NCBI GenBank assembly: GCA_903847975.1
Contig: CAINFC010000316.1
Span: 1-53,534, forward strand
DNA length: 53,534 nucleotides
Source: an uncultured Acidobacteriota bacterium
GTDB taxonomy: Bacteria; Acidobacteriota; UBA6911; CAINFC01
Direction of reading: 5' to 3'
The notes beneath the pieces are model-generated. The model was given only the letters and a program-made list of their open reading frames with translations. It was not told where the DNA came from and did no database searches. A program made the position numbers and the translations under genes. This document shows positions 1-53,534 of this stretch, in pieces (the first letter of the stretch is position 1; each line of letters opens with the position of its first letter).

Positions 1-54
1 CGAAGCCCTTTCAGGGCTTTCCACAACGGAAATCCACAGGTGCGGGGCTTTTGC
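1..54 (+). repeat. Dispersed repeat family A, copy 1 (at window edge)
   Basis: The sequence starts with CGAAGCCCTTTCAGGGCTTT, a short hairpin, followed by an ACGGAAATCC block and a CACAGGTGCGGGG block. Related copies lie at 246-300 (+), 27460-27514 (-) and 53495-53534 (-). This copy and the one at the far end share the CACAGGTGC variant, while the two internal copies share a TTCGAAGATG variant. No coding capacity is credible here. Confidence 0.85.
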
Positions 55-90
55 GAAGCTATCAGCAAAGATGGCCCGGCCAAAAGTAGC

Positions 91-240
91 AGGAACCCCA
101 AAGGGGTTCCGGTACACAGCCCGGGGTTGCGCCGGTTAGGCGCTACCCCGGGTAGGCTGGATTTTGCGCAACCCTTTCCGGATTGTCGCCTAAGGGTGTC
201 CCTACCCGGGTTAGGCGCGAGGCGCGCCAACCCCGGGCTT
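91..240. repeat. Palindromic repeat array, family C, copy 1
   Basis: This is a chain of small palindromes: GGAACCCCAAAGGGGTTCC, then a CCCGGGGTTGCGCC...GGCGCTACCCCGGG inverted repeat, then a GCGCAACCCTTTCC unit, then a second CCCGGGTTAGGCGC...GCGCCAACCCCGGG inverted repeat. The same unit types recur at 10588-10812. Short reading frames across it are repeat translations rather than genes. Confidence 0.85.
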
Positions 241-245
241 TGTTA

Positions 246-460
246 CGAAGCCCTTTCAGGGCTTTCCACAACGGAAATTCGAAGATGCGGGACTTTTTGC
301 AGGACTGTCTTTTCCTGACAGCCCGGTGAAAGTCGTTGATGGGTCCGGTTCTGCCGTCCCTGACGGCACTTTGTTTTGGAACAACAGTCCTCTGCCGGTT
401 TACGCAGAGCATCACAAAGCCATGGCGAAGCACAACGGTCCCGCACCTTCACCCAAGGTA
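246..460 (+). repeat. Composite repeat A+B, copy 1
   Basis: Family A (246-300) is followed about 40 bases later by family B, which begins GGTTCTGCCGTCCCTGACGG near 339 and runs through a GCCATGGCGAAGCACAACGG block near 418-437. The same two blocks occur in the same order, about 60-75% identical by eye, on the opposite strand at 27256-27515. The conserved order over roughly 200 bases suggests one mobile or duplicated unit. No gene is visible between here and the stop codon of the permease at 489. Confidence 0.75.
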
Positions 461-488
461 TCTGGGGCGCCGTCGGACGGCGGAGCGG

Positions 489-2939
489 TCACTCGAACCG
501 CAGGGCGGTTACCGGGTGAATCCGCGAGGCCTGCCGTGCGGGAAGAAAGGCCGCTGTCAGCCCGGCCAGAAGGAGCAGCATCATGACCGCCAGAACGGTA
601 AGCGGATCGCCGGAGGGCAGCCCGTAGAGCAGGCTTTCCAGATAGCGGCCGGCGGCCAGCGCCACCGGCAGACCGGCCACCAAGCCGGCAAGCACCATGG
701 CCGCGGCTTCCCCCAGCACCATCCGCCGGACCTTCCACGGCGTGGCCCCGACGGCCATGCGGATTCCGATTTCCCTGGTCCGGCGCGCGGTGGAATAGGA
801 CATGATCCCGTAAATGCCGACCACCGCCAGGACCAGCGACAGCATGCCGAGCATCATGCTCAGCCGGGCCATCATCCGCTCCTGCACCAGGGTGGCATCG
901 ATATTTTCCTGAAGCGTCATGGTTTCGATCAGCCCGGTTTTCCCGCCGAGCGAGGAAATCGCCTGGCGAATCGGGCCGAGGATCGCCGCGGGAGAGGTTT
1001 TCGACCGCACCGCCAGAATGATCCCCGGGCTGGAGCTCTGGCTGAGGGGAATGTACAGCTGCGGGGGTATCTCCTCCCGCAAATCGGTGTACTTGGCATC
1101 CCGCACCAGTCCTACCACTTCGCGAGCCCGGGCCGGATCGTACTTTTCCCCAAGGCACAGCCGCCTGCCGATGGGATTCTCACCGCCGAACAGCAGCCGC
1201 GCCGCTGACTGGTTCAAGCCCACCACCGGTGCCGAAGCGGCGGTATCCGTGGCCTGGAAGGCCCGTCCGCGAAGCAGATCGATTCCGTATGCCTCATAGT
1301 AGCCGTCGGAGATGTGATTCAGGCGGAAGCTGCGGTCCTTTTCCCCCGGACGGTCCGGCAGGCTGACCGGCTCGTTCTGGTGGCCGCGTGCCAGGCCGCC
1401 GTAAGTGGAAAGTCCGACCGCCTCCACTCCGGGCAGGGCCTGAATCCGCTCGCAAACGGGCGCCGCCAGGCTTTTCAGCCGCTCCATCCCCTCCGGGGTC
1501 AGTGCGAAGGTCAGCCGGCCCAGGATCACGTTCTGCGGGTGGAAGCCGGGATCCAGGCCCTGCAGGTTACCCAGGGTACGCAGCAGCAGTCCGGCTCCCA
1601 GAAGCAGCACCACGGAGAGCGCCACCTGCAGGACCACCAGGACCCGGCCGGCCCGATTCCGTCCCAGCCCCCGCCCCGGCTCGTTTCCAGTCGCTTTGAG
1701 GGCCGTCGTCAGGTCCAGGCGGAAGACCTGCAGGGCCGGAATCATCCCGAAAAGCAATGTAGTACCGAAAGACACCAGCACCGTGAACCAGAACACCGGC
1801 CAGTGGACGCGGCAGTCCACCAGGAGCGGACGGGCCGGATCGGAGGCCAGGGCCACCAGGGCCGGGCCGGCCAGGACCGCCAGCCAGATCGCCAGCACCC
1901 CGCCCGACAGAGAAAGGAGCAGGCTTTCGGCGGTCAGCTGCCCGACCAGCCGGCGGCCCGCGGCCCCCACCGCAATGCGAATCCCGATTTCCCTTTGGCG
2001 TGAAGAGGCCCTGGCCAGCAGAAGGTTGGCGACGTTGCCGCAGGCGATCAGCAGCAGCAGTCCGGCCAGCATCATCAGCACCAGCAGGGGCTTGTCATAG
2101 CGGTCCTGCAGGGTCCGCTGGCCGCTCCGGCCCGGCTCCACCCGGACCGCCGGCTCGCGCTGCTGCGCGGCAGCGCGGGCATACTCCGGGAGCTGCCGGA
2201 AAATCACCTGGAGCTCCGCTTCCGCATTCTGCCGACTCCCTCCGGGCCGGAGGCGGCCCAGAAGGGCCAGCCAGTGGTTCCTCTCGTTTTCCATGATGCG
2301 CGGGCTGACGATCTGGCGGTACTGGTCCAAGGGGACATACACGTCCGCCCACTGTCCCACGGTGTCGCCGAAAAAGTCGGGCGGGGTGACGCCCACCACG
2401 GTGAGGGCCACGCCGTCAAAAATCAGCGCAGAGCCGATGGCGTCGGGGCGGCGCCCGAACTGTGCGCTCCAGAACCGGTCGCTGATCACCGCCGCGGGCT
2501 CCTCCTCTTTCTCCGAAAACAGTCGCCCGCGGTGCGCCGCCACTCCCAGAACGGAAAAATAATTCCGGCTGACGGTCCGGGCAACGATCCGTTCCAGCGG
2601 CTCCCCGGAGCTCAGCCGGACCAGCTGCGGCCACATTTCGCCGCAGGCCGCCAGCCCCTCGAGCGTCCGCTGCTCTTTTTGAAGAGCCGCCCAGGCCGGG
2701 ACGCTGAACAGGTTGTAATCGGGGCCGCCGACATGCTTGCGGACCAGCACCAGCCGTTCGGGAGCCTCGACCGGCAGCGGCCGGATCATCACCGCATAAA
2801 AGACGCTGAAGAGGCTGGTGTTGGCTCCGATGCCGATGGCCAGGGAAAGAACCGCAACCGCAGCGAACCCCGGGCTGCGCCGCAAAATCCGCAGACCGTA
2901 ACGCATGTCCTGGAAGAATGCCTCAAAAATCGATTTCAT
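489..2939 (-). CDS. ADOP-type MacB/FtsX ABC transporter permease (orphan)
   Basis: This is an 816-aa inner-membrane permease with the duplicated MacB architecture. An N-terminal helix (residues ~22-42, beginning FAAVAVLSLAIGIGANTSLF) leads into a MacB periplasmic core. An FtsX block lies at ~285-400 with REIGIRIAVGA, followed by a second core starting VLVVLQVALSVVLLLG and a C-terminal FtsX block with REIGIRMAVGATPWKVRRMV. The repeated 'REIGIR(I/M)AVGA' marks the internal duplication. This layout is typical of acidobacterial duplicated orphan permeases, thought to move small molecules or peptides outward. No ABC ATPase gene is adjacent. The start is supported by GGGAGG just upstream. A sigma-54-like promoter (2992-3007) and a large palindrome (3066-3126) precede it. 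The substrate is unknown. Confidence 0.93.
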   Translation of the reverse strand: MKSIFEAFFQDMRYGLRILRRSPGFAAVAVLSLAIGIGANTSLFSVFYAVMIRPLPVEAPERLVLVRKHVGGPDYNLFSVPAWAALQKEQRTLEGLAACGEMWPQLVRLSSGEPLERIVARTVSRNYFSVLGVAAHRGRLFSEKEEEPAAVISDRFWSAQFGRRPDAIGSALIFDGVALTVVGVTPPDFFGDTVGQWADVYVPLDQYRQIVSPRIMENERNHWLALLGRLRPGGSRQNAEAELQVIFRQLPEYARAAAQQREPAVRVEPGRSGQRTLQDRYDKPLLVLMMLAGLLLLIACGNVANLLLARASSRQREIGIRIAVGAAGRRLVGQLTAESLLLSLSGGVLAIWLAVLAGPALVALASDPARPLLVDCRVHWPVFWFTVLVSFGTTLLFGMIPALQVFRLDLTTALKATGNEPGRGLGRNRAGRVLVVLQVALSVVLLLGAGLLLRTLGNLQGLDPGFHPQNVILGRLTFALTPEGMERLKSLAAPVCERIQALPGVEAVGLSTYGGLARGHQNEPVSLPDRPGEKDRSFRLNHISDGYYEAYGIDLLRGRAFQATDTAASAPVVGLNQSAARLLFGGENPIGRRLCLGEKYDPARAREVVGLVRDAKYTDLREEIPPQLYIPLSQSSSPGIILAVRSKTSPAAILGPIRQAISSLGGKTGLIETMTLQENIDATLVQERMMARLSMMLGMLSLVLAVVGIYGIMSYSTARRTREIGIRMAVGATPWKVRRMVLGEAAAMVLAGLVAGLPVALAAGRYLESLLYGLPSGDPLTVLAVMMLLLLAGLTAAFLPARQASRIHPVTALRFE

Positions 2940-2991
2940 CTGACCCTCCCGAATGAGTGCTCCTCAATGTTCCTAACATGCATGGGAAGCT

Positions 2992-3007
2992 AGCAAATCG
3001 AATGCCA
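2992..3007 (-). promoter_or_regulatory. Sigma-54 (-24/-12) promoter for the ADOP permease
   Basis: On the minus strand this reads TGGCATTCGATTTGCT, which has GG and GC exactly ten bases apart as required by sigma-54 (consensus TGGCAC-N5-TTGC). The predicted start is near 2981, leaving a 5' leader of about 40 bases before the ATG at 2939. The prediction rests on the motif only. Confidence 0.7.
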
Positions 3008-3065
3008 GTCAGCCGGAAGCCGAAACCCGCGCGGAAAGGGCCACAGGAGCCGGCTGCCGCCGGAT

Positions 3066-3126
3066 CGGCCGGACGGGTGTCCGGATCCGGGACCGGCAAT
3101 CCCACATCCGGACACCCGTCCGACCG
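3066..3126. promoter_or_regulatory. Large inverted repeat, candidate enhancer (UAS) for the sigma-54 promoter
   Basis: Two 21-base arms (3066-3086 and 3106-3126) are reverse complements with one mismatch, separated by 19 bases. The arms carry GGTGTCCGGAT and ATCCGGACACC, and the left arm continues into a second small palindrome (GTCCGGATCCGGGAC). The element lies about 85-145 bases upstream of the predicted sigma-54 start, the usual enhancer position. The rest of 2940-3324 shows nothing else recognisable. Confidence 0.55.
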
Positions 3127-3324
3127 CACCTGCCCCAAGAGGAACCTCGATGTCTCCCGAAAGGAAGACGGCAGGCAAAACTCATGATATCTCATCGAAA
3201 ACAGATGATTTGTCTCAGGCCGGCAATAGAAGGAGTCGGAAAGCCTCCTTCAAGACTTTCTGCACCTTGGCCCTAAAGAGACCCGGGCGGCATCTACGGG
3301 GGAAAGAAAAAACCGACAACTCCT

Positions 3325-3354
3325 TTGACGGCAGGACAGCCGCAGGCTTACAAT
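3325..3354 (+). promoter_or_regulatory. Sigma-70-type promoter for the secreted metalloprotease-like gene
   Basis: TTGACG (3325-3330) and TACAAT (3349-3354) are separated by 18 bases. The predicted start near 3361 gives a leader of about 38 bases to the ATG at 3399. Confidence 0.5.
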
Positions 3355-3398
3355 TTACCGTACGGTTTCGTCGTTCATCTTTCTAAGTGGGAGGCATT

Positions 3399-6300
3399 AT
3401 GGACTGCAGAATCCGTCTTCATTTTCTCCTTCCCGTTTTTTTTATCTTTTTCGGGCTGGCCCTCACCTGCGTCTTTCTTCCCCGGCCTGCGGGCGCGGGA
3501 ACGCTGGACACCCCGACGGGAATGGTCAGCGAGCCGCTCACCGACTGGGTTTTGGGCGAGAGCATGCTCTACTGGGCAGACCGCTGCCCCGGCGGGGAAT
3601 TTACCGGCCCCGGATATCTGCGCCGGAAGCCCTCGAGCGGCGGGTTCTCTCAGACGCTGGCCACCACCGACGGCACCAGCTGCGCACAGTTCGGCGGCAT
3701 GGCGATTACGCCGGAAGGTCTTTATTACTACAGCACCTACTCCGGCGGGGCCATCCTCTTCCGTTCCAGTGCCGCGCCGGCGGCAGCCCCCACGACCGTC
3801 TATTCCACCTCGCAGGCCCCGCTGGAAGGCAGTTCCCTGGTGGTGGAGGACGACTACATCTACTGGATCAGCAACCAGCTTTCCCCGACCACCCTCAGCC
3901 GTGTGCACCGCGTCAAAAAAGACGGTTCCGGCGGGTACCAGAAGCTGTACGAGGCATCCGGGGCCTACGCCTACTCCATCGACGTGGTTTTCGGCATGGT
4001 CGTCTGGACCGACACCAGCGGCCTCTGGCGTCTTTACCCGTGCAGTTCGGGCACCTGCACCCGCTACAGCCTCTCCTCTTACCCCGGAAGGACGATCTCC
4101 CATTATTACACCGGTCTTTACGGAGTGGAACTCTACTGGAGCGATACGGACGCCTCGCCGGACAAGATCAAGAAGGCCAGCTGCACGTATAGCCTGAGCA
4201 TTTATCCTTTGCCTCCTTCCCTCACCTGCGGCTCCACCACCGATTTCTACACGGCCACTACCAGCAGCTGGTACGTGGGCCAGGCACGGAGGGCCGGAAG
4301 CTATGTCTACTGGCCGGAAAGAGAGCCGGGCACCGGGCCGACCGACGGAAGGGTGCGGCGGGTGAGCAGTTCCGGGGGGACGGCGCAGGATATCGCCACC
4401 AACTTCCGATACCTGGACGATAACCTGGCCGTGGATTCCCTCTATGTCTACTTTGCCAATTTAAGCAACGACAGCAGCTACTATGCCGGGGGGATTTACC
4501 GGCTGCCGCTTGACGCCACCGCCATTACGCGGGATCTGCGCGCCGACTGGTTCGAGGTGACCCAGGGGGTCCAGAACCAGGGAAATTCCGTCCCCCTGGT
4601 TGCGGATAAAACCACGGTGGTGCGCGGCTACGGCTCGCAGGTCACCGGGCCGGACTCCCCGGGAATCGATGCCGTACTTTACGGCACCCGCGGCGGCACA
4701 CCGCTCCCGGGCTCCCCGCTGGCCTCGCGCAACGGCACCCAGAACCTGCAGGTCGGCGGAGCCCGCGACCGCGCCAATCTTTCCCAGAGCTGGTTCTTCG
4801 AGCTACCCAACAGCTGGACCAGCGCCGGGAGCGTGCTTTTCCGCCTGGAGGTGGACCCGCATCATGTTTACCCGGACTCGGTTCCGGCCAACAACACCAC
4901 CTCCCAGACCCTGACCTTCACCGCCAAAGCGCCGGTCTGCAACGTTTTCATTCCGGTGCGGACCAACGCCCCGACTCCCCGCACCACGGACCCCAATTTC
5001 AACGCCTGGGTGGATATGGCCAAGCGCCTCTGGCCGACGCGGGCCTACTGGTCCTACCGCCAGGACAGCGATGTCGCCGAGCTGGAGGCCTGCTGGGCCC
5101 TGGGCTTCATTCCCTACCCCTGCTACGGGCCTTACGAGCTGCCGGACGATTCCTGGAAGGTCCTGCTGGCGCTCAACACCCGGGATGCGTTTACCGACGA
5201 TCCCGACGAGTGCGACGCCGCCGGTGGCTACACCCATTACATCGGCATGGTTCATCCGTCGACGGACACCGGCGACACGAACGGAACCGGCTATATGAAC
5301 CGCAGTGCCGCCTGGGTGAAAATGCCCCCGCACACCCCGACCAGCTCCACCGATTTCGACTGGCCGCGCAAGGGGGGCACTCTGGCCCATGAACTGGGAC
5401 ATAATGCCAACCGGAAACATGTCAACTGCGGCGGCCCGGACGACCCCGACGGCAGCTATCCCTACCCCACCGATCAGATTTCCTTCACCGGGCAGAGCAA
5501 CTATTACGGATTCGACGTCCGCACCCAGACGGTGCTGGCGCCCGATGACGTGGCGGACCTGATGGGCTATTGCCAGCCCCGCTGGACCAGCGACTATACC
5601 TGGAGAGCTTTTTACAACTGGCTGGATCCGGGAATGAAGCTAAGGACGTCATCGGCCGGATATTCCCTGCTCTCGGCAGCCGGGTGGGTTTATGCCACGG
5701 GCTCCGTGGCCACGGCCGGCGGCAGCGGAACTCTGCGCTACGCCTATACTTATCCGACGGCTGCCATGAGCCAGGGGATGCGCGCCAAGTGGGCGGAAAC
5801 CGCCGCCAGGGCGGCAAGGCAGGTAGCCACCTACACCTTGCAGGTGAAGGATGCCGGCAGCAATGTTCTGTCCACCCAGACGCTCAGCCTGCTGCAGGTC
5901 TCCGATTACCCCGCCGACCCCAGCAGGGCATTCGTGACCGTTTTCTCCGCTCCGTCTTCGCCGGCAGCAAAAATGGAGCTGCTGGAAAACGGTGTGGTTC
6001 TGGCCACTCTGACCATGGGGACATCGGTTCCGACGGTAACCGTGAGCAAGCCGGCCGCCGGAGAAACGGTGGACACCACGCTAACGGTCGAATGGCAGGC
6101 CTCCGACAGCAACAGCTCGGATATCCTGCTTTACACCATTCAGTACAGTCCGGACAACGGGACCACCTGGCAGATCCTGACCACGGATTACGCGGGAATC
6201 CCCGGCTCCAGTCAATCGCTAACCATCAGCAATCCGTCCATTCCAGCCTCCAGCGGAGCGGGTACGGCACGAATCCGCGTCCTGGCCAGCGACGGTTTTA

Positions 6301-7712
6301 ATACCGGGATGGGCCAGTCGGCGGGTTTCACCGTGGTGAACCGCAAGCCGGAGCCCCATTTCCTGACCCCGGCACCCGGAGAAACTTTTGCTGGCGGCAG
6401 CAATCCGGTTCTGCGCGGCATGGGCTTCGACCTGGAAGACGGAGCTCTGCCGGGATCCTCCCTTACCTGGAAGCTCCTGGGGGTGACGGTCGGAACCGGC
6501 GAACAGATGCCGGCCGGCGGACTGCAGCCCGGTGCGTACCCGCTGACGCTGACCGCCACGGACAGCAAGGGGTCCTCCGCGGATGCCACCACCCAGCTGA
6601 CCATCATGCCCCTGGCGATCCCCCTGGGAAGCGTTCCCTCGATGGACGGCTATTGCACGGACGACGCCTACACGTCGGCGACGGAAATTTCGCTGGCGCC
6701 CTACGGGGACGGAGATCGGGCTACGGTCAGGCTGCTGCGCACCTCCGATTACCTCTGGGCCTGCTTCAACGGACTGAGAATCGGGGTTGGCACACCCATG
6801 GCCAGCGTCGCCCTGCTGGTCGACCCCGACAATGACCGCGGATCCGCCGCCACGGCCGGGGACTTCGGCTTTTTTGTCGCCGAAAACGGCACCCCGCTGA
6901 CCATTCGGGGCGACGGTTCGGCCGGGCCGGGAGGGCTGGTCGCACAGATGGGTGTTCTCGGAGCCCGGTGGTCCGCGGAAATGCGCATCGAACGCACCGT
7001 GCTCGGCGGCTGGGACAAGCTGGTCGGTATGGCCTTCGCCCACCTGAATGTCGCTTATTCCAACAACAACTACTGGTGGCCCTACATCTGCTTCCTGACC
7101 AATCCGGACTTCTGGGCGCAGACTGCGCTGGGCAATATGCCCGTACTACAAAGCCTTTCTCCGACACAAGCCACGGCCGGCGGAAGCTCCTTTACCCTGA
7201 CCATCCGCGGGAACAACTTTTTCAGCGGCAATGTTGCCGTCTGGAACAGCCTGTCGCTGGCAACCACCTATGTCAACAGCACCACGCTCACCGCCGCGAT
7301 CGATGCATCGCGAATCGCCGCGAGCGGCGTTTTCCCGGTCAAGGTGAAGGCCTCGGCCGCCAGCCCGGTGGAAAGCAACAGTCTGCCCTTCGTGGTCAGC
7401 GCCGCGGCGCCGGTCATCGCCAGCCTGAGCCCGTCCGGTACCTTTTACGGCAGCCCCACGTTCCAGCTGACGGTCAACGGCAGCGGGTTCCGCAGCAGCG
7501 ACACGATTTACTGGAACCAGACGCCGCTGACCACCACCTACGTCAGCCCCACCCAGCTCGGCGCGCAGGTTACGACCGCCATGCTGGCCGACGGATCCCT
7601 CATCGCCATCGCGGTGCAGGCCGCCTCGGCGGAGGGGGGAACCATGAGCAACACGGTCCTCTTCCAGATCCGCGGCATTCCGAAGCTGTACCTGCCCGTG
7701 GTGGTGAGGTAA
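3399..7712 (+). CDS. Secreted multidomain metalloprotease-like protein (propeller, HExxH, Ig and TIG domains)
   Basis: This 1437-aa secreted protein has an N-terminal signal peptide (hydrophobic FLLPVFFIFFGLALTCVFL). Residues ~35-370 are Tyr/Trp-rich repeats such as LYWSDTD and LYVYFANLS, resembling a YWTD-type propeller. Next comes an EVTQGVQN...VPLVADKTTVVRGY segment that looks like an adhesion Ig-like module. The zinc-protease-like HELGHNANRKH lies at residues 664-674, an HExxHxxxxxH pattern in which the usual metzincin Gly is Asn. After it come Ig-like domains (~880-1060) and two IPT/TIG domains (~1248-1428, 'SLSP' starts). It ends in KLYLPVVVR. The start at 3399 is chosen because GGGAGG sits five bases upstream; an in-frame GTG at 3387 overlaps that site. 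Activity and substrate are unproven. Confidence 0.8.
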   Translation: MDCRIRLHFLLPVFFIFFGLALTCVFLPRPAGAGTLDTPTGMVSEPLTDWVLGESMLYWADRCPGGEFTGPGYLRRKPSSGGFSQTLATTDGTSCAQFGGMAITPEGLYYYSTYSGGAILFRSSAAPAAAPTTVYSTSQAPLEGSSLVVEDDYIYWISNQLSPTTLSRVHRVKKDGSGGYQKLYEASGAYAYSIDVVFGMVVWTDTSGLWRLYPCSSGTCTRYSLSSYPGRTISHYYTGLYGVELYWSDTDASPDKIKKASCTYSLSIYPLPPSLTCGSTTDFYTATTSSWYVGQARRAGSYVYWPEREPGTGPTDGRVRRVSSSGGTAQDIATNFRYLDDNLAVDSLYVYFANLSNDSSYYAGGIYRLPLDATAITRDLRADWFEVTQGVQNQGNSVPLVADKTTVVRGYGSQVTGPDSPGIDAVLYGTRGGTPLPGSPLASRNGTQNLQVGGARDRANLSQSWFFELPNSWTSAGSVLFRLEVDPHHVYPDSVPANNTTSQTLTFTAKAPVCNVFIPVRTNAPTPRTTDPNFNAWVDMAKRLWPTRAYWSYRQDSDVAELEACWALGFIPYPCYGPYELPDDSWKVLLALNTRDAFTDDPDECDAAGGYTHYIGMVHPSTDTGDTNGTGYMNRSAAWVKMPPHTPTSSTDFDWPRKGGTLAHELGHNANRKHVNCGGPDDPDGSYPYPTDQISFTGQSNYYGFDVRTQTVLAPDDVADLMGYCQPRWTSDYTWRAFYNWLDPGMKLRTSSAGYSLLSAAGWVYATGSVATAGGSGTLRYAYTYPTAAMSQGMRAKWAETAARAARQVATYTLQVKDAGSNVLSTQTLSLLQVSDYPADPSRAFVTVFSAPSSPAAKMELLENGVVLATLTMGTSVPTVTVSKPAAGETVDTTLTVEWQASDSNSSDILLYTIQYSPDNGTTWQILTTDYAGIPGSSQSLTISNPSIPASSGAGTARIRVLASDGFNTGMGQSAGFTVVNRKPEPHFLTPAPGETFAGGSNPVLRGMGFDLEDGALPGSSLTWKLLGVTVGTGEQMPAGGLQPGAYPLTLTATDSKGSSADATTQLTIMPLAIPLGSVPSMDGYCTDDAYTSATEISLAPYGDGDRATVRLLRTSDYLWACFNGLRIGVGTPMASVALLVDPDNDRGSAATAGDFGFFVAENGTPLTIRGDGSAGPGGLVAQMGVLGARWSAEMRIERTVLGGWDKLVGMAFAHLNVAYSNNNYWWPYICFLTNPDFWAQTALGNMPVLQSLSPTQATAGGSSFTLTIRGNNFFSGNVAVWNSLSLATTYVNSTTLTAAIDASRIAASGVFPVKVKASAASPVESNSLPFVVSAAAPVIASLSPSGTFYGSPTFQLTVNGSGFRSSDTIYWNQTPLTTTYVSPTQLGAQVTTAMLADGSLIAIAVQAASAEGGTMSNTVLFQIRGIPKLYLPVVVR

Positions 7713-7740
7713 GACGGGGTGATGACAGAAAGCGAGGGCG

Positions 7741-8544
7741 TCAGGGATTCGGGGTGGCGTCGCCGGGAATCAGGCCCATGGACCATTTCACCGCCTGCAC
7801 CCACATTTTCTGGAAATCGGGCCGCTCCCAGGCTGCCGGCAGGTGCCCCAGTCCGCAGTAGAATACCCGGCCTTTGCCGTAGTTCTTGACCCAGGTGATC
7901 GGGATTTTCTCGTATTTCACGTTCCTGGCCTTCATGTCCACCCTGGAGGTATCCAGCGTCATCAGCACCCGGACCTTCTCCGGTTGAAAATTCTTGGTCT
8001 GGTAAATCTCGTCTTCGATTTCGAAACGCTCGGGGAAATTGTCCATGCCTGGGAATTTGCGGTCCAGCACGATCACCGGGGCCTTGAACGTGTTCCAGGG
8101 GTGAAAGTCGAAATAGCCCCCGATCATGTCGCCGTAATCCGGCCAGTTGTAAAGCGTATCCGTGGCGTTGTGAGCCCCCAGGAAACCCTTTCCCTCGTCC
8201 CGGACGAAGGAGAGCAGGTCGGCCTTCTGCTGGTCGTCCAGCGGAATTTCGCCGGTGGTCATGAAAAACACGGCGTCAAAGTAGTCCAGGTTTTTGGCAT
8301 TCCCCGACAGTTTCTTTTTGGTCAGCAGCTGCGTGTCGGTACGAATATAGGTATCCCAAAGCTCGGTTTCCTTCCCCAGCCGGTACAGGACGGCCATGGC
8401 ATCGGAGACGGAGTCGTGCTGCCACCCGGCGGACATGCCGATGGCCAGCAGCTTCTTTTTTCCCTTCTCCTTCTCCTGCCCCTGAACCCCGACTGCCATG
8501 AAAAATACGAGTATCCCGAACATCATCCATCCGAACTTTTTCAT
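7741..8544 (-). CDS. ThuA-like domain protein (secreted)
   Basis: This 267-aa protein has a signal peptide (MKKFGWMMFGILVFFMAVGVQG) followed by a ThuA-like fold of the glutamine-amidotransferase-like superfamily. Recognisable segments are FDAVFFMTTGEIPLDDQQK, GFLGAHNATDTLYNWPDYG, GGYFDFHPWN and a C-terminal VFYCGLGHLPAAWERPDFQ. ThuA-type proteins are linked to sugar utilisation (keto-sugar or sugar-ether metabolism) and are often exported in this kind of bacterium. The start at 8544 follows GGGAGG; an upstream in-frame start would add 16 unlikely residues. It is convergent with the preceding gene, 28 bases between stop codons. Confidence 0.9.
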   Translation of the reverse strand: MKKFGWMMFGILVFFMAVGVQGQEKEKGKKKLLAIGMSAGWQHDSVSDAMAVLYRLGKETELWDTYIRTDTQLLTKKKLSGNAKNLDYFDAVFFMTTGEIPLDDQQKADLLSFVRDEGKGFLGAHNATDTLYNWPDYGDMIGGYFDFHPWNTFKAPVIVLDRKFPGMDNFPERFEIEDEIYQTKNFQPEKVRVLMTLDTSRVDMKARNVKYEKIPITWVKNYGKGRVFYCGLGHLPAAWERPDFQKMWVQAVKWSMGLIPGDATPNP

Positions 8545-8662
8545 CCTGCCTCCCGGTATTGAAATAAAGCAAATCATTAAAAAAAGAAGCAACTTATTTC
8601 ACGGATAAACATCTTACAGAACATAGAATCTGTGCGTTCTTTCCACCTCCTATGAGAGACAT

Positions 8663-8689
8663 TGGGGAGAGGGTTCCATCCTCTCCCCA
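8663..8689 (-). terminator. Hairpin after the dehydrogenase gene
   Basis: TGGGGAGAGG and CCTCTCCCCA form a perfect 10-bp stem with a 7-base loop, about 20 bases past the stop codon at 8709. The T-rich flank (TTTGTATTTT) lies on the plus-strand side, so termination may be bidirectional or the hairpin may only protect the 3' end. Confidence 0.5.
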
Positions 8690-8708
8690 TTTGTATTTTA
8701 ATCCACGA

Positions 8709-9776
8709 TCAATCCTGCGGTGCAATCACGACCTTGACCACCTCGTCGCGGTAGGCGGCGTTGGCCTCGAAGGCTTCCTGTACCTTTTCCAGGGGAAACG
8801 TGTGGCGGGCGATCTCTCCGATGGGCGGCTGCATCCGGGCGGCCAGGGCGATGGCTCGCGGATAGGTCAGCTTCATGCGCCGGACCACCACGATCGTCAA
8901 CCCCTTACGGCGGACCAGAGAAGACTTCATGGTCAGGCAGTCATCCGAAGGGATCCCGACCAGGACGATGCGGGCTCCCGGTGCAGCCATTTCCACGGCT
9001 TGTCGGACGGTTTCTCCACCCCAGGCCGCTTCGAAAACCACATCGACCCCCCGGCCTCCGGTAAGATGGCGGATTTCCCGGCCTGCATCCTGCCCGCCCC
9101 CGATGACCGCATCGGCGCCGTAGCGCCGGGCCAGCTCCGCCCGCCAGGGGAGAGGCTCGCTGGCCATCAGCGGGCGCACGCCCTGCAGGCGCAGCAGCCG
9201 CAGGAGGAAAAGCCCGATCGGCCCGGCGCCCAGCACCGCCGCACTCTCCCCCAGCCGGAGTCCAGCCAGGTTCAGGGAGTGCAGGGCCACACCCAGAGGC
9301 TCGAGCAGCATGGCTTCCGCATCGGAAAGGGAGTCGGGAACCGGAAAACAGTTGCGGGAAGAAATGCAGCGGAACTGGGACAGCGCGCCCTGCTCCGATC
9401 CGTGCCCGCAGAAACGGATATGCGGACAGAGGTTGGGATCGCCCCGCTCGCAAAACTCGCACCGCCCGCAGGGGAAGGCCGGCTCGACCGCCACGCGGCG
9501 GCCGGGAGAGAGGGGATGCCCTTCCCCGTCCAGGGCGTTCGGGCCAACCTCCTCGACCACGGCGGCAAACTCGTGCCCTGGGATGATGGGAGCGACGATC
9601 CGGGTATCCCCGATGCCGCCGTCCAGGTAGTTGTGCAGGTCGGATCCGCAGATGCCCACGGCGGTGATGCGCAGCAGCGCCTCCCCTTCTCCGGGCGGGG
9701 GCGGAAAAGCGACCGATTCCAGTCGGAGGTCCCGCGGCCCGTATTGCCGGACCGCTTTCATGGTGGAGGGTCTCAT
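8709..9776 (-). CDS. Zinc-dependent medium-chain dehydrogenase (sorbitol/threonine dehydrogenase type)
   Basis: This 355-aa cytoplasmic oxidoreductase belongs to the zinc alcohol dehydrogenase family. Catalytic-zinc ligands appear in GICGSDLHNY and PGHEF. The four structural-zinc cysteines are in CGRCEFCERGDPNLC. The Rossmann nucleotide-binding motif is AAVLGAGPIGLFLLRLL. Such enzymes oxidise polyols or amino/sugar alcohols with NAD(P)+. The start MRPSTMKAV is preceded by an AAAGGGAA ribosome site; a start five codons later (MKAV) is also possible. It lies 11 bases downstream of the aldolase/epimerase gene, so the two probably form one transcript, suggesting pentose or polyol catabolism. The exact substrate is not readable from sequence. 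Confidence 0.92.
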   Translation of the reverse strand: MRPSTMKAVRQYGPRDLRLESVAFPPPPGEGEALLRITAVGICGSDLHNYLDGGIGDTRIVAPIIPGHEFAAVVEEVGPNALDGEGHPLSPGRRVAVEPAFPCGRCEFCERGDPNLCPHIRFCGHGSEQGALSQFRCISSRNCFPVPDSLSDAEAMLLEPLGVALHSLNLAGLRLGESAAVLGAGPIGLFLLRLLRLQGVRPLMASEPLPWRAELARRYGADAVIGGGQDAGREIRHLTGGRGVDVVFEAAWGGETVRQAVEMAAPGARIVLVGIPSDDCLTMKSSLVRRKGLTIVVVRRMKLTYPRAIALAARMQPPIGEIARHTFPLEKVQEAFEANAAYRDEVVKVVIAPQD

Positions 9777-9787
9777 CGTTTCCCTTT

Positions 9788-10492
9788 CTATTCTGGTTTC
9801 CTGTTTTGTCCGTAGTAGGCGGATGTACCGTGCTTGCGGGTGAAATGCCGCTCCAGCAGCGGGCCCGGGATGGGCGGGCAGTCGGACCGGAGCTGTTCGG
9901 AGAGCAGGGCCAGTCGAGCCACCTCCTCCAGCAGAAACGCCAGACGGGCCGCTTCCATGGCCGAGGCCGCCCAGCAGAAAGGCCCGTGGCCGGCCACCAG
10001 TACGGCCGGCATCTCCAGCGGGGGAATGCCTGTCAGTCGCCTCGCGATGACCCGGCCGGTATTCCTCTCGTAGGTTCCGGCGATTTCCTCCTGCGAAAGC
10101 ATTTCCGTTACCGGGATCGGGCCGCGGAAGCAATCGGCATGGGTGGTCCCCAGGCAGGGGATTTCCCGGCGGGCCTGGGCCCAGGCCGTGGCGTAGGATG
10201 AATGGGTATGGGCCACTCCGCGGATTTCGGGCCAGGACCGGTAGAGTTCCAGGTGGGTTTCCAGGTCGGAGGAGGGGCGCAGCCGGCCGTCGACCGGCTG
10301 CCCCTCCAGATCCGTCACCACCATGTCTTCGGGAGTCATATGCTCGTAGGCCACCCCGCTGGGCTTGATCACCACCCGACCCTGATCGCGGTCCACGGCG
10401 CTGATATTGCCGAAGGTATCGATGACCAGCCCCCGCCGGACCAGGTCCAGATTGGCCTTCCAAACCTCTTCACGAAGCCGAGCCAGCAGCAT
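9788..10492 (-). CDS. araD: L-ribulose-5-phosphate 4-epimerase / class II aldolase
   Basis: This 234-aa protein is a class II aldolase/epimerase of AraD type, which interconverts L-ribulose-5-phosphate and D-xylulose-5-phosphate. Motifs include DTFGNISAVDRD and IKPSGVAYEHMTPEDMVV, the zinc ligands of VAHTHSSYATAWAQ, a Gly-His-Gly segment (VAGHGPFCWA) and a C-terminal KHGTSAYYGQ. Length and motifs agree with AraD, although SgbE/UlaF-type epimerases look alike. AAGGAGAG precedes the start. It is first in a two-gene unit with the zinc dehydrogenase. No araA or araB is nearby, so a general pentose or uronate role is possible. Confidence 0.9.
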   Translation of the reverse strand: MLLARLREEVWKANLDLVRRGLVIDTFGNISAVDRDQGRVVIKPSGVAYEHMTPEDMVVTDLEGQPVDGRLRPSSDLETHLELYRSWPEIRGVAHTHSSYATAWAQARREIPCLGTTHADCFRGPIPVTEMLSQEEIAGTYERNTGRVIARRLTGIPPLEMPAVLVAGHGPFCWAASAMEAARLAFLLEEVARLALLSEQLRSDCPPIPGPLLERHFTRKHGTSAYYGQNRKPE

Positions 10493-10587
10493 CTATTCTC
10501 TCCTTTCCTTCGATACTCCCCCCGAAGGGGAAATTGTTTTACGGGGTCATCCGGATGGATGGTCCGATAATAAATCGGGCTATCCCT

Positions 10588-10812
10588 GAAAGGATTCCGG
10601 ATCGCAGCCCGGGGTTGGCGCGGTTCGCGCCTACCCCGGGTAGGGATGTTCGGATGGGACAACCCTGTAGGGGTTGCGCTAAATCCAGCCATACCAGGTG
10701 TTTGCGCAGCCCTTACAGGGCTGGTTTTTAAACAAATCCGCTCACCCGGGGTATCGCCTATACGGCGCAACCCCGGGCTGCGATCCGGAACCCCTCTGGG
10801 GTTCCTGCGATA
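10588..10812. repeat. Palindromic repeat array, family C, copy 2
   Basis: The elements match those at 91-240: a CAGCCCGGGGTTGG...GCGCCTACCCCGGGT palindrome, an AACCCTGTAGGGGTTGCGC unit, a GCAGCCCTTACAGGGCTGG unit, a second ACCCGGGGTATCGCC...GGCGCAACCCCGGG palindrome and a GGAACCCCTCTGGGGTTCC unit. The order differs from copy 1, so it behaves like a shuffled set of small palindromes. It fills the 10493-10876 gap; no gene is seen there. Confidence 0.85.
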
Positions 10813-10837
10813 CTCTTAGCATCTTCATCTTATTCAG

Positions 10838-10855
10838 GCTCCCCCGAAAGGGAGC
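10838..10855 (-). terminator. Short hairpin after the inositol-phosphatase-like gene
   Basis: GCTCCC and GGGAGC form a 6-bp stem around a 6-base loop, about 20 bases past the stop codon at 10877. There is no T-run, so the call is weak. Confidence 0.35.
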
Positions 10856-10876
10856 AGCTACGCTTCCTCCTCGATT

Positions 10877-11932
10877 TCATTCGGCCGTACGACCCGATTC
10901 CGGCCACAAATTGCGTTTCTTCAGCGACTGCTGCAGCAGCGGCTCGATCTGGCGGCGGATGTGTTCGTTGGCGTACCCCGCCCAGCAGATGTCCGGCTCC
11001 ACGGCCAGCGGGGCATCCAAAGGCTCTCCGCGCTCGTCGGTGACCGTCACCCCCAGCTCCCGGGCGATCAGCTCCGTGCAGATATCGTAAGGGTGGCAGC
11101 AGATCCCGAGATGCAGTCCCTTGGCCTGCAGGGTCTTTTCCAGGAGCGGACGCAGGTCTGCGTTGAAACGGTCGTGCCCGGCCATGAGTTCATAGAGCTG
11201 GCCGCCGGTGGAGGTGTACTGATCCTCGAAGCAGTGGGCCTTCCCCGGCTGTACCGGGCCAAGGGCGGCAAACACGATCTCTTCGTCCATCTCCGCCAGA
11301 GCCTGGCGGGCTCCGGGGAAAAAGCGGGTCAGCATGGCGTAGCCGTGGGAGATCGAATGGCTGCGGGAGGGCTGCAGGCGCAGGGGGGTGGTCGTGCCGT
11401 CCATGAGATTGAGCCTCTCCCCTTCAGTCCCACCTCCCCGCAAGGCCCAGACGGAATCGCAAAGGTGCTGCTTGAGGAGCGGGATTTCCGTCTGCACCGC
11501 CAGCTCGATATCGCGCAGCCCGGTCTGCGGGCCGAGGTTGGGAGCCACTCCGGTCAGCACCCAGGCGCTGCGCTTCTGGTACATCAGGCAGCGGGTGCCG
11601 TCAATCGGGTCAACGATGACCCGGTATCGGGCGGCCTCCTCCGCGAAGCCTTCCGGCAGAACGACTTTGCCGGCCGGCAGCCCTTCGGCAATCAGAACCA
11701 GCGGTGTCTCCGCGGCGATTTCCCGGAAAAAGGAGAGCACCACCTCTTCGCTGATCCGGTCCACGGCATAAATGGTATCGCCCTCTTCCTCTTCGGCGGC
11801 AATGGAAGCAAGGGTTTCCATTTCCGTCTGAGAGTAAGCACGAAGGATGGATCCGCGGATTTCGGCGTGCAGCTTGCGGATAAGCGGAAGAAGGGCGCGC
11901 AAACCGGATGGGGTCGAATCGAAAAGCGGCAA
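10877..11932 (-). CDS. Inositol-monophosphatase/FBPase-superfamily phosphatase-like protein
   Basis: This protein of about 351 aa belongs to the lithium-sensitive sugar/inositol phosphatase superfamily. The metal-binding signature is [11 protein letters not shown], with [14 protein letters not shown] upstream and [11 protein letters not shown] near the C-terminus. In canonical IMPases the second motif reads WDxAAG; here the region is [18 protein letters not shown], so the substrate may differ from inositol phosphate. The start is uncertain. A TTG at 11932 has a well-spaced AAAGG upstream. A longer frame from a TTG at 12019 would begin inside a dispersed repeat (12014-12083), making it unlikely. 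It stands alone between two repeat blocks. Confidence 0.8.
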
Positions 11933-12013
11933 TTTGAAATAGCCTTTCTTGGATGAAGGTGTAAAAAGTTGTGATTCGATCCGTAACAATCTCCCAAACG
12001 AAATCCGTTTGGA

Positions 12014-12083
12014 GTTCAAGCTTTAGCTTGCGTGCCGCAAGCGGAGTCCTGCTCGCAGCGCGCCACCTCAAGGTGGAAATCCA
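12014..12083 (+). repeat. Dispersed repeat family D, copy 1
   Basis: This block of nested short palindromes (TTCAAGCTTTAGCTTGCGTG, GCCGCAAGCGGAGTCCTGCT, CACCTCAAGGTGG) shares its layout with copies at 12783-12845 (opposite strand) and 40011-40080. It separates the phosphatase-like gene from the nucleotidyltransferase pair. Confidence 0.75.
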
Positions 12084-12166
12084 TGCGGATTATTTTTGCG
12101 AATCGGATCCGGATCGACTCGTGAGAATTACCAGGAACGAACCGACTTTTTGCGTCTGCATCTTCT

Positions 12167-12616
12167 TTACCTGTCTTCCAGATTATCGATATCGGCCAGA
12201 TCCTGATTCCTTCCCGAGGCCCGCTTATTGACAATCAAATCCTCTTTTGAAATCACTGAGATGGATACGCCATCCCATTGAATAACGTTTCTACGCGCAT
12301 AGCATTCATTCATGTCAACTCCGGAAGCTTCATTGATGATATCGATCTGAACCGGGGAACGACCCATGCGGAATACATTACCCGCTTCCAGAAAATGGGC
12401 CATATCGATAGCTGGAGCGCCAAATTCCAAAAGGGCTTGGGATAGTTGAAAAAGGTTTTCGGCATCGGTCGCCACCAGAATATCGATATCCTTTGTGGCG
12501 CGCGGAACTCCATAAAGGCCTACGGCCCAACCGCCTACCAGAAGGTAGCGTACCTTATGGGCGTTTAACGAAAGAAAAAAATCTTTGAAGTCTTCCGGTA
12601 GTTGCCTCCGGCCCAT
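12167..12616 (-). CDS. Nucleotidyltransferase-fold protein (AbiEii/MNT-like)
   Basis: This 149-aa protein has the nucleotidyltransferase signature GGWAVGLYGVPRATKDIDILV, where the GG and paired Asp (DID) form the nucleotide/metal site, and a third acidic segment in VQIDIINEASGVD. Such proteins are found as the nucleotidyltransferase half of toxin-antitoxin-like pairs (type IV AbiE-like or HEPN/MNT-like). Its start overlaps the end of the upstream small gene by 62 bases, so the two are translationally linked. Whether it acts as toxin, antitoxin or something else cannot be decided from sequence. Confidence 0.8.
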   Translation of the reverse strand: MGRRQLPEDFKDFFLSLNAHKVRYLLVGGWAVGLYGVPRATKDIDILVATDAENLFQLSQALLEFGAPAIDMAHFLEAGNVFRMGRSPVQIDIINEASGVDMNECYARRNVIQWDGVSISVISKEDLIVNKRASGRNQDLADIDNLEDR

Positions 12617-12740
12617 AGAAACACTCCCGAAGGTAGGTTATCGTTTCCAGTTTTTCCTCGATCGAAGCTTTTGCCCAGTAGGCTCTTTCCCGCCGGGCAT
12701 GCTCGGCCACAGAGGAAAAATCGACATCTTTACGGTTCAT
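12555..12740 (-). CDS. Small protein paired with the nucleotidyltransferase
   Basis: This 61-aa protein (MNRKDVDFSSVAEH...) is charged, helix-rich and contains ASIEEKLETITYLRECFYG and a basic tail. Short proteins of this kind are commonly found just upstream of nucleotidyltransferase genes of this family and are presumed partners. The start at 12740 is preferred because GGAAGAG lies at ideal spacing. A longer frame from 12821 would begin inside repeat D copy 2, so those 27 residues look like translated repeat. The function is unknown. Confidence 0.65.
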   Translation of the reverse strand: MNRKDVDFSSVAEHARRERAYWAKASIEEKLETITYLRECFYGPEATTGRLQRFFSFVKRP

Positions 12741-12782
12741 TCGCTCTTCCATCATCCCTCTCCACTCTTCCTTATCGTAGAC

Positions 12783-12845
12783 CAGCTCTTCCGGTTGCGT
12801 GCTGCGATCAGGATCCCACATGTGCCACGCAAGCTTGAACTCCAG
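12783..12845 (-). repeat. Dispersed repeat family D, copy 2 (partial)
   Basis: On the minus strand this reads GGAGTTCAAGCTTGCGTGGC, then a CCTGATCGCAGCACGC block, matching the 12014 copy in order but lacking part of the first palindrome. It directly precedes the small gene of the nucleotidyltransferase pair, which is therefore flanked by oppositely oriented D repeats. Confidence 0.65.
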
Positions 12846-12989
12846 GCGAAGAGCAAAGAAATGCTCCGCGGGATATCCATGACAGGATCCATTTTACCTC
12901 GAAAAAAGGGCAATACGACAAAAGAGCTTCGAGAGGGCGAGAGGGGGAGCAGAAAAGGAGGCCCATCGAATGGGCGGGAAGAATGCCGC

Positions 12990-13015
12990 CGGGAGGGGGC
13001 CGGAGCCCCCTCCCG
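12990..13015 (-). terminator. GC-rich hairpin after the TonB-dependent receptor gene
   Basis: CGGGAGGGGGC and GCCCCCTCCCG form a perfect 11-bp stem with a four-base CGGA loop, 18 bases past the receptor stop codon. The run after the stem is not T-rich, so it could act as terminator or 3' end protection. Confidence 0.6.
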
Positions 13016-13033
13016 ACAGCCGCTTTGGAGGAT

Positions 13034-16000
13034 TTAGAACATGATACGGACAGCCAGCTGAATGTTGCGCTCGCCCTGGGAGCCGGTAATTTCTCCGAAG
13101 GTGGCACTCGAAACGCTGCGTACCGGAGTTCCGAACTGCGGTGTGTTGGTAATGTTGAAAAATTCGCCACGAATCTGCAGCGTCTTGGTTTCGCTGATCG
13201 CAAAGTTCTTATGCGTAGAGAGATTCATGGTTTTCCATCCGGGTCCGCGGATTACTCCAACTCCGGAATTTCCGAATGTGCCGGCAACGGGTTCCTTGAA
13301 GGCCGATTTATCCAGCCAGGTCAAACCTTTTCCAACCTGCTTGGGCCCTTCCCCATTGCCGATCCGGTCGGCCCTGGCTCCGCGGGAAAGAGTGCCGGAA
13401 CGATCCGTCGATTGGATTGTGAGCGGGAATCCGCTGCGCAACGTAAGGAATCCTCCCACTTGCCAGCCGCCCAAAATGGCATTCAATACCGGGTGCCAGT
13501 CGGCTCCGAAGGCCTGCTTGCGTCCGAACGGCATGTCGTAGGTAAACACGTAGGTCAACATTTGCTTGGCATCGAAATAAGTCGGTCCCCACTCTGCCTT
13601 GCGGTCATAAAGGTTCTGGAAGTAGGCAGATTGAGAGGCCGCCTGACCGCCTTCACCGTAGTATCCAATGGCATCGCTCATACCTTTGGAGAAGGTATAA
13701 GACAGCTGGTATTCCAGACCTTTGCTGAAACGCTGCCGGGCCGTCAACTGCAGGCCGTTGTACTTCTGGTTGCCGCAAGCTTCCGTTCCGGAAATCTGGG
13801 CGATGGCAGCAAGCTGGGGATTCCCGGCCAGGTAGGGACTGGGCTTGACGGTTTTATCCGCCTGCAGCTGTCTCTGGAAGTAGGGCATGGGAACAATCAG
13901 GTGAGTGCCGTGCTGACCGACATATCCGGCGGTAACCACGGTCGTGTTGGTAAGCTGCTGCTCCCAGGTCAGGCTCCACTGTTGGGCATTCGCCGGGCGC
14001 ACATAGGGATCCCAAAGCCGGATAGTGGCTTTGGCGTAAGGGTCCATAGACTTCAGAATGGTAAGGCCCTGGTCAATAGTCGCCTGAACATTCGGCATTC
14101 CTGTATAGATTGCCTCATACTCGGTAGCAAACGGTGGGTTCATGGTAAGGCGCAGGTTCGTCCCGGTCCCTTCCATAAAAGAGGAGATCGTATAAGCTCC
14201 ACGGATCACCGTTTTGTTGCAGAGGGCGGCCGGAGTCCAGGCAAAGCCGACGCGCGGCTGGAAATCCTTTTTAAAGCCGTGGTAAAGCGCACGGCTGTTA
14301 CCGTCTTTTCCCGCCAGCAGCTGTTTCCCGCTGAAGGGTTCAAAGTTGGACTGCCGGTCCATGACCTCCACCAGGGGGCTGTGATATTCCCAGCGGATAC
14401 CAAGGTTCAATGTCAAGGAGTTGGTGGCCCGCCAGTCGTCCTGAACGTAGAAACCGATGATATTTTTACGATGGCCCCAACTGCCGGTGTTCAGACCGCG
14501 GCCCGCCCATTCGACGTAACCGAGGAAAAAATCAGCCTCCGCCAATCCCTTTGAAGTGGGAGCCCCGGCGCTGGGTCCGGCGGTGTATTGCCCGTTGAAA
14601 CGCACCTGACCTGTACGGCCGTAGTTGCCAGCATAAAAAGGATTCATCTGCTGGCGCATCCACTGTCCGCCGGTCTTGATCATATGCCGGCCGCGAATAA
14701 TAGTGAGATTGTCCGCATAGTGGAAGGTGTTGTTGGGAAATTTTTGTTGCGTACCGATATTCGCACTGCCGAAGCCGCTGGCCAAACCGCCGCTGAAAGT
14801 GAATGCGAATAATCCCGGACCTCGTTCGTTGCCCTGGGCAATTCCCAGTTTATCGGCAATATTCGTAAGGCCCTCTTCCTGGCCGCCGTTCCAGTTCATG
14901 ATCCGGTTGGCGCCGATGCGCAGTTCATTCACAATGGTTGAGCTGATGGATCGGGTCCAGTTGAAAACAATGTTTTGAAAGGGAGCCACGTTAAAGCTGT
15001 TTGGGTTCAGGGGAAAGCTGGTATAACCGGGCTGGTCCTGTCTGCCCCAGGAATACCGAACCGAAAAATCATCCTTGCCGCTCAACTTGGCATCCATCTT
15101 AATGTCGAACTGATCGGAAACGAGGGCACTGCGCCCGGCAACCGTATAGTTATTCTGAAGCAGACTATTTGTCGGCGCCGGATAGAGTGTCTGGTCGGCG
15201 AAAAGATTACTGACGACTTTATTTCTGCGGCTGACAGGAATCTGGTTGTTGACGAACGGCTTGCGGATCCCGTTGGCATCGATGGAGAGAGGATCATAGA
15301 GCTGAATGCTTTTCTCGCTGAGCAGTCGGGAAAAATCGCCATTACGGAATTCTGAGGGTATCAACGAGAAGGAACTGATCGATGTCGGTGTATTCCGGCG
15401 GATTCCCTGGTAATCCCCGAAGAAGAAGAGCTTGTCCTTCTTGATCGGCCCGCCAAATGTGCCGCCGAATTCATTCCAGCGGATCGGGGATCTTGGGGCC
15501 TTGCCCGTTTTGGGATCGGCGGCCAGAGACCAGTTCCGCCCCCAGTTATTGGCATTAAGCTTATCGTTTCGGAAGTACTCGAAGGCGGTTCCATGATATT
15601 CATTGGATCCGGACTTGATGCTGACGTTGATCACCCCGCCCTGGAAATTGCCGAATTCGGCGGAAGCGTTGTTGGTGATCATTTTGACTTCCTGGATGGC
15701 ATCCAGGTTCGGCTGATAGGCCACCAGGTTATCCGATGTATGGTTGTTGTCGACGCCATCCAATAAGAAGTTGTTGGCTTCTTTGCGGTTGCCATTTACA
15801 TAAGGACGGCCGCCGCCGCCTGTGCGGGTGCCATTACTAAGGGCTGAGGGATCGGTGGTGGTAACCCCGGGGGCCATCATGGTCAAAGAAATAAAATTCC
15901 GGCTGATCAGCGGTGTGCTGTCCAGAGCCTTACCGGTAATCGTGGATGCAACCGTCGTGGTGTCCGTGTTGAGCAGAGGGGCAGCGCCGGTGACCTGCAC

Positions 16001-16381
16001 CGATTCTGTAATTCCGCCTACTTCCATGGGAATGTCGATGCGCGCACGCTGGTTCATTTCCAGAACAACGCTATCGCGGATAGCGGTCTTGAAGCCCTGC
16101 ATCTCCACTTTGATCTCGAATGTGCCGGGAGGGATGCGGGGGAAGGCATAAATCCCTTCCGCATTGGTCGGGTTGGACCAGGTGGTGCCGCGACTCACGT
16201 CTTTAATGGTCACTGTGGCCCCGGCGATGATCGCTCCGGAAGGATCGGTGACCCGGCCGGTGATGCCCGCGCTGACTTCCTGTGCGGAAAGCACCGGCAT
16301 GGTTGTCAGGTAAAACACCCCGACAAGCAAAACCAGGATGGCTCCGGCCATTCCGCATCGGTTTTTAAAGGGTTGTAACAT
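13034..16381 (-). CDS. Oar-like TonB-dependent receptor with carboxypeptidase-regulatory N-terminal domain
   Basis: This 1115-aa outer-membrane protein has a signal peptide (GAILVLLVGVFYLTTMPVLS). A carboxypeptidase-regulatory/Ig-like domain follows at ~residues 38-125 (GITGRVTDPSGAIIAGATV ... IKVEMQGFK). The plug-like region reads NNFLLDGVDNNHTSDN and GGVINVSIKSGSNEYHG. The remainder is a long beta-barrel ending RNIQLAVRIMF, with the terminal Phe expected of outer-membrane barrels. This architecture is very common in Acidobacteriota and is thought to import large substrates such as glycans or siderophores using TonB energy. The start at 16381 follows a strong AGGAGG; a start 34 codons upstream lacks one. 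A sigma-54-like promoter (16517-16532) and palindromic boxes (16620-16664) lie upstream. Confidence 0.95.
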   Translation of the reverse strand: MLQPFKNRCGMAGAILVLLVGVFYLTTMPVLSAQEVSAGITGRVTDPSGAIIAGATVTIKDVSRGTTWSNPTNAEGIYAFPRIPPGTFEIKVEMQGFKTAIRDSVVLEMNQRARIDIPMEVGGITESVQVTGAAPLLNTDTTTVASTITGKALDSTPLISRNFISLTMMAPGVTTTDPSALSNGTRTGGGGRPYVNGNRKEANNFLLDGVDNNHTSDNLVAYQPNLDAIQEVKMITNNASAEFGNFQGGVINVSIKSGSNEYHGTAFEYFRNDKLNANNWGRNWSLAADPKTGKAPRSPIRWNEFGGTFGGPIKKDKLFFFGDYQGIRRNTPTSISSFSLIPSEFRNGDFSRLLSEKSIQLYDPLSIDANGIRKPFVNNQIPVSRRNKVVSNLFADQTLYPAPTNSLLQNNYTVAGRSALVSDQFDIKMDAKLSGKDDFSVRYSWGRQDQPGYTSFPLNPNSFNVAPFQNIVFNWTRSISSTIVNELRIGANRIMNWNGGQEEGLTNIADKLGIAQGNERGPGLFAFTFSGGLASGFGSANIGTQQKFPNNTFHYADNLTIIRGRHMIKTGGQWMRQQMNPFYAGNYGRTGQVRFNGQYTAGPSAGAPTSKGLAEADFFLGYVEWAGRGLNTGSWGHRKNIIGFYVQDDWRATNSLTLNLGIRWEYHSPLVEVMDRQSNFEPFSGKQLLAGKDGNSRALYHGFKKDFQPRVGFAWTPAALCNKTVIRGAYTISSFMEGTGTNLRLTMNPPFATEYEAIYTGMPNVQATIDQGLTILKSMDPYAKATIRLWDPYVRPANAQQWSLTWEQQLTNTTVVTAGYVGQHGTHLIVPMPYFQRQLQADKTVKPSPYLAGNPQLAAIAQISGTEACGNQKYNGLQLTARQRFSKGLEYQLSYTFSKGMSDAIGYYGEGGQAASQSAYFQNLYDRKAEWGPTYFDAKQMLTYVFTYDMPFGRKQAFGADWHPVLNAILGGWQVGGFLTLRSGFPLTIQSTDRSGTLSRGARADRIGNGEGPKQVGKGLTWLDKSAFKEPVAGTFGNSGVGVIRGPGWKTMNLSTHKNFAISETKTLQIRGEFFNITNTPQFGTPVRSVSSATFGEITGSQGERNIQLAVRIMF

Positions 16382-16516
16382 TTTTTTCCTCCTATGGGTA
16401 AAAAATTTATGGGCAAAACGGAGAAAGGTTTGTCTCTCACCCGTTTCGGCTCGAAAAGAATCTTCCATGCGCCCTAGTTTCAAGCCGTGCTTACTTACAA
16501 TTCCGTTTTACCAATA

Positions 16517-16532
16517 AGCAATGAGCGGACCA
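16517..16532 (-). promoter_or_regulatory. Sigma-54 promoter for the TonB-dependent receptor
   Basis: The minus strand reads TGGTCCGCTCATTGCT, with GG and GC ten bases apart and a perfect TTGCT at -12. The predicted start is near 16506, giving a leader of about 125 bases. Palindromic boxes lie 115-160 bases upstream of that start. Confidence 0.6.
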
Positions 16533-16619
16533 TTCCAGGGAGGAAAAATGCGAATTATTAAACTCATGAAAAGAGAAGCGTTAAGCGCTCGGCCTGAAAA
16601 GTGATTCCAGTCACTGCCC

Positions 16620-16664
16620 ATGGATAAAATCCATAATATTGGATTTTATCCATAAAATTGGATA
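16620..16664. promoter_or_regulatory. Tandem TGGATAAAATCCA palindromes, candidate enhancer boxes
   Basis: TGGATAAAATCCA (16621-16633) and TGGATTTTATCCA (16640-16652) are each near-palindromic and are inverted copies of each other, 14 paired bases in all with a six-base spacer. A third half-box, TTGGATAAAG, follows six bases later. The AT-rich block stands out against the GC-rich surroundings and sits in the enhancer position for the sigma-54 promoter of the receptor. Confidence 0.55.
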
Positions 16665-16675
16665 AAGATAAGACT

Positions 16676-16700
16676 AAATATACCGCACCGTGGTATATTT
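16676..16700 (-). terminator. Hairpin after mqnA
   Basis: AAATATACC and GGTATATTT form a perfect 9-bp stem with a seven-base loop, starting six bases past the mqnA stop codon at 16707. The AT-rich stem and lack of a clear T-run leave room for an operator instead. Confidence 0.4.
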
Positions 16701-16706
16701 CGGGCG

Positions 16707-17504
16707 CTATGGCAACGGAGTGAATACCAGCGGCCTTGGTTCCGGAAGCAATCCGTGCTCCCAGGCCATTCGGTAGAATAGCCGCATCCCCTCCCGGTGA
16801 GCCGGACCCAGGCTGAAGTCGATATGATCGCGCAGGTAATGAAAAGCGGTGTTTACGGGAATGCCCCGGGGGCCGGATTCGGCGGCGGCAATTTCCTCCA
16901 GGCGAGCCAGACCGTACTGCCTGGATCGGTAAAAGGACGGCAGGAGTGCGGCTACCTCCGGTGATGGCCGGATGGCCCAGAAGGCAAACACGAAGGGCAG
17001 GCCGGTCAGGCGGGCCCACTCGGAGGCCAGATCGTAGCAGTAGAGGCCTTTCCGTGCGGCGCGCATCGCCGGGTCGCCGATGAGCAGGGCCGCGTCGCAG
17101 CCGGAAAGCATGACCTTGATATCCGGGGGCATGCTCACGAAGCGGGGGCGGTTGTCGTAGATCCGGTCCAGGAGCAGCCTTACCAGGATGGCTGAAGTCC
17201 GGGAGGACTCATCCAGCGCGACCCGCTCCACCTTTTCGGCAGGACGCCGGGCGAGCAGGACCACGCTCTGCACCGGACCCCAGGAGGAAATGGACATTCC
17301 CGGCAGGACTTCCAGCCCCTCCATGTTCTGGTACTCCGCCGCGGGGATGTGGCCCGCGGCAGCTTCTCCGCAGGCAATCAGCCGGGCGCATTCCGCCGGG
17401 GTATCGAAACGCAGATTCATGCCGCCCCCGCAGGGGCCGTGCGTCATGCCCCAGTGAAGGGGCGCGGTGTTCAGATATTTCACCAGCGAAACTGTTACGC
17501 TCAT
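16707..17504 (-). CDS. mqnA: Chorismate dehydratase MqnA (futalosine menaquinone pathway)
   Basis: This 265-aa periplasmic-binding-protein-fold enzyme of the MqnA/MqnD family removes water from chorismate to give 3-enolpyruvyl-benzoate, the first step of futalosine-type menaquinone synthesis. The signature N-terminus VSLVKYLNTAPLHWGM, the VLPGMSISSWGPVQSV segment, the ALLIGDPAMRAARKG segment and the PFVFAFWAIRP segment all fit. There is no ribosome site upstream of the ATG. A TGCTTAAAT extended -10-like box lies only seven bases away, so the mRNA may be leaderless. It is divergent from dprA (77 bases between starts). Other mqn genes are not in the window. Confidence 0.92.
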   Translation of the reverse strand: MSVTVSLVKYLNTAPLHWGMTHGPCGGGMNLRFDTPAECARLIACGEAAAGHIPAAEYQNMEGLEVLPGMSISSWGPVQSVVLLARRPAEKVERVALDESSRTSAILVRLLLDRIYDNRPRFVSMPPDIKVMLSGCDAALLIGDPAMRAARKGLYCYDLASEWARLTGLPFVFAFWAIRPSPEVAALLPSFYRSRQYGLARLEEIAAAESGPRGIPVNTAFHYLRDHIDFSLGPAHREGMRLFYRMAWEHGLLPEPRPLVFTPLP

Positions 17505-17511
17505 TTATTTA

Positions 17512-17520
17512 ATTTAAGCA
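17512..17520 (-). promoter_or_regulatory. Extended -10 box suggesting leaderless mqnA mRNA
   Basis: The minus strand reads TGCTTAAAT ending seven bases before the ATG, so the expected start coincides with the A of the start codon. No clear -35 box is seen. Confidence 0.4.
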
Positions 17521-17581
17521 CAGCTTTTCGCAAAATACACCCTTTTCCCGTTCCACAAATGGAACCGTCTGGAGTCCCATT

Positions 17582-18694
17582 ATGAACAACAATGAACTGA
17601 TCCGCTGGATTGCCCTGTCTCTGATCCCCGGGCTGGGAGCCCGGGGCGCCTCGCAGCTGGTGCGCGCCCTGGGCAGTCCGTCCGCCGTTTTCTCGGCTTC
17701 CACCGCCGAACTCTTTGCCCAGGGCCTCTGCCGTGATGCCGCACTCGGGATGCGGTTGCCGCATATTCTTCCCGAAGCGGAGGAAATCCTGAAAAAGTGC
17801 GACCGGAAAAGGATCGGGGTTCTCAGCCTGGATTCGGCCGACTACCCGCGATTGCTCAAGGAAATCCACGACCCCCCGGTTGTTCTTTACTGGCAGGGAA
17901 GCCTGGAGGCACTGGCCCAGCCCGGAGTCGCCATTGTCGGTACGCGCCGCCCTACGGCGTACGGACTGCACGCCGCCCAGAAAATCGCCTCCGAGCTGGC
18001 CGCCCGCAGCCTGGCAATTTTCAGCGGGCTGGCCCGCGGCATCGATACCGCCGCACATCTCGGCACGCTGAAGGCCGGCGGCCGGACTGCGGCGGTGCTC
18101 GGCTCGGGCGTCGATGTGATCTACCCCAGGGAAAACCTGAAGAACTCCCAGGCCATTCTCGAAAGGGGAGGCACGCTGGTTTCGGAATATCCGCCGGAAA
18201 CCTTCCCCGCGCCGCAGAATTTCCCGGTACGCAATCGGATCATCAGCGGACTGGCGCTCGGAGTGGTGGTGGTGGAAGCCTCCGAGTACAGCGGCTCGCT
18301 GATCACCGCGCGCATGGCCCTGGACCAGAACCGCGAGCTGTTTGCCGTCCCCGGAAACATTTCCTCGGAAACCAGCAGCGGCCCGAACCGGCTGATCCAG
18401 CAGGGGGCCAAGCTGCTGCAGAGCTGGGAGGATGTCGTCGAGGAGCTGCCTTTCGAGGTGCGCCGCAGCGCGCTCCTGGCACCGCCCAAAAGCGTGCAGC
18501 AGGAGCTGCCGATGATCAGCCCCGAGGAGGGGGAGCTGCTCCGGCTGCTCCGGCCGGACGTGACCACCCATATCGACGAGCTGCACGGCTGGGCCGGCAA
18601 GCCGCCCGGATGGATCCTGGACGCCCTCCTCGACCTGGAGATGAAGGGGTACGTGCGCCAGGTCGCCGGCAAAAAATTCCTCCGCACCGGCTAG
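17582..18694 (+). CDS. dprA: DNA processing protein DprA/Smf
   Basis: This 370-aa protein loads RecA onto incoming single-stranded DNA during natural transformation. The N-terminal helical domain (residues 1-~75) includes LSLIPGLGARGASQLV. The Rossmann-like DprA core follows, with VAIVGTRRPTAYGL, FSGLARGIDTAAH, AAVLGSGVDVIYP and SEYPPETFPAPQNFPVRNR, then LFAVPGN. The C-terminal ~60 residues form a winged-helix (DML1-like) domain ending YVRQVAGKKFLRTG. Length is normal for the family. It is divergent from mqnA and is followed by a 528-base gap before topA. Confidence 0.95.
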   Translation: MNNNELIRWIALSLIPGLGARGASQLVRALGSPSAVFSASTAELFAQGLCRDAALGMRLPHILPEAEEILKKCDRKRIGVLSLDSADYPRLLKEIHDPPVVLYWQGSLEALAQPGVAIVGTRRPTAYGLHAAQKIASELAARSLAIFSGLARGIDTAAHLGTLKAGGRTAAVLGSGVDVIYPRENLKNSQAILERGGTLVSEYPPETFPAPQNFPVRNRIISGLALGVVVVEASEYSGSLITARMALDQNRELFAVPGNISSETSSGPNRLIQQGAKLLQSWEDVVEELPFEVRRSALLAPPKSVQQELPMISPEEGELLRLLRPDVTTHIDELHGWAGKPPGWILDALLDLEMKGYVRQVAGKKFLRTG

Positions 18695-18792
18695 CCCGAC
18701 ACCGAAGGAAAAGCAAAGAAGCGGCATGTTTGGAAGCCGTTCCATTGGGCTTCGCACGAACGATGACGACCGGCACAGGGCCAAGGGTCCGG

Positions 18793-18906
18793 CAGCATAT
18801 TAGCTTTGTTTCGGGCCTTCAGCCCTTAGGAAGAAACGCCCAGAGCCTGGGGCTGCGCTCCGCTCCCCCCCAGGCTTTTATGCTGTCGGGCCTTCGGCCC
18901 TTGGCT
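18793..18906. repeat. Palindromic repeat cluster, family E
   Basis: GGGCCTTCAGCCCTTAGG is followed by CCTGGGGCTGCGCTCCGCTC...CCCAGG and then by TCGGGCCTTCGGCCCTTGG, so a long palindrome is bracketed by two copies of the same small one. It sits in the dprA-topA gap (18695-19222), which has no gene that I can support. Confidence 0.7.
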
Positions 18907-19063
18907 TAACGCTTGAATTACAGCAGCTGCATGAGGATCGCAGGTCTCTACAAAAGTCCGAAAAAATACCATGGCGCGGCGCACCGGGAAGACTTTTTTG
19001 GGGAATAAGCGGCCGGATCGGGCCTGGCGACCCCGCTTTTCCGGCACGCCATAAAATATCTTT

Positions 19064-19092
19064 TTGCATTTTGACTCATTTCATTCTATATA
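19064..19092 (+). promoter_or_regulatory. Sigma-70-type promoter for topA
   Basis: TTGCAT (19064-19069) and TATATA (19087-19092) are exactly 17 bases apart in an AT-rich patch. The predicted start near 19099 leaves a leader of about 124 bases before topA. Confidence 0.55.
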
Positions 19093-19222
19093 CATATGCT
19101 CGCTGTGGCGGAATGCCTTCCGACGGGAGGGCGGGATCGGCACCGGGGCTCTCCAACCGGTCCGGCAGCTGGACTTCGATCCGCCCGGCCCAGGGGCCGG
19201 TGCGGTTTATACGGAAAATAGG

Positions 19223-21712
19223 ATGGCAAAATCATTAGTGATTGTAGAATCGCCGGCCAAGGCCAGAACGATCGGCCGTTACCTGGGCGAGGACTTCGTA
19301 GTCAAAGCCTCCATGGGGCACATCAAGGACCTGCCGAAAAGCAAGCTGGGAATCCAGGTGGATGACGGCTTTCAGCTGGAATACAAGACCATTCCAGGCA
19401 AGGAGAAGGTCATCCGCGAGCTGAAAGCAGCCGCCAAAGGGGCCTCCACCGTCTACCTGGCCGCCGACCCGGACCGTGAAGGAGAGGCTATCTGCTTCCA
19501 CCTGGCCCACGAGCTGGAATCCCCCCGCAAAGTTTTTCACCGCATCCTGCTGAACGAGATCACCCGAACCTCCGTTCTCCATGCCGTCGAGAATCCCTCG
19601 TCCATCGACGAAAAGCTGGTGGACGCCCAGCAGGCCCGCCGGGCGCTGGACCGCCTGGTCGGCTACAAAGTCAGCCCCCTGCTCTGGGAAAAGGTGCGCC
19701 AGGGACTTTCCGCCGGCCGGGTGCAGTCCGTGGCCCTGCGGCTCATCGTAGACCGCGAAAACGAAATCCGCTCTTTTCAGTCCCAGGAATTCTGGAAGCT
19801 CACCGCCCGCCTTTCCGCCGGCGGCCGCCCGCCGGAGTTCGAAGCCCGCGCCCTGCGGCTGCGGGGAGAGAAGTTCCTGGTCGAAACCGAAGCCCAGGCC
19901 CGGGAAGTACTGGAGCAGGTAGGCCGCTCCACGTTCACGGTGGATTCGGTCAACACCCGCGAGAAAAAGCGCTATCCGGTGCCCCCGTTCATCACCTCCA
20001 AGCTGCAGCAGGAGGCTTCCCGCCGGCTGCACTTTCCGGTCAAGCGCACCATGATGCTGGCCCAGCAGCTTTACGAGGGAGTGGAACTCGGCAAGGAAGG
20101 CGCCGTCGGGCTGATCACCTACATGCGCACCGACTCCCCGCGCGTTTCCCAGGAGGCCCTGGCGGAAGTGCGCAGCTACATTCAGGAAAAGCACGGGAAT
20201 CCCTACCTGCCGGAATCCCCGGTGCAGTACCGCAGCAAGCAGGGAGCCCAGGATGCCCATGAGGCCATACGCCCCACTTCGGTCTTCCGCACGCCCGATT
20301 CGGTCAAGGAGTTTCTGGACCGCGACCAGTTCCGGCTTTACGACCTGATCTGGAAGCGCTTTGTCGCCTCCCAGATGAATCCCGCGCAGTTCGACGAAAC
20401 GACCATCGATATCCAGGCCGGACCCTGCCTGTTCCGCGCCAGCGGCTCCATCCCCCGGTTCTCGGGCTTTATCGCGGTGTACGAGGAAAGCCGGGAAGAG
20501 GGCGAAAGCCAGGACAAGGAAGCCGAGGATGAAGAGGCCGCCCTGCGGCTCCCGGAGGTGCAGACCGGCGAAACGCTGCAGCTGCTGGCTCTGCAGCCGG
20601 AGCAGAAGTTTACCCAGCCGCCCTCGCGCTATTCGGAAGCCATGCTGGTCAAGGCCCTGGAAGACAAGGGAATCGGCCGGCCCAGCACCTATGCCTCCAT
20701 CCTTTCGGTGCTGACCAACCGCGAATACGCCACCAAGCAGGAAGGACGCTTCATCCCCACCGAGACCGGGGAAGTGGTCACCGGTCTGCTGGTCGAAAGC
20801 TTTCAGGATCTGTTCAGCTACGAATACACCGCGCGTATGGAGGATCACCTGGATCGCATCGAGACGGGGGAAGAGCATTGGGCGGAAGCCATGAAAGCCT
20901 TCTACCAGCACTTCAGCGAAACCCTGAAAACAGCCAAGCAGGAGATGCGCAACCTGAAGCAGGAAGAGCTGCCCACCGACGAAATCTGCGACCGCTGCGG
21001 CAAGCCGATGGTGATCAAATGGGGGCGCTTCGGACGGTTCATCGCCTGCTCCGGCTACCCGGAATGCGTCAACACCCGCGAGCTGAAAAAAGCGGAAAAC
21101 GGCGCGGCCGCTCCCGCTCCCGACAACCTGGAAGAGGAGACCTGCGAAAACTGCGGCCGGAACATGGTCATCAAAAGGGGTCGCTTCGGGGAATTTCTGG
21201 CCTGCTCCGGCTATCCGGAGTGCAAGACCACCCGCCGCATTCTCAAAAACGGACAGGAAAAAGTGGCCTCGCGGCCGGACCAGAAGCTGGACGAGCCCTG
21301 CCCGCAGTGCGGCAATCCCCTGGCCATCAAGTATGGTCGCTACGGGGAATTCACCGCCTGCAGCAGCTACCCGAAATGCCGTTTTATTAAAGCCAAAACC
21401 ATCGGGATGCGCTGTCCCAAGCCGGGATGCGAGGGAGAAATCCAGGAAAGAAAATCGCGGCGCGGAAAAGTTTTTTACGGATGCAGCCGCTATCCCTCCT
21501 GCGATTTCACCGCCTGGCAAAGGCCGCTCGGCGAATCCTGCCCGGAATGCGGCTCTTCCTACCTGCTGCTGAAGAGCTCCAAGCGCAAAGGGTGGCAGAA
21601 GTACTGCCCGCAGGCGGAATGCGACTTCCAGGCCCAGGCGGAAGCGCCCAACGGCCAGGAAGAGCCCAACGGGACGACCGTCGCGGCTGCCGCCCCCGGA
21701 TCGTCCGCCTGA
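19223..21712 (+). CDS. topA: DNA topoisomerase I (type IA) with five C-terminal zinc ribbons
   Basis: This 829-aa enzyme relaxes negatively supercoiled DNA through a 5'-phosphotyrosyl intermediate. The TOPRIM domain starts at SLVIVESPAKARTIGRYLG and carries ADPDREGEAI. The catalytic Tyr is in GLITYMRTDSPR (about residue 300). After the core come five Cys4-type ribbons (~residues 588-800), beginning CDRCGKPMVIKWGRFGRF, CENCGRNMVIKRGRFGEF, CPQCGNPLAIKYGRYGEF, CPKPGCEGEIQERKSRRG and CPECGSSYLLL. The start MAKSLVIVESPAKA is the family's usual one, although the AATAGG ribosome site is weak. The following EF-G-like gene starts 99 bases later. Confidence 0.97.
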   Translation: MAKSLVIVESPAKARTIGRYLGEDFVVKASMGHIKDLPKSKLGIQVDDGFQLEYKTIPGKEKVIRELKAAAKGASTVYLAADPDREGEAICFHLAHELESPRKVFHRILLNEITRTSVLHAVENPSSIDEKLVDAQQARRALDRLVGYKVSPLLWEKVRQGLSAGRVQSVALRLIVDRENEIRSFQSQEFWKLTARLSAGGRPPEFEARALRLRGEKFLVETEAQAREVLEQVGRSTFTVDSVNTREKKRYPVPPFITSKLQQEASRRLHFPVKRTMMLAQQLYEGVELGKEGAVGLITYMRTDSPRVSQEALAEVRSYIQEKHGNPYLPESPVQYRSKQGAQDAHEAIRPTSVFRTPDSVKEFLDRDQFRLYDLIWKRFVASQMNPAQFDETTIDIQAGPCLFRASGSIPRFSGFIAVYEESREEGESQDKEAEDEEAALRLPEVQTGETLQLLALQPEQKFTQPPSRYSEAMLVKALEDKGIGRPSTYASILSVLTNREYATKQEGRFIPTETGEVVTGLLVESFQDLFSYEYTARMEDHLDRIETGEEHWAEAMKAFYQHFSETLKTAKQEMRNLKQEELPTDEICDRCGKPMVIKWGRFGRFIACSGYPECVNTRELKKAENGAAAPAPDNLEEETCENCGRNMVIKRGRFGEFLACSGYPECKTTRRILKNGQEKVASRPDQKLDEPCPQCGNPLAIKYGRYGEFTACSSYPKCRFIKAKTIGMRCPKPGCEGEIQERKSRRGKVFYGCSRYPSCDFTAWQRPLGESCPECGSSYLLLKSSKRKGWQKYCPQAECDFQAQAEAPNGQEEPNGTTVAAAAPGSSA

Positions 21713-21811
21713 CCGCGTTTCCCGGGCGGCCCTCCGTCTGGTTTTCCCCGGCGCTTTATGTTTTAATTGCTGAACTGATTCCAAATCCAAGGTTAGAGGA
21801 GAGAAAGGTCT

Positions 21812-23899
21812 ATGAAAGTCTACGATACGCAGTTGGTACGAAATGTGGGTCTGGCCGGACACGGGGGCTGCGGCAAGACCAGCCTGGTCGCCGCCCTGCT
21901 GTACAAGAGCGGTGCCGTCAACCGCCTGGGGCGCGTAGAGGACGGCACCACCCTGACCGATTACGATGAAGAAGAGGTTCAGCGTAAAATCACCATCTAC
22001 CCCAAACTGGCTTTCGTGGAATGGAATCGCTGCAAAATCAACCTGATCGACACCCCCGGCTACCGGGACTTCATGCACAACACCCAGGCGGTCCTCAAAG
22101 TCGTCGATTCCATGCTGATCCTGGTGGATGCGGTCGGCGGCGTCGAGGTGCAGACCGAAAAAGCCTGGGAAATCAGCGAAGAGTTCGAACTGCCCCGCGC
22201 CCTGGTGATCAACAAGCTGGACCGCGACAATGCCAGCTTCGAGCGCGCCCTGGGCTCCATCCACGAAACCCTGGGAAAGGCGGCCATCCCGATTCACCTG
22301 CCGATCGGTCAGGAAAAGGAGTTTCACGGCATCGTCGACCTGCTGCGCAACAAGGCTTACGTATACGAAATGGACACCACCGGCAGATTCAAGGAGCAGC
22401 CCATCCCGGCCCACCTGGCCGAGGAGGCCGCCAAGGCCAGGGAAGCGCTGATCGAAAAGGTGGCCGAAAGCAATGAGACGCTGATGGAAAAGTTCTTCGA
22501 GGAGGGCACGCTGTCCGACGCCGAACTGGCCCAGGGCCTTTCGGAAGGGATTCTCAGCCGCAGCGTGGTGCCGGTGCTGATTTCGGCGGCCACCCAGAAT
22601 GTGGGCACCCAGCAGATCCTCGACTTCATCCACGACAACCTGCCCAACCCGGCTTCGCGCCATGCGGTCGCCGGAAAGGATCCCAAAGGTCAGGAGATCC
22701 AGCGGGACGTGCAGACCGCGGCTCCCGCCTCCGCTTTTATCTTCCGCACCGTGGCCGATGCCTTTGCCGGGCGCATCTCCCTCTTCCGCGTGCACTCGGG
22801 CACCATCAAGTCCGACACCACGCTGCTGAACTCCACCCGGGAAAAAACCGAGCGTCTGGCCACCATTCAGGTTCTGCAGGGCAAGAATATGACCCCGGTT
22901 CCCGAGCTGCGTGCCGGGGATCTCGGCGCGGTTGTCAAGCTGAAGGAAACCCTCACCGGCGACACCCTGTGCGACCAGGCCCATCCGATCATCTTCCCGC
23001 AGCCCGCGCACCCCGAGCCCTTTATCAGCTTTGCCATTGAACCCAAATCGCGCGGCGACGAGGAAAAGATCAGCACCGCCATGGCCCGCATCATGGAAGA
23101 GGATCCGGCGGTCCGCACCCACCGGGATACCCGGACGCGCGAAACGCTGGTATCCGGACAGGGCCAGACGCATGTGGAAGTGACCGTGGAAAAGCTGAAG
23201 AAGCGGTACGGCGTGGAAGTGATCCTCAAACAGCCCAAGGTCCCCTACCTGGAGACGGTCCGCAAAAAATCCGAAGCCCAGGGGCGGCATAAGAAGCAGA
23301 CCGGCGGCCACGGCCAGTTCGGCGACTGCTGGATCAAAATGGAACCTCTGCCCCGCGGCAGCGATTTCCAGTTCGTGGACGAGATTTTCGGCGGATCCAT
23401 CCCGCGCAATTTCATTCCCGCCGTGGAAAAGGGGATCATCGAAGCCCGGCAGAAGGGCCCCCTGGCCGCCTTCCCGGTGGTCGACTTCAAGGTGATCCTG
23501 TTCGACGGCTCCTTCCACCCGGTGGACTCTTCGGAAATGTCCTTCAAGATCGCCGGCTCCCTGGCCTTCAAAAAGGCCATCGAGCAGGCCGACCCGTTCC
23601 TGCTGGAGCCGATCATGAACGTGGAAATTTTCGCCCCGGAGGAGTTTTCCGGCGACCTGATGGGCGATCTCAACAGCCGCCGCGGGCGCATTCAGGGCAT
23701 GGACCTGAAGGGCAAGACGCAGGTCATCCGCGCCCAGGTTCCCATGTCGGAAATGCTCAACTATGCGCCGACCATCAACTCGATGACCGGCGGGCGGGGC
23801 AACTACCGCATGGAATTCTCTCACTACGATGAGGTTCCGACCCACCTGGCCCAGAAGATCATCGACCAGGCCAGGAAAGAAAAAGAAGAGCAGGAATAG
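21812..23899 (+). CDS. Elongation factor G-like GTPase (EF-G paralogue)
   Basis: This 695-aa translational GTPase has EF-G domain order. G1 is GHGGCGKTSLVAALL, G3 is DTPGYRDFMHNTQ, G4 is NKLD. Domain IV carries GGHGQFGDCWIKMEPL, and the C-terminus YNYA-type region reads NSMTGGRGNYRMEFSHYDEVP. Canonical EF-G has GHIDAGKTT and DTPGHVDF, so this is the divergent EF-G-like subgroup rather than the main elongation factor. These paralogues may act in translocation, recycling or stress; the role here is unknown. AGGAGAGAAAGG precedes the start. The lgt gene begins eight bases after the stop. Confidence 0.92.
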   Translation: MKVYDTQLVRNVGLAGHGGCGKTSLVAALLYKSGAVNRLGRVEDGTTLTDYDEEEVQRKITIYPKLAFVEWNRCKINLIDTPGYRDFMHNTQAVLKVVDSMLILVDAVGGVEVQTEKAWEISEEFELPRALVINKLDRDNASFERALGSIHETLGKAAIPIHLPIGQEKEFHGIVDLLRNKAYVYEMDTTGRFKEQPIPAHLAEEAAKAREALIEKVAESNETLMEKFFEEGTLSDAELAQGLSEGILSRSVVPVLISAATQNVGTQQILDFIHDNLPNPASRHAVAGKDPKGQEIQRDVQTAAPASAFIFRTVADAFAGRISLFRVHSGTIKSDTTLLNSTREKTERLATIQVLQGKNMTPVPELRAGDLGAVVKLKETLTGDTLCDQAHPIIFPQPAHPEPFISFAIEPKSRGDEEKISTAMARIMEEDPAVRTHRDTRTRETLVSGQGQTHVEVTVEKLKKRYGVEVILKQPKVPYLETVRKKSEAQGRHKKQTGGHGQFGDCWIKMEPLPRGSDFQFVDEIFGGSIPRNFIPAVEKGIIEARQKGPLAAFPVVDFKVILFDGSFHPVDSSEMSFKIAGSLAFKKAIEQADPFLLEPIMNVEIFAPEEFSGDLMGDLNSRRGRIQGMDLKGKTQVIRAQVPMSEMLNYAPTINSMTGGRGNYRMEFSHYDEVPTHLAQKIIDQARKEKEEQE

Positions 23900-23907
23900 A
23901 ATCCGCG

Positions 23908-24690
23908 ATGTTTCCCCGGATTGCCGAATTCGGTCCGCTGGTCCTGTACACCTACGGGCTGCTGATGTCCGTCGGCTTCCTGACCGGAATCCTGTGGACC
24001 ATCCGCATGGCCCGCCGGGAGGGGATCGGGGCCGATGAAATCTGGGGAATCGGGCTGCTGGTCATGGTTTCGGCCATCATCGGCGCCAAGCTCTTCCTGG
24101 TCTTTTTCGAATGGCGCTATTATCTGGCCAACCCCCGGGAAATCTTCACGCTGGACACTCTCCGTTCCGGCGGGGTTTTCCTGGGCGGTTTGCTGGCCGC
24201 CATCGGCGCCTCCATCGTCTACTTCCGGCGCAAGGGATTGCCCGGATGGAAGCTTTCCGACTGCTTCGCCCCGGGAATCGCCATCGGGCACGCCATCGGG
24301 CGGCTGGGCTGCTTTGCCGCCGGCTGCTGCTTCGGCGCCGCCTGCCACCTCCCCTGGGCGGTGACCTTCACCGATCCGGTGGCTCACCAGATTGTCGGCG
24401 TTCCCCTGCATATTCCCCTGCATCCCACGCAGCTCTATGAGCTTCTCGCCGAAGCGAGCCTTTTCCTCTTCCTGAACTGGAAAGCGAAAACCAAACGATT
24501 CGACGGACAGCTCATACTTCTTTACGCCATTCTCTATTCCGGCATCCGGTTCTTCCTGGACTTTTTCCGCGGAGAAGTGCAGAGTGTCCTCGGAGCGGAC
24601 ATCCTCACCAACTCACAGCTGCTCTGCCTGGTCGCCTTTCCCCTGCTGTCCTGGCAATATTTTCGCCTCCGCAGGCAGGCCGGGCGGTAA
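23908..24690 (+). CDS. lgt: Prolipoprotein diacylglyceryl transferase Lgt
   Basis: This 260-aa inner-membrane enzyme transfers diacylglycerol from phosphatidylglycerol to the lipobox Cys of prolipoproteins. The Lgt signature region reads AIGHAIGRLGCFAAGCCFG, preceded by SGGVFLGGLLAAIGASI. The segment LHPTQLYELLAEASLFLFL and the GIRFFLDFFRGE segment also fit. At least six hydrophobic segments are visible. It is tightly packed between the EF-G paralogue and the pseudouridine synthase. Confidence 0.96.
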   Translation: MFPRIAEFGPLVLYTYGLLMSVGFLTGILWTIRMARREGIGADEIWGIGLLVMVSAIIGAKLFLVFFEWRYYLANPREIFTLDTLRSGGVFLGGLLAAIGASIVYFRRKGLPGWKLSDCFAPGIAIGHAIGRLGCFAAGCCFGAACHLPWAVTFTDPVAHQIVGVPLHIPLHPTQLYELLAEASLFLFLNWKAKTKRFDGQLILLYAILYSGIRFFLDFFRGEVQSVLGADILTNSQLLCLVAFPLLSWQYFRLRRQAGR

Positions 24691-24707
24691 GCCGGCCCGG
24701 GCGTCCC

Positions 24708-25628
24708 GTGGAGTGGCACATCCCCGAGGAGCAATCCGGCTGGCGCCTCGACGTCTTCCTGGCCGCACAGCTGCCGCAGTTCAGCCGCGCCCGCCTGCAG
24801 CAGTGGCTGAAGGAAAACCTTTTTCAGGTCAACGGGGATGCCGCCAAAGCTTCGCGCAAGCTTCGCACCGGCGACCGGGTCAGCGGCCAATTCCCGTCGG
24901 AACCGCCGCCGGTGCTGGCCCCGGAAGACCTGCCGCTCCGCATCCTGTACCAGGACGGGTCGCTTCTGGTCATCGAAAAACCCAGCGGAATGGTGGTCCA
25001 CCCGGGGGCCGGGGTGCGCAGCGGAACCCTGGTGCATGCCCTGCTGCATCATGCCGGCACTGCTCTTTCCCACATCGACACTCCCCGACCGGGCCTTGTC
25101 CACCGGCTGGACAAGGAAACCTCCGGACTCCTGCTGGTGGCCCGCAACGACCGGGCCCACCAGCATCTGGTCGAGCAGTTTCAGTCGCGGGAGGTGGAGA
25201 AGACCTACCTGGCTCTGGTGGGCGGCCGGCCGGCACTCCGGGAAAGAGAAATCGACCGCCCCATCGGCCGCGACCGCTGGAACCGCACCCGCATGTCGCT
25301 GCGCAGCGTCCGGCCCCGCCCGGCCCTGACCCGCTACCGGGTGATCGAGGACCTGCCCGGCTATTCCCTGCTGGAAGTCCGCATCCTTACCGGCCGCACC
25401 CACCAGATCCGCGTCCACCTGGCCTCGCTCGGCCATCCGGTGGCCGGCGACAAGACCTATGGCTCCCGACGCTTTTCCTGGAGCGCTTCCCTTCCCTCCA
25501 GCCCGCGGCTGTTCCTGCACGCCGCCCGGCTGGCCTTCCGGCACCCGGAGAACGGCCTGCCGATGCGCTTCGAGTCGCCCCTGCCGCCCGACCTGGCTCA
25601 GTTTCTGGCCGCTCTCCGCAACGGATAG
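24708..25628 (+). CDS. RluD-family pseudouridine synthase
   Basis: This 306-aa enzyme converts uridine to pseudouridine in RNA, probably 23S rRNA. An N-terminal S4-like domain (residues ~1-80, GWRLDVFLAAQLPQFSRARL) is followed by the RluA/RluD catalytic core with IEKPSGMVVHPGAG and the catalytic-Asp motif HRLDKETSGLLLVAR. The C-terminal part carries LTGRTHQIRVHLASLGHPV. The start is GTG, 17 bases past the lgt stop, with no strong ribosome site, suggesting coupled translation. RluD versus RluC or RluB substrate sites cannot be separated here. Confidence 0.93.
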   Translation: MEWHIPEEQSGWRLDVFLAAQLPQFSRARLQQWLKENLFQVNGDAAKASRKLRTGDRVSGQFPSEPPPVLAPEDLPLRILYQDGSLLVIEKPSGMVVHPGAGVRSGTLVHALLHHAGTALSHIDTPRPGLVHRLDKETSGLLLVARNDRAHQHLVEQFQSREVEKTYLALVGGRPALREREIDRPIGRDRWNRTRMSLRSVRPRPALTRYRVIEDLPGYSLLEVRILTGRTHQIRVHLASLGHPVAGDKTYGSRRFSWSASLPSSPRLFLHAARLAFRHPENGLPMRFESPLPPDLAQFLAALRNG

Positions 25629-25664
25629 CCGGAGCGACCGCCGGGTGCCCCGGCTATCCGTTTC

Positions 25665-25693
25665 TGGATTTCCGACTTCCTTCGGGATACAAT
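25665..25693 (+). promoter_or_regulatory. Possible promoter for the STAS gene
   Basis: TACAAT (25688-25693) has a poor -35 match (TGGATT) 17 bases upstream. It sits in the 118-base gap after the pseudouridine synthase. Confidence 0.35.
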
Positions 25694-25746
25694 CCTACTT
25701 TTCACGGATTCATCGATAAAACACGCCCGTCAAGCGAGGAGAAGGA

Positions 25747-26091
25747 ATGCAGATCGCCGAAGAAAAACACGGACCGGTAGCCGTTCTGGCTGTCGAGGGA
25801 AGGATCGACACCACCCATGCCGGAGAGCTGGAAACCGCCCTGCTGGCGCTGATCGACCGCGGGGAAACGACCATCGTTCTGGATTTCGCCGAGGTGAACT
25901 ACATCAGCAGCGCCGGGTTGCGCGTTCTGCTGGTCGGCGCCAAGAAGATGAAAGCCGCACAGGGCTCCATCTGCCTGGCGTCCCTGCAGAAAACGGTAAA
26001 GGATGTCCTGGCCGTAACCGGGTTCATGAACCTTTTCCGGCTCTTCAAGTCCAAGGAGTCGGCGGTCCAGGAACTTACCACGGCATCCTGA
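25747..26091 (+). CDS. STAS-domain protein (anti-sigma-factor antagonist type)
   Basis: This 114-aa single STAS domain resembles SpoIIAA/RsbV. The signature DFAEVNYISSAGLRVLLVG contains the Ser that partner kinases phosphorylate in this family. Such proteins sequester anti-sigma factors or regulate other partners by phosphorylation state. No anti-sigma kinase or phosphatase gene is nearby, so the partner is unknown. GAGGAG precedes the start. The P-loop gene follows 15 bases after the stop, so the pair is probably one operon. Confidence 0.9.
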   Translation: MQIAEEKHGPVAVLAVEGRIDTTHAGELETALLALIDRGETTIVLDFAEVNYISSAGLRVLLVGAKKMKAAQGSICLASLQKTVKDVLAVTGFMNLFRLFKSKESAVQELTTAS

Positions 26092-26106
26092 AGCGGGAGA
26101 ACGAAA

Positions 26107-27207
26107 ATGAAAGCGGTATTCATGGCGGCCACGGGCCAGAACGTGGGCAAGACAACCTCCAGCATCGGTCTGATGCATATTTTTGTTTCCGCCGGCCTGC
26201 GCGCCGGATTTATCAAGCCCGTGGGGCAGACCACCATCGACATCGACGAAATCCGGGTGGACAAGGACGCCCTGCTGATGAAGCTGATCTATGACCTGCC
26301 CGACGAGCTGCCGCCGATGAGCCCGGTGTGCGTGCCCTCGGGCTTCACCGCGGAATACCTGAAGAACCGCGACCAGTATACGCACCTGAAGGACAGCATC
26401 GTGGAAGGCTTTCAGACCATCGCCCGGGACAAGGACATCGTGGTGGTGGAAGGCACCGGCCATGCCGGGGTCGGCTCCATCCTCGGGCTGTCCAACGCCG
26501 TGGTAGCCCGGCTGCTGGACATCCCGGTGATTCTCGTGGCCCAGGGCGGGATCGGCAGCAGCATTGACGAGCTGGTGCTCAACGCCGCGCTCTTCGAGCA
26601 GCAGGGGGTGCGGATCGCCGGCGTCCTGGTCAACAAGGTGATCGAAGAAAAATACGACAAGGTCAGGCAGCTGGTCTCCGGAGACCTGCTTTTCAAGGGA
26701 TTCGAGCCGCTGGGATTCATGCCCTTCAAGCCATCCCTGTCCCAGCCGCACGTCTACCAGGTCTGCCGCCGCGTCGGAGCGGAGATCCTCTCCGGAGAGG
26801 ACGAGATGACCGAGTACGTGGAGAACGTGGCCATCGCCGCCATGGAGCCCCAGAACCTGCTGGAAAGGCTTACCCACGGCTCGCTGGTCATCCTCTCCGG
26901 CGACCGGGTGGACAACATCCTGGTGGCCATCAACTATCACCTGCTGGGCAAAAAGCAGCGCGCCAAAATCGCCGGGCTGCTGCTCACCGACGGCATCCGC
27001 CCCGGCCCGTCGATCCTGGACCTCATCCAGCGCTCCGGCATCCCGGTGATGCTTTCCCAGGAGGACACCTACAGCGTCGCCAGCAAGGTGGTCTCCATGA
27101 CCGCCAAGACCCAGTCCACCGATCTGGCCAAGATCGAAGCCATACAGAACATCTACCGGCAGTACGTGGACCGGGACAAGCTCTTTGCCCGCCTGGGCCT
27201 GGCCTGA
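26107..27207 (+). CDS. BioD-like P-loop protein with DRTGG-type C-terminal domain (Pta N-terminal-like)
   Basis: This 366-aa cytoplasmic protein starts with a BioD-like NTPase domain. The P-loop is ATGQNVGKTTSSIG, and other motifs are FIKPVGQT, VVVEGTGHAGVGS and VLVNKVIEEKYDKV. The C-terminal third resembles the DRTGG domain seen at the N-terminus of long phosphotransacetylases (LSGDRVDNILVAI). It lacks the catalytic PTA_PTB domain, so it is not a phosphotransacetylase by itself. Relatives are seen as stand-alone genes in many bacteria with no settled function; a regulatory or acetyl-phosphate-sensing role is speculation. It is probably co-transcribed with the STAS gene. Confidence 0.8.
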   Translation: MKAVFMAATGQNVGKTTSSIGLMHIFVSAGLRAGFIKPVGQTTIDIDEIRVDKDALLMKLIYDLPDELPPMSPVCVPSGFTAEYLKNRDQYTHLKDSIVEGFQTIARDKDIVVVEGTGHAGVGSILGLSNAVVARLLDIPVILVAQGGIGSSIDELVLNAALFEQQGVRIAGVLVNKVIEEKYDKVRQLVSGDLLFKGFEPLGFMPFKPSLSQPHVYQVCRRVGAEILSGEDEMTEYVENVAIAAMEPQNLLERLTHGSLVILSGDRVDNILVAINYHLLGKKQRAKIAGLLLTDGIRPGPSILDLIQRSGIPVMLSQEDTYSVASKVVSMTAKTQSTDLAKIEAIQNIYRQYVDRDKLFARLGLA

Positions 27208-27255
27208 CCCCGGACTCTTTGCCCGGCTTGATGGAGCCGTAAAAAGTAAGTATTG

Positions 27256-27515
27256 TTATGTTCCGCCGTCCCTTACGGGACTTGCGTGTGAACCGCACGG
27301 GGCGAAATAACGGAGATCGTACCGTTGTACTCCGCCATGGCCTTGGGAGACCCCGCGTAAAACGGCACAAGACGGTTATTCCGAGGTAAAGTCCCGGCTG
27401 GGATGGCAGAACCGTACCCGCCCACCGCTTTTTGCTTCTCCCTCAGGCTTGATAATCCGGCAAAAAGTCCCACATCTTCGAATTTCCGTTGGAGAAAGCC
27501 CTGCAAGGGCTTCGT
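27256..27515 (-). repeat. Composite repeat A+B, copy 2 (inverted relative to copy 1)
   Basis: On the minus strand, family A (27514-27460, with the TTCGAAGATG variant) is followed by family B (from about 27412 to 27300), the same order as at 246-460. An extra B start unit, GTTCCGCCGTCCCTTACGGG, lies on the plus strand at about 27260, so this block holds an inverted pair of B starts. It fills most of the 455-base gap before the next gene, and no other gene is supported there. Confidence 0.75.
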
Positions 27516-27541
27516 AATTTTTTCCCGGATTATCAGGCTTG

Positions 27542-27602
27542 AGGAAGCTGCAAAAAGTCTTCATTTCGCCCCTTCAGGGCTTTTCTGAGACTTTTGGCGA
27601 GG
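27542..27602. repeat. Repeat remnant
   Basis: GCAAAAAGTCTTCATTTCGC, a CCCTTCAGGGC hairpin and a TTTTCTGAGACTTTTGGCGA segment echo parts of family A but are rearranged. It lies just before the WbsX-type gene. Confidence 0.4.
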
Positions 27603-27662
27603 CCGGGAAGCTTGATGGAACGGACTTCGGTGGGATACCATTTTTCCGCGAGGAGAAAAACT

Positions 27663-28913
27663 ATGAAAAAAACCTCCGTCCTTTTGACTGCATCGATCCT
27701 GGCAACAGCCCTGTTCTCCCCGGCAGGCCATAGCCGTGGGGGACAAGGCAAACCTGCCGCCGCCCGCAGCGAAACCGTCACCGTGGCCGCTTACTATTTC
27801 CCCAACTACCACACCGGCGACCCCCGCAACGATCAAAACAAGGGAGCGGGATGGAGCGAGTGGGAACTGGTGAAGGCCGCCCGTCCCCGGTTCGAAGGTC
27901 ACCCGCAGCCGAAGATTCCGGCCTGGGGATACACGGACGAAAAGGATCCGGAGGTCATGGCCCGGAAGATCGCGGCGGCGGCCGGTCACGGCATCGATTG
28001 TTTTATTTTCGACTGGTACATGTATGAAGACGGCCCGTTCCTGAACCGCTGCCTGGATGAGGGGTTTTTAAAAGCGAAAAACAGCCGGCAGTTGCGTTTT
28101 GGCCTGATGTGGGCCAACCATGACTGGCTGGAAATTCACCCCTATGTGCGGGGATCCGCCCAAAAGCTGCTATATCCGGGCAAGGTTTCACCGGCCCGGT
28201 TCGAGGCGATTGCCGAGCACCTGGTGCGGCAGTATTTCACCCGGGCAAATTACTGGCTCATCGATGGCCAGGCCTACTTTTCGGTGTATGACGTCCAGAA
28301 ATTCGTGGAAAGTTTCGGCAGCCTGGAGGCAACCCGGGGGGCCATGGACCGGCTGAGGGAAAAGGCCGTGGCCGCCGGACTGAAAGGGGTTCACTGGAAC
28401 CTGGTGGCCTGGGGGAATCCGGTGCTTCCCGTGGAAAAGCCGCCCGCCAACCTTTCCGGGCTGATCGCCCGGCTGGGATTCGATTCCGCTACCTCCTATG
28501 TCTGGATCCATCACACCCGGCTTCCGGAAAGACAGACGGACTATAACTGGGTTCGAGACCGCTACCTCGAGCACTGGGACCGGGCCAAAAAAGAGTACGG
28601 CGTCCCCTATTTTCCCAATGTCACCATGGGCTGGGATTCAAGCCCGCGCTGCGACCTGAAATCGGAATGGGCCAATGTCGGCTATCCGTTCATGAATACC
28701 ATCGGCAACAACACTCCCGAACATTTCCGGACCGCCCTGCAGATGACCCGGGAAAAACTGCTCCGCGATCCCGATGGCCCGAGGATTCTCAATATCAACT
28801 GCTGGAACGAATGGACCGAAGGAAGCTACCTGGAGCCCGATACCCAAACCGGAATGAAGTACCTGGAGGCGGTCCGGAATGTATTCCGGAAGGCCGGCCG
28901 CTTGCCGCTTTGA
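27663..28913 (+). CDS. WbsX-type / GH99-like protein (exported)
   Basis: This 416-aa protein begins with a signal peptide (MKKTSVLLTASILATALFSP). The mature part matches the WbsX-like family, a TIM-barrel group related to glycoside hydrolase family 99. Motifs include AAYYFPNYHTGD, WGYTDEKDPEVMARKIAAA, GIDCFIFDWYMYEDGP, LMWANHDWLEIHP and near the end LNINCWNEWTEGSYLEPD. Family members are annotated either as glycosyltransferases or glycoside hydrolases; a hydrolase is more likely given export. The start follows GAGGAG. Its 3' end overlaps the convergent peptidase gene by 119 bases. Confidence 0.88.
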   Translation: MKKTSVLLTASILATALFSPAGHSRGGQGKPAAARSETVTVAAYYFPNYHTGDPRNDQNKGAGWSEWELVKAARPRFEGHPQPKIPAWGYTDEKDPEVMARKIAAAAGHGIDCFIFDWYMYEDGPFLNRCLDEGFLKAKNSRQLRFGLMWANHDWLEIHPYVRGSAQKLLYPGKVSPARFEAIAEHLVRQYFTRANYWLIDGQAYFSVYDVQKFVESFGSLEATRGAMDRLREKAVAAGLKGVHWNLVAWGNPVLPVEKPPANLSGLIARLGFDSATSYVWIHHTRLPERQTDYNWVRDRYLEHWDRAKKEYGVPYFPNVTMGWDSSPRCDLKSEWANVGYPFMNTIGNNTPEHFRTALQMTREKLLRDPDGPRILNINCWNEWTEGSYLEPDTQTGMKYLEAVRNVFRKAGRLPL

Positions 28914-30558
28914 ACGGGGAGCCGGGCTTCCATTCGGGAAGGCGGTCCGACTGGGCTACCCGCCAGCCCACCAGGAAATAAAACTGCAGGTCCTCCACCG
29001 CGCCCGACAGGTCCCAGTCCGGACGGATCCGGTCGGAGGGCTTGTGGTAGTCGTTGGCGATGTAATCCTCGGTGATCTTTTTCCCGTATTCCGGAGGCCG
29101 GCCGATGTAGTCGACGCCCCCGCCGCTGGCCAGGGCGGGCACGCCTTTTCGGGCAAAGGGAAAGTGGTCCGACCGGAAATAGGATCCTTTTTCCGGGGTC
29201 GGGTCAGGAACCAGAACCCGCCCCTGTCCGGAGGCCACCTGCCGGGCGACATCATCCAGATCCGAATAGCCCAGGCCGGTCACGGTAATGTCCCTGGTTT
29301 TGCCGTGCACGTTCAGTCCGTCCATATTGATCACCGCCGCCGTCCGGGCCAGCGGGAACAGCGGATGGCCGGCATAGTATTCCGAGCCCAGCAGCCCCTG
29401 CTCTTCGGCGGTCACCGCCAGAAACAGGACGGACCGCCGGGGCTCCATGCGGCCTTCGGTGAAGGCGCGGGCCAGCTCGATCAGTCCGCCGATTCCCGTG
29501 GCATTGTCCACGGCTCCGTGGTACACGCGGTCTCCCCCGACCTCCGGCCCGATCCCCAGGTGGTCCCAGTGGGACGTGTAAATCACGTACTCGCCCTTCC
29601 GCCCGGGATCGACCCCTTCCCGGATGCCGGCAACGTTATGGGATTCGACGGTTCGCAGCGAATTGCGCAGCGCGACCGAAACCTGCACGCCGAGGGACCT
29701 GGGCTGGAACTGTCTCTGCAGAGCCTCCTTCTTGAGGCGATCGTAGTCCTGGCCGGCCAGGGCCATCAGTTTCCTGGCCTGCTCCAGGCTGATCCAGCCT
29801 TCGATGGCCGCTCGTCCCCGGTTTTGGTCCGCGGTCACCAGGTCAAACTGTTCGGTAACTTTGTTCTGCACCACGGCAAAGGGATAGCCGGCCGGGCCGG
29901 TTTCGTGCACAATCAGAACCGCCGCCGCGCCCAGGCGGGCTCCCTGTTCGTACTTGTAGGTCCAGCGTCCGTAATAGGTCATGGCCTTGCCGCCAAACAG
30001 GTTCGGATCCAGGCGGTCCGGGGCGGCGGGGTCCGGTACGGGCGGATCCCCCACGAGCACCACCAGGGTTTTACCCTTCAGATCGGTCCCTTTGAAATCG
30101 TCCCACTGAAACTCCGGAGCCTGAATCCCGTAGCCGGCAAAAACCACCTCGGAACGATCCACCCGGACCTCTTCGGTGACCCGCTTGGTCCAGGCGACAA
30201 AATCGTCCTTAAACCGCAGGACCTGCTCCCGTCCGTCCTTCTGGAAGCGCAGCAGGGCGCCGGGCGCCGGGGTGATTCCCACCAGCGGGACCTTCTGCAG
30301 GAAAGAGCCGTCGGCCCCGGCCGGCTTGAGTCCCGCCTTGCGGAACTGATCGACGATGTAGCGGACGGTCCGCTCCTCCCCCGCCGTTCCCGGCGAGCGC
30401 CCTTCATATTCGTCGGAAGAGAGAATCCGGACATGCTCCAGCAAGGCCGGTCCGCTGATCCGGGGAACGTCCGGGCGGATCTCTCCGGCCGGCTGGGCGA
30501 TGATCGGAAGAACGGACAAACAAAGCAACAGGACCAGGCTGCATCTGCGATAATTCAT
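28795..30558 (-). CDS. Secreted M28-family aminopeptidase
   Basis: This 587-aa exported zinc peptidase has a signal peptide (SLVLLLCLSVLPIIA) and a PA-type insert around residues 120-260. The M28 core has the zinc/catalytic residues in YTSHWDHLG, YHGAVDNATG, AVTAEEQGLLGSEYY, INMDGLN and the last His in ANDYHKPSD. Such enzymes release N-terminal amino acids from peptides in the periplasm or outside. The final ~36 residues are Ser/Arg/Pro/Gly-rich and are encoded opposite the end of the WbsX-type gene, so they look like a read-through extension. It lies 27 bases after the Tat-exported isomerase-like gene, probably the same operon. Confidence 0.93.
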   Translation of the reverse strand: MNYRRCSLVLLLCLSVLPIIAQPAGEIRPDVPRISGPALLEHVRILSSDEYEGRSPGTAGEERTVRYIVDQFRKAGLKPAGADGSFLQKVPLVGITPAPGALLRFQKDGREQVLRFKDDFVAWTKRVTEEVRVDRSEVVFAGYGIQAPEFQWDDFKGTDLKGKTLVVLVGDPPVPDPAAPDRLDPNLFGGKAMTYYGRWTYKYEQGARLGAAAVLIVHETGPAGYPFAVVQNKVTEQFDLVTADQNRGRAAIEGWISLEQARKLMALAGQDYDRLKKEALQRQFQPRSLGVQVSVALRNSLRTVESHNVAGIREGVDPGRKGEYVIYTSHWDHLGIGPEVGGDRVYHGAVDNATGIGGLIELARAFTEGRMEPRRSVLFLAVTAEEQGLLGSEYYAGHPLFPLARTAAVINMDGLNVHGKTRDITVTGLGYSDLDDVARQVASGQGRVLVPDPTPEKGSYFRSDHFPFARKGVPALASGGGVDYIGRPPEYGKKITEDYIANDYHKPSDRIRPDWDLSGAVEDLQFYFLVGWRVAQSDRLPEWKPGSPFKAASGRPSGIHSGPPPGTSFRFGYRAPGSFLRSIRSSS

Positions 30559-30585
30559 GGCATCTTCTCCGGGAAACAGAAACGT

Positions 30586-31743
30586 TCAATCCAGGGCGGC
30601 CAGGACCGCTTCCATGGCCTGCAGGGACCCCTGCACTCCGTCGGCTTCCTCCTCGAACTCCGGAGCGTAATAGCCGCGGTAGTTGGCATTCTCCATGATC
30701 CGCACGCAGCGGGCCAGATCGACGTTCGGGAAGCGGGTCCAGCGCTTGGCATGCACCATGGAGGAAGCCAGGGGAGCCAGAACCTCCAGCCCGTGATACA
30801 GCATGTACTCGTGCTCCCAGTTGCAGAAATCGGGAGAAGCCTCGCAATAGGGGTTGGCCACCTCATGAATGATGATCCAGATGTTCATGGGATCGGCTGC
30901 CAGCCCCCAGTGGTTTTCGATGGTCACCTTGACTCCTACTTTTTCCCCGTACTCGGCCAGTTCCTTGAAGGATTCGATGGCCTTTTTCAGGTAGGGCACC
31001 ACCTGCCGGTTTTCCGGGTACCCCAGTTTCGGATCGATTTCCGCCGCGGGGATGATCCGCGGCCCGCCGGTGTTGCAGCGCATGGAAATGCAGCCGATCT
31101 GGTGCGCTCCGTCCAGCCATGCTTTGCCGACCCGGATTCCCTCCCGGCGCTTTTCCTCATCCAGGTCCGCCAGGTTCCGCGGAGCATTGTTGGAGATGTG
31201 CTTGGCGTAGACGCCGGCGGCGGCGATCCGGGCCGCCAGATTGTCCAGGTATCGCCGGGAGGAGGAAGCGGCGGGATCGAATTCGCCGGGGCGCTTCTGC
31301 CCGTTCCCCTCCCGTACCGCGAACTGGCTGTCGTCGGCCAGGTCCCCGAAGTGCCCGGAAAACAGATCCATCTTGGTCACGCCAGGATAGGTGTTTCGGG
31401 TAAACTGCGGAAAATCCAGCAGGGTGATTTCCCCATATTTTTTCTTCCACTGGTCCCGCTCCTGCTGAAACCGCGCCCAGCGCTGCTTCTGCTCTTCGTT
31501 CATGGCCCCCGGGGTCCGGAATTCGCGCTGCTTGAACAAGTGGCGCACCGACCAGCAGTTGGAGGCGATGCGCTTCAGCTTGTCTTCCCGGGAAGTGCCG
31601 GCCCGGACCGGGCGGGTTTCGGTCTGCAGCGCTGCAGCCGCCGTGCCGGCGGCCACATACCCAGAGCCGGAGCGCCGCAGAAACTCCCGGCGGCTGGCCA
31701 GAGACCGTCGAAGTTCGGTTACCTGTTCCAAGATTTTTTTCAT
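30586..31743 (-). CDS. Tat-exported sugar phosphate isomerase/epimerase-like TIM-barrel protein
   Basis: This 385-aa protein has a twin-arginine motif, SRREFLRRSG, near residue 17, followed by a short hydrophobic stretch (GYVAAGTAAAAL), so it is predicted to be folded in the cytoplasm and exported. The barrel carries xylose-isomerase-like features: AKHISNNAPRN, CISMRCNTGGPRI, VKVTIENHWGLAADPMN and YYAPEFEEEADG. The biochemical reaction is unknown; metal-dependent sugar isomerisation or epimerisation is typical. The start at 31743 follows AGGAGA; an upstream in-frame start lacks such a site. It is the first gene of a probable two-gene unit with the M28 peptidase. Confidence 0.88.
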   Translation of the reverse strand: MKKILEQVTELRRSLASRREFLRRSGSGYVAAGTAAAALQTETRPVRAGTSREDKLKRIASNCWSVRHLFKQREFRTPGAMNEEQKQRWARFQQERDQWKKKYGEITLLDFPQFTRNTYPGVTKMDLFSGHFGDLADDSQFAVREGNGQKRPGEFDPAASSSRRYLDNLAARIAAAGVYAKHISNNAPRNLADLDEEKRREGIRVGKAWLDGAHQIGCISMRCNTGGPRIIPAAEIDPKLGYPENRQVVPYLKKAIESFKELAEYGEKVGVKVTIENHWGLAADPMNIWIIIHEVANPYCEASPDFCNWEHEYMLYHGLEVLAPLASSMVHAKRWTRFPNVDLARCVRIMENANYRGYYAPEFEEEADGVQGSLQAMEAVLAALD

Positions 31744-31833
31744 TCCGTTTCTCCTGTTTCCTTTGGAAAATTCACTCGGGCCCAGCAATGATAGCCTGAA
31801 GCCACCGGGAAGAAAAGCGGCCCGCAGCAGCCG

Positions 31834-34365
31834 TTAGGCCCTGCGGACCGCACCGGAGGCACTTTTCTTTTTGGTGTGGCGCGTCGGGCTGGCCTCCAGG
31901 GGGTTCTCCGGCCAGGGGTGGCGCGGGTAGCGGCCCAGGAGCTCCTTGCGCACCGCGCGGTAGCCGGAGCGCCAGAAACCGGCCAGATCCCGGGTGATCT
32001 GCGCCGGGCGCCCGGCAGGCGAGAGGAGGTGCAGCAGGACCGGGATCCGTCCTCCGCCCACCTGCGGCGTCTCGGTACACCCGAACATCTCCTGAATGCG
32101 CACCGCCAGGACCGGCGGGCCCTCCGCCGGGTACTCGACCCGGAGCCGCGATCCGCTGGGCACGGAAAGGTGCGTGGGAGCCAGCTCCTCCAGCCGCCGG
32201 CTCTGCCAGCGATCGAGACGGCTCGCCAGGATGGCCTCCAGGTCCAGGCGGCGCAGTTCCTCGATCCGCCGGATCCCGGCGAGCCAGGGGCCCAGCCAGT
32301 CCTCCAGGGAGGCCATCAGCCGCTCTTCCGAAAAATCCGGCCAGCGCCCTTCCTCTTCCGGAATGCCCTGCACGAAACGCACCCGCGCCAGCCACCGGTC
32401 GGCCGCCTCGCTCCATGGCAGCCAGCGCAGCCCCTCGCGGCGAACGGCTTCCAGCCAGGCAGCCTGACGCTCCTCCCCGGAAAGATCCTCCAGCGGAGCG
32501 GTGCGCACCACCAGCCGGCCCAGCATCTGCCGCCGGGTGGCGCGGACCGCCTGCAAATCCGCATCCCAGGCCACCGCCCGTTCTTCGGTCATGTGCGGGC
32601 CGAACTGCTCGAGGAGATCTTCCCGGCTCAGAGGGGCCGCCAGAAAGATGCGCGCCGACTCGGCCCCGGCTTCCAGCGAGGCCGCCACGATGAACTCGCT
32701 GCCGCTCAGCGTGCCGGCCCCCGGCAGCAGAGCCCCCTGGCCTCCACGGAGAAGGTATTCCGCGGTTCGGCCCGCCCTTCTTTGGGCTATCCGCTCGGGA
32801 TAGGCAAAAGCCAGCACTCTGCCTGCCTCCTGGGGCAGCACCTGTCCCGCGGGAACCGCCAGCATGCGCTGCCAGCGCCACGCGGTTTGACGGAGGGCAT
32901 GAATCGTCCCCGAAGCACGACCGGGAGAATCCCGTACCGATTCCGACTCGAAGAGCTCCAGCCGCGAGCGGATATCCGGGTCCGCCTCGCCATCTCCCTT
33001 TCCCAGCACCTCCCGCTCTCCCAGCAGCGCCGCCAAAGCGCAGCCGGTCGGCCCCATGCCCCGCTCCGCGGCCCGGAGCATCATGTGCGCCAGGCGCGGG
33101 TGCGTCCCGAGCCGGGCCATCCGGCGGCCGTGCCCGGTGATTCTCCCGGCCGGATCGACGGCCTCCAGAGACCGCAGGAGGCCGAGCGCGGACTGCCAGG
33201 ATTCCTCCGGAGGAACATCCGCCCAGCACAGCTCCGCCGGGTGGCGCACTCCCCAGAGGGCCAGCTCCAGCGCCAGGCCGGCCAGGTCGGCGCTCCGGAT
33301 TTCCGGCAAGGCGTGCGGCTTGAGATGCCGGTGCTCCATTTCCGACCAGAGCCGATAGCAGACACCCGGGGCCGTGCGGCCGGCCCTCCCCCGGCGCTGC
33401 TCCGCGGAAGACTGCGCAATGCGCACCGTAGCCAGCCGGGTCAAACCGGAATTGCGATCCAGCAGCGGAATCCTCTGCCGGCCGCTGTCGATCACCGTCC
33501 GGATGCCCTCGATGGTCAGGCTGGTCTCGGCGACCGGGGTGGACAGGACGACGCGGCGGACTCCCTGCGGGCAGGGCTGGAGGGCCGATTGCTGCTGCGG
33601 CAGCGGCAGGCGGCCATAAAGCGGTCGGATGGCCAGGCTTCCCGCCGGATACCGCTCCTCCAGGCGCCGCTCCAGGCGGTGGATTTCCCGCTCTCCGGGA
33701 AGAAAAACGAGAATATCTCCGCTCTCCTCCCGCAAGGCCTTTTCAATGGCCCGCTCCCAATCCTCCTCCCCCCGGCCGCTCCGCGGGGTGCCCAGATATT
33801 TCACCTCCACCGGAAAACAGGGAACCTCCAGCGAAAGAAGGCAGGGACGGGGCAGCAATCGGGCGATCTTTTCGCCGTCCAGAGTGGCGGACATGATCAG
33901 CAGCCGCAGGTCCGGGCGGATCTGTCGCTGGGCGTCCAGCACCAGGGCCAGGCCCAGGTCGGCATGCAGGCTTCGCTCGTGGAACTCGTCGAACAGGACC
34001 AGGCCGATGCCCTCCAGCCCGGGATCCTCCTGCAGGCGGCGTGTCAGCACGCCCTCGGTGACCACTTCGATGCGGGTTCTGGCGCTGACCAGCCTCTCCA
34101 GGCGGACGCAGTAGCCGATGGTCTCTCCCAGGCGCTCGCCCCGCCGGCCGGCCATGAAAGAGGCGCACATCCGGGCGGCGATGCGTCGCGGCTCGAGGAG
34201 GATCATTCCCTGGCCATCCAGCCACGGCTCATGGAGCAGGGCCGGGGGAATCCGGGTGGTTTTCCCGGCGCCGGGAGACGCCTGCAGGACGACCTGCCTT
34301 CCCTCCCGCAGCGCCTGCCGGACGTCCGGCAGCAGCGCCTCTACCGGGGAGAGCGGCAGGGACAT
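31834..34365 (-). CDS. hrpB: ATP-dependent RNA helicase HrpB
   Basis: This 843-aa DEAH-box helicase has Walker A ASPGAGKTTRIPPALL, motif II DEFHERSLHADLGL, motif III SATLDG, and motif VI SSAEQRRGRAGRTAPGVCYRLWS. The C-terminal half holds the HrpB-type domain with LPLHWPSG-equivalent region LSVPSGSRLRVEYPAEG and FGCTETPQVGGGRIPVLLHL. HrpB is a non-essential bacterial helicase of unclear role. The ATG at 34365 has GAGGAG eight bases upstream and is preferred to a GTG nine bases earlier. It lies 69 bases after the GAF-GGDEF gene and may share its transcript. Confidence 0.95.
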   Translation of the reverse strand: MSLPLSPVEALLPDVRQALREGRQVVLQASPGAGKTTRIPPALLHEPWLDGQGMILLEPRRIAARMCASFMAGRRGERLGETIGYCVRLERLVSARTRIEVVTEGVLTRRLQEDPGLEGIGLVLFDEFHERSLHADLGLALVLDAQRQIRPDLRLLIMSATLDGEKIARLLPRPCLLSLEVPCFPVEVKYLGTPRSGRGEEDWERAIEKALREESGDILVFLPGEREIHRLERRLEERYPAGSLAIRPLYGRLPLPQQQSALQPCPQGVRRVVLSTPVAETSLTIEGIRTVIDSGRQRIPLLDRNSGLTRLATVRIAQSSAEQRRGRAGRTAPGVCYRLWSEMEHRHLKPHALPEIRSADLAGLALELALWGVRHPAELCWADVPPEESWQSALGLLRSLEAVDPAGRITGHGRRMARLGTHPRLAHMMLRAAERGMGPTGCALAALLGEREVLGKGDGEADPDIRSRLELFESESVRDSPGRASGTIHALRQTAWRWQRMLAVPAGQVLPQEAGRVLAFAYPERIAQRRAGRTAEYLLRGGQGALLPGAGTLSGSEFIVAASLEAGAESARIFLAAPLSREDLLEQFGPHMTEERAVAWDADLQAVRATRRQMLGRLVVRTAPLEDLSGEERQAAWLEAVRREGLRWLPWSEAADRWLARVRFVQGIPEEEGRWPDFSEERLMASLEDWLGPWLAGIRRIEELRRLDLEAILASRLDRWQSRRLEELAPTHLSVPSGSRLRVEYPAEGPPVLAVRIQEMFGCTETPQVGGGRIPVLLHLLSPAGRPAQITRDLAGFWRSGYRAVRKELLGRYPRHPWPENPLEASPTRHTKKKSASGAVRRA

Positions 34366-34434
34366 GCGCACCACTCCTCAGGCCCCGCCGGAAAGGCTCG
34401 GAGCCGGCAGCCCGGCAGGGCAGGCCATGCCCGT

Positions 34435-35430
34435 CTACCCGCGTTCAAAGCAGAACACCTGGTTGCGGCCGGAACGCTGCGCCTCGAAAAGGGCCTGCTT
34501 GACCGTCTGCACCAGCCTCCGATTGGCTTTCCCTTCGTGCAGGTACACAGCCAGCCCGGTGCTGATCGTGGTCTGAATCCGCTCCGAAGTAAAGCTGCTT
34601 TCCTGTACCGACCGCTTCAGCCGGTCGGCATATTCCAGCGCCTCCTCAAGCTGGGTATTGGCACGCAGCAGGATGAACTCGTCAAATCCGTAGCGCCCCG
34701 CCGAATCGATGTGCCGCAGAGTTCCCTTGACCAGTTTTCCGAGTTCCGCCAGAAACTTTCCGGCCAGATCCAGGCCGTAGGTGTTGACGATGCTCTTGTA
34801 GTTGTCGACATCCAGGAGGAGCAGGGCAAAATTTTCACGGGTATCCTCCACCCGCTCCATGGCGGCGTTCAGCCGTTCCAGGAAATGGCCGTAGCGGTGC
34901 AGCCCGGTTTCGTGGTCGACAATTTCCAGCCGGACATTGTCGTCGTGCAGCCGGGACTTGTGGATGGCCAGAGCGGCCATATCGGCGAAGGCCTGCAGGC
35001 CGGGCAGATCTTCGGCCCGGAGGCGCTCCTTCTCCCGGCTGTCGACATGCAGAAAGCCGAGGGTCTGATGATCGATGGCCATCTGCAGGCAGGCACAGGA
35101 AGCGAAGGGATGCTCCAGCTGGAGCTCCTGGGCCAGCACGCCCTGCCCGGAAGCATCGCTCACCAGAATCGGCTTGCCGGTCCACAGCAGTTCTCCGATG
35201 GCGCCGGTGGCCAGCTTCCGGCGGTATACCTTGCAATAGGTGTAGGAAATGCCGTGGCAACACTCAATGCTCAGGTATTCCGTCCTGTTGTCGATGAGCA
35301 CAACCGCGCAAGTTTGGCAATGGAACAGCCCGACGACCTTCTCCACCAGGGTGTGTAATACTTTCTGGTACTGGTTGGTAGCGGTAGCCAGATGCAAAAC
35401 ATCCGATAGACAATTAAGGGTGGTATTCAT
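34435..35430 (-). CDS. GAF-GGDEF protein with degenerate active site
   Basis: This 331-aa protein has a GAF domain (residues ~20-160, with several Cys/His such as ECCHGISYTYC and CACLQMAIDHQTLGFLHVDS) and a GGDEF-fold domain (~165-331, starting DHETGLHRYGHFLERL). Where diguanylate cyclases read GG(D/E)EF, this one reads GFDEF (in GRYGFDEFILL), so the second Gly that packs on the GTP is lost. The metal-binding Asp in LLLLDVDNYKSIVN is kept. Cyclase activity is doubtful; GTP or c-di-GMP sensing is possible. No ribosome site precedes the ATG, and a -10 box ends seven bases upstream, so the mRNA is probably leaderless. Confidence 0.88.
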   Translation of the reverse strand: MNTTLNCLSDVLHLATATNQYQKVLHTLVEKVVGLFHCQTCAVVLIDNRTEYLSIECCHGISYTYCKVYRRKLATGAIGELLWTGKPILVSDASGQGVLAQELQLEHPFASCACLQMAIDHQTLGFLHVDSREKERLRAEDLPGLQAFADMAALAIHKSRLHDDNVRLEIVDHETGLHRYGHFLERLNAAMERVEDTRENFALLLLDVDNYKSIVNTYGLDLAGKFLAELGKLVKGTLRHIDSAGRYGFDEFILLRANTQLEEALEYADRLKRSVQESSFTSERIQTTISTGLAVYLHEGKANRRLVQTVKQALFEAQRSGRNQVFCFERG

Positions 35431-35436
35431 ATCTAA

Positions 35437-35465
35437 ATTGTACCCGTCCGGCCGATGTTACGCAA
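35437..35465 (-). promoter_or_regulatory. Promoter giving a leaderless mRNA for the GAF-GGDEF gene
   Basis: On the minus strand TTGCGT and TACAAT are 17 bases apart, and TACAAT ends six bases before the ATG at 35430. The predicted start is the A of the start codon. Confidence 0.5.
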
Positions 35466-35579
35466 CGCACGGAGCGTTTTGACTCGACCCGCGGAAAAGC
35501 TCGCGGGGAGCCTCTTGCCCGGCGTAGAGCTCCGCAGCATAATCCTGTTTTGCTTCCCGGAAACGCAGTCCCGGAGCGG

Positions 35580-36605
35580 CTAGCGGGCGGGCGGCGGAAG
35601 CGAGCCGATCCAGGCGATCTGATCCAGCACGATCCGCTGAATGAGCTCTTTGGTCAGGCCAACCTCGTGGCCGCAGGAGTACCACAGAATCTTCTTGGGC
35701 TCCGCAGCCTTCTGAAAATAGGCCTCGGTGCTCCGGCGCGGAATGATTTCATCGGCCAGGGCATTCTGGAACAGCAGCGGGCGGGGTCCGACGTCCCGCA
35801 CCCAGTCCAGCGGTTCGGCGGGGGACAGCAGGGAAGCGCTGAGCCGCGCCGCCCAGGGGCTCAACCGGTTCTTGCCGGATCGCGAAGATCCGGTATCGCC
35901 GCCGAGAAGGAGCGGCAGATCTCCTCCGCCCCACATCAGGATCCCCCCCGAAAACCGGGAATCGGCGGCCAGAGGAGCCGTCCCGGTGATGGCCCCGAAA
36001 GAAATGCCGAACAGGAAAATGCGCCGGGGATCCACTTCCGGACGGGTCTCCAGGAAATCGACGATCCGCCGGGCTTCGGCAAAGTTGGCCGAGGCGCGCC
36101 GGCGCAATGCCAGAAGGCCCTTCCAGCCTCCTTTGGACCCTTCGCTTTTCCGCTCTCCCTGCCCCAGCTGTTCGTGGCAGATCAGTCCCATGCCCGCCTG
36201 GACGTACAGCGGGGCGATTTCATCCAGGAAACTCATCTTCTGCCCGATGCCGTAGAGCAGCACCAGGCAGGGAATCTTGCGGTCCGGAACGGTCGCATAT
36301 TGAAACAGCACCGGAACCTCTTTCCCGGGAGTCAGCTGCAAGGTCCATTTTTCGCGCAATCCGCCGGGAACCGGCCGGCGGTCCAGACGGTTTTCCCGGA
36401 GTGCCAGCCGGGAGTCGTAGCCCTGGAAAAACTGTGCATCCCAGACCTTCTTGGCGGCGAAAAGGAGCAGGGCGGCCGAAGCGGTCAGGACGGCCAGAGC
36501 GCACCCCAGCCGCCTCATCCAGCGCCATCGGGAAAAAAAGGAGCGGGCCTCCGGCGTGGCGGTCATGGCTGGCGGCCGCCTTTCCGCTTCGGCGGCCCAA
36601 TGCAT
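35580..36605 (-). CDS. Membrane-anchored alpha/beta hydrolase
   Basis: This 341-aa protein has an N-terminal transmembrane helix (LGCALAVLTASAALLLFAA) and an extracytoplasmic alpha/beta-hydrolase fold. The nucleophile elbow is FGISFGAITG (Ser nucleophile), the acidic residue is probably in LFQNALADEIIPRRS, and the His is in YSCGHEVG. The substrate cannot be read; esterase or dienelactone-hydrolase-like activity fits. The start at 36605 has GGGAAGG eight bases upstream. A longer frame to 36854 would run into a dispersed repeat (36796-36926), and a start at 36566 is an alternative. Confidence 0.8.
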   Translation of the reverse strand: MHWAAEAERRPPAMTATPEARSFFSRWRWMRRLGCALAVLTASAALLLFAAKKVWDAQFFQGYDSRLALRENRLDRRPVPGGLREKWTLQLTPGKEVPVLFQYATVPDRKIPCLVLLYGIGQKMSFLDEIAPLYVQAGMGLICHEQLGQGERKSEGSKGGWKGLLALRRRASANFAEARRIVDFLETRPEVDPRRIFLFGISFGAITGTAPLAADSRFSGGILMWGGGDLPLLLGGDTGSSRSGKNRLSPWAARLSASLLSPAEPLDWVRDVGPRPLLFQNALADEIIPRRSTEAYFQKAAEPKKILWYSCGHEVGLTKELIQRIVLDQIAWIGSLPPPAR

Positions 36606-36795
36606 ATCGATAGCCTTCCCAAAGCGGATCCCATGACCGCCGGGGCAGGAAAAGCCTGTGTTCCGAGGATCGACAGGCCGACCTGAGGCATTGGTTTCCG
36701 TTCCTCCCGTCGAAAAATAACTAAGGATAACCGGAAACCCGCGAAAAAAATACCTCCGGCATGAAAGGCAAACCGGTAAGAAGTCCTCGTCTGCT

Positions 36796-36926
36796 GACGA
36801 CAGGTCTTTCCGCTTTTCTTCCCGCTCTTCCTTTCTTCCTGTAAGTCCAATCATTTCGCAGGAAGAAGGGAAGACAAGGAAGGAAGAAAGAAGCCGTCCG
36901 TATATTTCGGAAGGGAATAGCGACTT
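36796..36926 (-). repeat. Hairpin repeat family F, copy 1 (3' of fliC)
   Basis: The sequence from GACGACAGG through a CTTTTCTTCCCGCTCTTCCT arm, a variable loop, a complementary GGAAGA-rich arm and a conserved GAAGCCGTCCG...TTTCGGAAGGG tail matches 48804-48936 at about 75-80% by eye. The arms can fold into an imperfect hairpin of roughly 25-30 pairs. It lies about 95 bases downstream of the fliC stop codon. The rest of 36606-37019 shows no gene. Confidence 0.75.
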
Positions 36927-37019
36927 TCTGCCGGGCCGGCATGAAAAGCAGGAAGACGGCCCTCCCTCCTTCTTCCGGGCCGGAGGACTGCCGCCTTCCG
37001 CTATCGGAAAACGGTTTTC

Positions 37020-37919
37020 TTACTGCAGCAGCCGGGTGACGAGCTGGGCGCTCTGGTTGGCCTGGGCCAGCGAGGCGATGCCGGTCTGGTTCAGGATCTG
37101 CCACTTGGTCAGGGCCGTCACTTCGATGGCCATGTTGGCGTCGCGGATTTGCGATTCGGCGCCGGTCAGGTTCTGCGACTGCGTGGCCAGCACGTTGACC
37201 GTGGCCTGCAGCCGGTTGTTCATGGATCCCAGGCGCGCCCGCTGCGAGGAAATCATGCTGAGGGCGAACGTCAGGGCGGTCAGGGCGTGGGCCGAATTGG
37301 AGGAGGTCAGCATGTTGACGTCATCGATGCTCGAGGGATCCGGGGTGGTTCGGGCCCGCGTGAAAGTATTGGTCGACCAGTCCCAGCTGCCGTCGGAGAT
37401 GCCGAGAATCGCCGTATTGATCGGTGGCGTGGAAAAGGTGATAAAGGAGCTGTTGTAGGTGTCTCCCACAAAGACTCCCAGCGAGACCCCGCTGCCTGAG
37501 GAGTTGAGCAGCTTTCTGCCGTTGAAGCTGACGGCGTCGAACATCCGGTTGATTTCCTTCTTGATCTCCTGGAACTCGATATTGATCGGGACTCTCTGGG
37601 CGCTGGCCACGGTGCCCGTGGCACCCTGCTCCGCCAGGGTCACGGCCCGGTGGAGCATGGCGGTGATCTGCGCCAGGGCTCCATCCATCACCTGCAGATA
37701 GCCGATGCCGTCGTTGGCGTTGCGCGTGGCCTGGTCGAGCGCCAGGATCTGGCCTTTCAGCCCGTCGGCAATGCCCAATCCGGCGGCATCGTCCGCGCCG
37801 GTGGCAATCCGCAATCCGGAGGACAATCGGAAGAGAGTTTTTTGTAAACCCACATTGGTCACATTCAACTGATTGTTCGCCGCGATGCCGGCGATATTGT
37901 TTAAAACACTATTTGCCAT
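37020..37919 (-). CDS. fliC: Flagellin
   Basis: This 299-aa filament protein has the conserved D0/D1 ends. The N-terminus runs LQKTLFRLSSGLRIATGADD then AAGLGIADGLKGQI, and the C-terminus ends in LAQANQSAQLVTRLLQ. The central variable part (~residues 140-215) is short, so the outer D2/D3 domains are minimal. GGAGGAAGG precedes the ATG. It starts 78 bases past the flgE stop and may be expressed from the flgD promoter or from its own; I found no sigma-54 or clear sigma-28 site in that gap. fliS and fliD are not nearby. Confidence 0.96.
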   Translation of the reverse strand: MANSVLNNIAGIAANNQLNVTNVGLQKTLFRLSSGLRIATGADDAAGLGIADGLKGQILALDQATRNANDGIGYLQVMDGALAQITAMLHRAVTLAEQGATGTVASAQRVPINIEFQEIKKEINRMFDAVSFNGRKLLNSSGSGVSLGVFVGDTYNSSFITFSTPPINTAILGISDGSWDWSTNTFTRARTTPDPSSIDDVNMLTSSNSAHALTALTFALSMISSQRARLGSMNNRLQATVNVLATQSQNLTGAESQIRDANMAIEVTALTKWQILNQTGIASLAQANQSAQLVTRLLQ

Positions 37920-37997
37920 AGCCTTCCTCCATGAAAAATTAGTCTGCTAAATTCCTATCCTTGGTGGTTGTGTTTTTTGCGGTTTACAAAATCACTC

Positions 37998-39284
37998 CTA
38001 CCGTTTCAGGTTCAGTGCTTCCTGGATCAGCTCGTCGGAAGTGGTAATCACCCGAGAATTGGCCTGATAGCCCCTTTGACCCAGAATCATCTTTGTAAAT
38101 TCCTCCGCCATGTCCACATTGGACATTTCCAGGCTGTTTCCCAGCAGGGTTCCCAACCCTCCCGCCCCGGGGACGCCGTAGGCATGGGCGCCGGAGAGGT
38201 TGGTCTCCGCGTACAGGTTTTGCCCTTCCTTGGAAAGCCCCTGCGGGTTGTGGAAGGAAGAGAGCACCACCTGGCCCAAAGTCTGATACTGGCCGTTGCT
38301 GAAAACGCCCTGCACCAGCCCGCTCGTCTCCACCTGGATGCCGATCAGGCTTCCGCTGCCGTATCCGTCCTGGCTCACGGAAGCGGTGGACGATTTGGTG
38401 GCAAACTGGGTAATTCGTGCGGTCCCGTCCGTGTCGTGCATGAACCAGTTCAGGGAGGTTGGAAAATTCGCTCCGTTGTTCAGCGTAACGGCCGGAGTCA
38501 GGGTTACCGGGGTCGGGGGAATCGTCGACGCGGGGCTGGACAGCTGCCCGGTCGCCGGATCGAAACTGATGCTGCCGTTGCCGATGCTCACCGGGGCGGT
38601 CGCTCCGGAAACATCGTCGGCGGGAATCGTCACGTCGTACTGCCAGGTATTGGCCGCCGTCTTGGTATAGGTGATCGTCAAGGTATGCGGCGACCCGAGG
38701 GAGTCGTACACATCGAGGTTGGCGCTGAAGATACCGCCGGTGGCCGGCGGCCCGGCGGCATACACCGCATCATTGGCATTCAGGTTCAGATTCGTCATGA
38801 AATAGGAAGTGGTTTTCGGCGGATAAGCCAACCCCGGCGTTACCTGGATGTTGGTCAGCGTTCCGGGAATCACCACGCCCTGCGTGGCGCCGTACCCCTG
38901 CAGAAACAGACCTTGCTGGGTTTTCAGGTAGCCGTCCTTGTCCAGGGTGAAATCCCCGGCGCGGGTGTACAGGTAGCGGTTCCCGTCGGTTACCACAAAG
39001 AAGCCGTTGCCCATGATCGCCAGGTCGGTGGCCTGAGAGGTGTTCTGAATCTGCCCTTGGGTAAATACCGGGCTGGTTCCGGCAATGCTGGAGCCCATCC
39101 CCAGCTGCATGGGGTTGGCATTGAGAATTCCCCCGTTGATGGAACTCCCCAGCATATCCTGAAAGGAAACGACTCCGTCCTTATAGCCGGTGGTGTTCAA
39201 ATTGGCAAGATTATTGCCAATGACGTTCAGCCAATAAGAGTTGGAGCGCAGGCCGGATAGGCCAATCGAAAAACCGCTGCTCAT
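37998..39284 (-). CDS. flgE: Flagellar hook protein FlgE
   Basis: This 428-aa protein polymerises into the hook. The rod/hook-family N-terminus is SIGLSGLRSNSYWLNVIGNN then LANLNTTGYKDGVVSFQDML. The FlgE core includes DLAIMGNGFFVVTDGNRYLY, TRAGDFTLDKDGYL and YDSLGSPHTLTITYT, and the C-terminus SNVDMAEEFTKMILGQRGYQ then ANSRVITTSDELIQEALNL. GAGGAG precedes the start. It is second in the flgD-flgE unit, 61 bases after flgD. Confidence 0.97.
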   Translation of the reverse strand: MSSGFSIGLSGLRSNSYWLNVIGNNLANLNTTGYKDGVVSFQDMLGSSINGGILNANPMQLGMGSSIAGTSPVFTQGQIQNTSQATDLAIMGNGFFVVTDGNRYLYTRAGDFTLDKDGYLKTQQGLFLQGYGATQGVVIPGTLTNIQVTPGLAYPPKTTSYFMTNLNLNANDAVYAAGPPATGGIFSANLDVYDSLGSPHTLTITYTKTAANTWQYDVTIPADDVSGATAPVSIGNGSISFDPATGQLSSPASTIPPTPVTLTPAVTLNNGANFPTSLNWFMHDTDGTARITQFATKSSTASVSQDGYGSGSLIGIQVETSGLVQGVFSNGQYQTLGQVVLSSFHNPQGLSKEGQNLYAETNLSGAHAYGVPGAGGLGTLLGNSLEMSNVDMAEEFTKMILGQRGYQANSRVITTSDELIQEALNLKR

Positions 39285-39345
39285 ACTCGTTTTCTCCTCA
39301 TTGCCCGCTCATTATGTTACCGACCCTATTCTGTTTGGATTCCTC

Positions 39346-39630
39346 TTATGGACTGGTTGTCCCCGCGGTGGAGCCGTCCTGCTCAACCTGCCCGGCCGCT
39401 TCGATGCGCCCCAGGGTGGCGCGGATTTCCATCAGCTGTTCGAGATTGCTGAATTGCGCCATCTGACCCAGGAACTCTGTATTTTCCATCGGGTTCAACG
39501 GATCCTGGTATTGCAGCTGGCTGGCCAGCAGGGTGAGGAATTGAACCTTGCTGGTATCCTTGGGTTCCGCCGATGCCGTCGCTGATGCCGCGGCTGCCTG
39601 ATTGCTATAGGAAACGCCGGTTATATTCAT
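39346..39630 (-). CDS. flgD: Hook-capping protein FlgD, short form
   Basis: This 94-aa protein is the hook assembly scaffold. It holds the conserved N-terminal FlgD region, with SKVQFLTLLASQLQYQDPLN then PMENTEFLGQMAQFSNLEQL and a short tail. E. coli-type FlgD is over 200 residues and adds Ig-like and tudor-like domains; none are present here. The start MNITGVSYSN is supported by an AGAAAGG site and by a sigma-54 promoter 49 bases upstream. A frame extending to 40077 would run through that promoter and a repeat, and is rejected. Confidence 0.92.
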   Translation of the reverse strand: MNITGVSYSNQAAAASATASAEPKDTSKVQFLTLLASQLQYQDPLNPMENTEFLGQMAQFSNLEQLMEIRATLGRIEAAGQVEQDGSTAGTTSP

Positions 39631-39678
39631 TGTCGTTCTACCTTTCTTTTTCGGGTTTTTTCCCGCCACCTTCTGTTT

Positions 39679-39694
39679 AGCATTTTCCGTGCCA
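39679..39694 (-). promoter_or_regulatory. Sigma-54 promoter for flgD-flgE
   Basis: The minus strand reads TGGCACGGAAAATGCT, with a perfect TGGCAC at -24 and GC at -12 in exact spacing. The predicted start near 39668 leaves a leader of about 38 bases to flgD. An ATTCCGAC/GTCGGAAT inverted repeat (39836-39868), 170-200 bases further upstream, is a possible enhancer. The remaining part of 39631-40243 holds only this and repeat D. Confidence 0.7.
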
Positions 39695-40010
39695 GTCCAC
39701 GGAACGGGGCTTTCCGGCGAAATTCCGTCCCAATACCCCGTAAACAGGCTTTTTCCGGCGGGATTGTCCTTTCGATTCCCTTCGGCAGCCGGTCGGACGG
39801 AAAGTTTTTCCCTCCCGGCGGCACATTCTGCCGGCATTCCGACAGGGTCCGCCTGCCGTCGTCGGAATCCCGGCAGCGGGAGAGCATTCGGCCGAAAAGC
39901 ATGATTGGTCTCGGGCTTCCCACCCGCGTGGCGAATCCGCATGGCGGCTGCCCGACTTGTTGCAGCTCCATCTTTGCTGGCAAGCCCGTAAAAAGTTTTT
40001 GTTCCGAGTA

Positions 40011-40080
40011 CAAGCTTCAGCTTGCTTGGCACAAGCGGAATTCTGCTTGCAGCGCGCAGCCTGAAGGCTGAACTCAAAAC
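40011..40080 (+). repeat. Dispersed repeat family D, copy 3
   Basis: The block order is the same as at 12014: an AAGCTTCAGCTTGCTTGG palindrome, GCACAAGCGGAATTCTGCTT, GCAGCGCGC and CCTGAAGGCTG. It sits in the fliK-flgD gap and splits the flagellar cluster. Confidence 0.75.
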
Positions 40081-40243
40081 GGCTTTGGTTTGTAAGTTTG
40101 TTTTCGGGTGTTTCTCGGATTTTTTACGAAGCCATTAGGGAGGGCAGAACAATATCGACTTGCGGCAAGAGCTGCTTCGGGAAGGATCCTGCAGTGCGGG
40201 AATTCTCTCCGCGCCGACTCAAGAGAGAGGAGAAAGGGAAAGG

Positions 40244-41977
40244 CTAAAAACGGAGGTCGATGCGGCCTCGGACAGACAGAGGTTCGGCGCTTCCCGGCTG
40301 AGACGGCCCGCCTTCCTCCTCGTCCGTCCCCAGAGAGAAAGTCATTTCCTGCGGGGGCCGGTTTTTCTCCCTGCGGGAATTCTGCTCCGCGCTTCCCTCA
40401 CGGTCATTGCCGTCCGGGAGAGAGGACGACTCGGAAGGGACAACGGTGATCACTTCCACTTTATGAATCCGGAAGCCGAGGTCTCCCAGACTTTCCTGCA
40501 GGGAGGTCAGGTTTTCCTTCAGGCGTTTTTCCACCTGAGGGTTTTCCACCAGGATGGTGGCCACCACCTGCTGGTTTTCCATTTCGGCGCGAATCTGCAT
40601 TTTCCCCAGGTACTCCGGCTTGAGCTGCAGAGTGATTTCCTGCAGCCCTCCGGCGTGCACCAGGCGGATGCACTCCACCACTTTTTGTATGGCTTCCATG
40701 GCCGCCGCGGCTTTTCCGGAGGCCGCGGGCGGTTCCGCAACCGCACTGCGGAAAGCGCTGGGGCGGTCGGAGCGAAGTGCCTCCGCGGATTTCAGCAGAA
40801 AGGAGGAAAAGTTATTTCCTTCCTGGCCTTCGACGGCACGGTCGACGGGAGGTTCCGCCGGCAGCACGGCGGCCTCCGCCGCGTCGTTCCGTGCGGCCCG
40901 CCCCCCGCTTTCGCGGCCGGCGCGTACTACCGGGGCGGGGGCGGAAGTGGAGGCGGCATCCGTCCCGACTTCTTTTTCCTTGGGGGCCGGAAGTGCGGCC
41001 TCCCCTTTTGTGGCAGGAGCCTTGATCGGCATGGACCGGAAGGAGGAAGTCAGGGCGGAAGCTTCGCCTTCCGCAGCGGATCCCCCGGCCGCCTGGTACG
41101 TAAGGCCCGGGCGGGAGGCTTCGGCCGCCGTTCCGCCCGCCTCGGCGGTTTCATCCCCGACAGCCGCCGGGTTCCAGCGGCTCGATAGCAGCACGGAAGA
41201 GAACGGCCGGGGAGCGCTGCGGACCGCCTCCGCGGAGGCCGTTCCGGTCTGGCGGATCCGAAGCACCGGGACGCGGCTATCGGATGGCAACGCGGCCTGC
41301 TCCGGAACCGCCGCCGCCAGGCCTTCCGCCGGCAGCACCCGGTCCGCGCAGACCTCGGCATCCGGCACCGGCGCGGAAAGCGGAACCGCCGACCGCTCCG
41401 GTTTTTCCATGGCGGCCAGGTCTTCCACCCCAGCCTCCCCCGAAGCATTCGCCGGCACGATTTCGGCCGATTTCCGGGATTCGGAACCGGCGGCAATTAC
41501 ACCCTGCTCTGCAGCCAGAACCGGAGCCGCCAGGCCACCAGGCATCGGAGGGACATCGAGAGGCCGGTCTTCGGCGGCATTCCCCTCGGCGGAGGCAGAA
41601 TCCAGGGCGCCGAGCACGGTGGGCCGCAGGGCATCGCCCGCCGCCAGGGCCTGCAGAAACTGGGACAGAAGAGCCTGGACATCGGCCGGCAGGCCGCCGA
41701 CCGCTTCCGCTTCCCCGGCTTCCTCCGCGGCGGCACCGTCCGCCTCCTGTGGGCCGGCCATCCCGGCGAGCTGCTGAAGGAGCGCCTGCCAGCCCTTGGC
41801 CGGCTCCCGGGAAAAGTCTTCCTGCCCGGACATCCACTGGCACAAATCCTGGAGGGTCCCCGCAAAATCCGTCGCCCCCGGCACCGGGCCGCGGCCCTCG
41901 CCCGTAGGCGCCTGGGGAGCCGCAAGGCCGCTCATCGGAAGCAGATTCAACGGTAGCGGTGCACCACTGGTTGCCAT
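40244..41977 (-). CDS. fliK: Flagellar hook-length control protein FliK
   Basis: This 577-aa protein has a long Ala/Pro/Glu-rich, low-complexity N-terminal ruler (~residues 1-410) and a C-terminal Flg_hook domain. The hallmark is ITLQLKPEYLGKMQIRAEME, followed by NQQVVATILVENPQVEKRLK and LGDLGFRIHKVEVITV. FliK measures hook length and switches export specificity. The start at 41977 follows AGGAGA; the longer frame would overlap fliJ. It is the last gene of the flgB unit, followed by a 613-base gap before flgD. Confidence 0.92.
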   Translation of the reverse strand: MATSGAPLPLNLLPMSGLAAPQAPTGEGRGPVPGATDFAGTLQDLCQWMSGQEDFSREPAKGWQALLQQLAGMAGPQEADGAAAEEAGEAEAVGGLPADVQALLSQFLQALAAGDALRPTVLGALDSASAEGNAAEDRPLDVPPMPGGLAAPVLAAEQGVIAAGSESRKSAEIVPANASGEAGVEDLAAMEKPERSAVPLSAPVPDAEVCADRVLPAEGLAAAVPEQAALPSDSRVPVLRIRQTGTASAEAVRSAPRPFSSVLLSSRWNPAAVGDETAEAGGTAAEASRPGLTYQAAGGSAAEGEASALTSSFRSMPIKAPATKGEAALPAPKEKEVGTDAASTSAPAPVVRAGRESGGRAARNDAAEAAVLPAEPPVDRAVEGQEGNNFSSFLLKSAEALRSDRPSAFRSAVAEPPAASGKAAAAMEAIQKVVECIRLVHAGGLQEITLQLKPEYLGKMQIRAEMENQQVVATILVENPQVEKRLKENLTSLQESLGDLGFRIHKVEVITVVPSESSSLPDGNDREGSAEQNSRREKNRPPQEMTFSLGTDEEEGGPSQPGSAEPLSVRGRIDLRF

Positions 41978-42000
41978 AGGTTCTCCTGTTGTTCGGGCTC

Positions 42001-42444
42001 TCAGGAACCGAAGCAGGCCGAGGCCCACTCGTCGAGTTCCTGCTGCTCCTGTATGTTTAAGTCGGTCATAAACTCCTGCAGCGCTTTATCCTTTAAAGAT
42101 TCCAGAACCTTTTTCTTCTTGCTGGCATCCAGGAGGATCTCCCTTTGCTGCAGGCGGGCTTTTTCCCTCTCGGCCCGGAAGGTGATCAGCCGGCGGACGA
42201 CATCCTCCAGATAACAGCCGTAATTCATCTCCAGGCGCCAGTCGAACAGGGCCCGGTTTTCCGCCATTTTGATTTCGCACTCCCGAAAGACCCGCCGCTG
42301 CTCGTCGCGCACTTCCTCGATCTGCCGGTCCAGGCGGTCGATCTCGTTGACCAGCTTCAGATACTTCTCCTGCTCCTGCTCCTCCTTGCGTTTCCGCAGT
42401 TCCAGGACCAGCTCCAGCCGGTATTTGAATCTTTTGGGAGGCAT
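42001..42444 (-). CDS. fliJ: Flagellar export chaperone-like protein FliJ
   Basis: This 147-aa, highly charged coiled-coil protein (PKRFKYRLELVLELRKRKEE at the start) fits FliJ, a soluble export-apparatus component acting with FliI and FliH. Sequence conservation in this family is low, so the call rests on length, heptad-rich composition and the position between fliI and fliK. It starts 35 bases after the fliI stop. Confidence 0.85.
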   Translation of the reverse strand: MPPKRFKYRLELVLELRKRKEEQEQEKYLKLVNEIDRLDRQIEEVRDEQRRVFRECEIKMAENRALFDWRLEMNYGCYLEDVVRRLITFRAEREKARLQQREILLDASKKKKVLESLKDKALQEFMTDLNIQEQQELDEWASACFGS

Positions 42445-42479
42445 GGTCGTCGAATTCCGTTTTCTGCGCCTGGTCCGGA

Positions 42480-43829
42480 TCAGCGGTTGATGAGCTGCAG
42501 CAGCTGGCCGGCCGATTCCGCCAGGACCGTTTTCTGTTCCGAGTCCTGGCGCAGGTAGCCGTTGATCAGTTCCATTTTGCGGATGGCCTCATCGATGCGG
42601 GGATTGCTCCCGGATACATAGGCTCCGATATTGATCAGGTCCTCCGCCTGCTTGTACACCGAGAGCAGCTCGCGCATCCGTCCGGCACTCTGCCAGTGCT
42701 CGCGGGGAGTCAGCTGGGGCATAAGCCGGCTGATGCTGGCCATCACATCGATGCACGGGTAGTGATTTTTCCAGGCCAGCTGCCGGGAGAGAATGATGTG
42801 GCCGTCGACCAGAGCGCGCACGGCATCGGAGATCGGTTCGTTGAAATCGTCCCCTTCCACCAGCACGGTATAAAAGGCGGTAATGCTCCCCCGGCCCCGG
42901 AAGTTGCCGGCCCGCTCGATGAGCCGCGGCATGAGCGCGAAGACCGAGGGAGTGTATCCCTTGCTGGTCGGAGGTTCTCCGGAAGCCAGGCCGACCTCCC
43001 GCTGGGCCATGGCCAGGCGGGTGATGGAGTCCATGAACAGCAGCACATTCTTGCCCTGGTTCTTGAAAAATTCGGCGATGGCACCGGCGGCCAGGGCGGC
43101 GCGGATTCTCATCAGCGGGGTACAGTCGGAGGTGCTGACCACCACCACGCTTTTGGCCAGCCCTTCGGTGCCCAGCTCCTTGGTAATAAATCCTGGAACT
43201 TCTCTTCCCCGTTCTCCGACCAGCCCGATCACGTTCACATCGGCGGAGGCAAAGCGGGCCAGCATGCCCAGCAGGGTGCTTTTGCCGACCCCGCTGCCCC
43301 CGAAAATGCCCATGCGCTGGCCTTTGCCGGTGGTCAGCAGCCCGTCGATGGCCCGTATGCCGGTGCTGATCGGCTCGGCAATGGATTCGCGCTCCAGCGG
43401 ATTGGTCGGCGCCGGGTAAAGGCTTACTTCGTCCGTATAAAGAATCGGCCCTCCGGAATCCAGCGGATCGCCCAGCCCGTCAATCACCCGTCCCAGCATC
43501 TGCGGGGAAACCCGGATGCTGGGAGTGGGCTTGCGGGCAATGATCCGGTCGCCCAGCTTGACCCCGGTAATGGTGTGCAGCGGCATGGACAGGATGCGCT
43601 GATCCCGAAAGCCGACCACCTCTACCGGAACCGACTGCGGACCGTCTTCCGTGGGAATCTCGCATACCGTGCCGATGGAGACCGGCGGCCCCTGGGATTC
43701 GATGGTCAGCCCGACCGCCCGCTTCACCGTTCCGATTTTAACCAGGGTTTCGGTGGAGGCCAGGCTGTTCCAGTAGTGGCTCAGATCCAGGCGGGGTTCG
43801 ACGCCCGGCACGGAATTGTGTAAAGCCAT
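42480..43829 (-). CDS. fliI: Flagellum-specific ATPase FliI
   Basis: This 449-aa export ATPase is related to F1-beta. Walker A is GIFGGSGVGKSTLLGM, followed by VIGLVGERGREVPGFI. The Walker B region is VLLFMDSITRLAMAQREVGL, then ASGEPPTSKGYTPSVFALMP. It energises the flagellar type III export apparatus at the membrane with FliH and FliJ. Length is normal. It lies 12 bases downstream of fliH. Confidence 0.97.
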   Translation of the reverse strand: MALHNSVPGVEPRLDLSHYWNSLASTETLVKIGTVKRAVGLTIESQGPPVSIGTVCEIPTEDGPQSVPVEVVGFRDQRILSMPLHTITGVKLGDRIIARKPTPSIRVSPQMLGRVIDGLGDPLDSGGPILYTDEVSLYPAPTNPLERESIAEPISTGIRAIDGLLTTGKGQRMGIFGGSGVGKSTLLGMLARFASADVNVIGLVGERGREVPGFITKELGTEGLAKSVVVVSTSDCTPLMRIRAALAAGAIAEFFKNQGKNVLLFMDSITRLAMAQREVGLASGEPPTSKGYTPSVFALMPRLIERAGNFRGRGSITAFYTVLVEGDDFNEPISDAVRALVDGHIILSRQLAWKNHYPCIDVMASISRLMPQLTPREHWQSAGRMRELLSVYKQAEDLINIGAYVSGSNPRIDEAIRKMELINGYLRQDSEQKTVLAESAGQLLQLINR

Positions 43830-43841
43830 GCCATCTTCTCC

Positions 43842-44561
43842 CTAGCCGGCCTTTTCTCCGAAAAAGCTCTTTTCGATTTCCTGAAACTGCTGGCTCAAAC
43901 GCCCGTCCACGATCCCCATGTCGCTTTCCACCAGGAAGCCGCCGCGCTCCATCCCGGCATCGGCCACCCACTCCAGAGGGATGCCCAGGGAATCGCTTCC
44001 CGGACCCGGAGAAGATGTTTTTTGAAGGGCCGCCAGGTCGGCGGGATGAACTTTGACCCGCACGCGCCGGGCATCGGCAACATGTTCCAGAGCCACACGG
44101 ATCATGGCCAGGAGCAGGTGCGAATCCATACGCACCTCGTGATGCGTTATTTTTTTAGCCACGGCCATCGCCAGGGCAGCCACCTGCCGCTCGCACTCTT
44201 CCATCAGCCGCCTTTGAAAAAGCTGCAGCTCCTGGACCGACCGCTCCAAGGCCCGGGCAGCGCTCTCCTCCTGTCGCACCAGCAGCTGCTTGCCCCTTTT
44301 CTCCGCCTCCTGAAATCCGCGCTGATAGGCATTGTTTTCCCGGAGCGCAACCTCCTCCTCCGACACGCCCATCAGGATCACCGGCTGGGGAGCCACCGGC
44401 TCCTGGACCACCGGATCTTCCAGAGCGAAGGCGGCGGCATCCTCCTCTGTGGGGGGCTCCTCGGCGGGAGGGGGTGACAGGAACCGGTGGATGTCCGGGA
44501 AAGTGTGCGCCGCCACCGGAACCGGATCCGCTCCCTGTTGCTTGAACACCCTAGACGACAT
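43842..44561 (-). CDS. fliH: Flagellar assembly protein FliH
   Basis: This 239-aa protein has an acidic, Pro/Glu-rich N-terminal half, a Glu/Gln-rich helical middle (EEVALRENNAYQRGFQEAEK) and a conserved C-terminal part (ALAMAVAKKITHHEVRMDSH, RVKVHPADLAALQ, GIVDGRLSQQFQEIEKSFF). FliH regulates the FliI ATPase. Its start overlaps the fliG end by 11 bases, indicating coupled translation. Confidence 0.92.
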   Translation of the reverse strand: MSSRVFKQQGADPVPVAAHTFPDIHRFLSPPPAEEPPTEEDAAAFALEDPVVQEPVAPQPVILMGVSEEEVALRENNAYQRGFQEAEKRGKQLLVRQEESAARALERSVQELQLFQRRLMEECERQVAALAMAVAKKITHHEVRMDSHLLLAMIRVALEHVADARRVRVKVHPADLAALQKTSSPGPGSDSLGIPLEWVADAGMERGGFLVESDMGIVDGRLSQQFQEIEKSFFGEKAG

Positions 44562-45558
44562 ACTGTTCCCCGCCGCCCTTGATGTCGATAATTCCCTGTT
44601 CGTCCAACCGCCGGATGATCTCGATGATATTCTGCTGCGCGGTCTCCACGTCCTTGACCTTGATGGCGCCCATATATTCCATATCTTCCTTGAGCAACCC
44701 GACGGCGCGCTCGGACATGTTGCGGAAGAAGCGCTGCCGCAGCTGTTCCGAGCAGCCTTTCAGGGCGGTGGCCAGATCCTTCTTGTCCACTTCCTTGAGC
44801 AGCTCCTTGATGGCCATGTCGTCCAGGCCCATGATGTCATCGAAGACAAACATCAGGTTGCGGATATTGATGGCCAGATTCGGATCCTTCTCTTCGATCT
44901 TCTCCAGGATGCCCTTGCCGCTCAGCCAGTCCATGCGGTTGAAAAGCTCGGCCACGGCCCGCACCCCGCCGTAGGACTCCCGGCTGAAGTCACCGACAGC
45001 CTCCAGCTTCTGGCGCAGAATGACCGTGATCTTCGAAATGATGTCCTGGGATATCTGCTCGATGTTGGCCATGCGGATGGCCACATCGGCGCGCAGGTTG
45101 GGCTGGAACTGGGTGATAATCTGCGCGGCCTTGTGCGAGGGCAGGTGGGCCAGGATCAGGGCGATGGTCTGCGGGTGCTCGGATTCGATGAATTTGGCCA
45201 GCTGCTGCGGATCGGCTTTGGCCAGGATATCGAAATTGATGGGACCCAGGGAACGGGTTACCTGGTCGAGCAGCTTGCGGGCCAGGTCGGTGCCGTAGGT
45301 TTTCATCAGCACCTTGCGGGCATATTCCACTCCGCCCTGGGCCACGAACTGCTGGGCGATGCTCATCTGGTGGAATTCTTCCAGCACGGTTTCGGCTTCG
45401 CGCGGAGCGATGTTGCCGAGCAGGTAGATGGCCTTGGTGAGCTCCTGGGCCTCTTCCTGGCTGAAATACTTCATGACCTCAGCGCTGGTGTCCTCCCCGA
45501 GGAGAACCATGAGGATGGCGGCTTTGCGAATGCTTTCCGGGTCCTTTACGGGCGACAT
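44551..45558 (-). CDS. fliG: Flagellar motor switch protein FliG
   Basis: This 335-aa rotor protein couples stator force to the C-ring. The N-terminal part is IRKAAILMVLLGEDTSAEVM. The middle carries LAKFIESEHPQTIALILAHL, the EHPQ motif. The C-terminal torque helix region has MFVFDDIMGLDDMAIKELLK, with charged residues expected at the stator interface, and FFRNMSERAVGLLKEDMEYM. It lies six bases after fliF. Confidence 0.97.
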   Translation of the reverse strand: MSPVKDPESIRKAAILMVLLGEDTSAEVMKYFSQEEAQELTKAIYLLGNIAPREAETVLEEFHQMSIAQQFVAQGGVEYARKVLMKTYGTDLARKLLDQVTRSLGPINFDILAKADPQQLAKFIESEHPQTIALILAHLPSHKAAQIITQFQPNLRADVAIRMANIEQISQDIISKITVILRQKLEAVGDFSRESYGGVRAVAELFNRMDWLSGKGILEKIEEKDPNLAINIRNLMFVFDDIMGLDDMAIKELLKEVDKKDLATALKGCSEQLRQRFFRNMSERAVGLLKEDMEYMGAIKVKDVETAQQNIIEIIRRLDEQGIIDIKGGGEQYVV

Positions 45559-45564
45559 AATCTC

Positions 45565-47385
45565 TTATTCCTGCTTAAAAAACCAGGTGCGCAGCAGCTG
45601 CGCCACCGCTTCCGGATTTTCTGCAGCCATCTGGTTGATGCGCTTTTTAATCACCGACGATTTTTTGGCGTCGATATTGATCTCGCTGGCAGCCAATTCG
45701 TTCTCCAGCTGGGCTTCCAGGTCCTTTTCCACCTCCGCCAGGCGTCGGGGAATGTTTTCCGCCGCAACCTGGTAGGCACCGGAAGGGCCCAGCTCCGCGG
45801 CCGACAGGGTCTCCGGAAGGCCGGGAGTCATTCCCCCCGGCTGCCCGCCCAGGGCAGGCAGCCCTTCCGGCAGCCCCTCCGGAACCGCCTCCGGCGCCTG
45901 CTCTGCGGTTTCCGGCAGCAGCAGCGGAGAGGGAATCTCCGCGGGCAGGGGCTCGGGGGCAATGGTCCGGAATATGCGGCGCTGGAAGGGGAGAAAAATC
46001 GTCAGGTAAATCATCAGGATCAGCAGCGCCAGGAAAATATACCGGGAGTTGGGCTGCACGTAGTCGAAATAGTAAGTCCGCCACAACCGCTCCGCCTCCT
46101 CCGGCGGGCTTTCCACGGTAAGAAAGGAAAGGTTCTCCACGGTGACCATATCTCCGCGCCCGGCATTGAAACCGACCGCCGCCATCACCAGGTCCTTGAT
46201 TTTCTGGATTTCCTGCGGGGTGCGGGCCGTGTAGCTGACGGTCTTCTGCCCCTTGGCATCCTGCGCGGTGACCGCCTTATCGTCGACAATGACCGCCACG
46301 GAAATTTTCTTGATCTGCCCGCGGCCCTGTACCGCCCGACGGACGGTGCGCGGCACCTCAAACTGGGTGGTCTCCTCCTGCTTGTTCCTTTCCCCGGTCA
46401 CCGAAGCCACCGCCTGCGAGGGATTTTGCGGCGCGGCCGGCAGGTTGCCGGGAACCCCCACCACACCGCCGAGCCCCGGACTTCCCCCGGAGTATTCGCG
46501 GTTGACCTGGCGCCGGGAAACCGCCGCCTTGTCCGGATCGTAGAGCTCCGCCGTTTCCTCCACCTGGTCCAGGTTCAGCTCGACAGAGGTACGGGCGCTG
46601 ACTTTTCCCGCCCCGACCACCGGCTCCAGAATGGAGACGACCTTGGAATTCAGCTCGTTTTCCATCGAGGCCTTGGCCTCCAGCTCCGGCTTGGACAGCC
46701 CGGGGGCCTGATCTTCTTTCAGCGGGACGGAAAGGACCTTGCCGCGGACATCCATGATGGATATATTTTCCGGCTTCAGCCCGGGTACCGCGCTGGCCAT
46801 CATATTGGTAATGCCGATAATGCTTTCCTTGGCCAGGCCGCGGCCGGTCTTGAGCTTTACCACCACGGACGCCTTGGCCGGCTCCTCCTGCTCCCTGTAG
46901 AGCGCCGCCTTGGGCAGCACCAGGTGGACACGGGCCGAGGCCACTTCCTGCAGGCTGGCAATGCTCCTGGAAATCTCCCCTTCCAGCGCCCTGCGGAAGT
47001 TGACCTGTTCGATGAACTCCGACAGCCCGAAGTTGGTCCGATCGAAAATTTCGAAACCGATTTTGCCGCTCTGGGGAAAACCTTCGGCGGCCATTTGCAC
47101 CCGGAGCTCGTCCACCTGGGAGGCCGGTACGCTGATGGCCGTCCCGCCGGCTTCCAGGTGAAATGGAATCTTCTGGGTTTTCAGCCGGTTGGCAAGAACG
47201 CCGGCATCCTCCGGATTCATGCCGGAATAGAGGGTCTGGTAAGTTTCCTGGCCGGTATAATAAATAACGCCCGCCAGCCCCAGGACGATCGTCAGGAGCA
47301 TGGCACCGAGGCCGATCCGCTGGGCGCGAGTCAGCTTTTCGAAGGCCTCGGTCATTTTTTGCATGCGATTGGTTTCATCCGCCAT
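45565..47385 (-). CDS. fliF: Flagellar MS-ring protein FliF
   Basis: This 606-aa protein forms the MS ring. The first transmembrane segment is GLGAMLLTIVLGLAGVIYYT (~residues 24-45). Ring-building motifs include YQTLYSGMNPEDAGVLANRL, QVNFRRALEGEISRSIASLQ and ARVHLVLPKAALYREQEEPA. The second transmembrane segment is YIFLALLILMIYLTIFLPF (~residue 455). The C-terminal tail (AENPEAVAQLLRTWFFKQE) binds FliG. It lies about 80 bases after fliE. Confidence 0.97.
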   Translation of the reverse strand: MADETNRMQKMTEAFEKLTRAQRIGLGAMLLTIVLGLAGVIYYTGQETYQTLYSGMNPEDAGVLANRLKTQKIPFHLEAGGTAISVPASQVDELRVQMAAEGFPQSGKIGFEIFDRTNFGLSEFIEQVNFRRALEGEISRSIASLQEVASARVHLVLPKAALYREQEEPAKASVVVKLKTGRGLAKESIIGITNMMASAVPGLKPENISIMDVRGKVLSVPLKEDQAPGLSKPELEAKASMENELNSKVVSILEPVVGAGKVSARTSVELNLDQVEETAELYDPDKAAVSRRQVNREYSGGSPGLGGVVGVPGNLPAAPQNPSQAVASVTGERNKQEETTQFEVPRTVRRAVQGRGQIKKISVAVIVDDKAVTAQDAKGQKTVSYTARTPQEIQKIKDLVMAAVGFNAGRGDMVTVENLSFLTVESPPEEAERLWRTYYFDYVQPNSRYIFLALLILMIYLTIFLPFQRRIFRTIAPEPLPAEIPSPLLLPETAEQAPEAVPEGLPEGLPALGGQPGGMTPGLPETLSAAELGPSGAYQVAAENIPRRLAEVEKDLEAQLENELAASEINIDAKKSSVIKKRINQMAAENPEAVAQLLRTWFFKQE

Positions 47386-47464
47386 AACGTTCCACTTCCT
47401 TGATTTTCGCCGTGACTTCCCTGTCCCGCCGGAGCGCTTTCGAAAAGATGCCGGTCAGCCGGCT

Positions 47465-47782
47465 TCAGGCCTGCATTCTCATGATCTCCTGGTAGGCCTG
47501 GACCAGGCGGTTGCGCACCTGCAGCATCATCTGAAAGGATACATCCGCCTTGTTCACCGCCAGCATGATGGAATGAATGTCGGTGCTTTTTCCCGCCATG
47601 AAATTACGAATCTGGGCATCCGATTGGCTTTGAACCTCGTTGACCTGGTTTACGGCTTCCTTCAGAAAATCGCCGAAGGAAGAAGTTTTTTCGGCTTGCC
47701 CGGTGGCGGGGGAGGGTACAGGCTTCGACAGCTCCGGAACATTCAAAATTCCGGGCAGCTTACCGATGGTGGGCCCTTGCAT
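47465..47782 (-). CDS. fliE: Flagellar hook-basal body complex protein FliE
   Basis: This 105-aa protein is the adapter between the MS ring and rod. The C-terminal part DIHSIMLAVNKADVSFQMML then QVRNRLVQAYQEIMRMQA is typical, with SSFGDFLKEAVNQVNEVQSQ before it. It sits between flgC and fliF, as in many flgBC-fliE operons, with about 90 bases after the flgC stop. Confidence 0.95.
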   Translation of the reverse strand: MQGPTIGKLPGILNVPELSKPVPSPATGQAEKTSSFGDFLKEAVNQVNEVQSQSDAQIRNFMAGKSTDIHSIMLAVNKADVSFQMMLQVRNRLVQAYQEIMRMQA

Positions 47783-47872
47783 GGCTTTACTTCTCCTTCC
47801 GTCCTACGGGAATTCCCCGTCGGCCTTTATTAAGAATACTGCTTTTCAAGTTGAAAATTCCAGGGCGGCAAC

Positions 47873-48313
47873 CTAAGTTCGTCCCAATTCAATGGAGCGG
47901 GTGACCATTTCCTTCAACACCCCCATCCCGGCCAGCATGGCCTGGAAAGAGCGGGTCGTGGCCAGAAGATCGGTCATCTCCGCCGCCGGATCCACATTCG
48001 GCAATGAGACGTAGCCGTCCTTATCCGCATCGGGATGCGAGGGATCGTACTTTTTGAGCGGATCGCTTTTGTCCTCGACAATCCCGGCGACGCGGACGGT
48101 GGTCAGCGGCCGGTTGACTTCATCATTATAAACGTTGCCGAAGGAGGAATCCGAAGGAACGGCTTCAAAAATGGTGCTGCGGCGGCGGTAGGGTCCGCCT
48201 TCCGGCGTGCGGGTCGTCTGGGCATTGGCCAGATTGGTGGATATCGTTTCAAAACGCTGCCGCTGGGCGGTCAGGCCTGCTCCGAGAACGGTTCCGGCAT
48301 CCAATAAACTCAT
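47873..48313 (-). CDS. flgC: Flagellar proximal rod protein FlgC
   Basis: This 146-aa rod protein has the family N-terminus GAGLTAQRQRFETISTNLAN then AQTTRTPEGGPYRRR. The C-terminal part contains YVSLPNVDPAAEMTDLLATT then RSFQAMLAGMGVLKEMVTRS. It begins two bases after the flgB stop, with a GAGGG ribosome site within flgB. Confidence 0.96.
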   Translation of the reverse strand: MSLLDAGTVLGAGLTAQRQRFETISTNLANAQTTRTPEGGPYRRRSTIFEAVPSDSSFGNVYNDEVNRPLTTVRVAGIVEDKSDPLKKYDPSHPDADKDGYVSLPNVDPAAEMTDLLATTRSFQAMLAGMGVLKEMVTRSIELGRT

Positions 48314-48315
48314 GA

Positions 48316-48711
48316 TTACCCTCTTGTATCGTTGATACTGCTTCGGATCAGGCGCAGCTTCTGCTGCATAACCTGAATAATGACATTGAACCGGGTGGAG
48401 GCGTTGCTCATGGCCCGCAGCTCCAGGTCCAGATTCACATTGTTCTGGTCCGGCCGGACCGCCAGGCCCTGCATGAATTCCGCAGAGGGCAGGCCCGTCG
48501 CTTGAGTGAGTCTCTCCGGCGAAGCCTGCCCTTTCTCGGCACTTTGAACCAGCTCTTCCATGTGCTTTTCAAAGGGGATGTCCTTGGCCTTGTACCCCGG
48601 GGTATCGATCTGCGCCAGATTTTCCATGCGCAGAACCTGTCTGCGGGCGGCTCCGTCCAGGTACCGCTCCATCAGGGCCAGGGTAGTGACTGTTGGTATT
48701 TGATTTGCCAT
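48316..48711 (-). CDS. flgB: Flagellar proximal rod protein FlgB
   Basis: This 131-aa rod protein has RMENLAQIDTPGYKAKDIPF near the N-terminus and the C-terminal helix region VNLDLELRAMSNASTRFNVI then IQVMQQKLRLIRSSI. GGAG precedes the ATG. It is the first gene of the main flagellar unit, which runs through fliK, and has a sigma-54 promoter 42 bases upstream. Confidence 0.96.
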   Translation of the reverse strand: MANQIPTVTTLALMERYLDGAARRQVLRMENLAQIDTPGYKAKDIPFEKHMEELVQSAEKGQASPERLTQATGLPSAEFMQGLAVRPDQNNVNLDLELRAMSNASTRFNVIIQVMQQKLRLIRSSINDTRG

Positions 48712-48752
48712 TTTATTGCTCCAACGACAATCGATTCATCCGGAAAATATCA

Positions 48753-48768
48753 AGCAATTAAAGTTCCA
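48753..48768 (-). promoter_or_regulatory. Sigma-54 promoter for the flgB-fliK unit
   Basis: The minus strand reads TGGAACTTTAATTGCT, with GG and GC in exact spacing and TTGCT at -12. The predicted start is near 48742, about 30 bases before the ATG. Confidence 0.72.
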
Positions 48769-48803
48769 CAGAAGCGGCAGTGCTGAAAAAGTCGCACATA
48801 CCG

Positions 48804-48936
48804 GACGACAGGCTCTTTCGCTTTTCTTCCCGCTCTTCCTAATCTTCCTGTGGTCCCTGTCTTTTCACAGGAAGACAGGGAAGAGCGGGGACGAAGAAAG
48901 AAGCCGTCCGTGTATTTCGGAAGGGGAAAGCCACTT
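48804..48936 (-). repeat. Hairpin repeat family F, copy 2 (between regulator gene and flgB promoter)
   Basis: It shares the same flanks and tail as 36796-36926, with a different loop. The arms CGCTCTTCC/GGAAGAGCG and CTTCCTGTG/CACAGGAAG pair within it. It lies 36 bases upstream of the flgB -24 element and about 120 bases past the regulator's stop codon, so it could separate the two transcripts or act as an enhancer region. No gene is seen elsewhere in 48712-49058. Confidence 0.75.
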
Positions 48937-49058
48937 ATTGCTAAGCCTGATGAGGCTCCCCGATGGCCTGAGATTTTCCACCAGGCCCTCGTCTACCGGG
49001 CCGGGGGAAATTAATTCCCGGTTCAGGGAAAAAAAGTCAGGCGCTGGCGGCCGTCCGG

Positions 49059-50348
49059 CTATTGTTCCAGGGCATACTCTTTCAGCTTGTTCCGCAGCGT
49101 TCGGGAGCTTACCCCGAGGATTTCCGCCGCCCGGGTTCGGTTCCCGCCGGTCTCATCGAGGGTATCCAGGATCATTTTCTTTTCCATTTCGGCAATGGTT
49201 CGCGCTTCCGTTCTGCTGAGACCATTCCGGTTTTCCTGCTCCCAGAAAAGGTCTTCCGGACGGATGACCGTCTGGTTTCCGAGCACCAGGGCCCGCTGCA
49301 CGATGTTTTCGAGCTCGCGGACATTTCCGGGCCAGTCGTATTTCTGAAGGAGCTGAATCGTTTCGGGAGCGAACTGAACCTCCCGGCAGCGGTACAGGCG
49401 GCAGAAGTGATCCACCAGCACGGGAATATCCTGCTTGCGTTCCCGCAATGACGGTATGGTCAACGGAACGACATTCAGCCGGTAATAGAGATCGGAGCGG
49501 AAGCTTCCGGAAGCGACCATGTCTCCCAGTCTCCGATTCGTGGTGGCAATCACCCGGACATTCACCGGTATCAGACGGGTGGCCCCGATCCGGTCGATCA
49601 CTCTTTCCTGAAGCACGCGCAAAAGCTTGGCCTGAAGAATGGGCAGCATCTCCGCGATTTCATCCAGGAGAATGGTTCCCCCGCCGGCCAGCTCGAACTT
49701 TCCGGGCTTGGAGGCGATGGCCCCCGAAAAAGAGCCGCGCTCGTGCCCGAACAGCTCCGATTCCAGAAGGTTTTCGGGCATGGCGGCACAATTCAAGGCA
49801 ATGAAGGGCCCCTTGCTGCGCGGGCTCCCGGCATGGATGAAGCGGGCCAGCAGCTCCTTGCCGGTACCGCTTTCCGCCTGGATCAGGACCGTGGCTTCGC
49901 TTTGCGCCACCTGCCGCGCCTTGTCGAGCAGCTCGCTCATGGCCGGACACTGGTGAACCAGGAAGCGGTCGCTGAGGGAATCCCGATCTTTTCGGGCATG
50001 CTTTTCCACGGCGCCCAGCAGCTGGCTGGAAGAAAACGGCTTCAGGAGATAGTCGCGGGCGCCGTAGCGCATGGCCTCCACCGCGTTCTCAATCGTTCCA
50101 AAAGCGGTCAGCAGGACCACCGGCATCCGCGGATCGATCCTCTGGGCCTGCTGCAGCAGTTCGATCCCGTCCATGTGCGGCATGCGCAGGTCGGAAATCA
50201 TCAGGTGGAATTTTTCCTGGGCCAGTTTTTTGACGGCATCCAGGCCGTTGCCGGCGGTAGTCACTTCGTACCCTTTCATTTCCAGGGTGGCATGCATGGC
50301 CGCCAGAAGCTGCCGTTCGTCATCAACAACCAGAATGTGCTCTTTCAT
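49059..50348 (-). CDS. Sigma-54-dependent response regulator, NtrC family (FlrC/FleR-like)
   Basis: This 429-aa activator has a receiver domain (residues 1-~120) with intact acidic pocket and phospho-acceptor Asp53 in LMISDLRMPHMDG. The AAA+ domain (~135-370) has Walker A ESGTGKELLARFIH and Walker B GTILLDEIAEM. A Fis-type helix-turn-helix follows (NRTRAAEILGVSSRTLRNKL). The sigma-54 contact loop reads GSFSGA where GAFTGA is canonical. It follows the kinase by 20 bases and precedes the flagellar genes, so it very likely acts as the flagellar FlrC/FleR-type activator. Confidence 0.93.
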   Translation of the reverse strand: MKEHILVVDDERQLLAAMHATLEMKGYEVTTAGNGLDAVKKLAQEKFHLMISDLRMPHMDGIELLQQAQRIDPRMPVVLLTAFGTIENAVEAMRYGARDYLLKPFSSSQLLGAVEKHARKDRDSLSDRFLVHQCPAMSELLDKARQVAQSEATVLIQAESGTGKELLARFIHAGSPRSKGPFIALNCAAMPENLLESELFGHERGSFSGAIASKPGKFELAGGGTILLDEIAEMLPILQAKLLRVLQERVIDRIGATRLIPVNVRVIATTNRRLGDMVASGSFRSDLYYRLNVVPLTIPSLRERKQDIPVLVDHFCRLYRCREVQFAPETIQLLQKYDWPGNVRELENIVQRALVLGNQTVIRPEDLFWEQENRNGLSRTEARTIAEMEKKMILDTLDETGGNRTRAAEILGVSSRTLRNKLKEYALEQ

Positions 50349-50368
50349 ATCGATCCGTTCCTATCGTT

Positions 50369-51691
50369 TTATGCGGGGATCCTTTCGAAAATCCCCGGCG
50401 CCCCGACTGCGGGCCGGCTTGCATGGTCCGGCGCCTGGCACGGGAAAGAAATCAGGAATTCGGTTCCCTTTCCGCGCACCGATGTGACGGCCATCTGGGC
50501 GCGATGATTTTCCAGAATCTGCCCGACGATCCACAGGCCCAGCCCCGTCCCCCCCCTGCGCTGGGAAAAACCGGGCTCAAAGAAGCGTGGCAGGATTTCC
50601 GGGTCCACGCCGATGCCGGTGTCGGCAATTTTCAGCTGGAGTCGTTGCGAATCCTGCCCGAGGCTCTCCTGCTGCGTTTCCACCCGGATCCGGCCGCCGT
50701 CCGGCATGGCCTGGATGGCATTGAGCAGCAGGTTCAGCATCATCTGGCGCAAGGATTCGGAATGCCCCAGAATCCGGGGGCAGCCGGCCTGCCATGAGGT
50801 CTGCAGCGAGATCCGATTGGCATCCAGCAGCGGCAGGGCAAATTCGAGAACCCCCTCCAGGACCGCATGAAGATCCAGGTCTTCGCTGATGTTCGGGGTT
50901 GGCCGGGCCAGGTGGAGCATGTTGGTGACCAGGGTGTTCAGGGTATTGACCGCCGCCTCGATCTGCCGGCACCACTTGCGGGCCGGGGCCAGTTCGGCCT
51001 GGGACTCATGGATCAGGCTGGCGTACAGGCCGATACTGCTCAGCGGATTCCGAATTTCGTGGGCCAGCTGGGCCGCCATGCCGCCCATGGCCGCCAGCTT
51101 CTCCTGGCGGTTGTTTTCCTCCTCCAGGCGCTTCCGTTGAGTGTCGTCATGGATGACCACGATCACGCCGGCTGCTTTCCGGGCCGTATCGTGAAGAGGG
51201 GAAGATGTAATCACCAGGTGCCGACGGACCTTTCCGGCGTCATCCCGCAAGGAAATCTCTTCGGCCGCCTCCCGCTCGGGGAACTCCAGGCCGGCCCGGA
51301 AAAAATCGGAGCACTGACGGTTTTCCGTCAGCTCCTCCATCCGGCCGACAGGCCGTTCGGGATCCAGGTCGAGCAGCTCCCGGGCGCGGCGGTTGCAGTG
51401 AATGACCTTGGATTCCCTGCCCAGGACCAGCACTCCGTTCGGCTGGCTCTCCAGGATATGCAGGAGCTCATTGCGCATGGCTTCCGTCTCCCGCAGGCTG
51501 GCCCTCAGCTTCGCATTGCTTTCCTCCAGCTCCTGGGACAGATACTCGATCTGCTGCAAAAGTCGGCCGTGAACCCCTTCCAGCGCCTCGCTGGCCCTGG
51601 TAAACATGGCAAAAGCATTCATCAGCTCCTGCGAGCTGGGAGAAAAGCCGTTTTCCGATTCCGTCATACCTGTCAAAGAAGCAATATTCAC
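50369..51691 (-). CDS. PAS-containing sensor histidine kinase (FlrB/FleS-like)
   Basis: This protein of about 440 aa has an N-terminal coiled coil (~25-80), a PAS domain (~75-190, LHILESQPNGVLVLGRES), HisKA with phospho-acceptor His211 (AAQLAHEIRNPLSSIGLY) and HATPase_c (MLNLLLNAIQAMP, DTGIGVDPEIL, GGTGLGLWIVGQILE). No transmembrane segment is visible, so it is probably a cytoplasmic sensor, like FlrB and FleS. The GTG at 51691 has AGGGAGGT five bases upstream; a longer frame to 51748 has no such site. It is driven by a sigma-54 promoter and partners the next regulator gene. Confidence 0.92.
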   Translation of the reverse strand: MNIASLTGMTESENGFSPSSQELMNAFAMFTRASEALEGVHGRLLQQIEYLSQELEESNAKLRASLRETEAMRNELLHILESQPNGVLVLGRESKVIHCNRRARELLDLDPERPVGRMEELTENRQCSDFFRAGLEFPEREAAEEISLRDDAGKVRRHLVITSSPLHDTARKAAGVIVVIHDDTQRKRLEEENNRQEKLAAMGGMAAQLAHEIRNPLSSIGLYASLIHESQAELAPARKWCRQIEAAVNTLNTLVTNMLHLARPTPNISEDLDLHAVLEGVLEFALPLLDANRISLQTSWQAGCPRILGHSESLRQMMLNLLLNAIQAMPDGGRIRVETQQESLGQDSQRLQLKIADTGIGVDPEILPRFFEPGFSQRRGGTGLGLWIVGQILENHRAQMAVTSVRGKGTEFLISFPCQAPDHASRPAVGAPGIFERIPA

Positions 51692-51728
51692 ACCCGACCT
51701 CCCTATCCTGGCTGCCTGGTTCTCCTGT

Positions 51729-51751
51729 TTTGGGACACGGATTCCCAAAAC
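51729..51751. promoter_or_regulatory. Palindrome at the transcription start of the kinase operon
   Basis: TTTTGGGA and TCCCAAAA form a perfect 8-bp inverted repeat with a seven-base spacer. It overlaps the predicted start (about 51748) and the first 20 bases of the leader, so it may be an operator or a 5' RNA hairpin. Confidence 0.45.
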
Positions 51752-51758
51752 CAGAAAA

Positions 51759-51774
51759 GCAACTCCTGTTCCAG
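51759..51774 (-). promoter_or_regulatory. Sigma-54 promoter for the kinase-regulator operon
   Basis: The minus strand reads TGGAACAGGAGTTGCT, sharing TGGAAC and TTGCT with the flgB promoter and with exact spacing. The predicted start near 51748 is 57 bases before the kinase GTG. Confidence 0.72.
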
Positions 51775-51853
51775 ACCGCCAGGATACAGGTCGGATGCGG
51801 AAATTTTCGACCCGCGGGCCCAGGAAGGATCGAAATCCCTAAGCGACTTCAGA

Positions 51854-51859
51854 TATAAT
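51854..51859 (+). promoter_or_regulatory. Sigma-70 -10 box for the divergent regulator
   Basis: A perfect TATAAT lies 26 bases before the ATG at 51886. No convincing -35 box precedes it. No sigma-54 motif is found on this strand. Confidence 0.5.
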
Positions 51860-51885
51860 TGATTTTTTTACTGAGTCAGACTGCT

Positions 51886-53253
51886 ATGCCGGACAAGCTT
51901 ATATTTGCCGGGGTCCTTCAGCCCGGCGACGATCTTCTGTTGCTCCACCTCGGGGAGCAGGGATTTCTCGTCGACTGCCAGAACGATGCCTTTGAAGTTC
52001 TGGATCAGCTTCGTTCCGGTTCCTGCTCCGCCCTTCTCATTTGCCAGCACCTGTTCGGTCTGTCTCCGGAGGAGCTGCTCACGGAGGCGCAGATCGGCTC
52101 CCCGGGCCTGCCCTCTTTTCTGATTCTGGATGCGGGCCGGTCCAGCCGCCTGGAGAAGGGCTCCTGCGAAATCCTGCCGCGCCCGCTCAATCCCGCGGCC
52201 GTGGAAAAGATGCTCCGGCAGACCATCGAAGCGGCGCGCCAAAAGCCGTCCGCCCGTCTTTCCGATGCGCGGATCCCGCAGATCATAGGTCAGTCGGACG
52301 CTATCCAGAAGCTGAAAAAGACCATAGCCATGGTGGCCGGCAAAAACTGCAACGTTCTGATCAGCGGAGAAACCGGAACCGGCAAGGAGCTGGTGGCCAA
52401 AGCGATCCACTACCAGAGCGCGCGCGCCAACCAGCCGCTGGTTTCGATCAACTGCGGAGCCATCCCTGAAAATCTGCTGGAGGACGAACTGTTCGGGCAT
52501 ACCAAGGGGGCTTTCACCAGTGCCCACAACCAGCGCATCGGACGGTTCGAGCAGGCGGATAAAGGCACGCTTTTCCTGGATGAAATCGGAACCATGAACC
52601 ACGACCTGCAGGTCAAGCTGCTGCGGGTTTTGCAGGAGAGGGAATTTCAGAGGCTGGGCTCCAACTCTTCGATTCGGGTGGATATCCGGCTGGTGGCCGC
52701 CACCAATGCGGACCTGCCGGCCATGGTCCAGGAAAAGCGGTTCCGGTCGGACCTGTACTACCGGCTCAATGTGTTCCCGATCCAGCTGCCTCCCCTGCGT
52801 GCCCGGGCCGCGGATATCTCCCTGCTGGCGGAATATTTCCTGGGCCGATTCTGCACCCAGTACCAGACGCCGCCCAAGCGCCTGGCGGAAGATGCATTGG
52901 AAATGCTGGAAGAGTACGAGTGGCCGGGGAACATCCGCGAGCTGGAGAACGTCATGGAAACCGCGGTCATCCTTTCGGACGACTGCCCGGTAATCGACAT
53001 TCCCCACCTGCAGAATATTCCCTCCTTCAGCCGGCCCGTGCGGGAGGTGCCTCCCAGCTCGCTGGACGTGGATGTCAGCCTCGATTTTCCGGAAGAGGGA
53101 GTCGATTTCCAGGAGGTGGTCTTCCAGCTGGAGCGCAAGCTGCTGACCGAAGGGCTGAAGCGCAGCGGGGGAAACCGCTCCCGGGCCGCCGCCTATCTCA
53201 ACCTGAAGCGGACTACGCTCCTGGAAAAAATCCGGCGCCTTCAGCTGGAATAG
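51886..53253 (+). CDS. Sigma-54-dependent activator with degenerate receiver domain (FlrA/FleQ-like)
   Basis: This 455-aa protein has an N-terminal receiver-like domain (~1-110) that lacks the phospho-acceptor Asp; the expected segment reads [17 protein letters not shown]. The AAA+ domain (~130-370) has Walker [17 protein letters not shown] and Walker [14 protein letters not shown]-terminal Fis-type helix-turn-helix follows ([20 protein letters not shown]). The sigma-54 loop is GAFTSA, with Ser for the second Gly. A phosphorylation-independent activator divergent from a FlrBC-like pair matches the FlrA/FleQ type of flagellar master regulator; this role is inferred. The ATG is preferred over a TTG 27 bases upstream. 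A T6 run follows the gene. Confidence 0.9.
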
Positions 53254-53263
53254 CCCCGCCGTT

Positions 53264-53293
53264 TTTTATGTTCTGCCGTCCCTTACGGGACTT
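53264..53293 (+). repeat. Family B start unit, partial copy
   Basis: TATGTTCTGCCGTCCCTTAC followed by GGGACTTG repeats the hairpin-forming start of family B at 339 and about 27260. It follows the stop codon of the divergent regulator closely. Confidence 0.65.
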
Positions 53294-53339
53294 GCCCCGT
53301 TCTGGAGCCGCCCCGGCACACAGAAATCCTTTAAACTGT

Positions 53340-53450
53340 CATCCTGAACGAAGCGCAGCATAGTGAAGGATCCCGTTCGTAATGGTTTCTTTTCAACAGG
53401 ATACAGGTTTCCCAAGGAGGAGATCCTTCGCTGCGCTCAGGATGACGGAA
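53340..53450. repeat. Inverted repeat of the CATCCTGA...AAGGATC type
   Basis: CATCCTGAACGAAGCGCAGC...GAAGGATC near 53341 and GATCCTTCGCTGCGCTCAGG...ATGAC near 53423 are imperfect inverted copies about 45 bases apart. This is a widespread type of bacterial intergenic repeat whose translations give 'CHPERS'-like peptides. No gene is supported here. Confidence 0.7.
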
Positions 53451-53494
53451 AGGGAAAACTGATTGTTTGCGAAGCCATCAATACATATAATCTA

Positions 53495-53534
53495 GCAAAA
53501 AGTCCAGCACCTGTGGATTTCCGTTGGAGAAAGC
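53495..53534 (-). repeat. Dispersed repeat family A, copy 4 (cut by window edge)
   Basis: On the minus strand this reads GCTTTCTCCAACGGAAATCC, then a CACAGGTGC block and an ACTTTTTGC block, matching 1-54. It is truncated at the window end inside the leading hairpin. Confidence 0.8.

Follow-up and report, generated by a model that had tools for sequence, protein, structure and literature searches.

A Probable FlrA/FlrBC-Type (FleQ/FleSR-Type) Flagellar Cascade in an Acidobacterium

A divergent flagellar locus in an acidobacterial genome probably encodes a regulatory cascade resembling FlrA/FlrBC (FleQ/FleSR), a reading to which a probability of about three in four is assigned. From the sequence and its comparison with relatives, this reading is supported by gene content, divergent gene order, conserved sigma-70 and sigma-54 boxes, a dyad conserved in related genomes, and genes for RpoN, FlhF, and FlhG elsewhere in the genome. 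In the proposed mechanism, gene A would be transcribed by the housekeeping RNA polymerase, and the AAA+ ring of its product, as the presumed activator, would open the sigma-54 promoter of the divergent operon that encodes a kinase and a response regulator (RR). The soluble kinase would phosphorylate the RR, and the phosphorylated RR, presumably acting at flgB, would activate further sigma-54 promoters, beginning with that of flgBC-fliEFGHI. An earlier note, made from the sequence alone, had proposed FlrA/FlrBC logic for this locus; it turned out largely right, given the promoters, the divergent order, and a FleQ-type site in relatives, while the order of the tiers was drawn too neatly and A does not qualify clearly as a FleQ/FlrA family member. 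Against the cascade count the absence of the dyad before the kinase in this genome, the departure of the A loop (GAFTSA) from GAFTGA, and the occurrence of an A-group gene in three FliF-negative genomes.

Locus and Genomic Context

The window analyzed is the whole of contig C316 (53,534 bp), part of an 8.13 Mb genome that is 99% complete. The earlier description of the organism as a probable acidobacterium is right, because in an rpoB tree the genome and its class share a clade with the four named acidobacteria used (support 100/98), and Nitrospirota, Zixibacteria, Bacteroidota, Deltaproteobacteria, and further groups lie outside it. That tree had 27 rows; five wrong-frame rows, which made up a false outgroup, were disregarded, and the phylum was called from the 14-row clade that contains every named acidobacterium. 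Mis-binning of the contig was considered and is disfavoured, since related copies of a repeat at 48790–48930 occur on many of the genome's other contigs.

Gene A (51886–53253, plus strand) encodes a sigma-54 activator (Pfam Sigma54_activat, E 5.9e-73) and is divergent from a long series of minus-strand genes. These begin with a soluble PAS-HisKA-HATPase histidine kinase of the FlrB/FleS-like type, with a GTG start (50369–51691; identified by its domains and by orthologs in relatives), and an NtrC-type, FlrC/FleR-like RR with the loop GSFSGA (49059–50348; identified by its domains and receiver residues). They continue with flgB (48316–48711; TIGR01396), flgC (47873–48313; TIGR01395), fliE (47465–47782; PF02049, E 4e-31), the MS-ring gene fliF (45565–47385; TIGR00206), the rotor gene fliG (44551–45558; TIGR00207), and fliH and fliI (42480–44561), each TIGR match being above its cut-off. 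Domain and TIGR profile matches thus agree with the identities first given to A, the kinase, the RR, and flgB. The kinase is called soluble as a strongly hydrophobic segment was looked for in it and none was found. The RR receiver has all five key residues, and the RRs of relatives are about 51–60% identical to it. A soluble PAS kinase and an NtrC-type RR with an intact receiver, as in the FlrBC/FleSR type, are therefore present beside flagellar genes.

Elsewhere in the same genome, RpoN is encoded in a single copy, and contig C160 carries an flhA-flhF-flhG operon. A GAF-GGDEF diguanylate cyclase (34435–35430) is encoded near the flagellin gene (37020–37919), where the flagellar cluster of the window ends. 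An imperfect inverted repeat near the contig end (53340–53445; catcctgaacgaagcgcagc / gctgcgctcaggatgac) looks like another dispersed repeat.

Promoters of the Divergent Genes and the Structural Operon

A sigma-70-type promoter, TCGAAA-N18-TATAAT, lies upstream of gene A (51830–51859, plus strand; 10 of 12 positions matched) and was the only match of the search in 47000–53534. An equally good match occurs in about 0.5% of random 191-bp windows and in 1.7% of shuffled intergenic sequences. Relatives carry TTGACA-N18-TATAAG, TATATA, or TATACA at the equivalent place, with the same 18-base spacing. The window site and the conservation of TTGACA-N18-TATA in relatives together favour the sigma-70-type promoter that had been proposed for A. 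The spacer of this promoter is itself conserved in nine loci (L077, L079, L080, L081, L082, L084, L086, L078, and L087) as AATGTGAATAATGTGAGA, with a TGTGA direct repeat, and looks operator-like there; it is not kept in the window.

Three sigma-54 (-24/-12) boxes lie on the minus strand. The box of the kinase/RR pair (TGGAACAGGAGTTGCT) occupies 51758–51773, one base from the position first reported (51759–51774), with a transcript start expected near 51747. The box before flgB (TGGAACTTTAATTGCT) is at 48753–48768. The third (TGGCACGGAAAATGCT; 39679–39694), before flgD, has the top score in the contig and is followed after about 45 bases by an ATG consistent with the FlgD domain; no such box precedes the gene in the four relatives examined. 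The contig as a whole has no excess of the sigma-54 pattern (24 matches found, 24.1 expected). A hand-made matrix gave p values of about 0.009 and 0.019 for the kinase and flgB positions, which are among the best-scoring in the contig.

The comparison with relatives is what makes these boxes convincing. Eight syntenic same-class loci (L077, L079, L080, L081, L082, L084, L086, and L091), in which A is divergent from the series running from kinase, RR, flgBC, and fliE onward, all have -24/-12 boxes before both the kinase and flgB. When both strands of these loci were searched with the strict pattern TGGCA[CTA]N5TTGC, all 15 matches fell at the kinase or flgB position. The flgB box also occurs in G004, G031, G002, and G057, genomes that carry A on a different contig. 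More distant loci, in G005 and G040, are without both boxes, and a Nitrospiraceae locus is without the kinase box. By this conservation, the kinase and flgB boxes of the window are judged to be real, a distinction from chance that the contig alone does not provide; both promoters of the original proposal are thereby supported.

The genes fliEFGHI follow flgBC without an internal sigma-54 box, in one apparent operon. The original picture of three tiers in map order is consequently too neat, as fliEFGHI lie behind the flgB promoter. With no sigma-54 box between flgB and fliF or fliG, these two would be made together with the rod, and the MS-ring and rotor genes probably do not form an earlier tier here, unlike in Vibrio and Pseudomonas. 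The MS ring and rotor of V. cholerae and P. aeruginosa are assigned to the tier that precedes flgB, and the kinase depends on them for its activity (PMC7064773). Either the flgB promoter would also be served by A, or the checkpoint would work otherwise. Between the RR and flgB lies the 141-base hairpin element mentioned above (48790–48930; RNA minimum free energy -65 kcal/mol, z -5.9). At least 40 copies of this dispersed family occur in the genome, including another at 36796–36915, and the element takes up the interval 22–162 bp upstream from the sigma-54 box of flgB, the place expected to hold an activator site.

Co-Occurrence with Flagella in Relatives

An A-group gene was found in 16 of 20 FliF-positive relatives vs. 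3 of 39 FliF-negative ones (Fisher p 3e-8, with descent ignored); beyond the tree rows, A-group membership was taken from the search E-value. The exceptions, in which FliF was not detected, are G015, G032, and G055 (L087, L089, and L092). The expectation that the divergent pair is conserved with flagella therefore holds for most FliF-positive genomes, these three exceptions being a minority. The same divergent order as in the window was found in eight same-class genomes.

In three relatives, a receiver-domain match lies between A and the kinase (L081, 10794–11114; L086, 8450–8761; L091, 5323–5646) and could conceivably mark a stand-alone receiver gene. In G004 (L155, 4316–4636), the RR comes directly after the sigma-54 promoter, and a kinase match in front of it was not found.

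The Gene A Protein

The product of gene A consists of a pseudo-receiver (residues 1–120), an AAA+ domain (130–377), and a Fis-type helix-turn-helix (HTH). It gives no Pfam receiver match and retains none of the five key phosphorylation residues of a receiver. In its structure model (structures here being predictions from 16 sequences), the receiver fold is present without helix alpha4, and the best PDB matches in a Foldseek search are still receivers. Gene A thus has the non-phosphorylatable receiver-like N-terminal domain that is a trait of FleQ and FlrA. Given that all phosphorylation residues are gone and that helix alpha4 is missing in the model, A is probably constitutive or under a partner such as FlhG, as FleN controls FleQ.

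This condition is unusual within the group. Of the 19 other A-group proteins, 18 have intact receiver residues, with Glu replacing the first Asp in some; the exception, in G031 (L076), has Asp-to-Asn at the phosphorylation site and is possibly a second, milder loss of phosphorylation. The phosphorylation independence that the earlier note had read from the sequence accordingly stands for A itself, with its degenerate receiver, but not as a general trait, being nearly peculiar to this genome. Because the other proteins carry a normal receiver and A is nested among them, the receiver loss is, on phylogenetic grounds, derived and lineage-specific. The A proteins of relatives, mostly with intact receivers, may themselves be phosphorylated.

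The AAA+ sigma-54 interaction domain has intact ATPase motifs, and its loop, GAFTSA, varies from GAFTGA in the second glycine. The loop reads GAFTGA, GAFTNA, GAFTDA, GSFTGA, or GAYTDA in other A-group proteins. When NorR has Asp or Asn in place of this glycine of GAFTGA, its regulatory domain is bypassed (PMC2941729); gene A has Ser.

In a tree built from the AAA+ and HTH domains, A is placed within the acidobacterial A group (99/92), and a position in the RR group is rejected (p-AU 2.6e-06). FleQ and FlrA join a receiver-bearing Nitrospiraceae protein in the same tree (97/93). One clade of all A-group rows with FleQ and FlrA has a p-AU of 0.355 and is absent from the free tree. An HTH signature, RTT[LF]xxK, is common to FleQ and A-group proteins and was not seen in the other activators compared. 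The FleQ domain PF06490 gave no match to gene A at E values up to 10. Matches to PF06490 elsewhere in the phylum were considered as FleQ proteins and rejected: they are marginal, not at gene A, and probably ordinary receivers. LFRSL, the c-di-GMP motif before the AAA+ core, is present in the FleQ chain; it does not occur in gene A, which has RIPQIIG there, and most same-class relatives have FSNLVG or similar.

These comparisons do not establish A as a member of the FleQ/FlrA family. A appears to work like FleQ/FlrA yet is classed, from its sequence features, as a variant rather than a member, as it lacks PF06490, LFRSL, and the binding box in this contig, and the tree is compatible with common FleQ ancestry without recovering it.

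Candidate Activator Sites

A perfect dyad, GTCAA-N4-TTGAC, lies 99–122 bp upstream of the kinase sigma-54 box in all eight syntenic relatives, and 12 exact copies occur in all compared loci vs. 0.21 expected. It agrees with the FleQ consensus GTCaNTAAAtTGAC (PMC6120874). It also matches the GTCA-N6-TGAC/TGGC sites reported for the FlrA/FleQ-like DVU2894 of Desulfovibrio and for flrBC of V. cholerae (PMC4641369). G004 has A on a separate contig, yet its dyad is found 110 bp ahead of the RR operon's sigma-54 box, so the site goes with the target promoter rather than with A alone. In the Nitrospiraceae locus L020, it directly precedes that locus's own activator gene.

In the window's A-kinase gap, no FleQ-type box was found with up to two mismatches allowed, and the FleQ/FlrA binding site GTCAAT-N2-ATTGAC is absent from the contig. 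The whole 8.1 Mb genome has one exact copy of the dyad. A GTCA half-site alone, at 51875–51878, is at the expected distance but weak. Two other candidate operators were considered in the gap, namely a 9-bp perfect dyad around the predicted kinase transcript start (51728–51752) and an inverted repeat (51704–51719/51771–51786); neither is conserved in relatives. The folded leader is no stabler than shuffled sequences.

Alternative Explanations

The missing box and the lost receiver leave some room for a circuit in which A does not control the kinase/RR operon here and serves other promoters, with the kinase driven by the RR through autoregulation or by another sigma-54 activator. The long branch of A in the tree points the same way, as do the 19 sigma-54-activator-like matches, A included, that a search of the genome with A returned. 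Nevertheless, the divergent arrangement and the sigma-54 box persist, A has an almost unchanged recognition helix, and relatives have the FleQ-type box in exactly this promoter, which together make such a rewiring unlikely. Far less credible still is the notion that chance produced the sigma-54 and sigma-70 boxes: sigma-54-like matches are indeed just as numerous in the contig as expected, but both positions are conserved in eight relatives despite diverged spacers, and the comparison contradicts it.

Another question is how A came by its pseudo-receiver. It could be a true FleQ/FlrA descendant that inherited it with no separate loss, and the non-rejection of a single clade with FleQ and FlrA, the common HTH signature, and the binding-site type shared with the relatives would fit. 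The nesting of A among acidobacterial proteins with receivers, the grouping of FleQ/FlrA with a receiver-bearing Nitrospiraceae protein, and the lack of PF06490 and LFRSL make this descent improbable. A bolder reading, held with belief and doubt about evenly balanced, is that the flagellar master regulator of this acidobacterial lineage turned from a phosphorylated RR into a phosphorylation-independent pseudo-receiver independently of FleQ/FlrA, in the same circuit position, with its binding site and sigma-54 contact loop changing too. If so, related genomes would preserve the ancestral state, as the binding site and loop would have changed along with the receiver.

Comparison with Known Systems

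In the proteobacterial flr and fle clusters, such as V. cholerae FlrA-FlrBC and P. aeruginosa FleQ-FleSR, a sigma-54 activator lies beside a soluble PAS kinase and an NtrC-type RR, followed by fliEFGHI, and the locus described here is alike in this. Further likenesses are the sigma-54 promoter on the two-component pair, an RTTLVEK-type HTH, the presence of FlhF and FlhG, and a GTCA-N6-TGAC-type activator site, the last in acidobacterial relatives but lost in this genome. The locus differs in that its genes are divergent and flgBC stand ahead of fliE in one apparent operon. Unlike FlrA and FleQ, the A-group proteins of acidobacterial relatives have a real receiver, LFRSL is lacking, and the window loop is GAFTSA.

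Desulfovibrio vulgaris DVU2894, predicted to be FlrA/FleQ-like, is, in the available part of PMC4641369, likewise a flagellar sigma-54 activator with a predicted yGTCA-N6-TGACr site, and its loop, GAFTHA, is altered at the same GAFTGA position; unlike A, it is described there as a single-component regulator, with no divergent kinase reported in that part. Campylobacter FlgSR and other flagellum-associated two-component systems also have a soluble kinase and an NtrC-type RR governing sigma-54 rod and hook genes, although Campylobacter is without a master regulator (PMC7064773); the main text of that paper does not mention Acidobacteria. Gene A resembles pseudo-receiver regulators (PMC12632262) in having a receiver fold without phosphorylation residues, and differs from them in that its near orthologs, whose neighbouring genes are arranged alike, still have receivers that look functional.

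Conclusions and Perspectives

The FleQ/FlrA logic is known from Proteobacteria, and its gene order, promoters, and binding site are now found in Acidobacteriota, which suggests that the FleQ/FlrA-type circuit is old. A 2025 review treats the control of pseudo-receivers as a mystery and their functional convergence as unclear (PMC12632262). As pseudo-receiver and receiver-bearing orthologs occupy the same circuit here, the states before and after the change are directly comparable. What draws interest is the possibility that receivers of flagellar master regulators have decayed in parallel.
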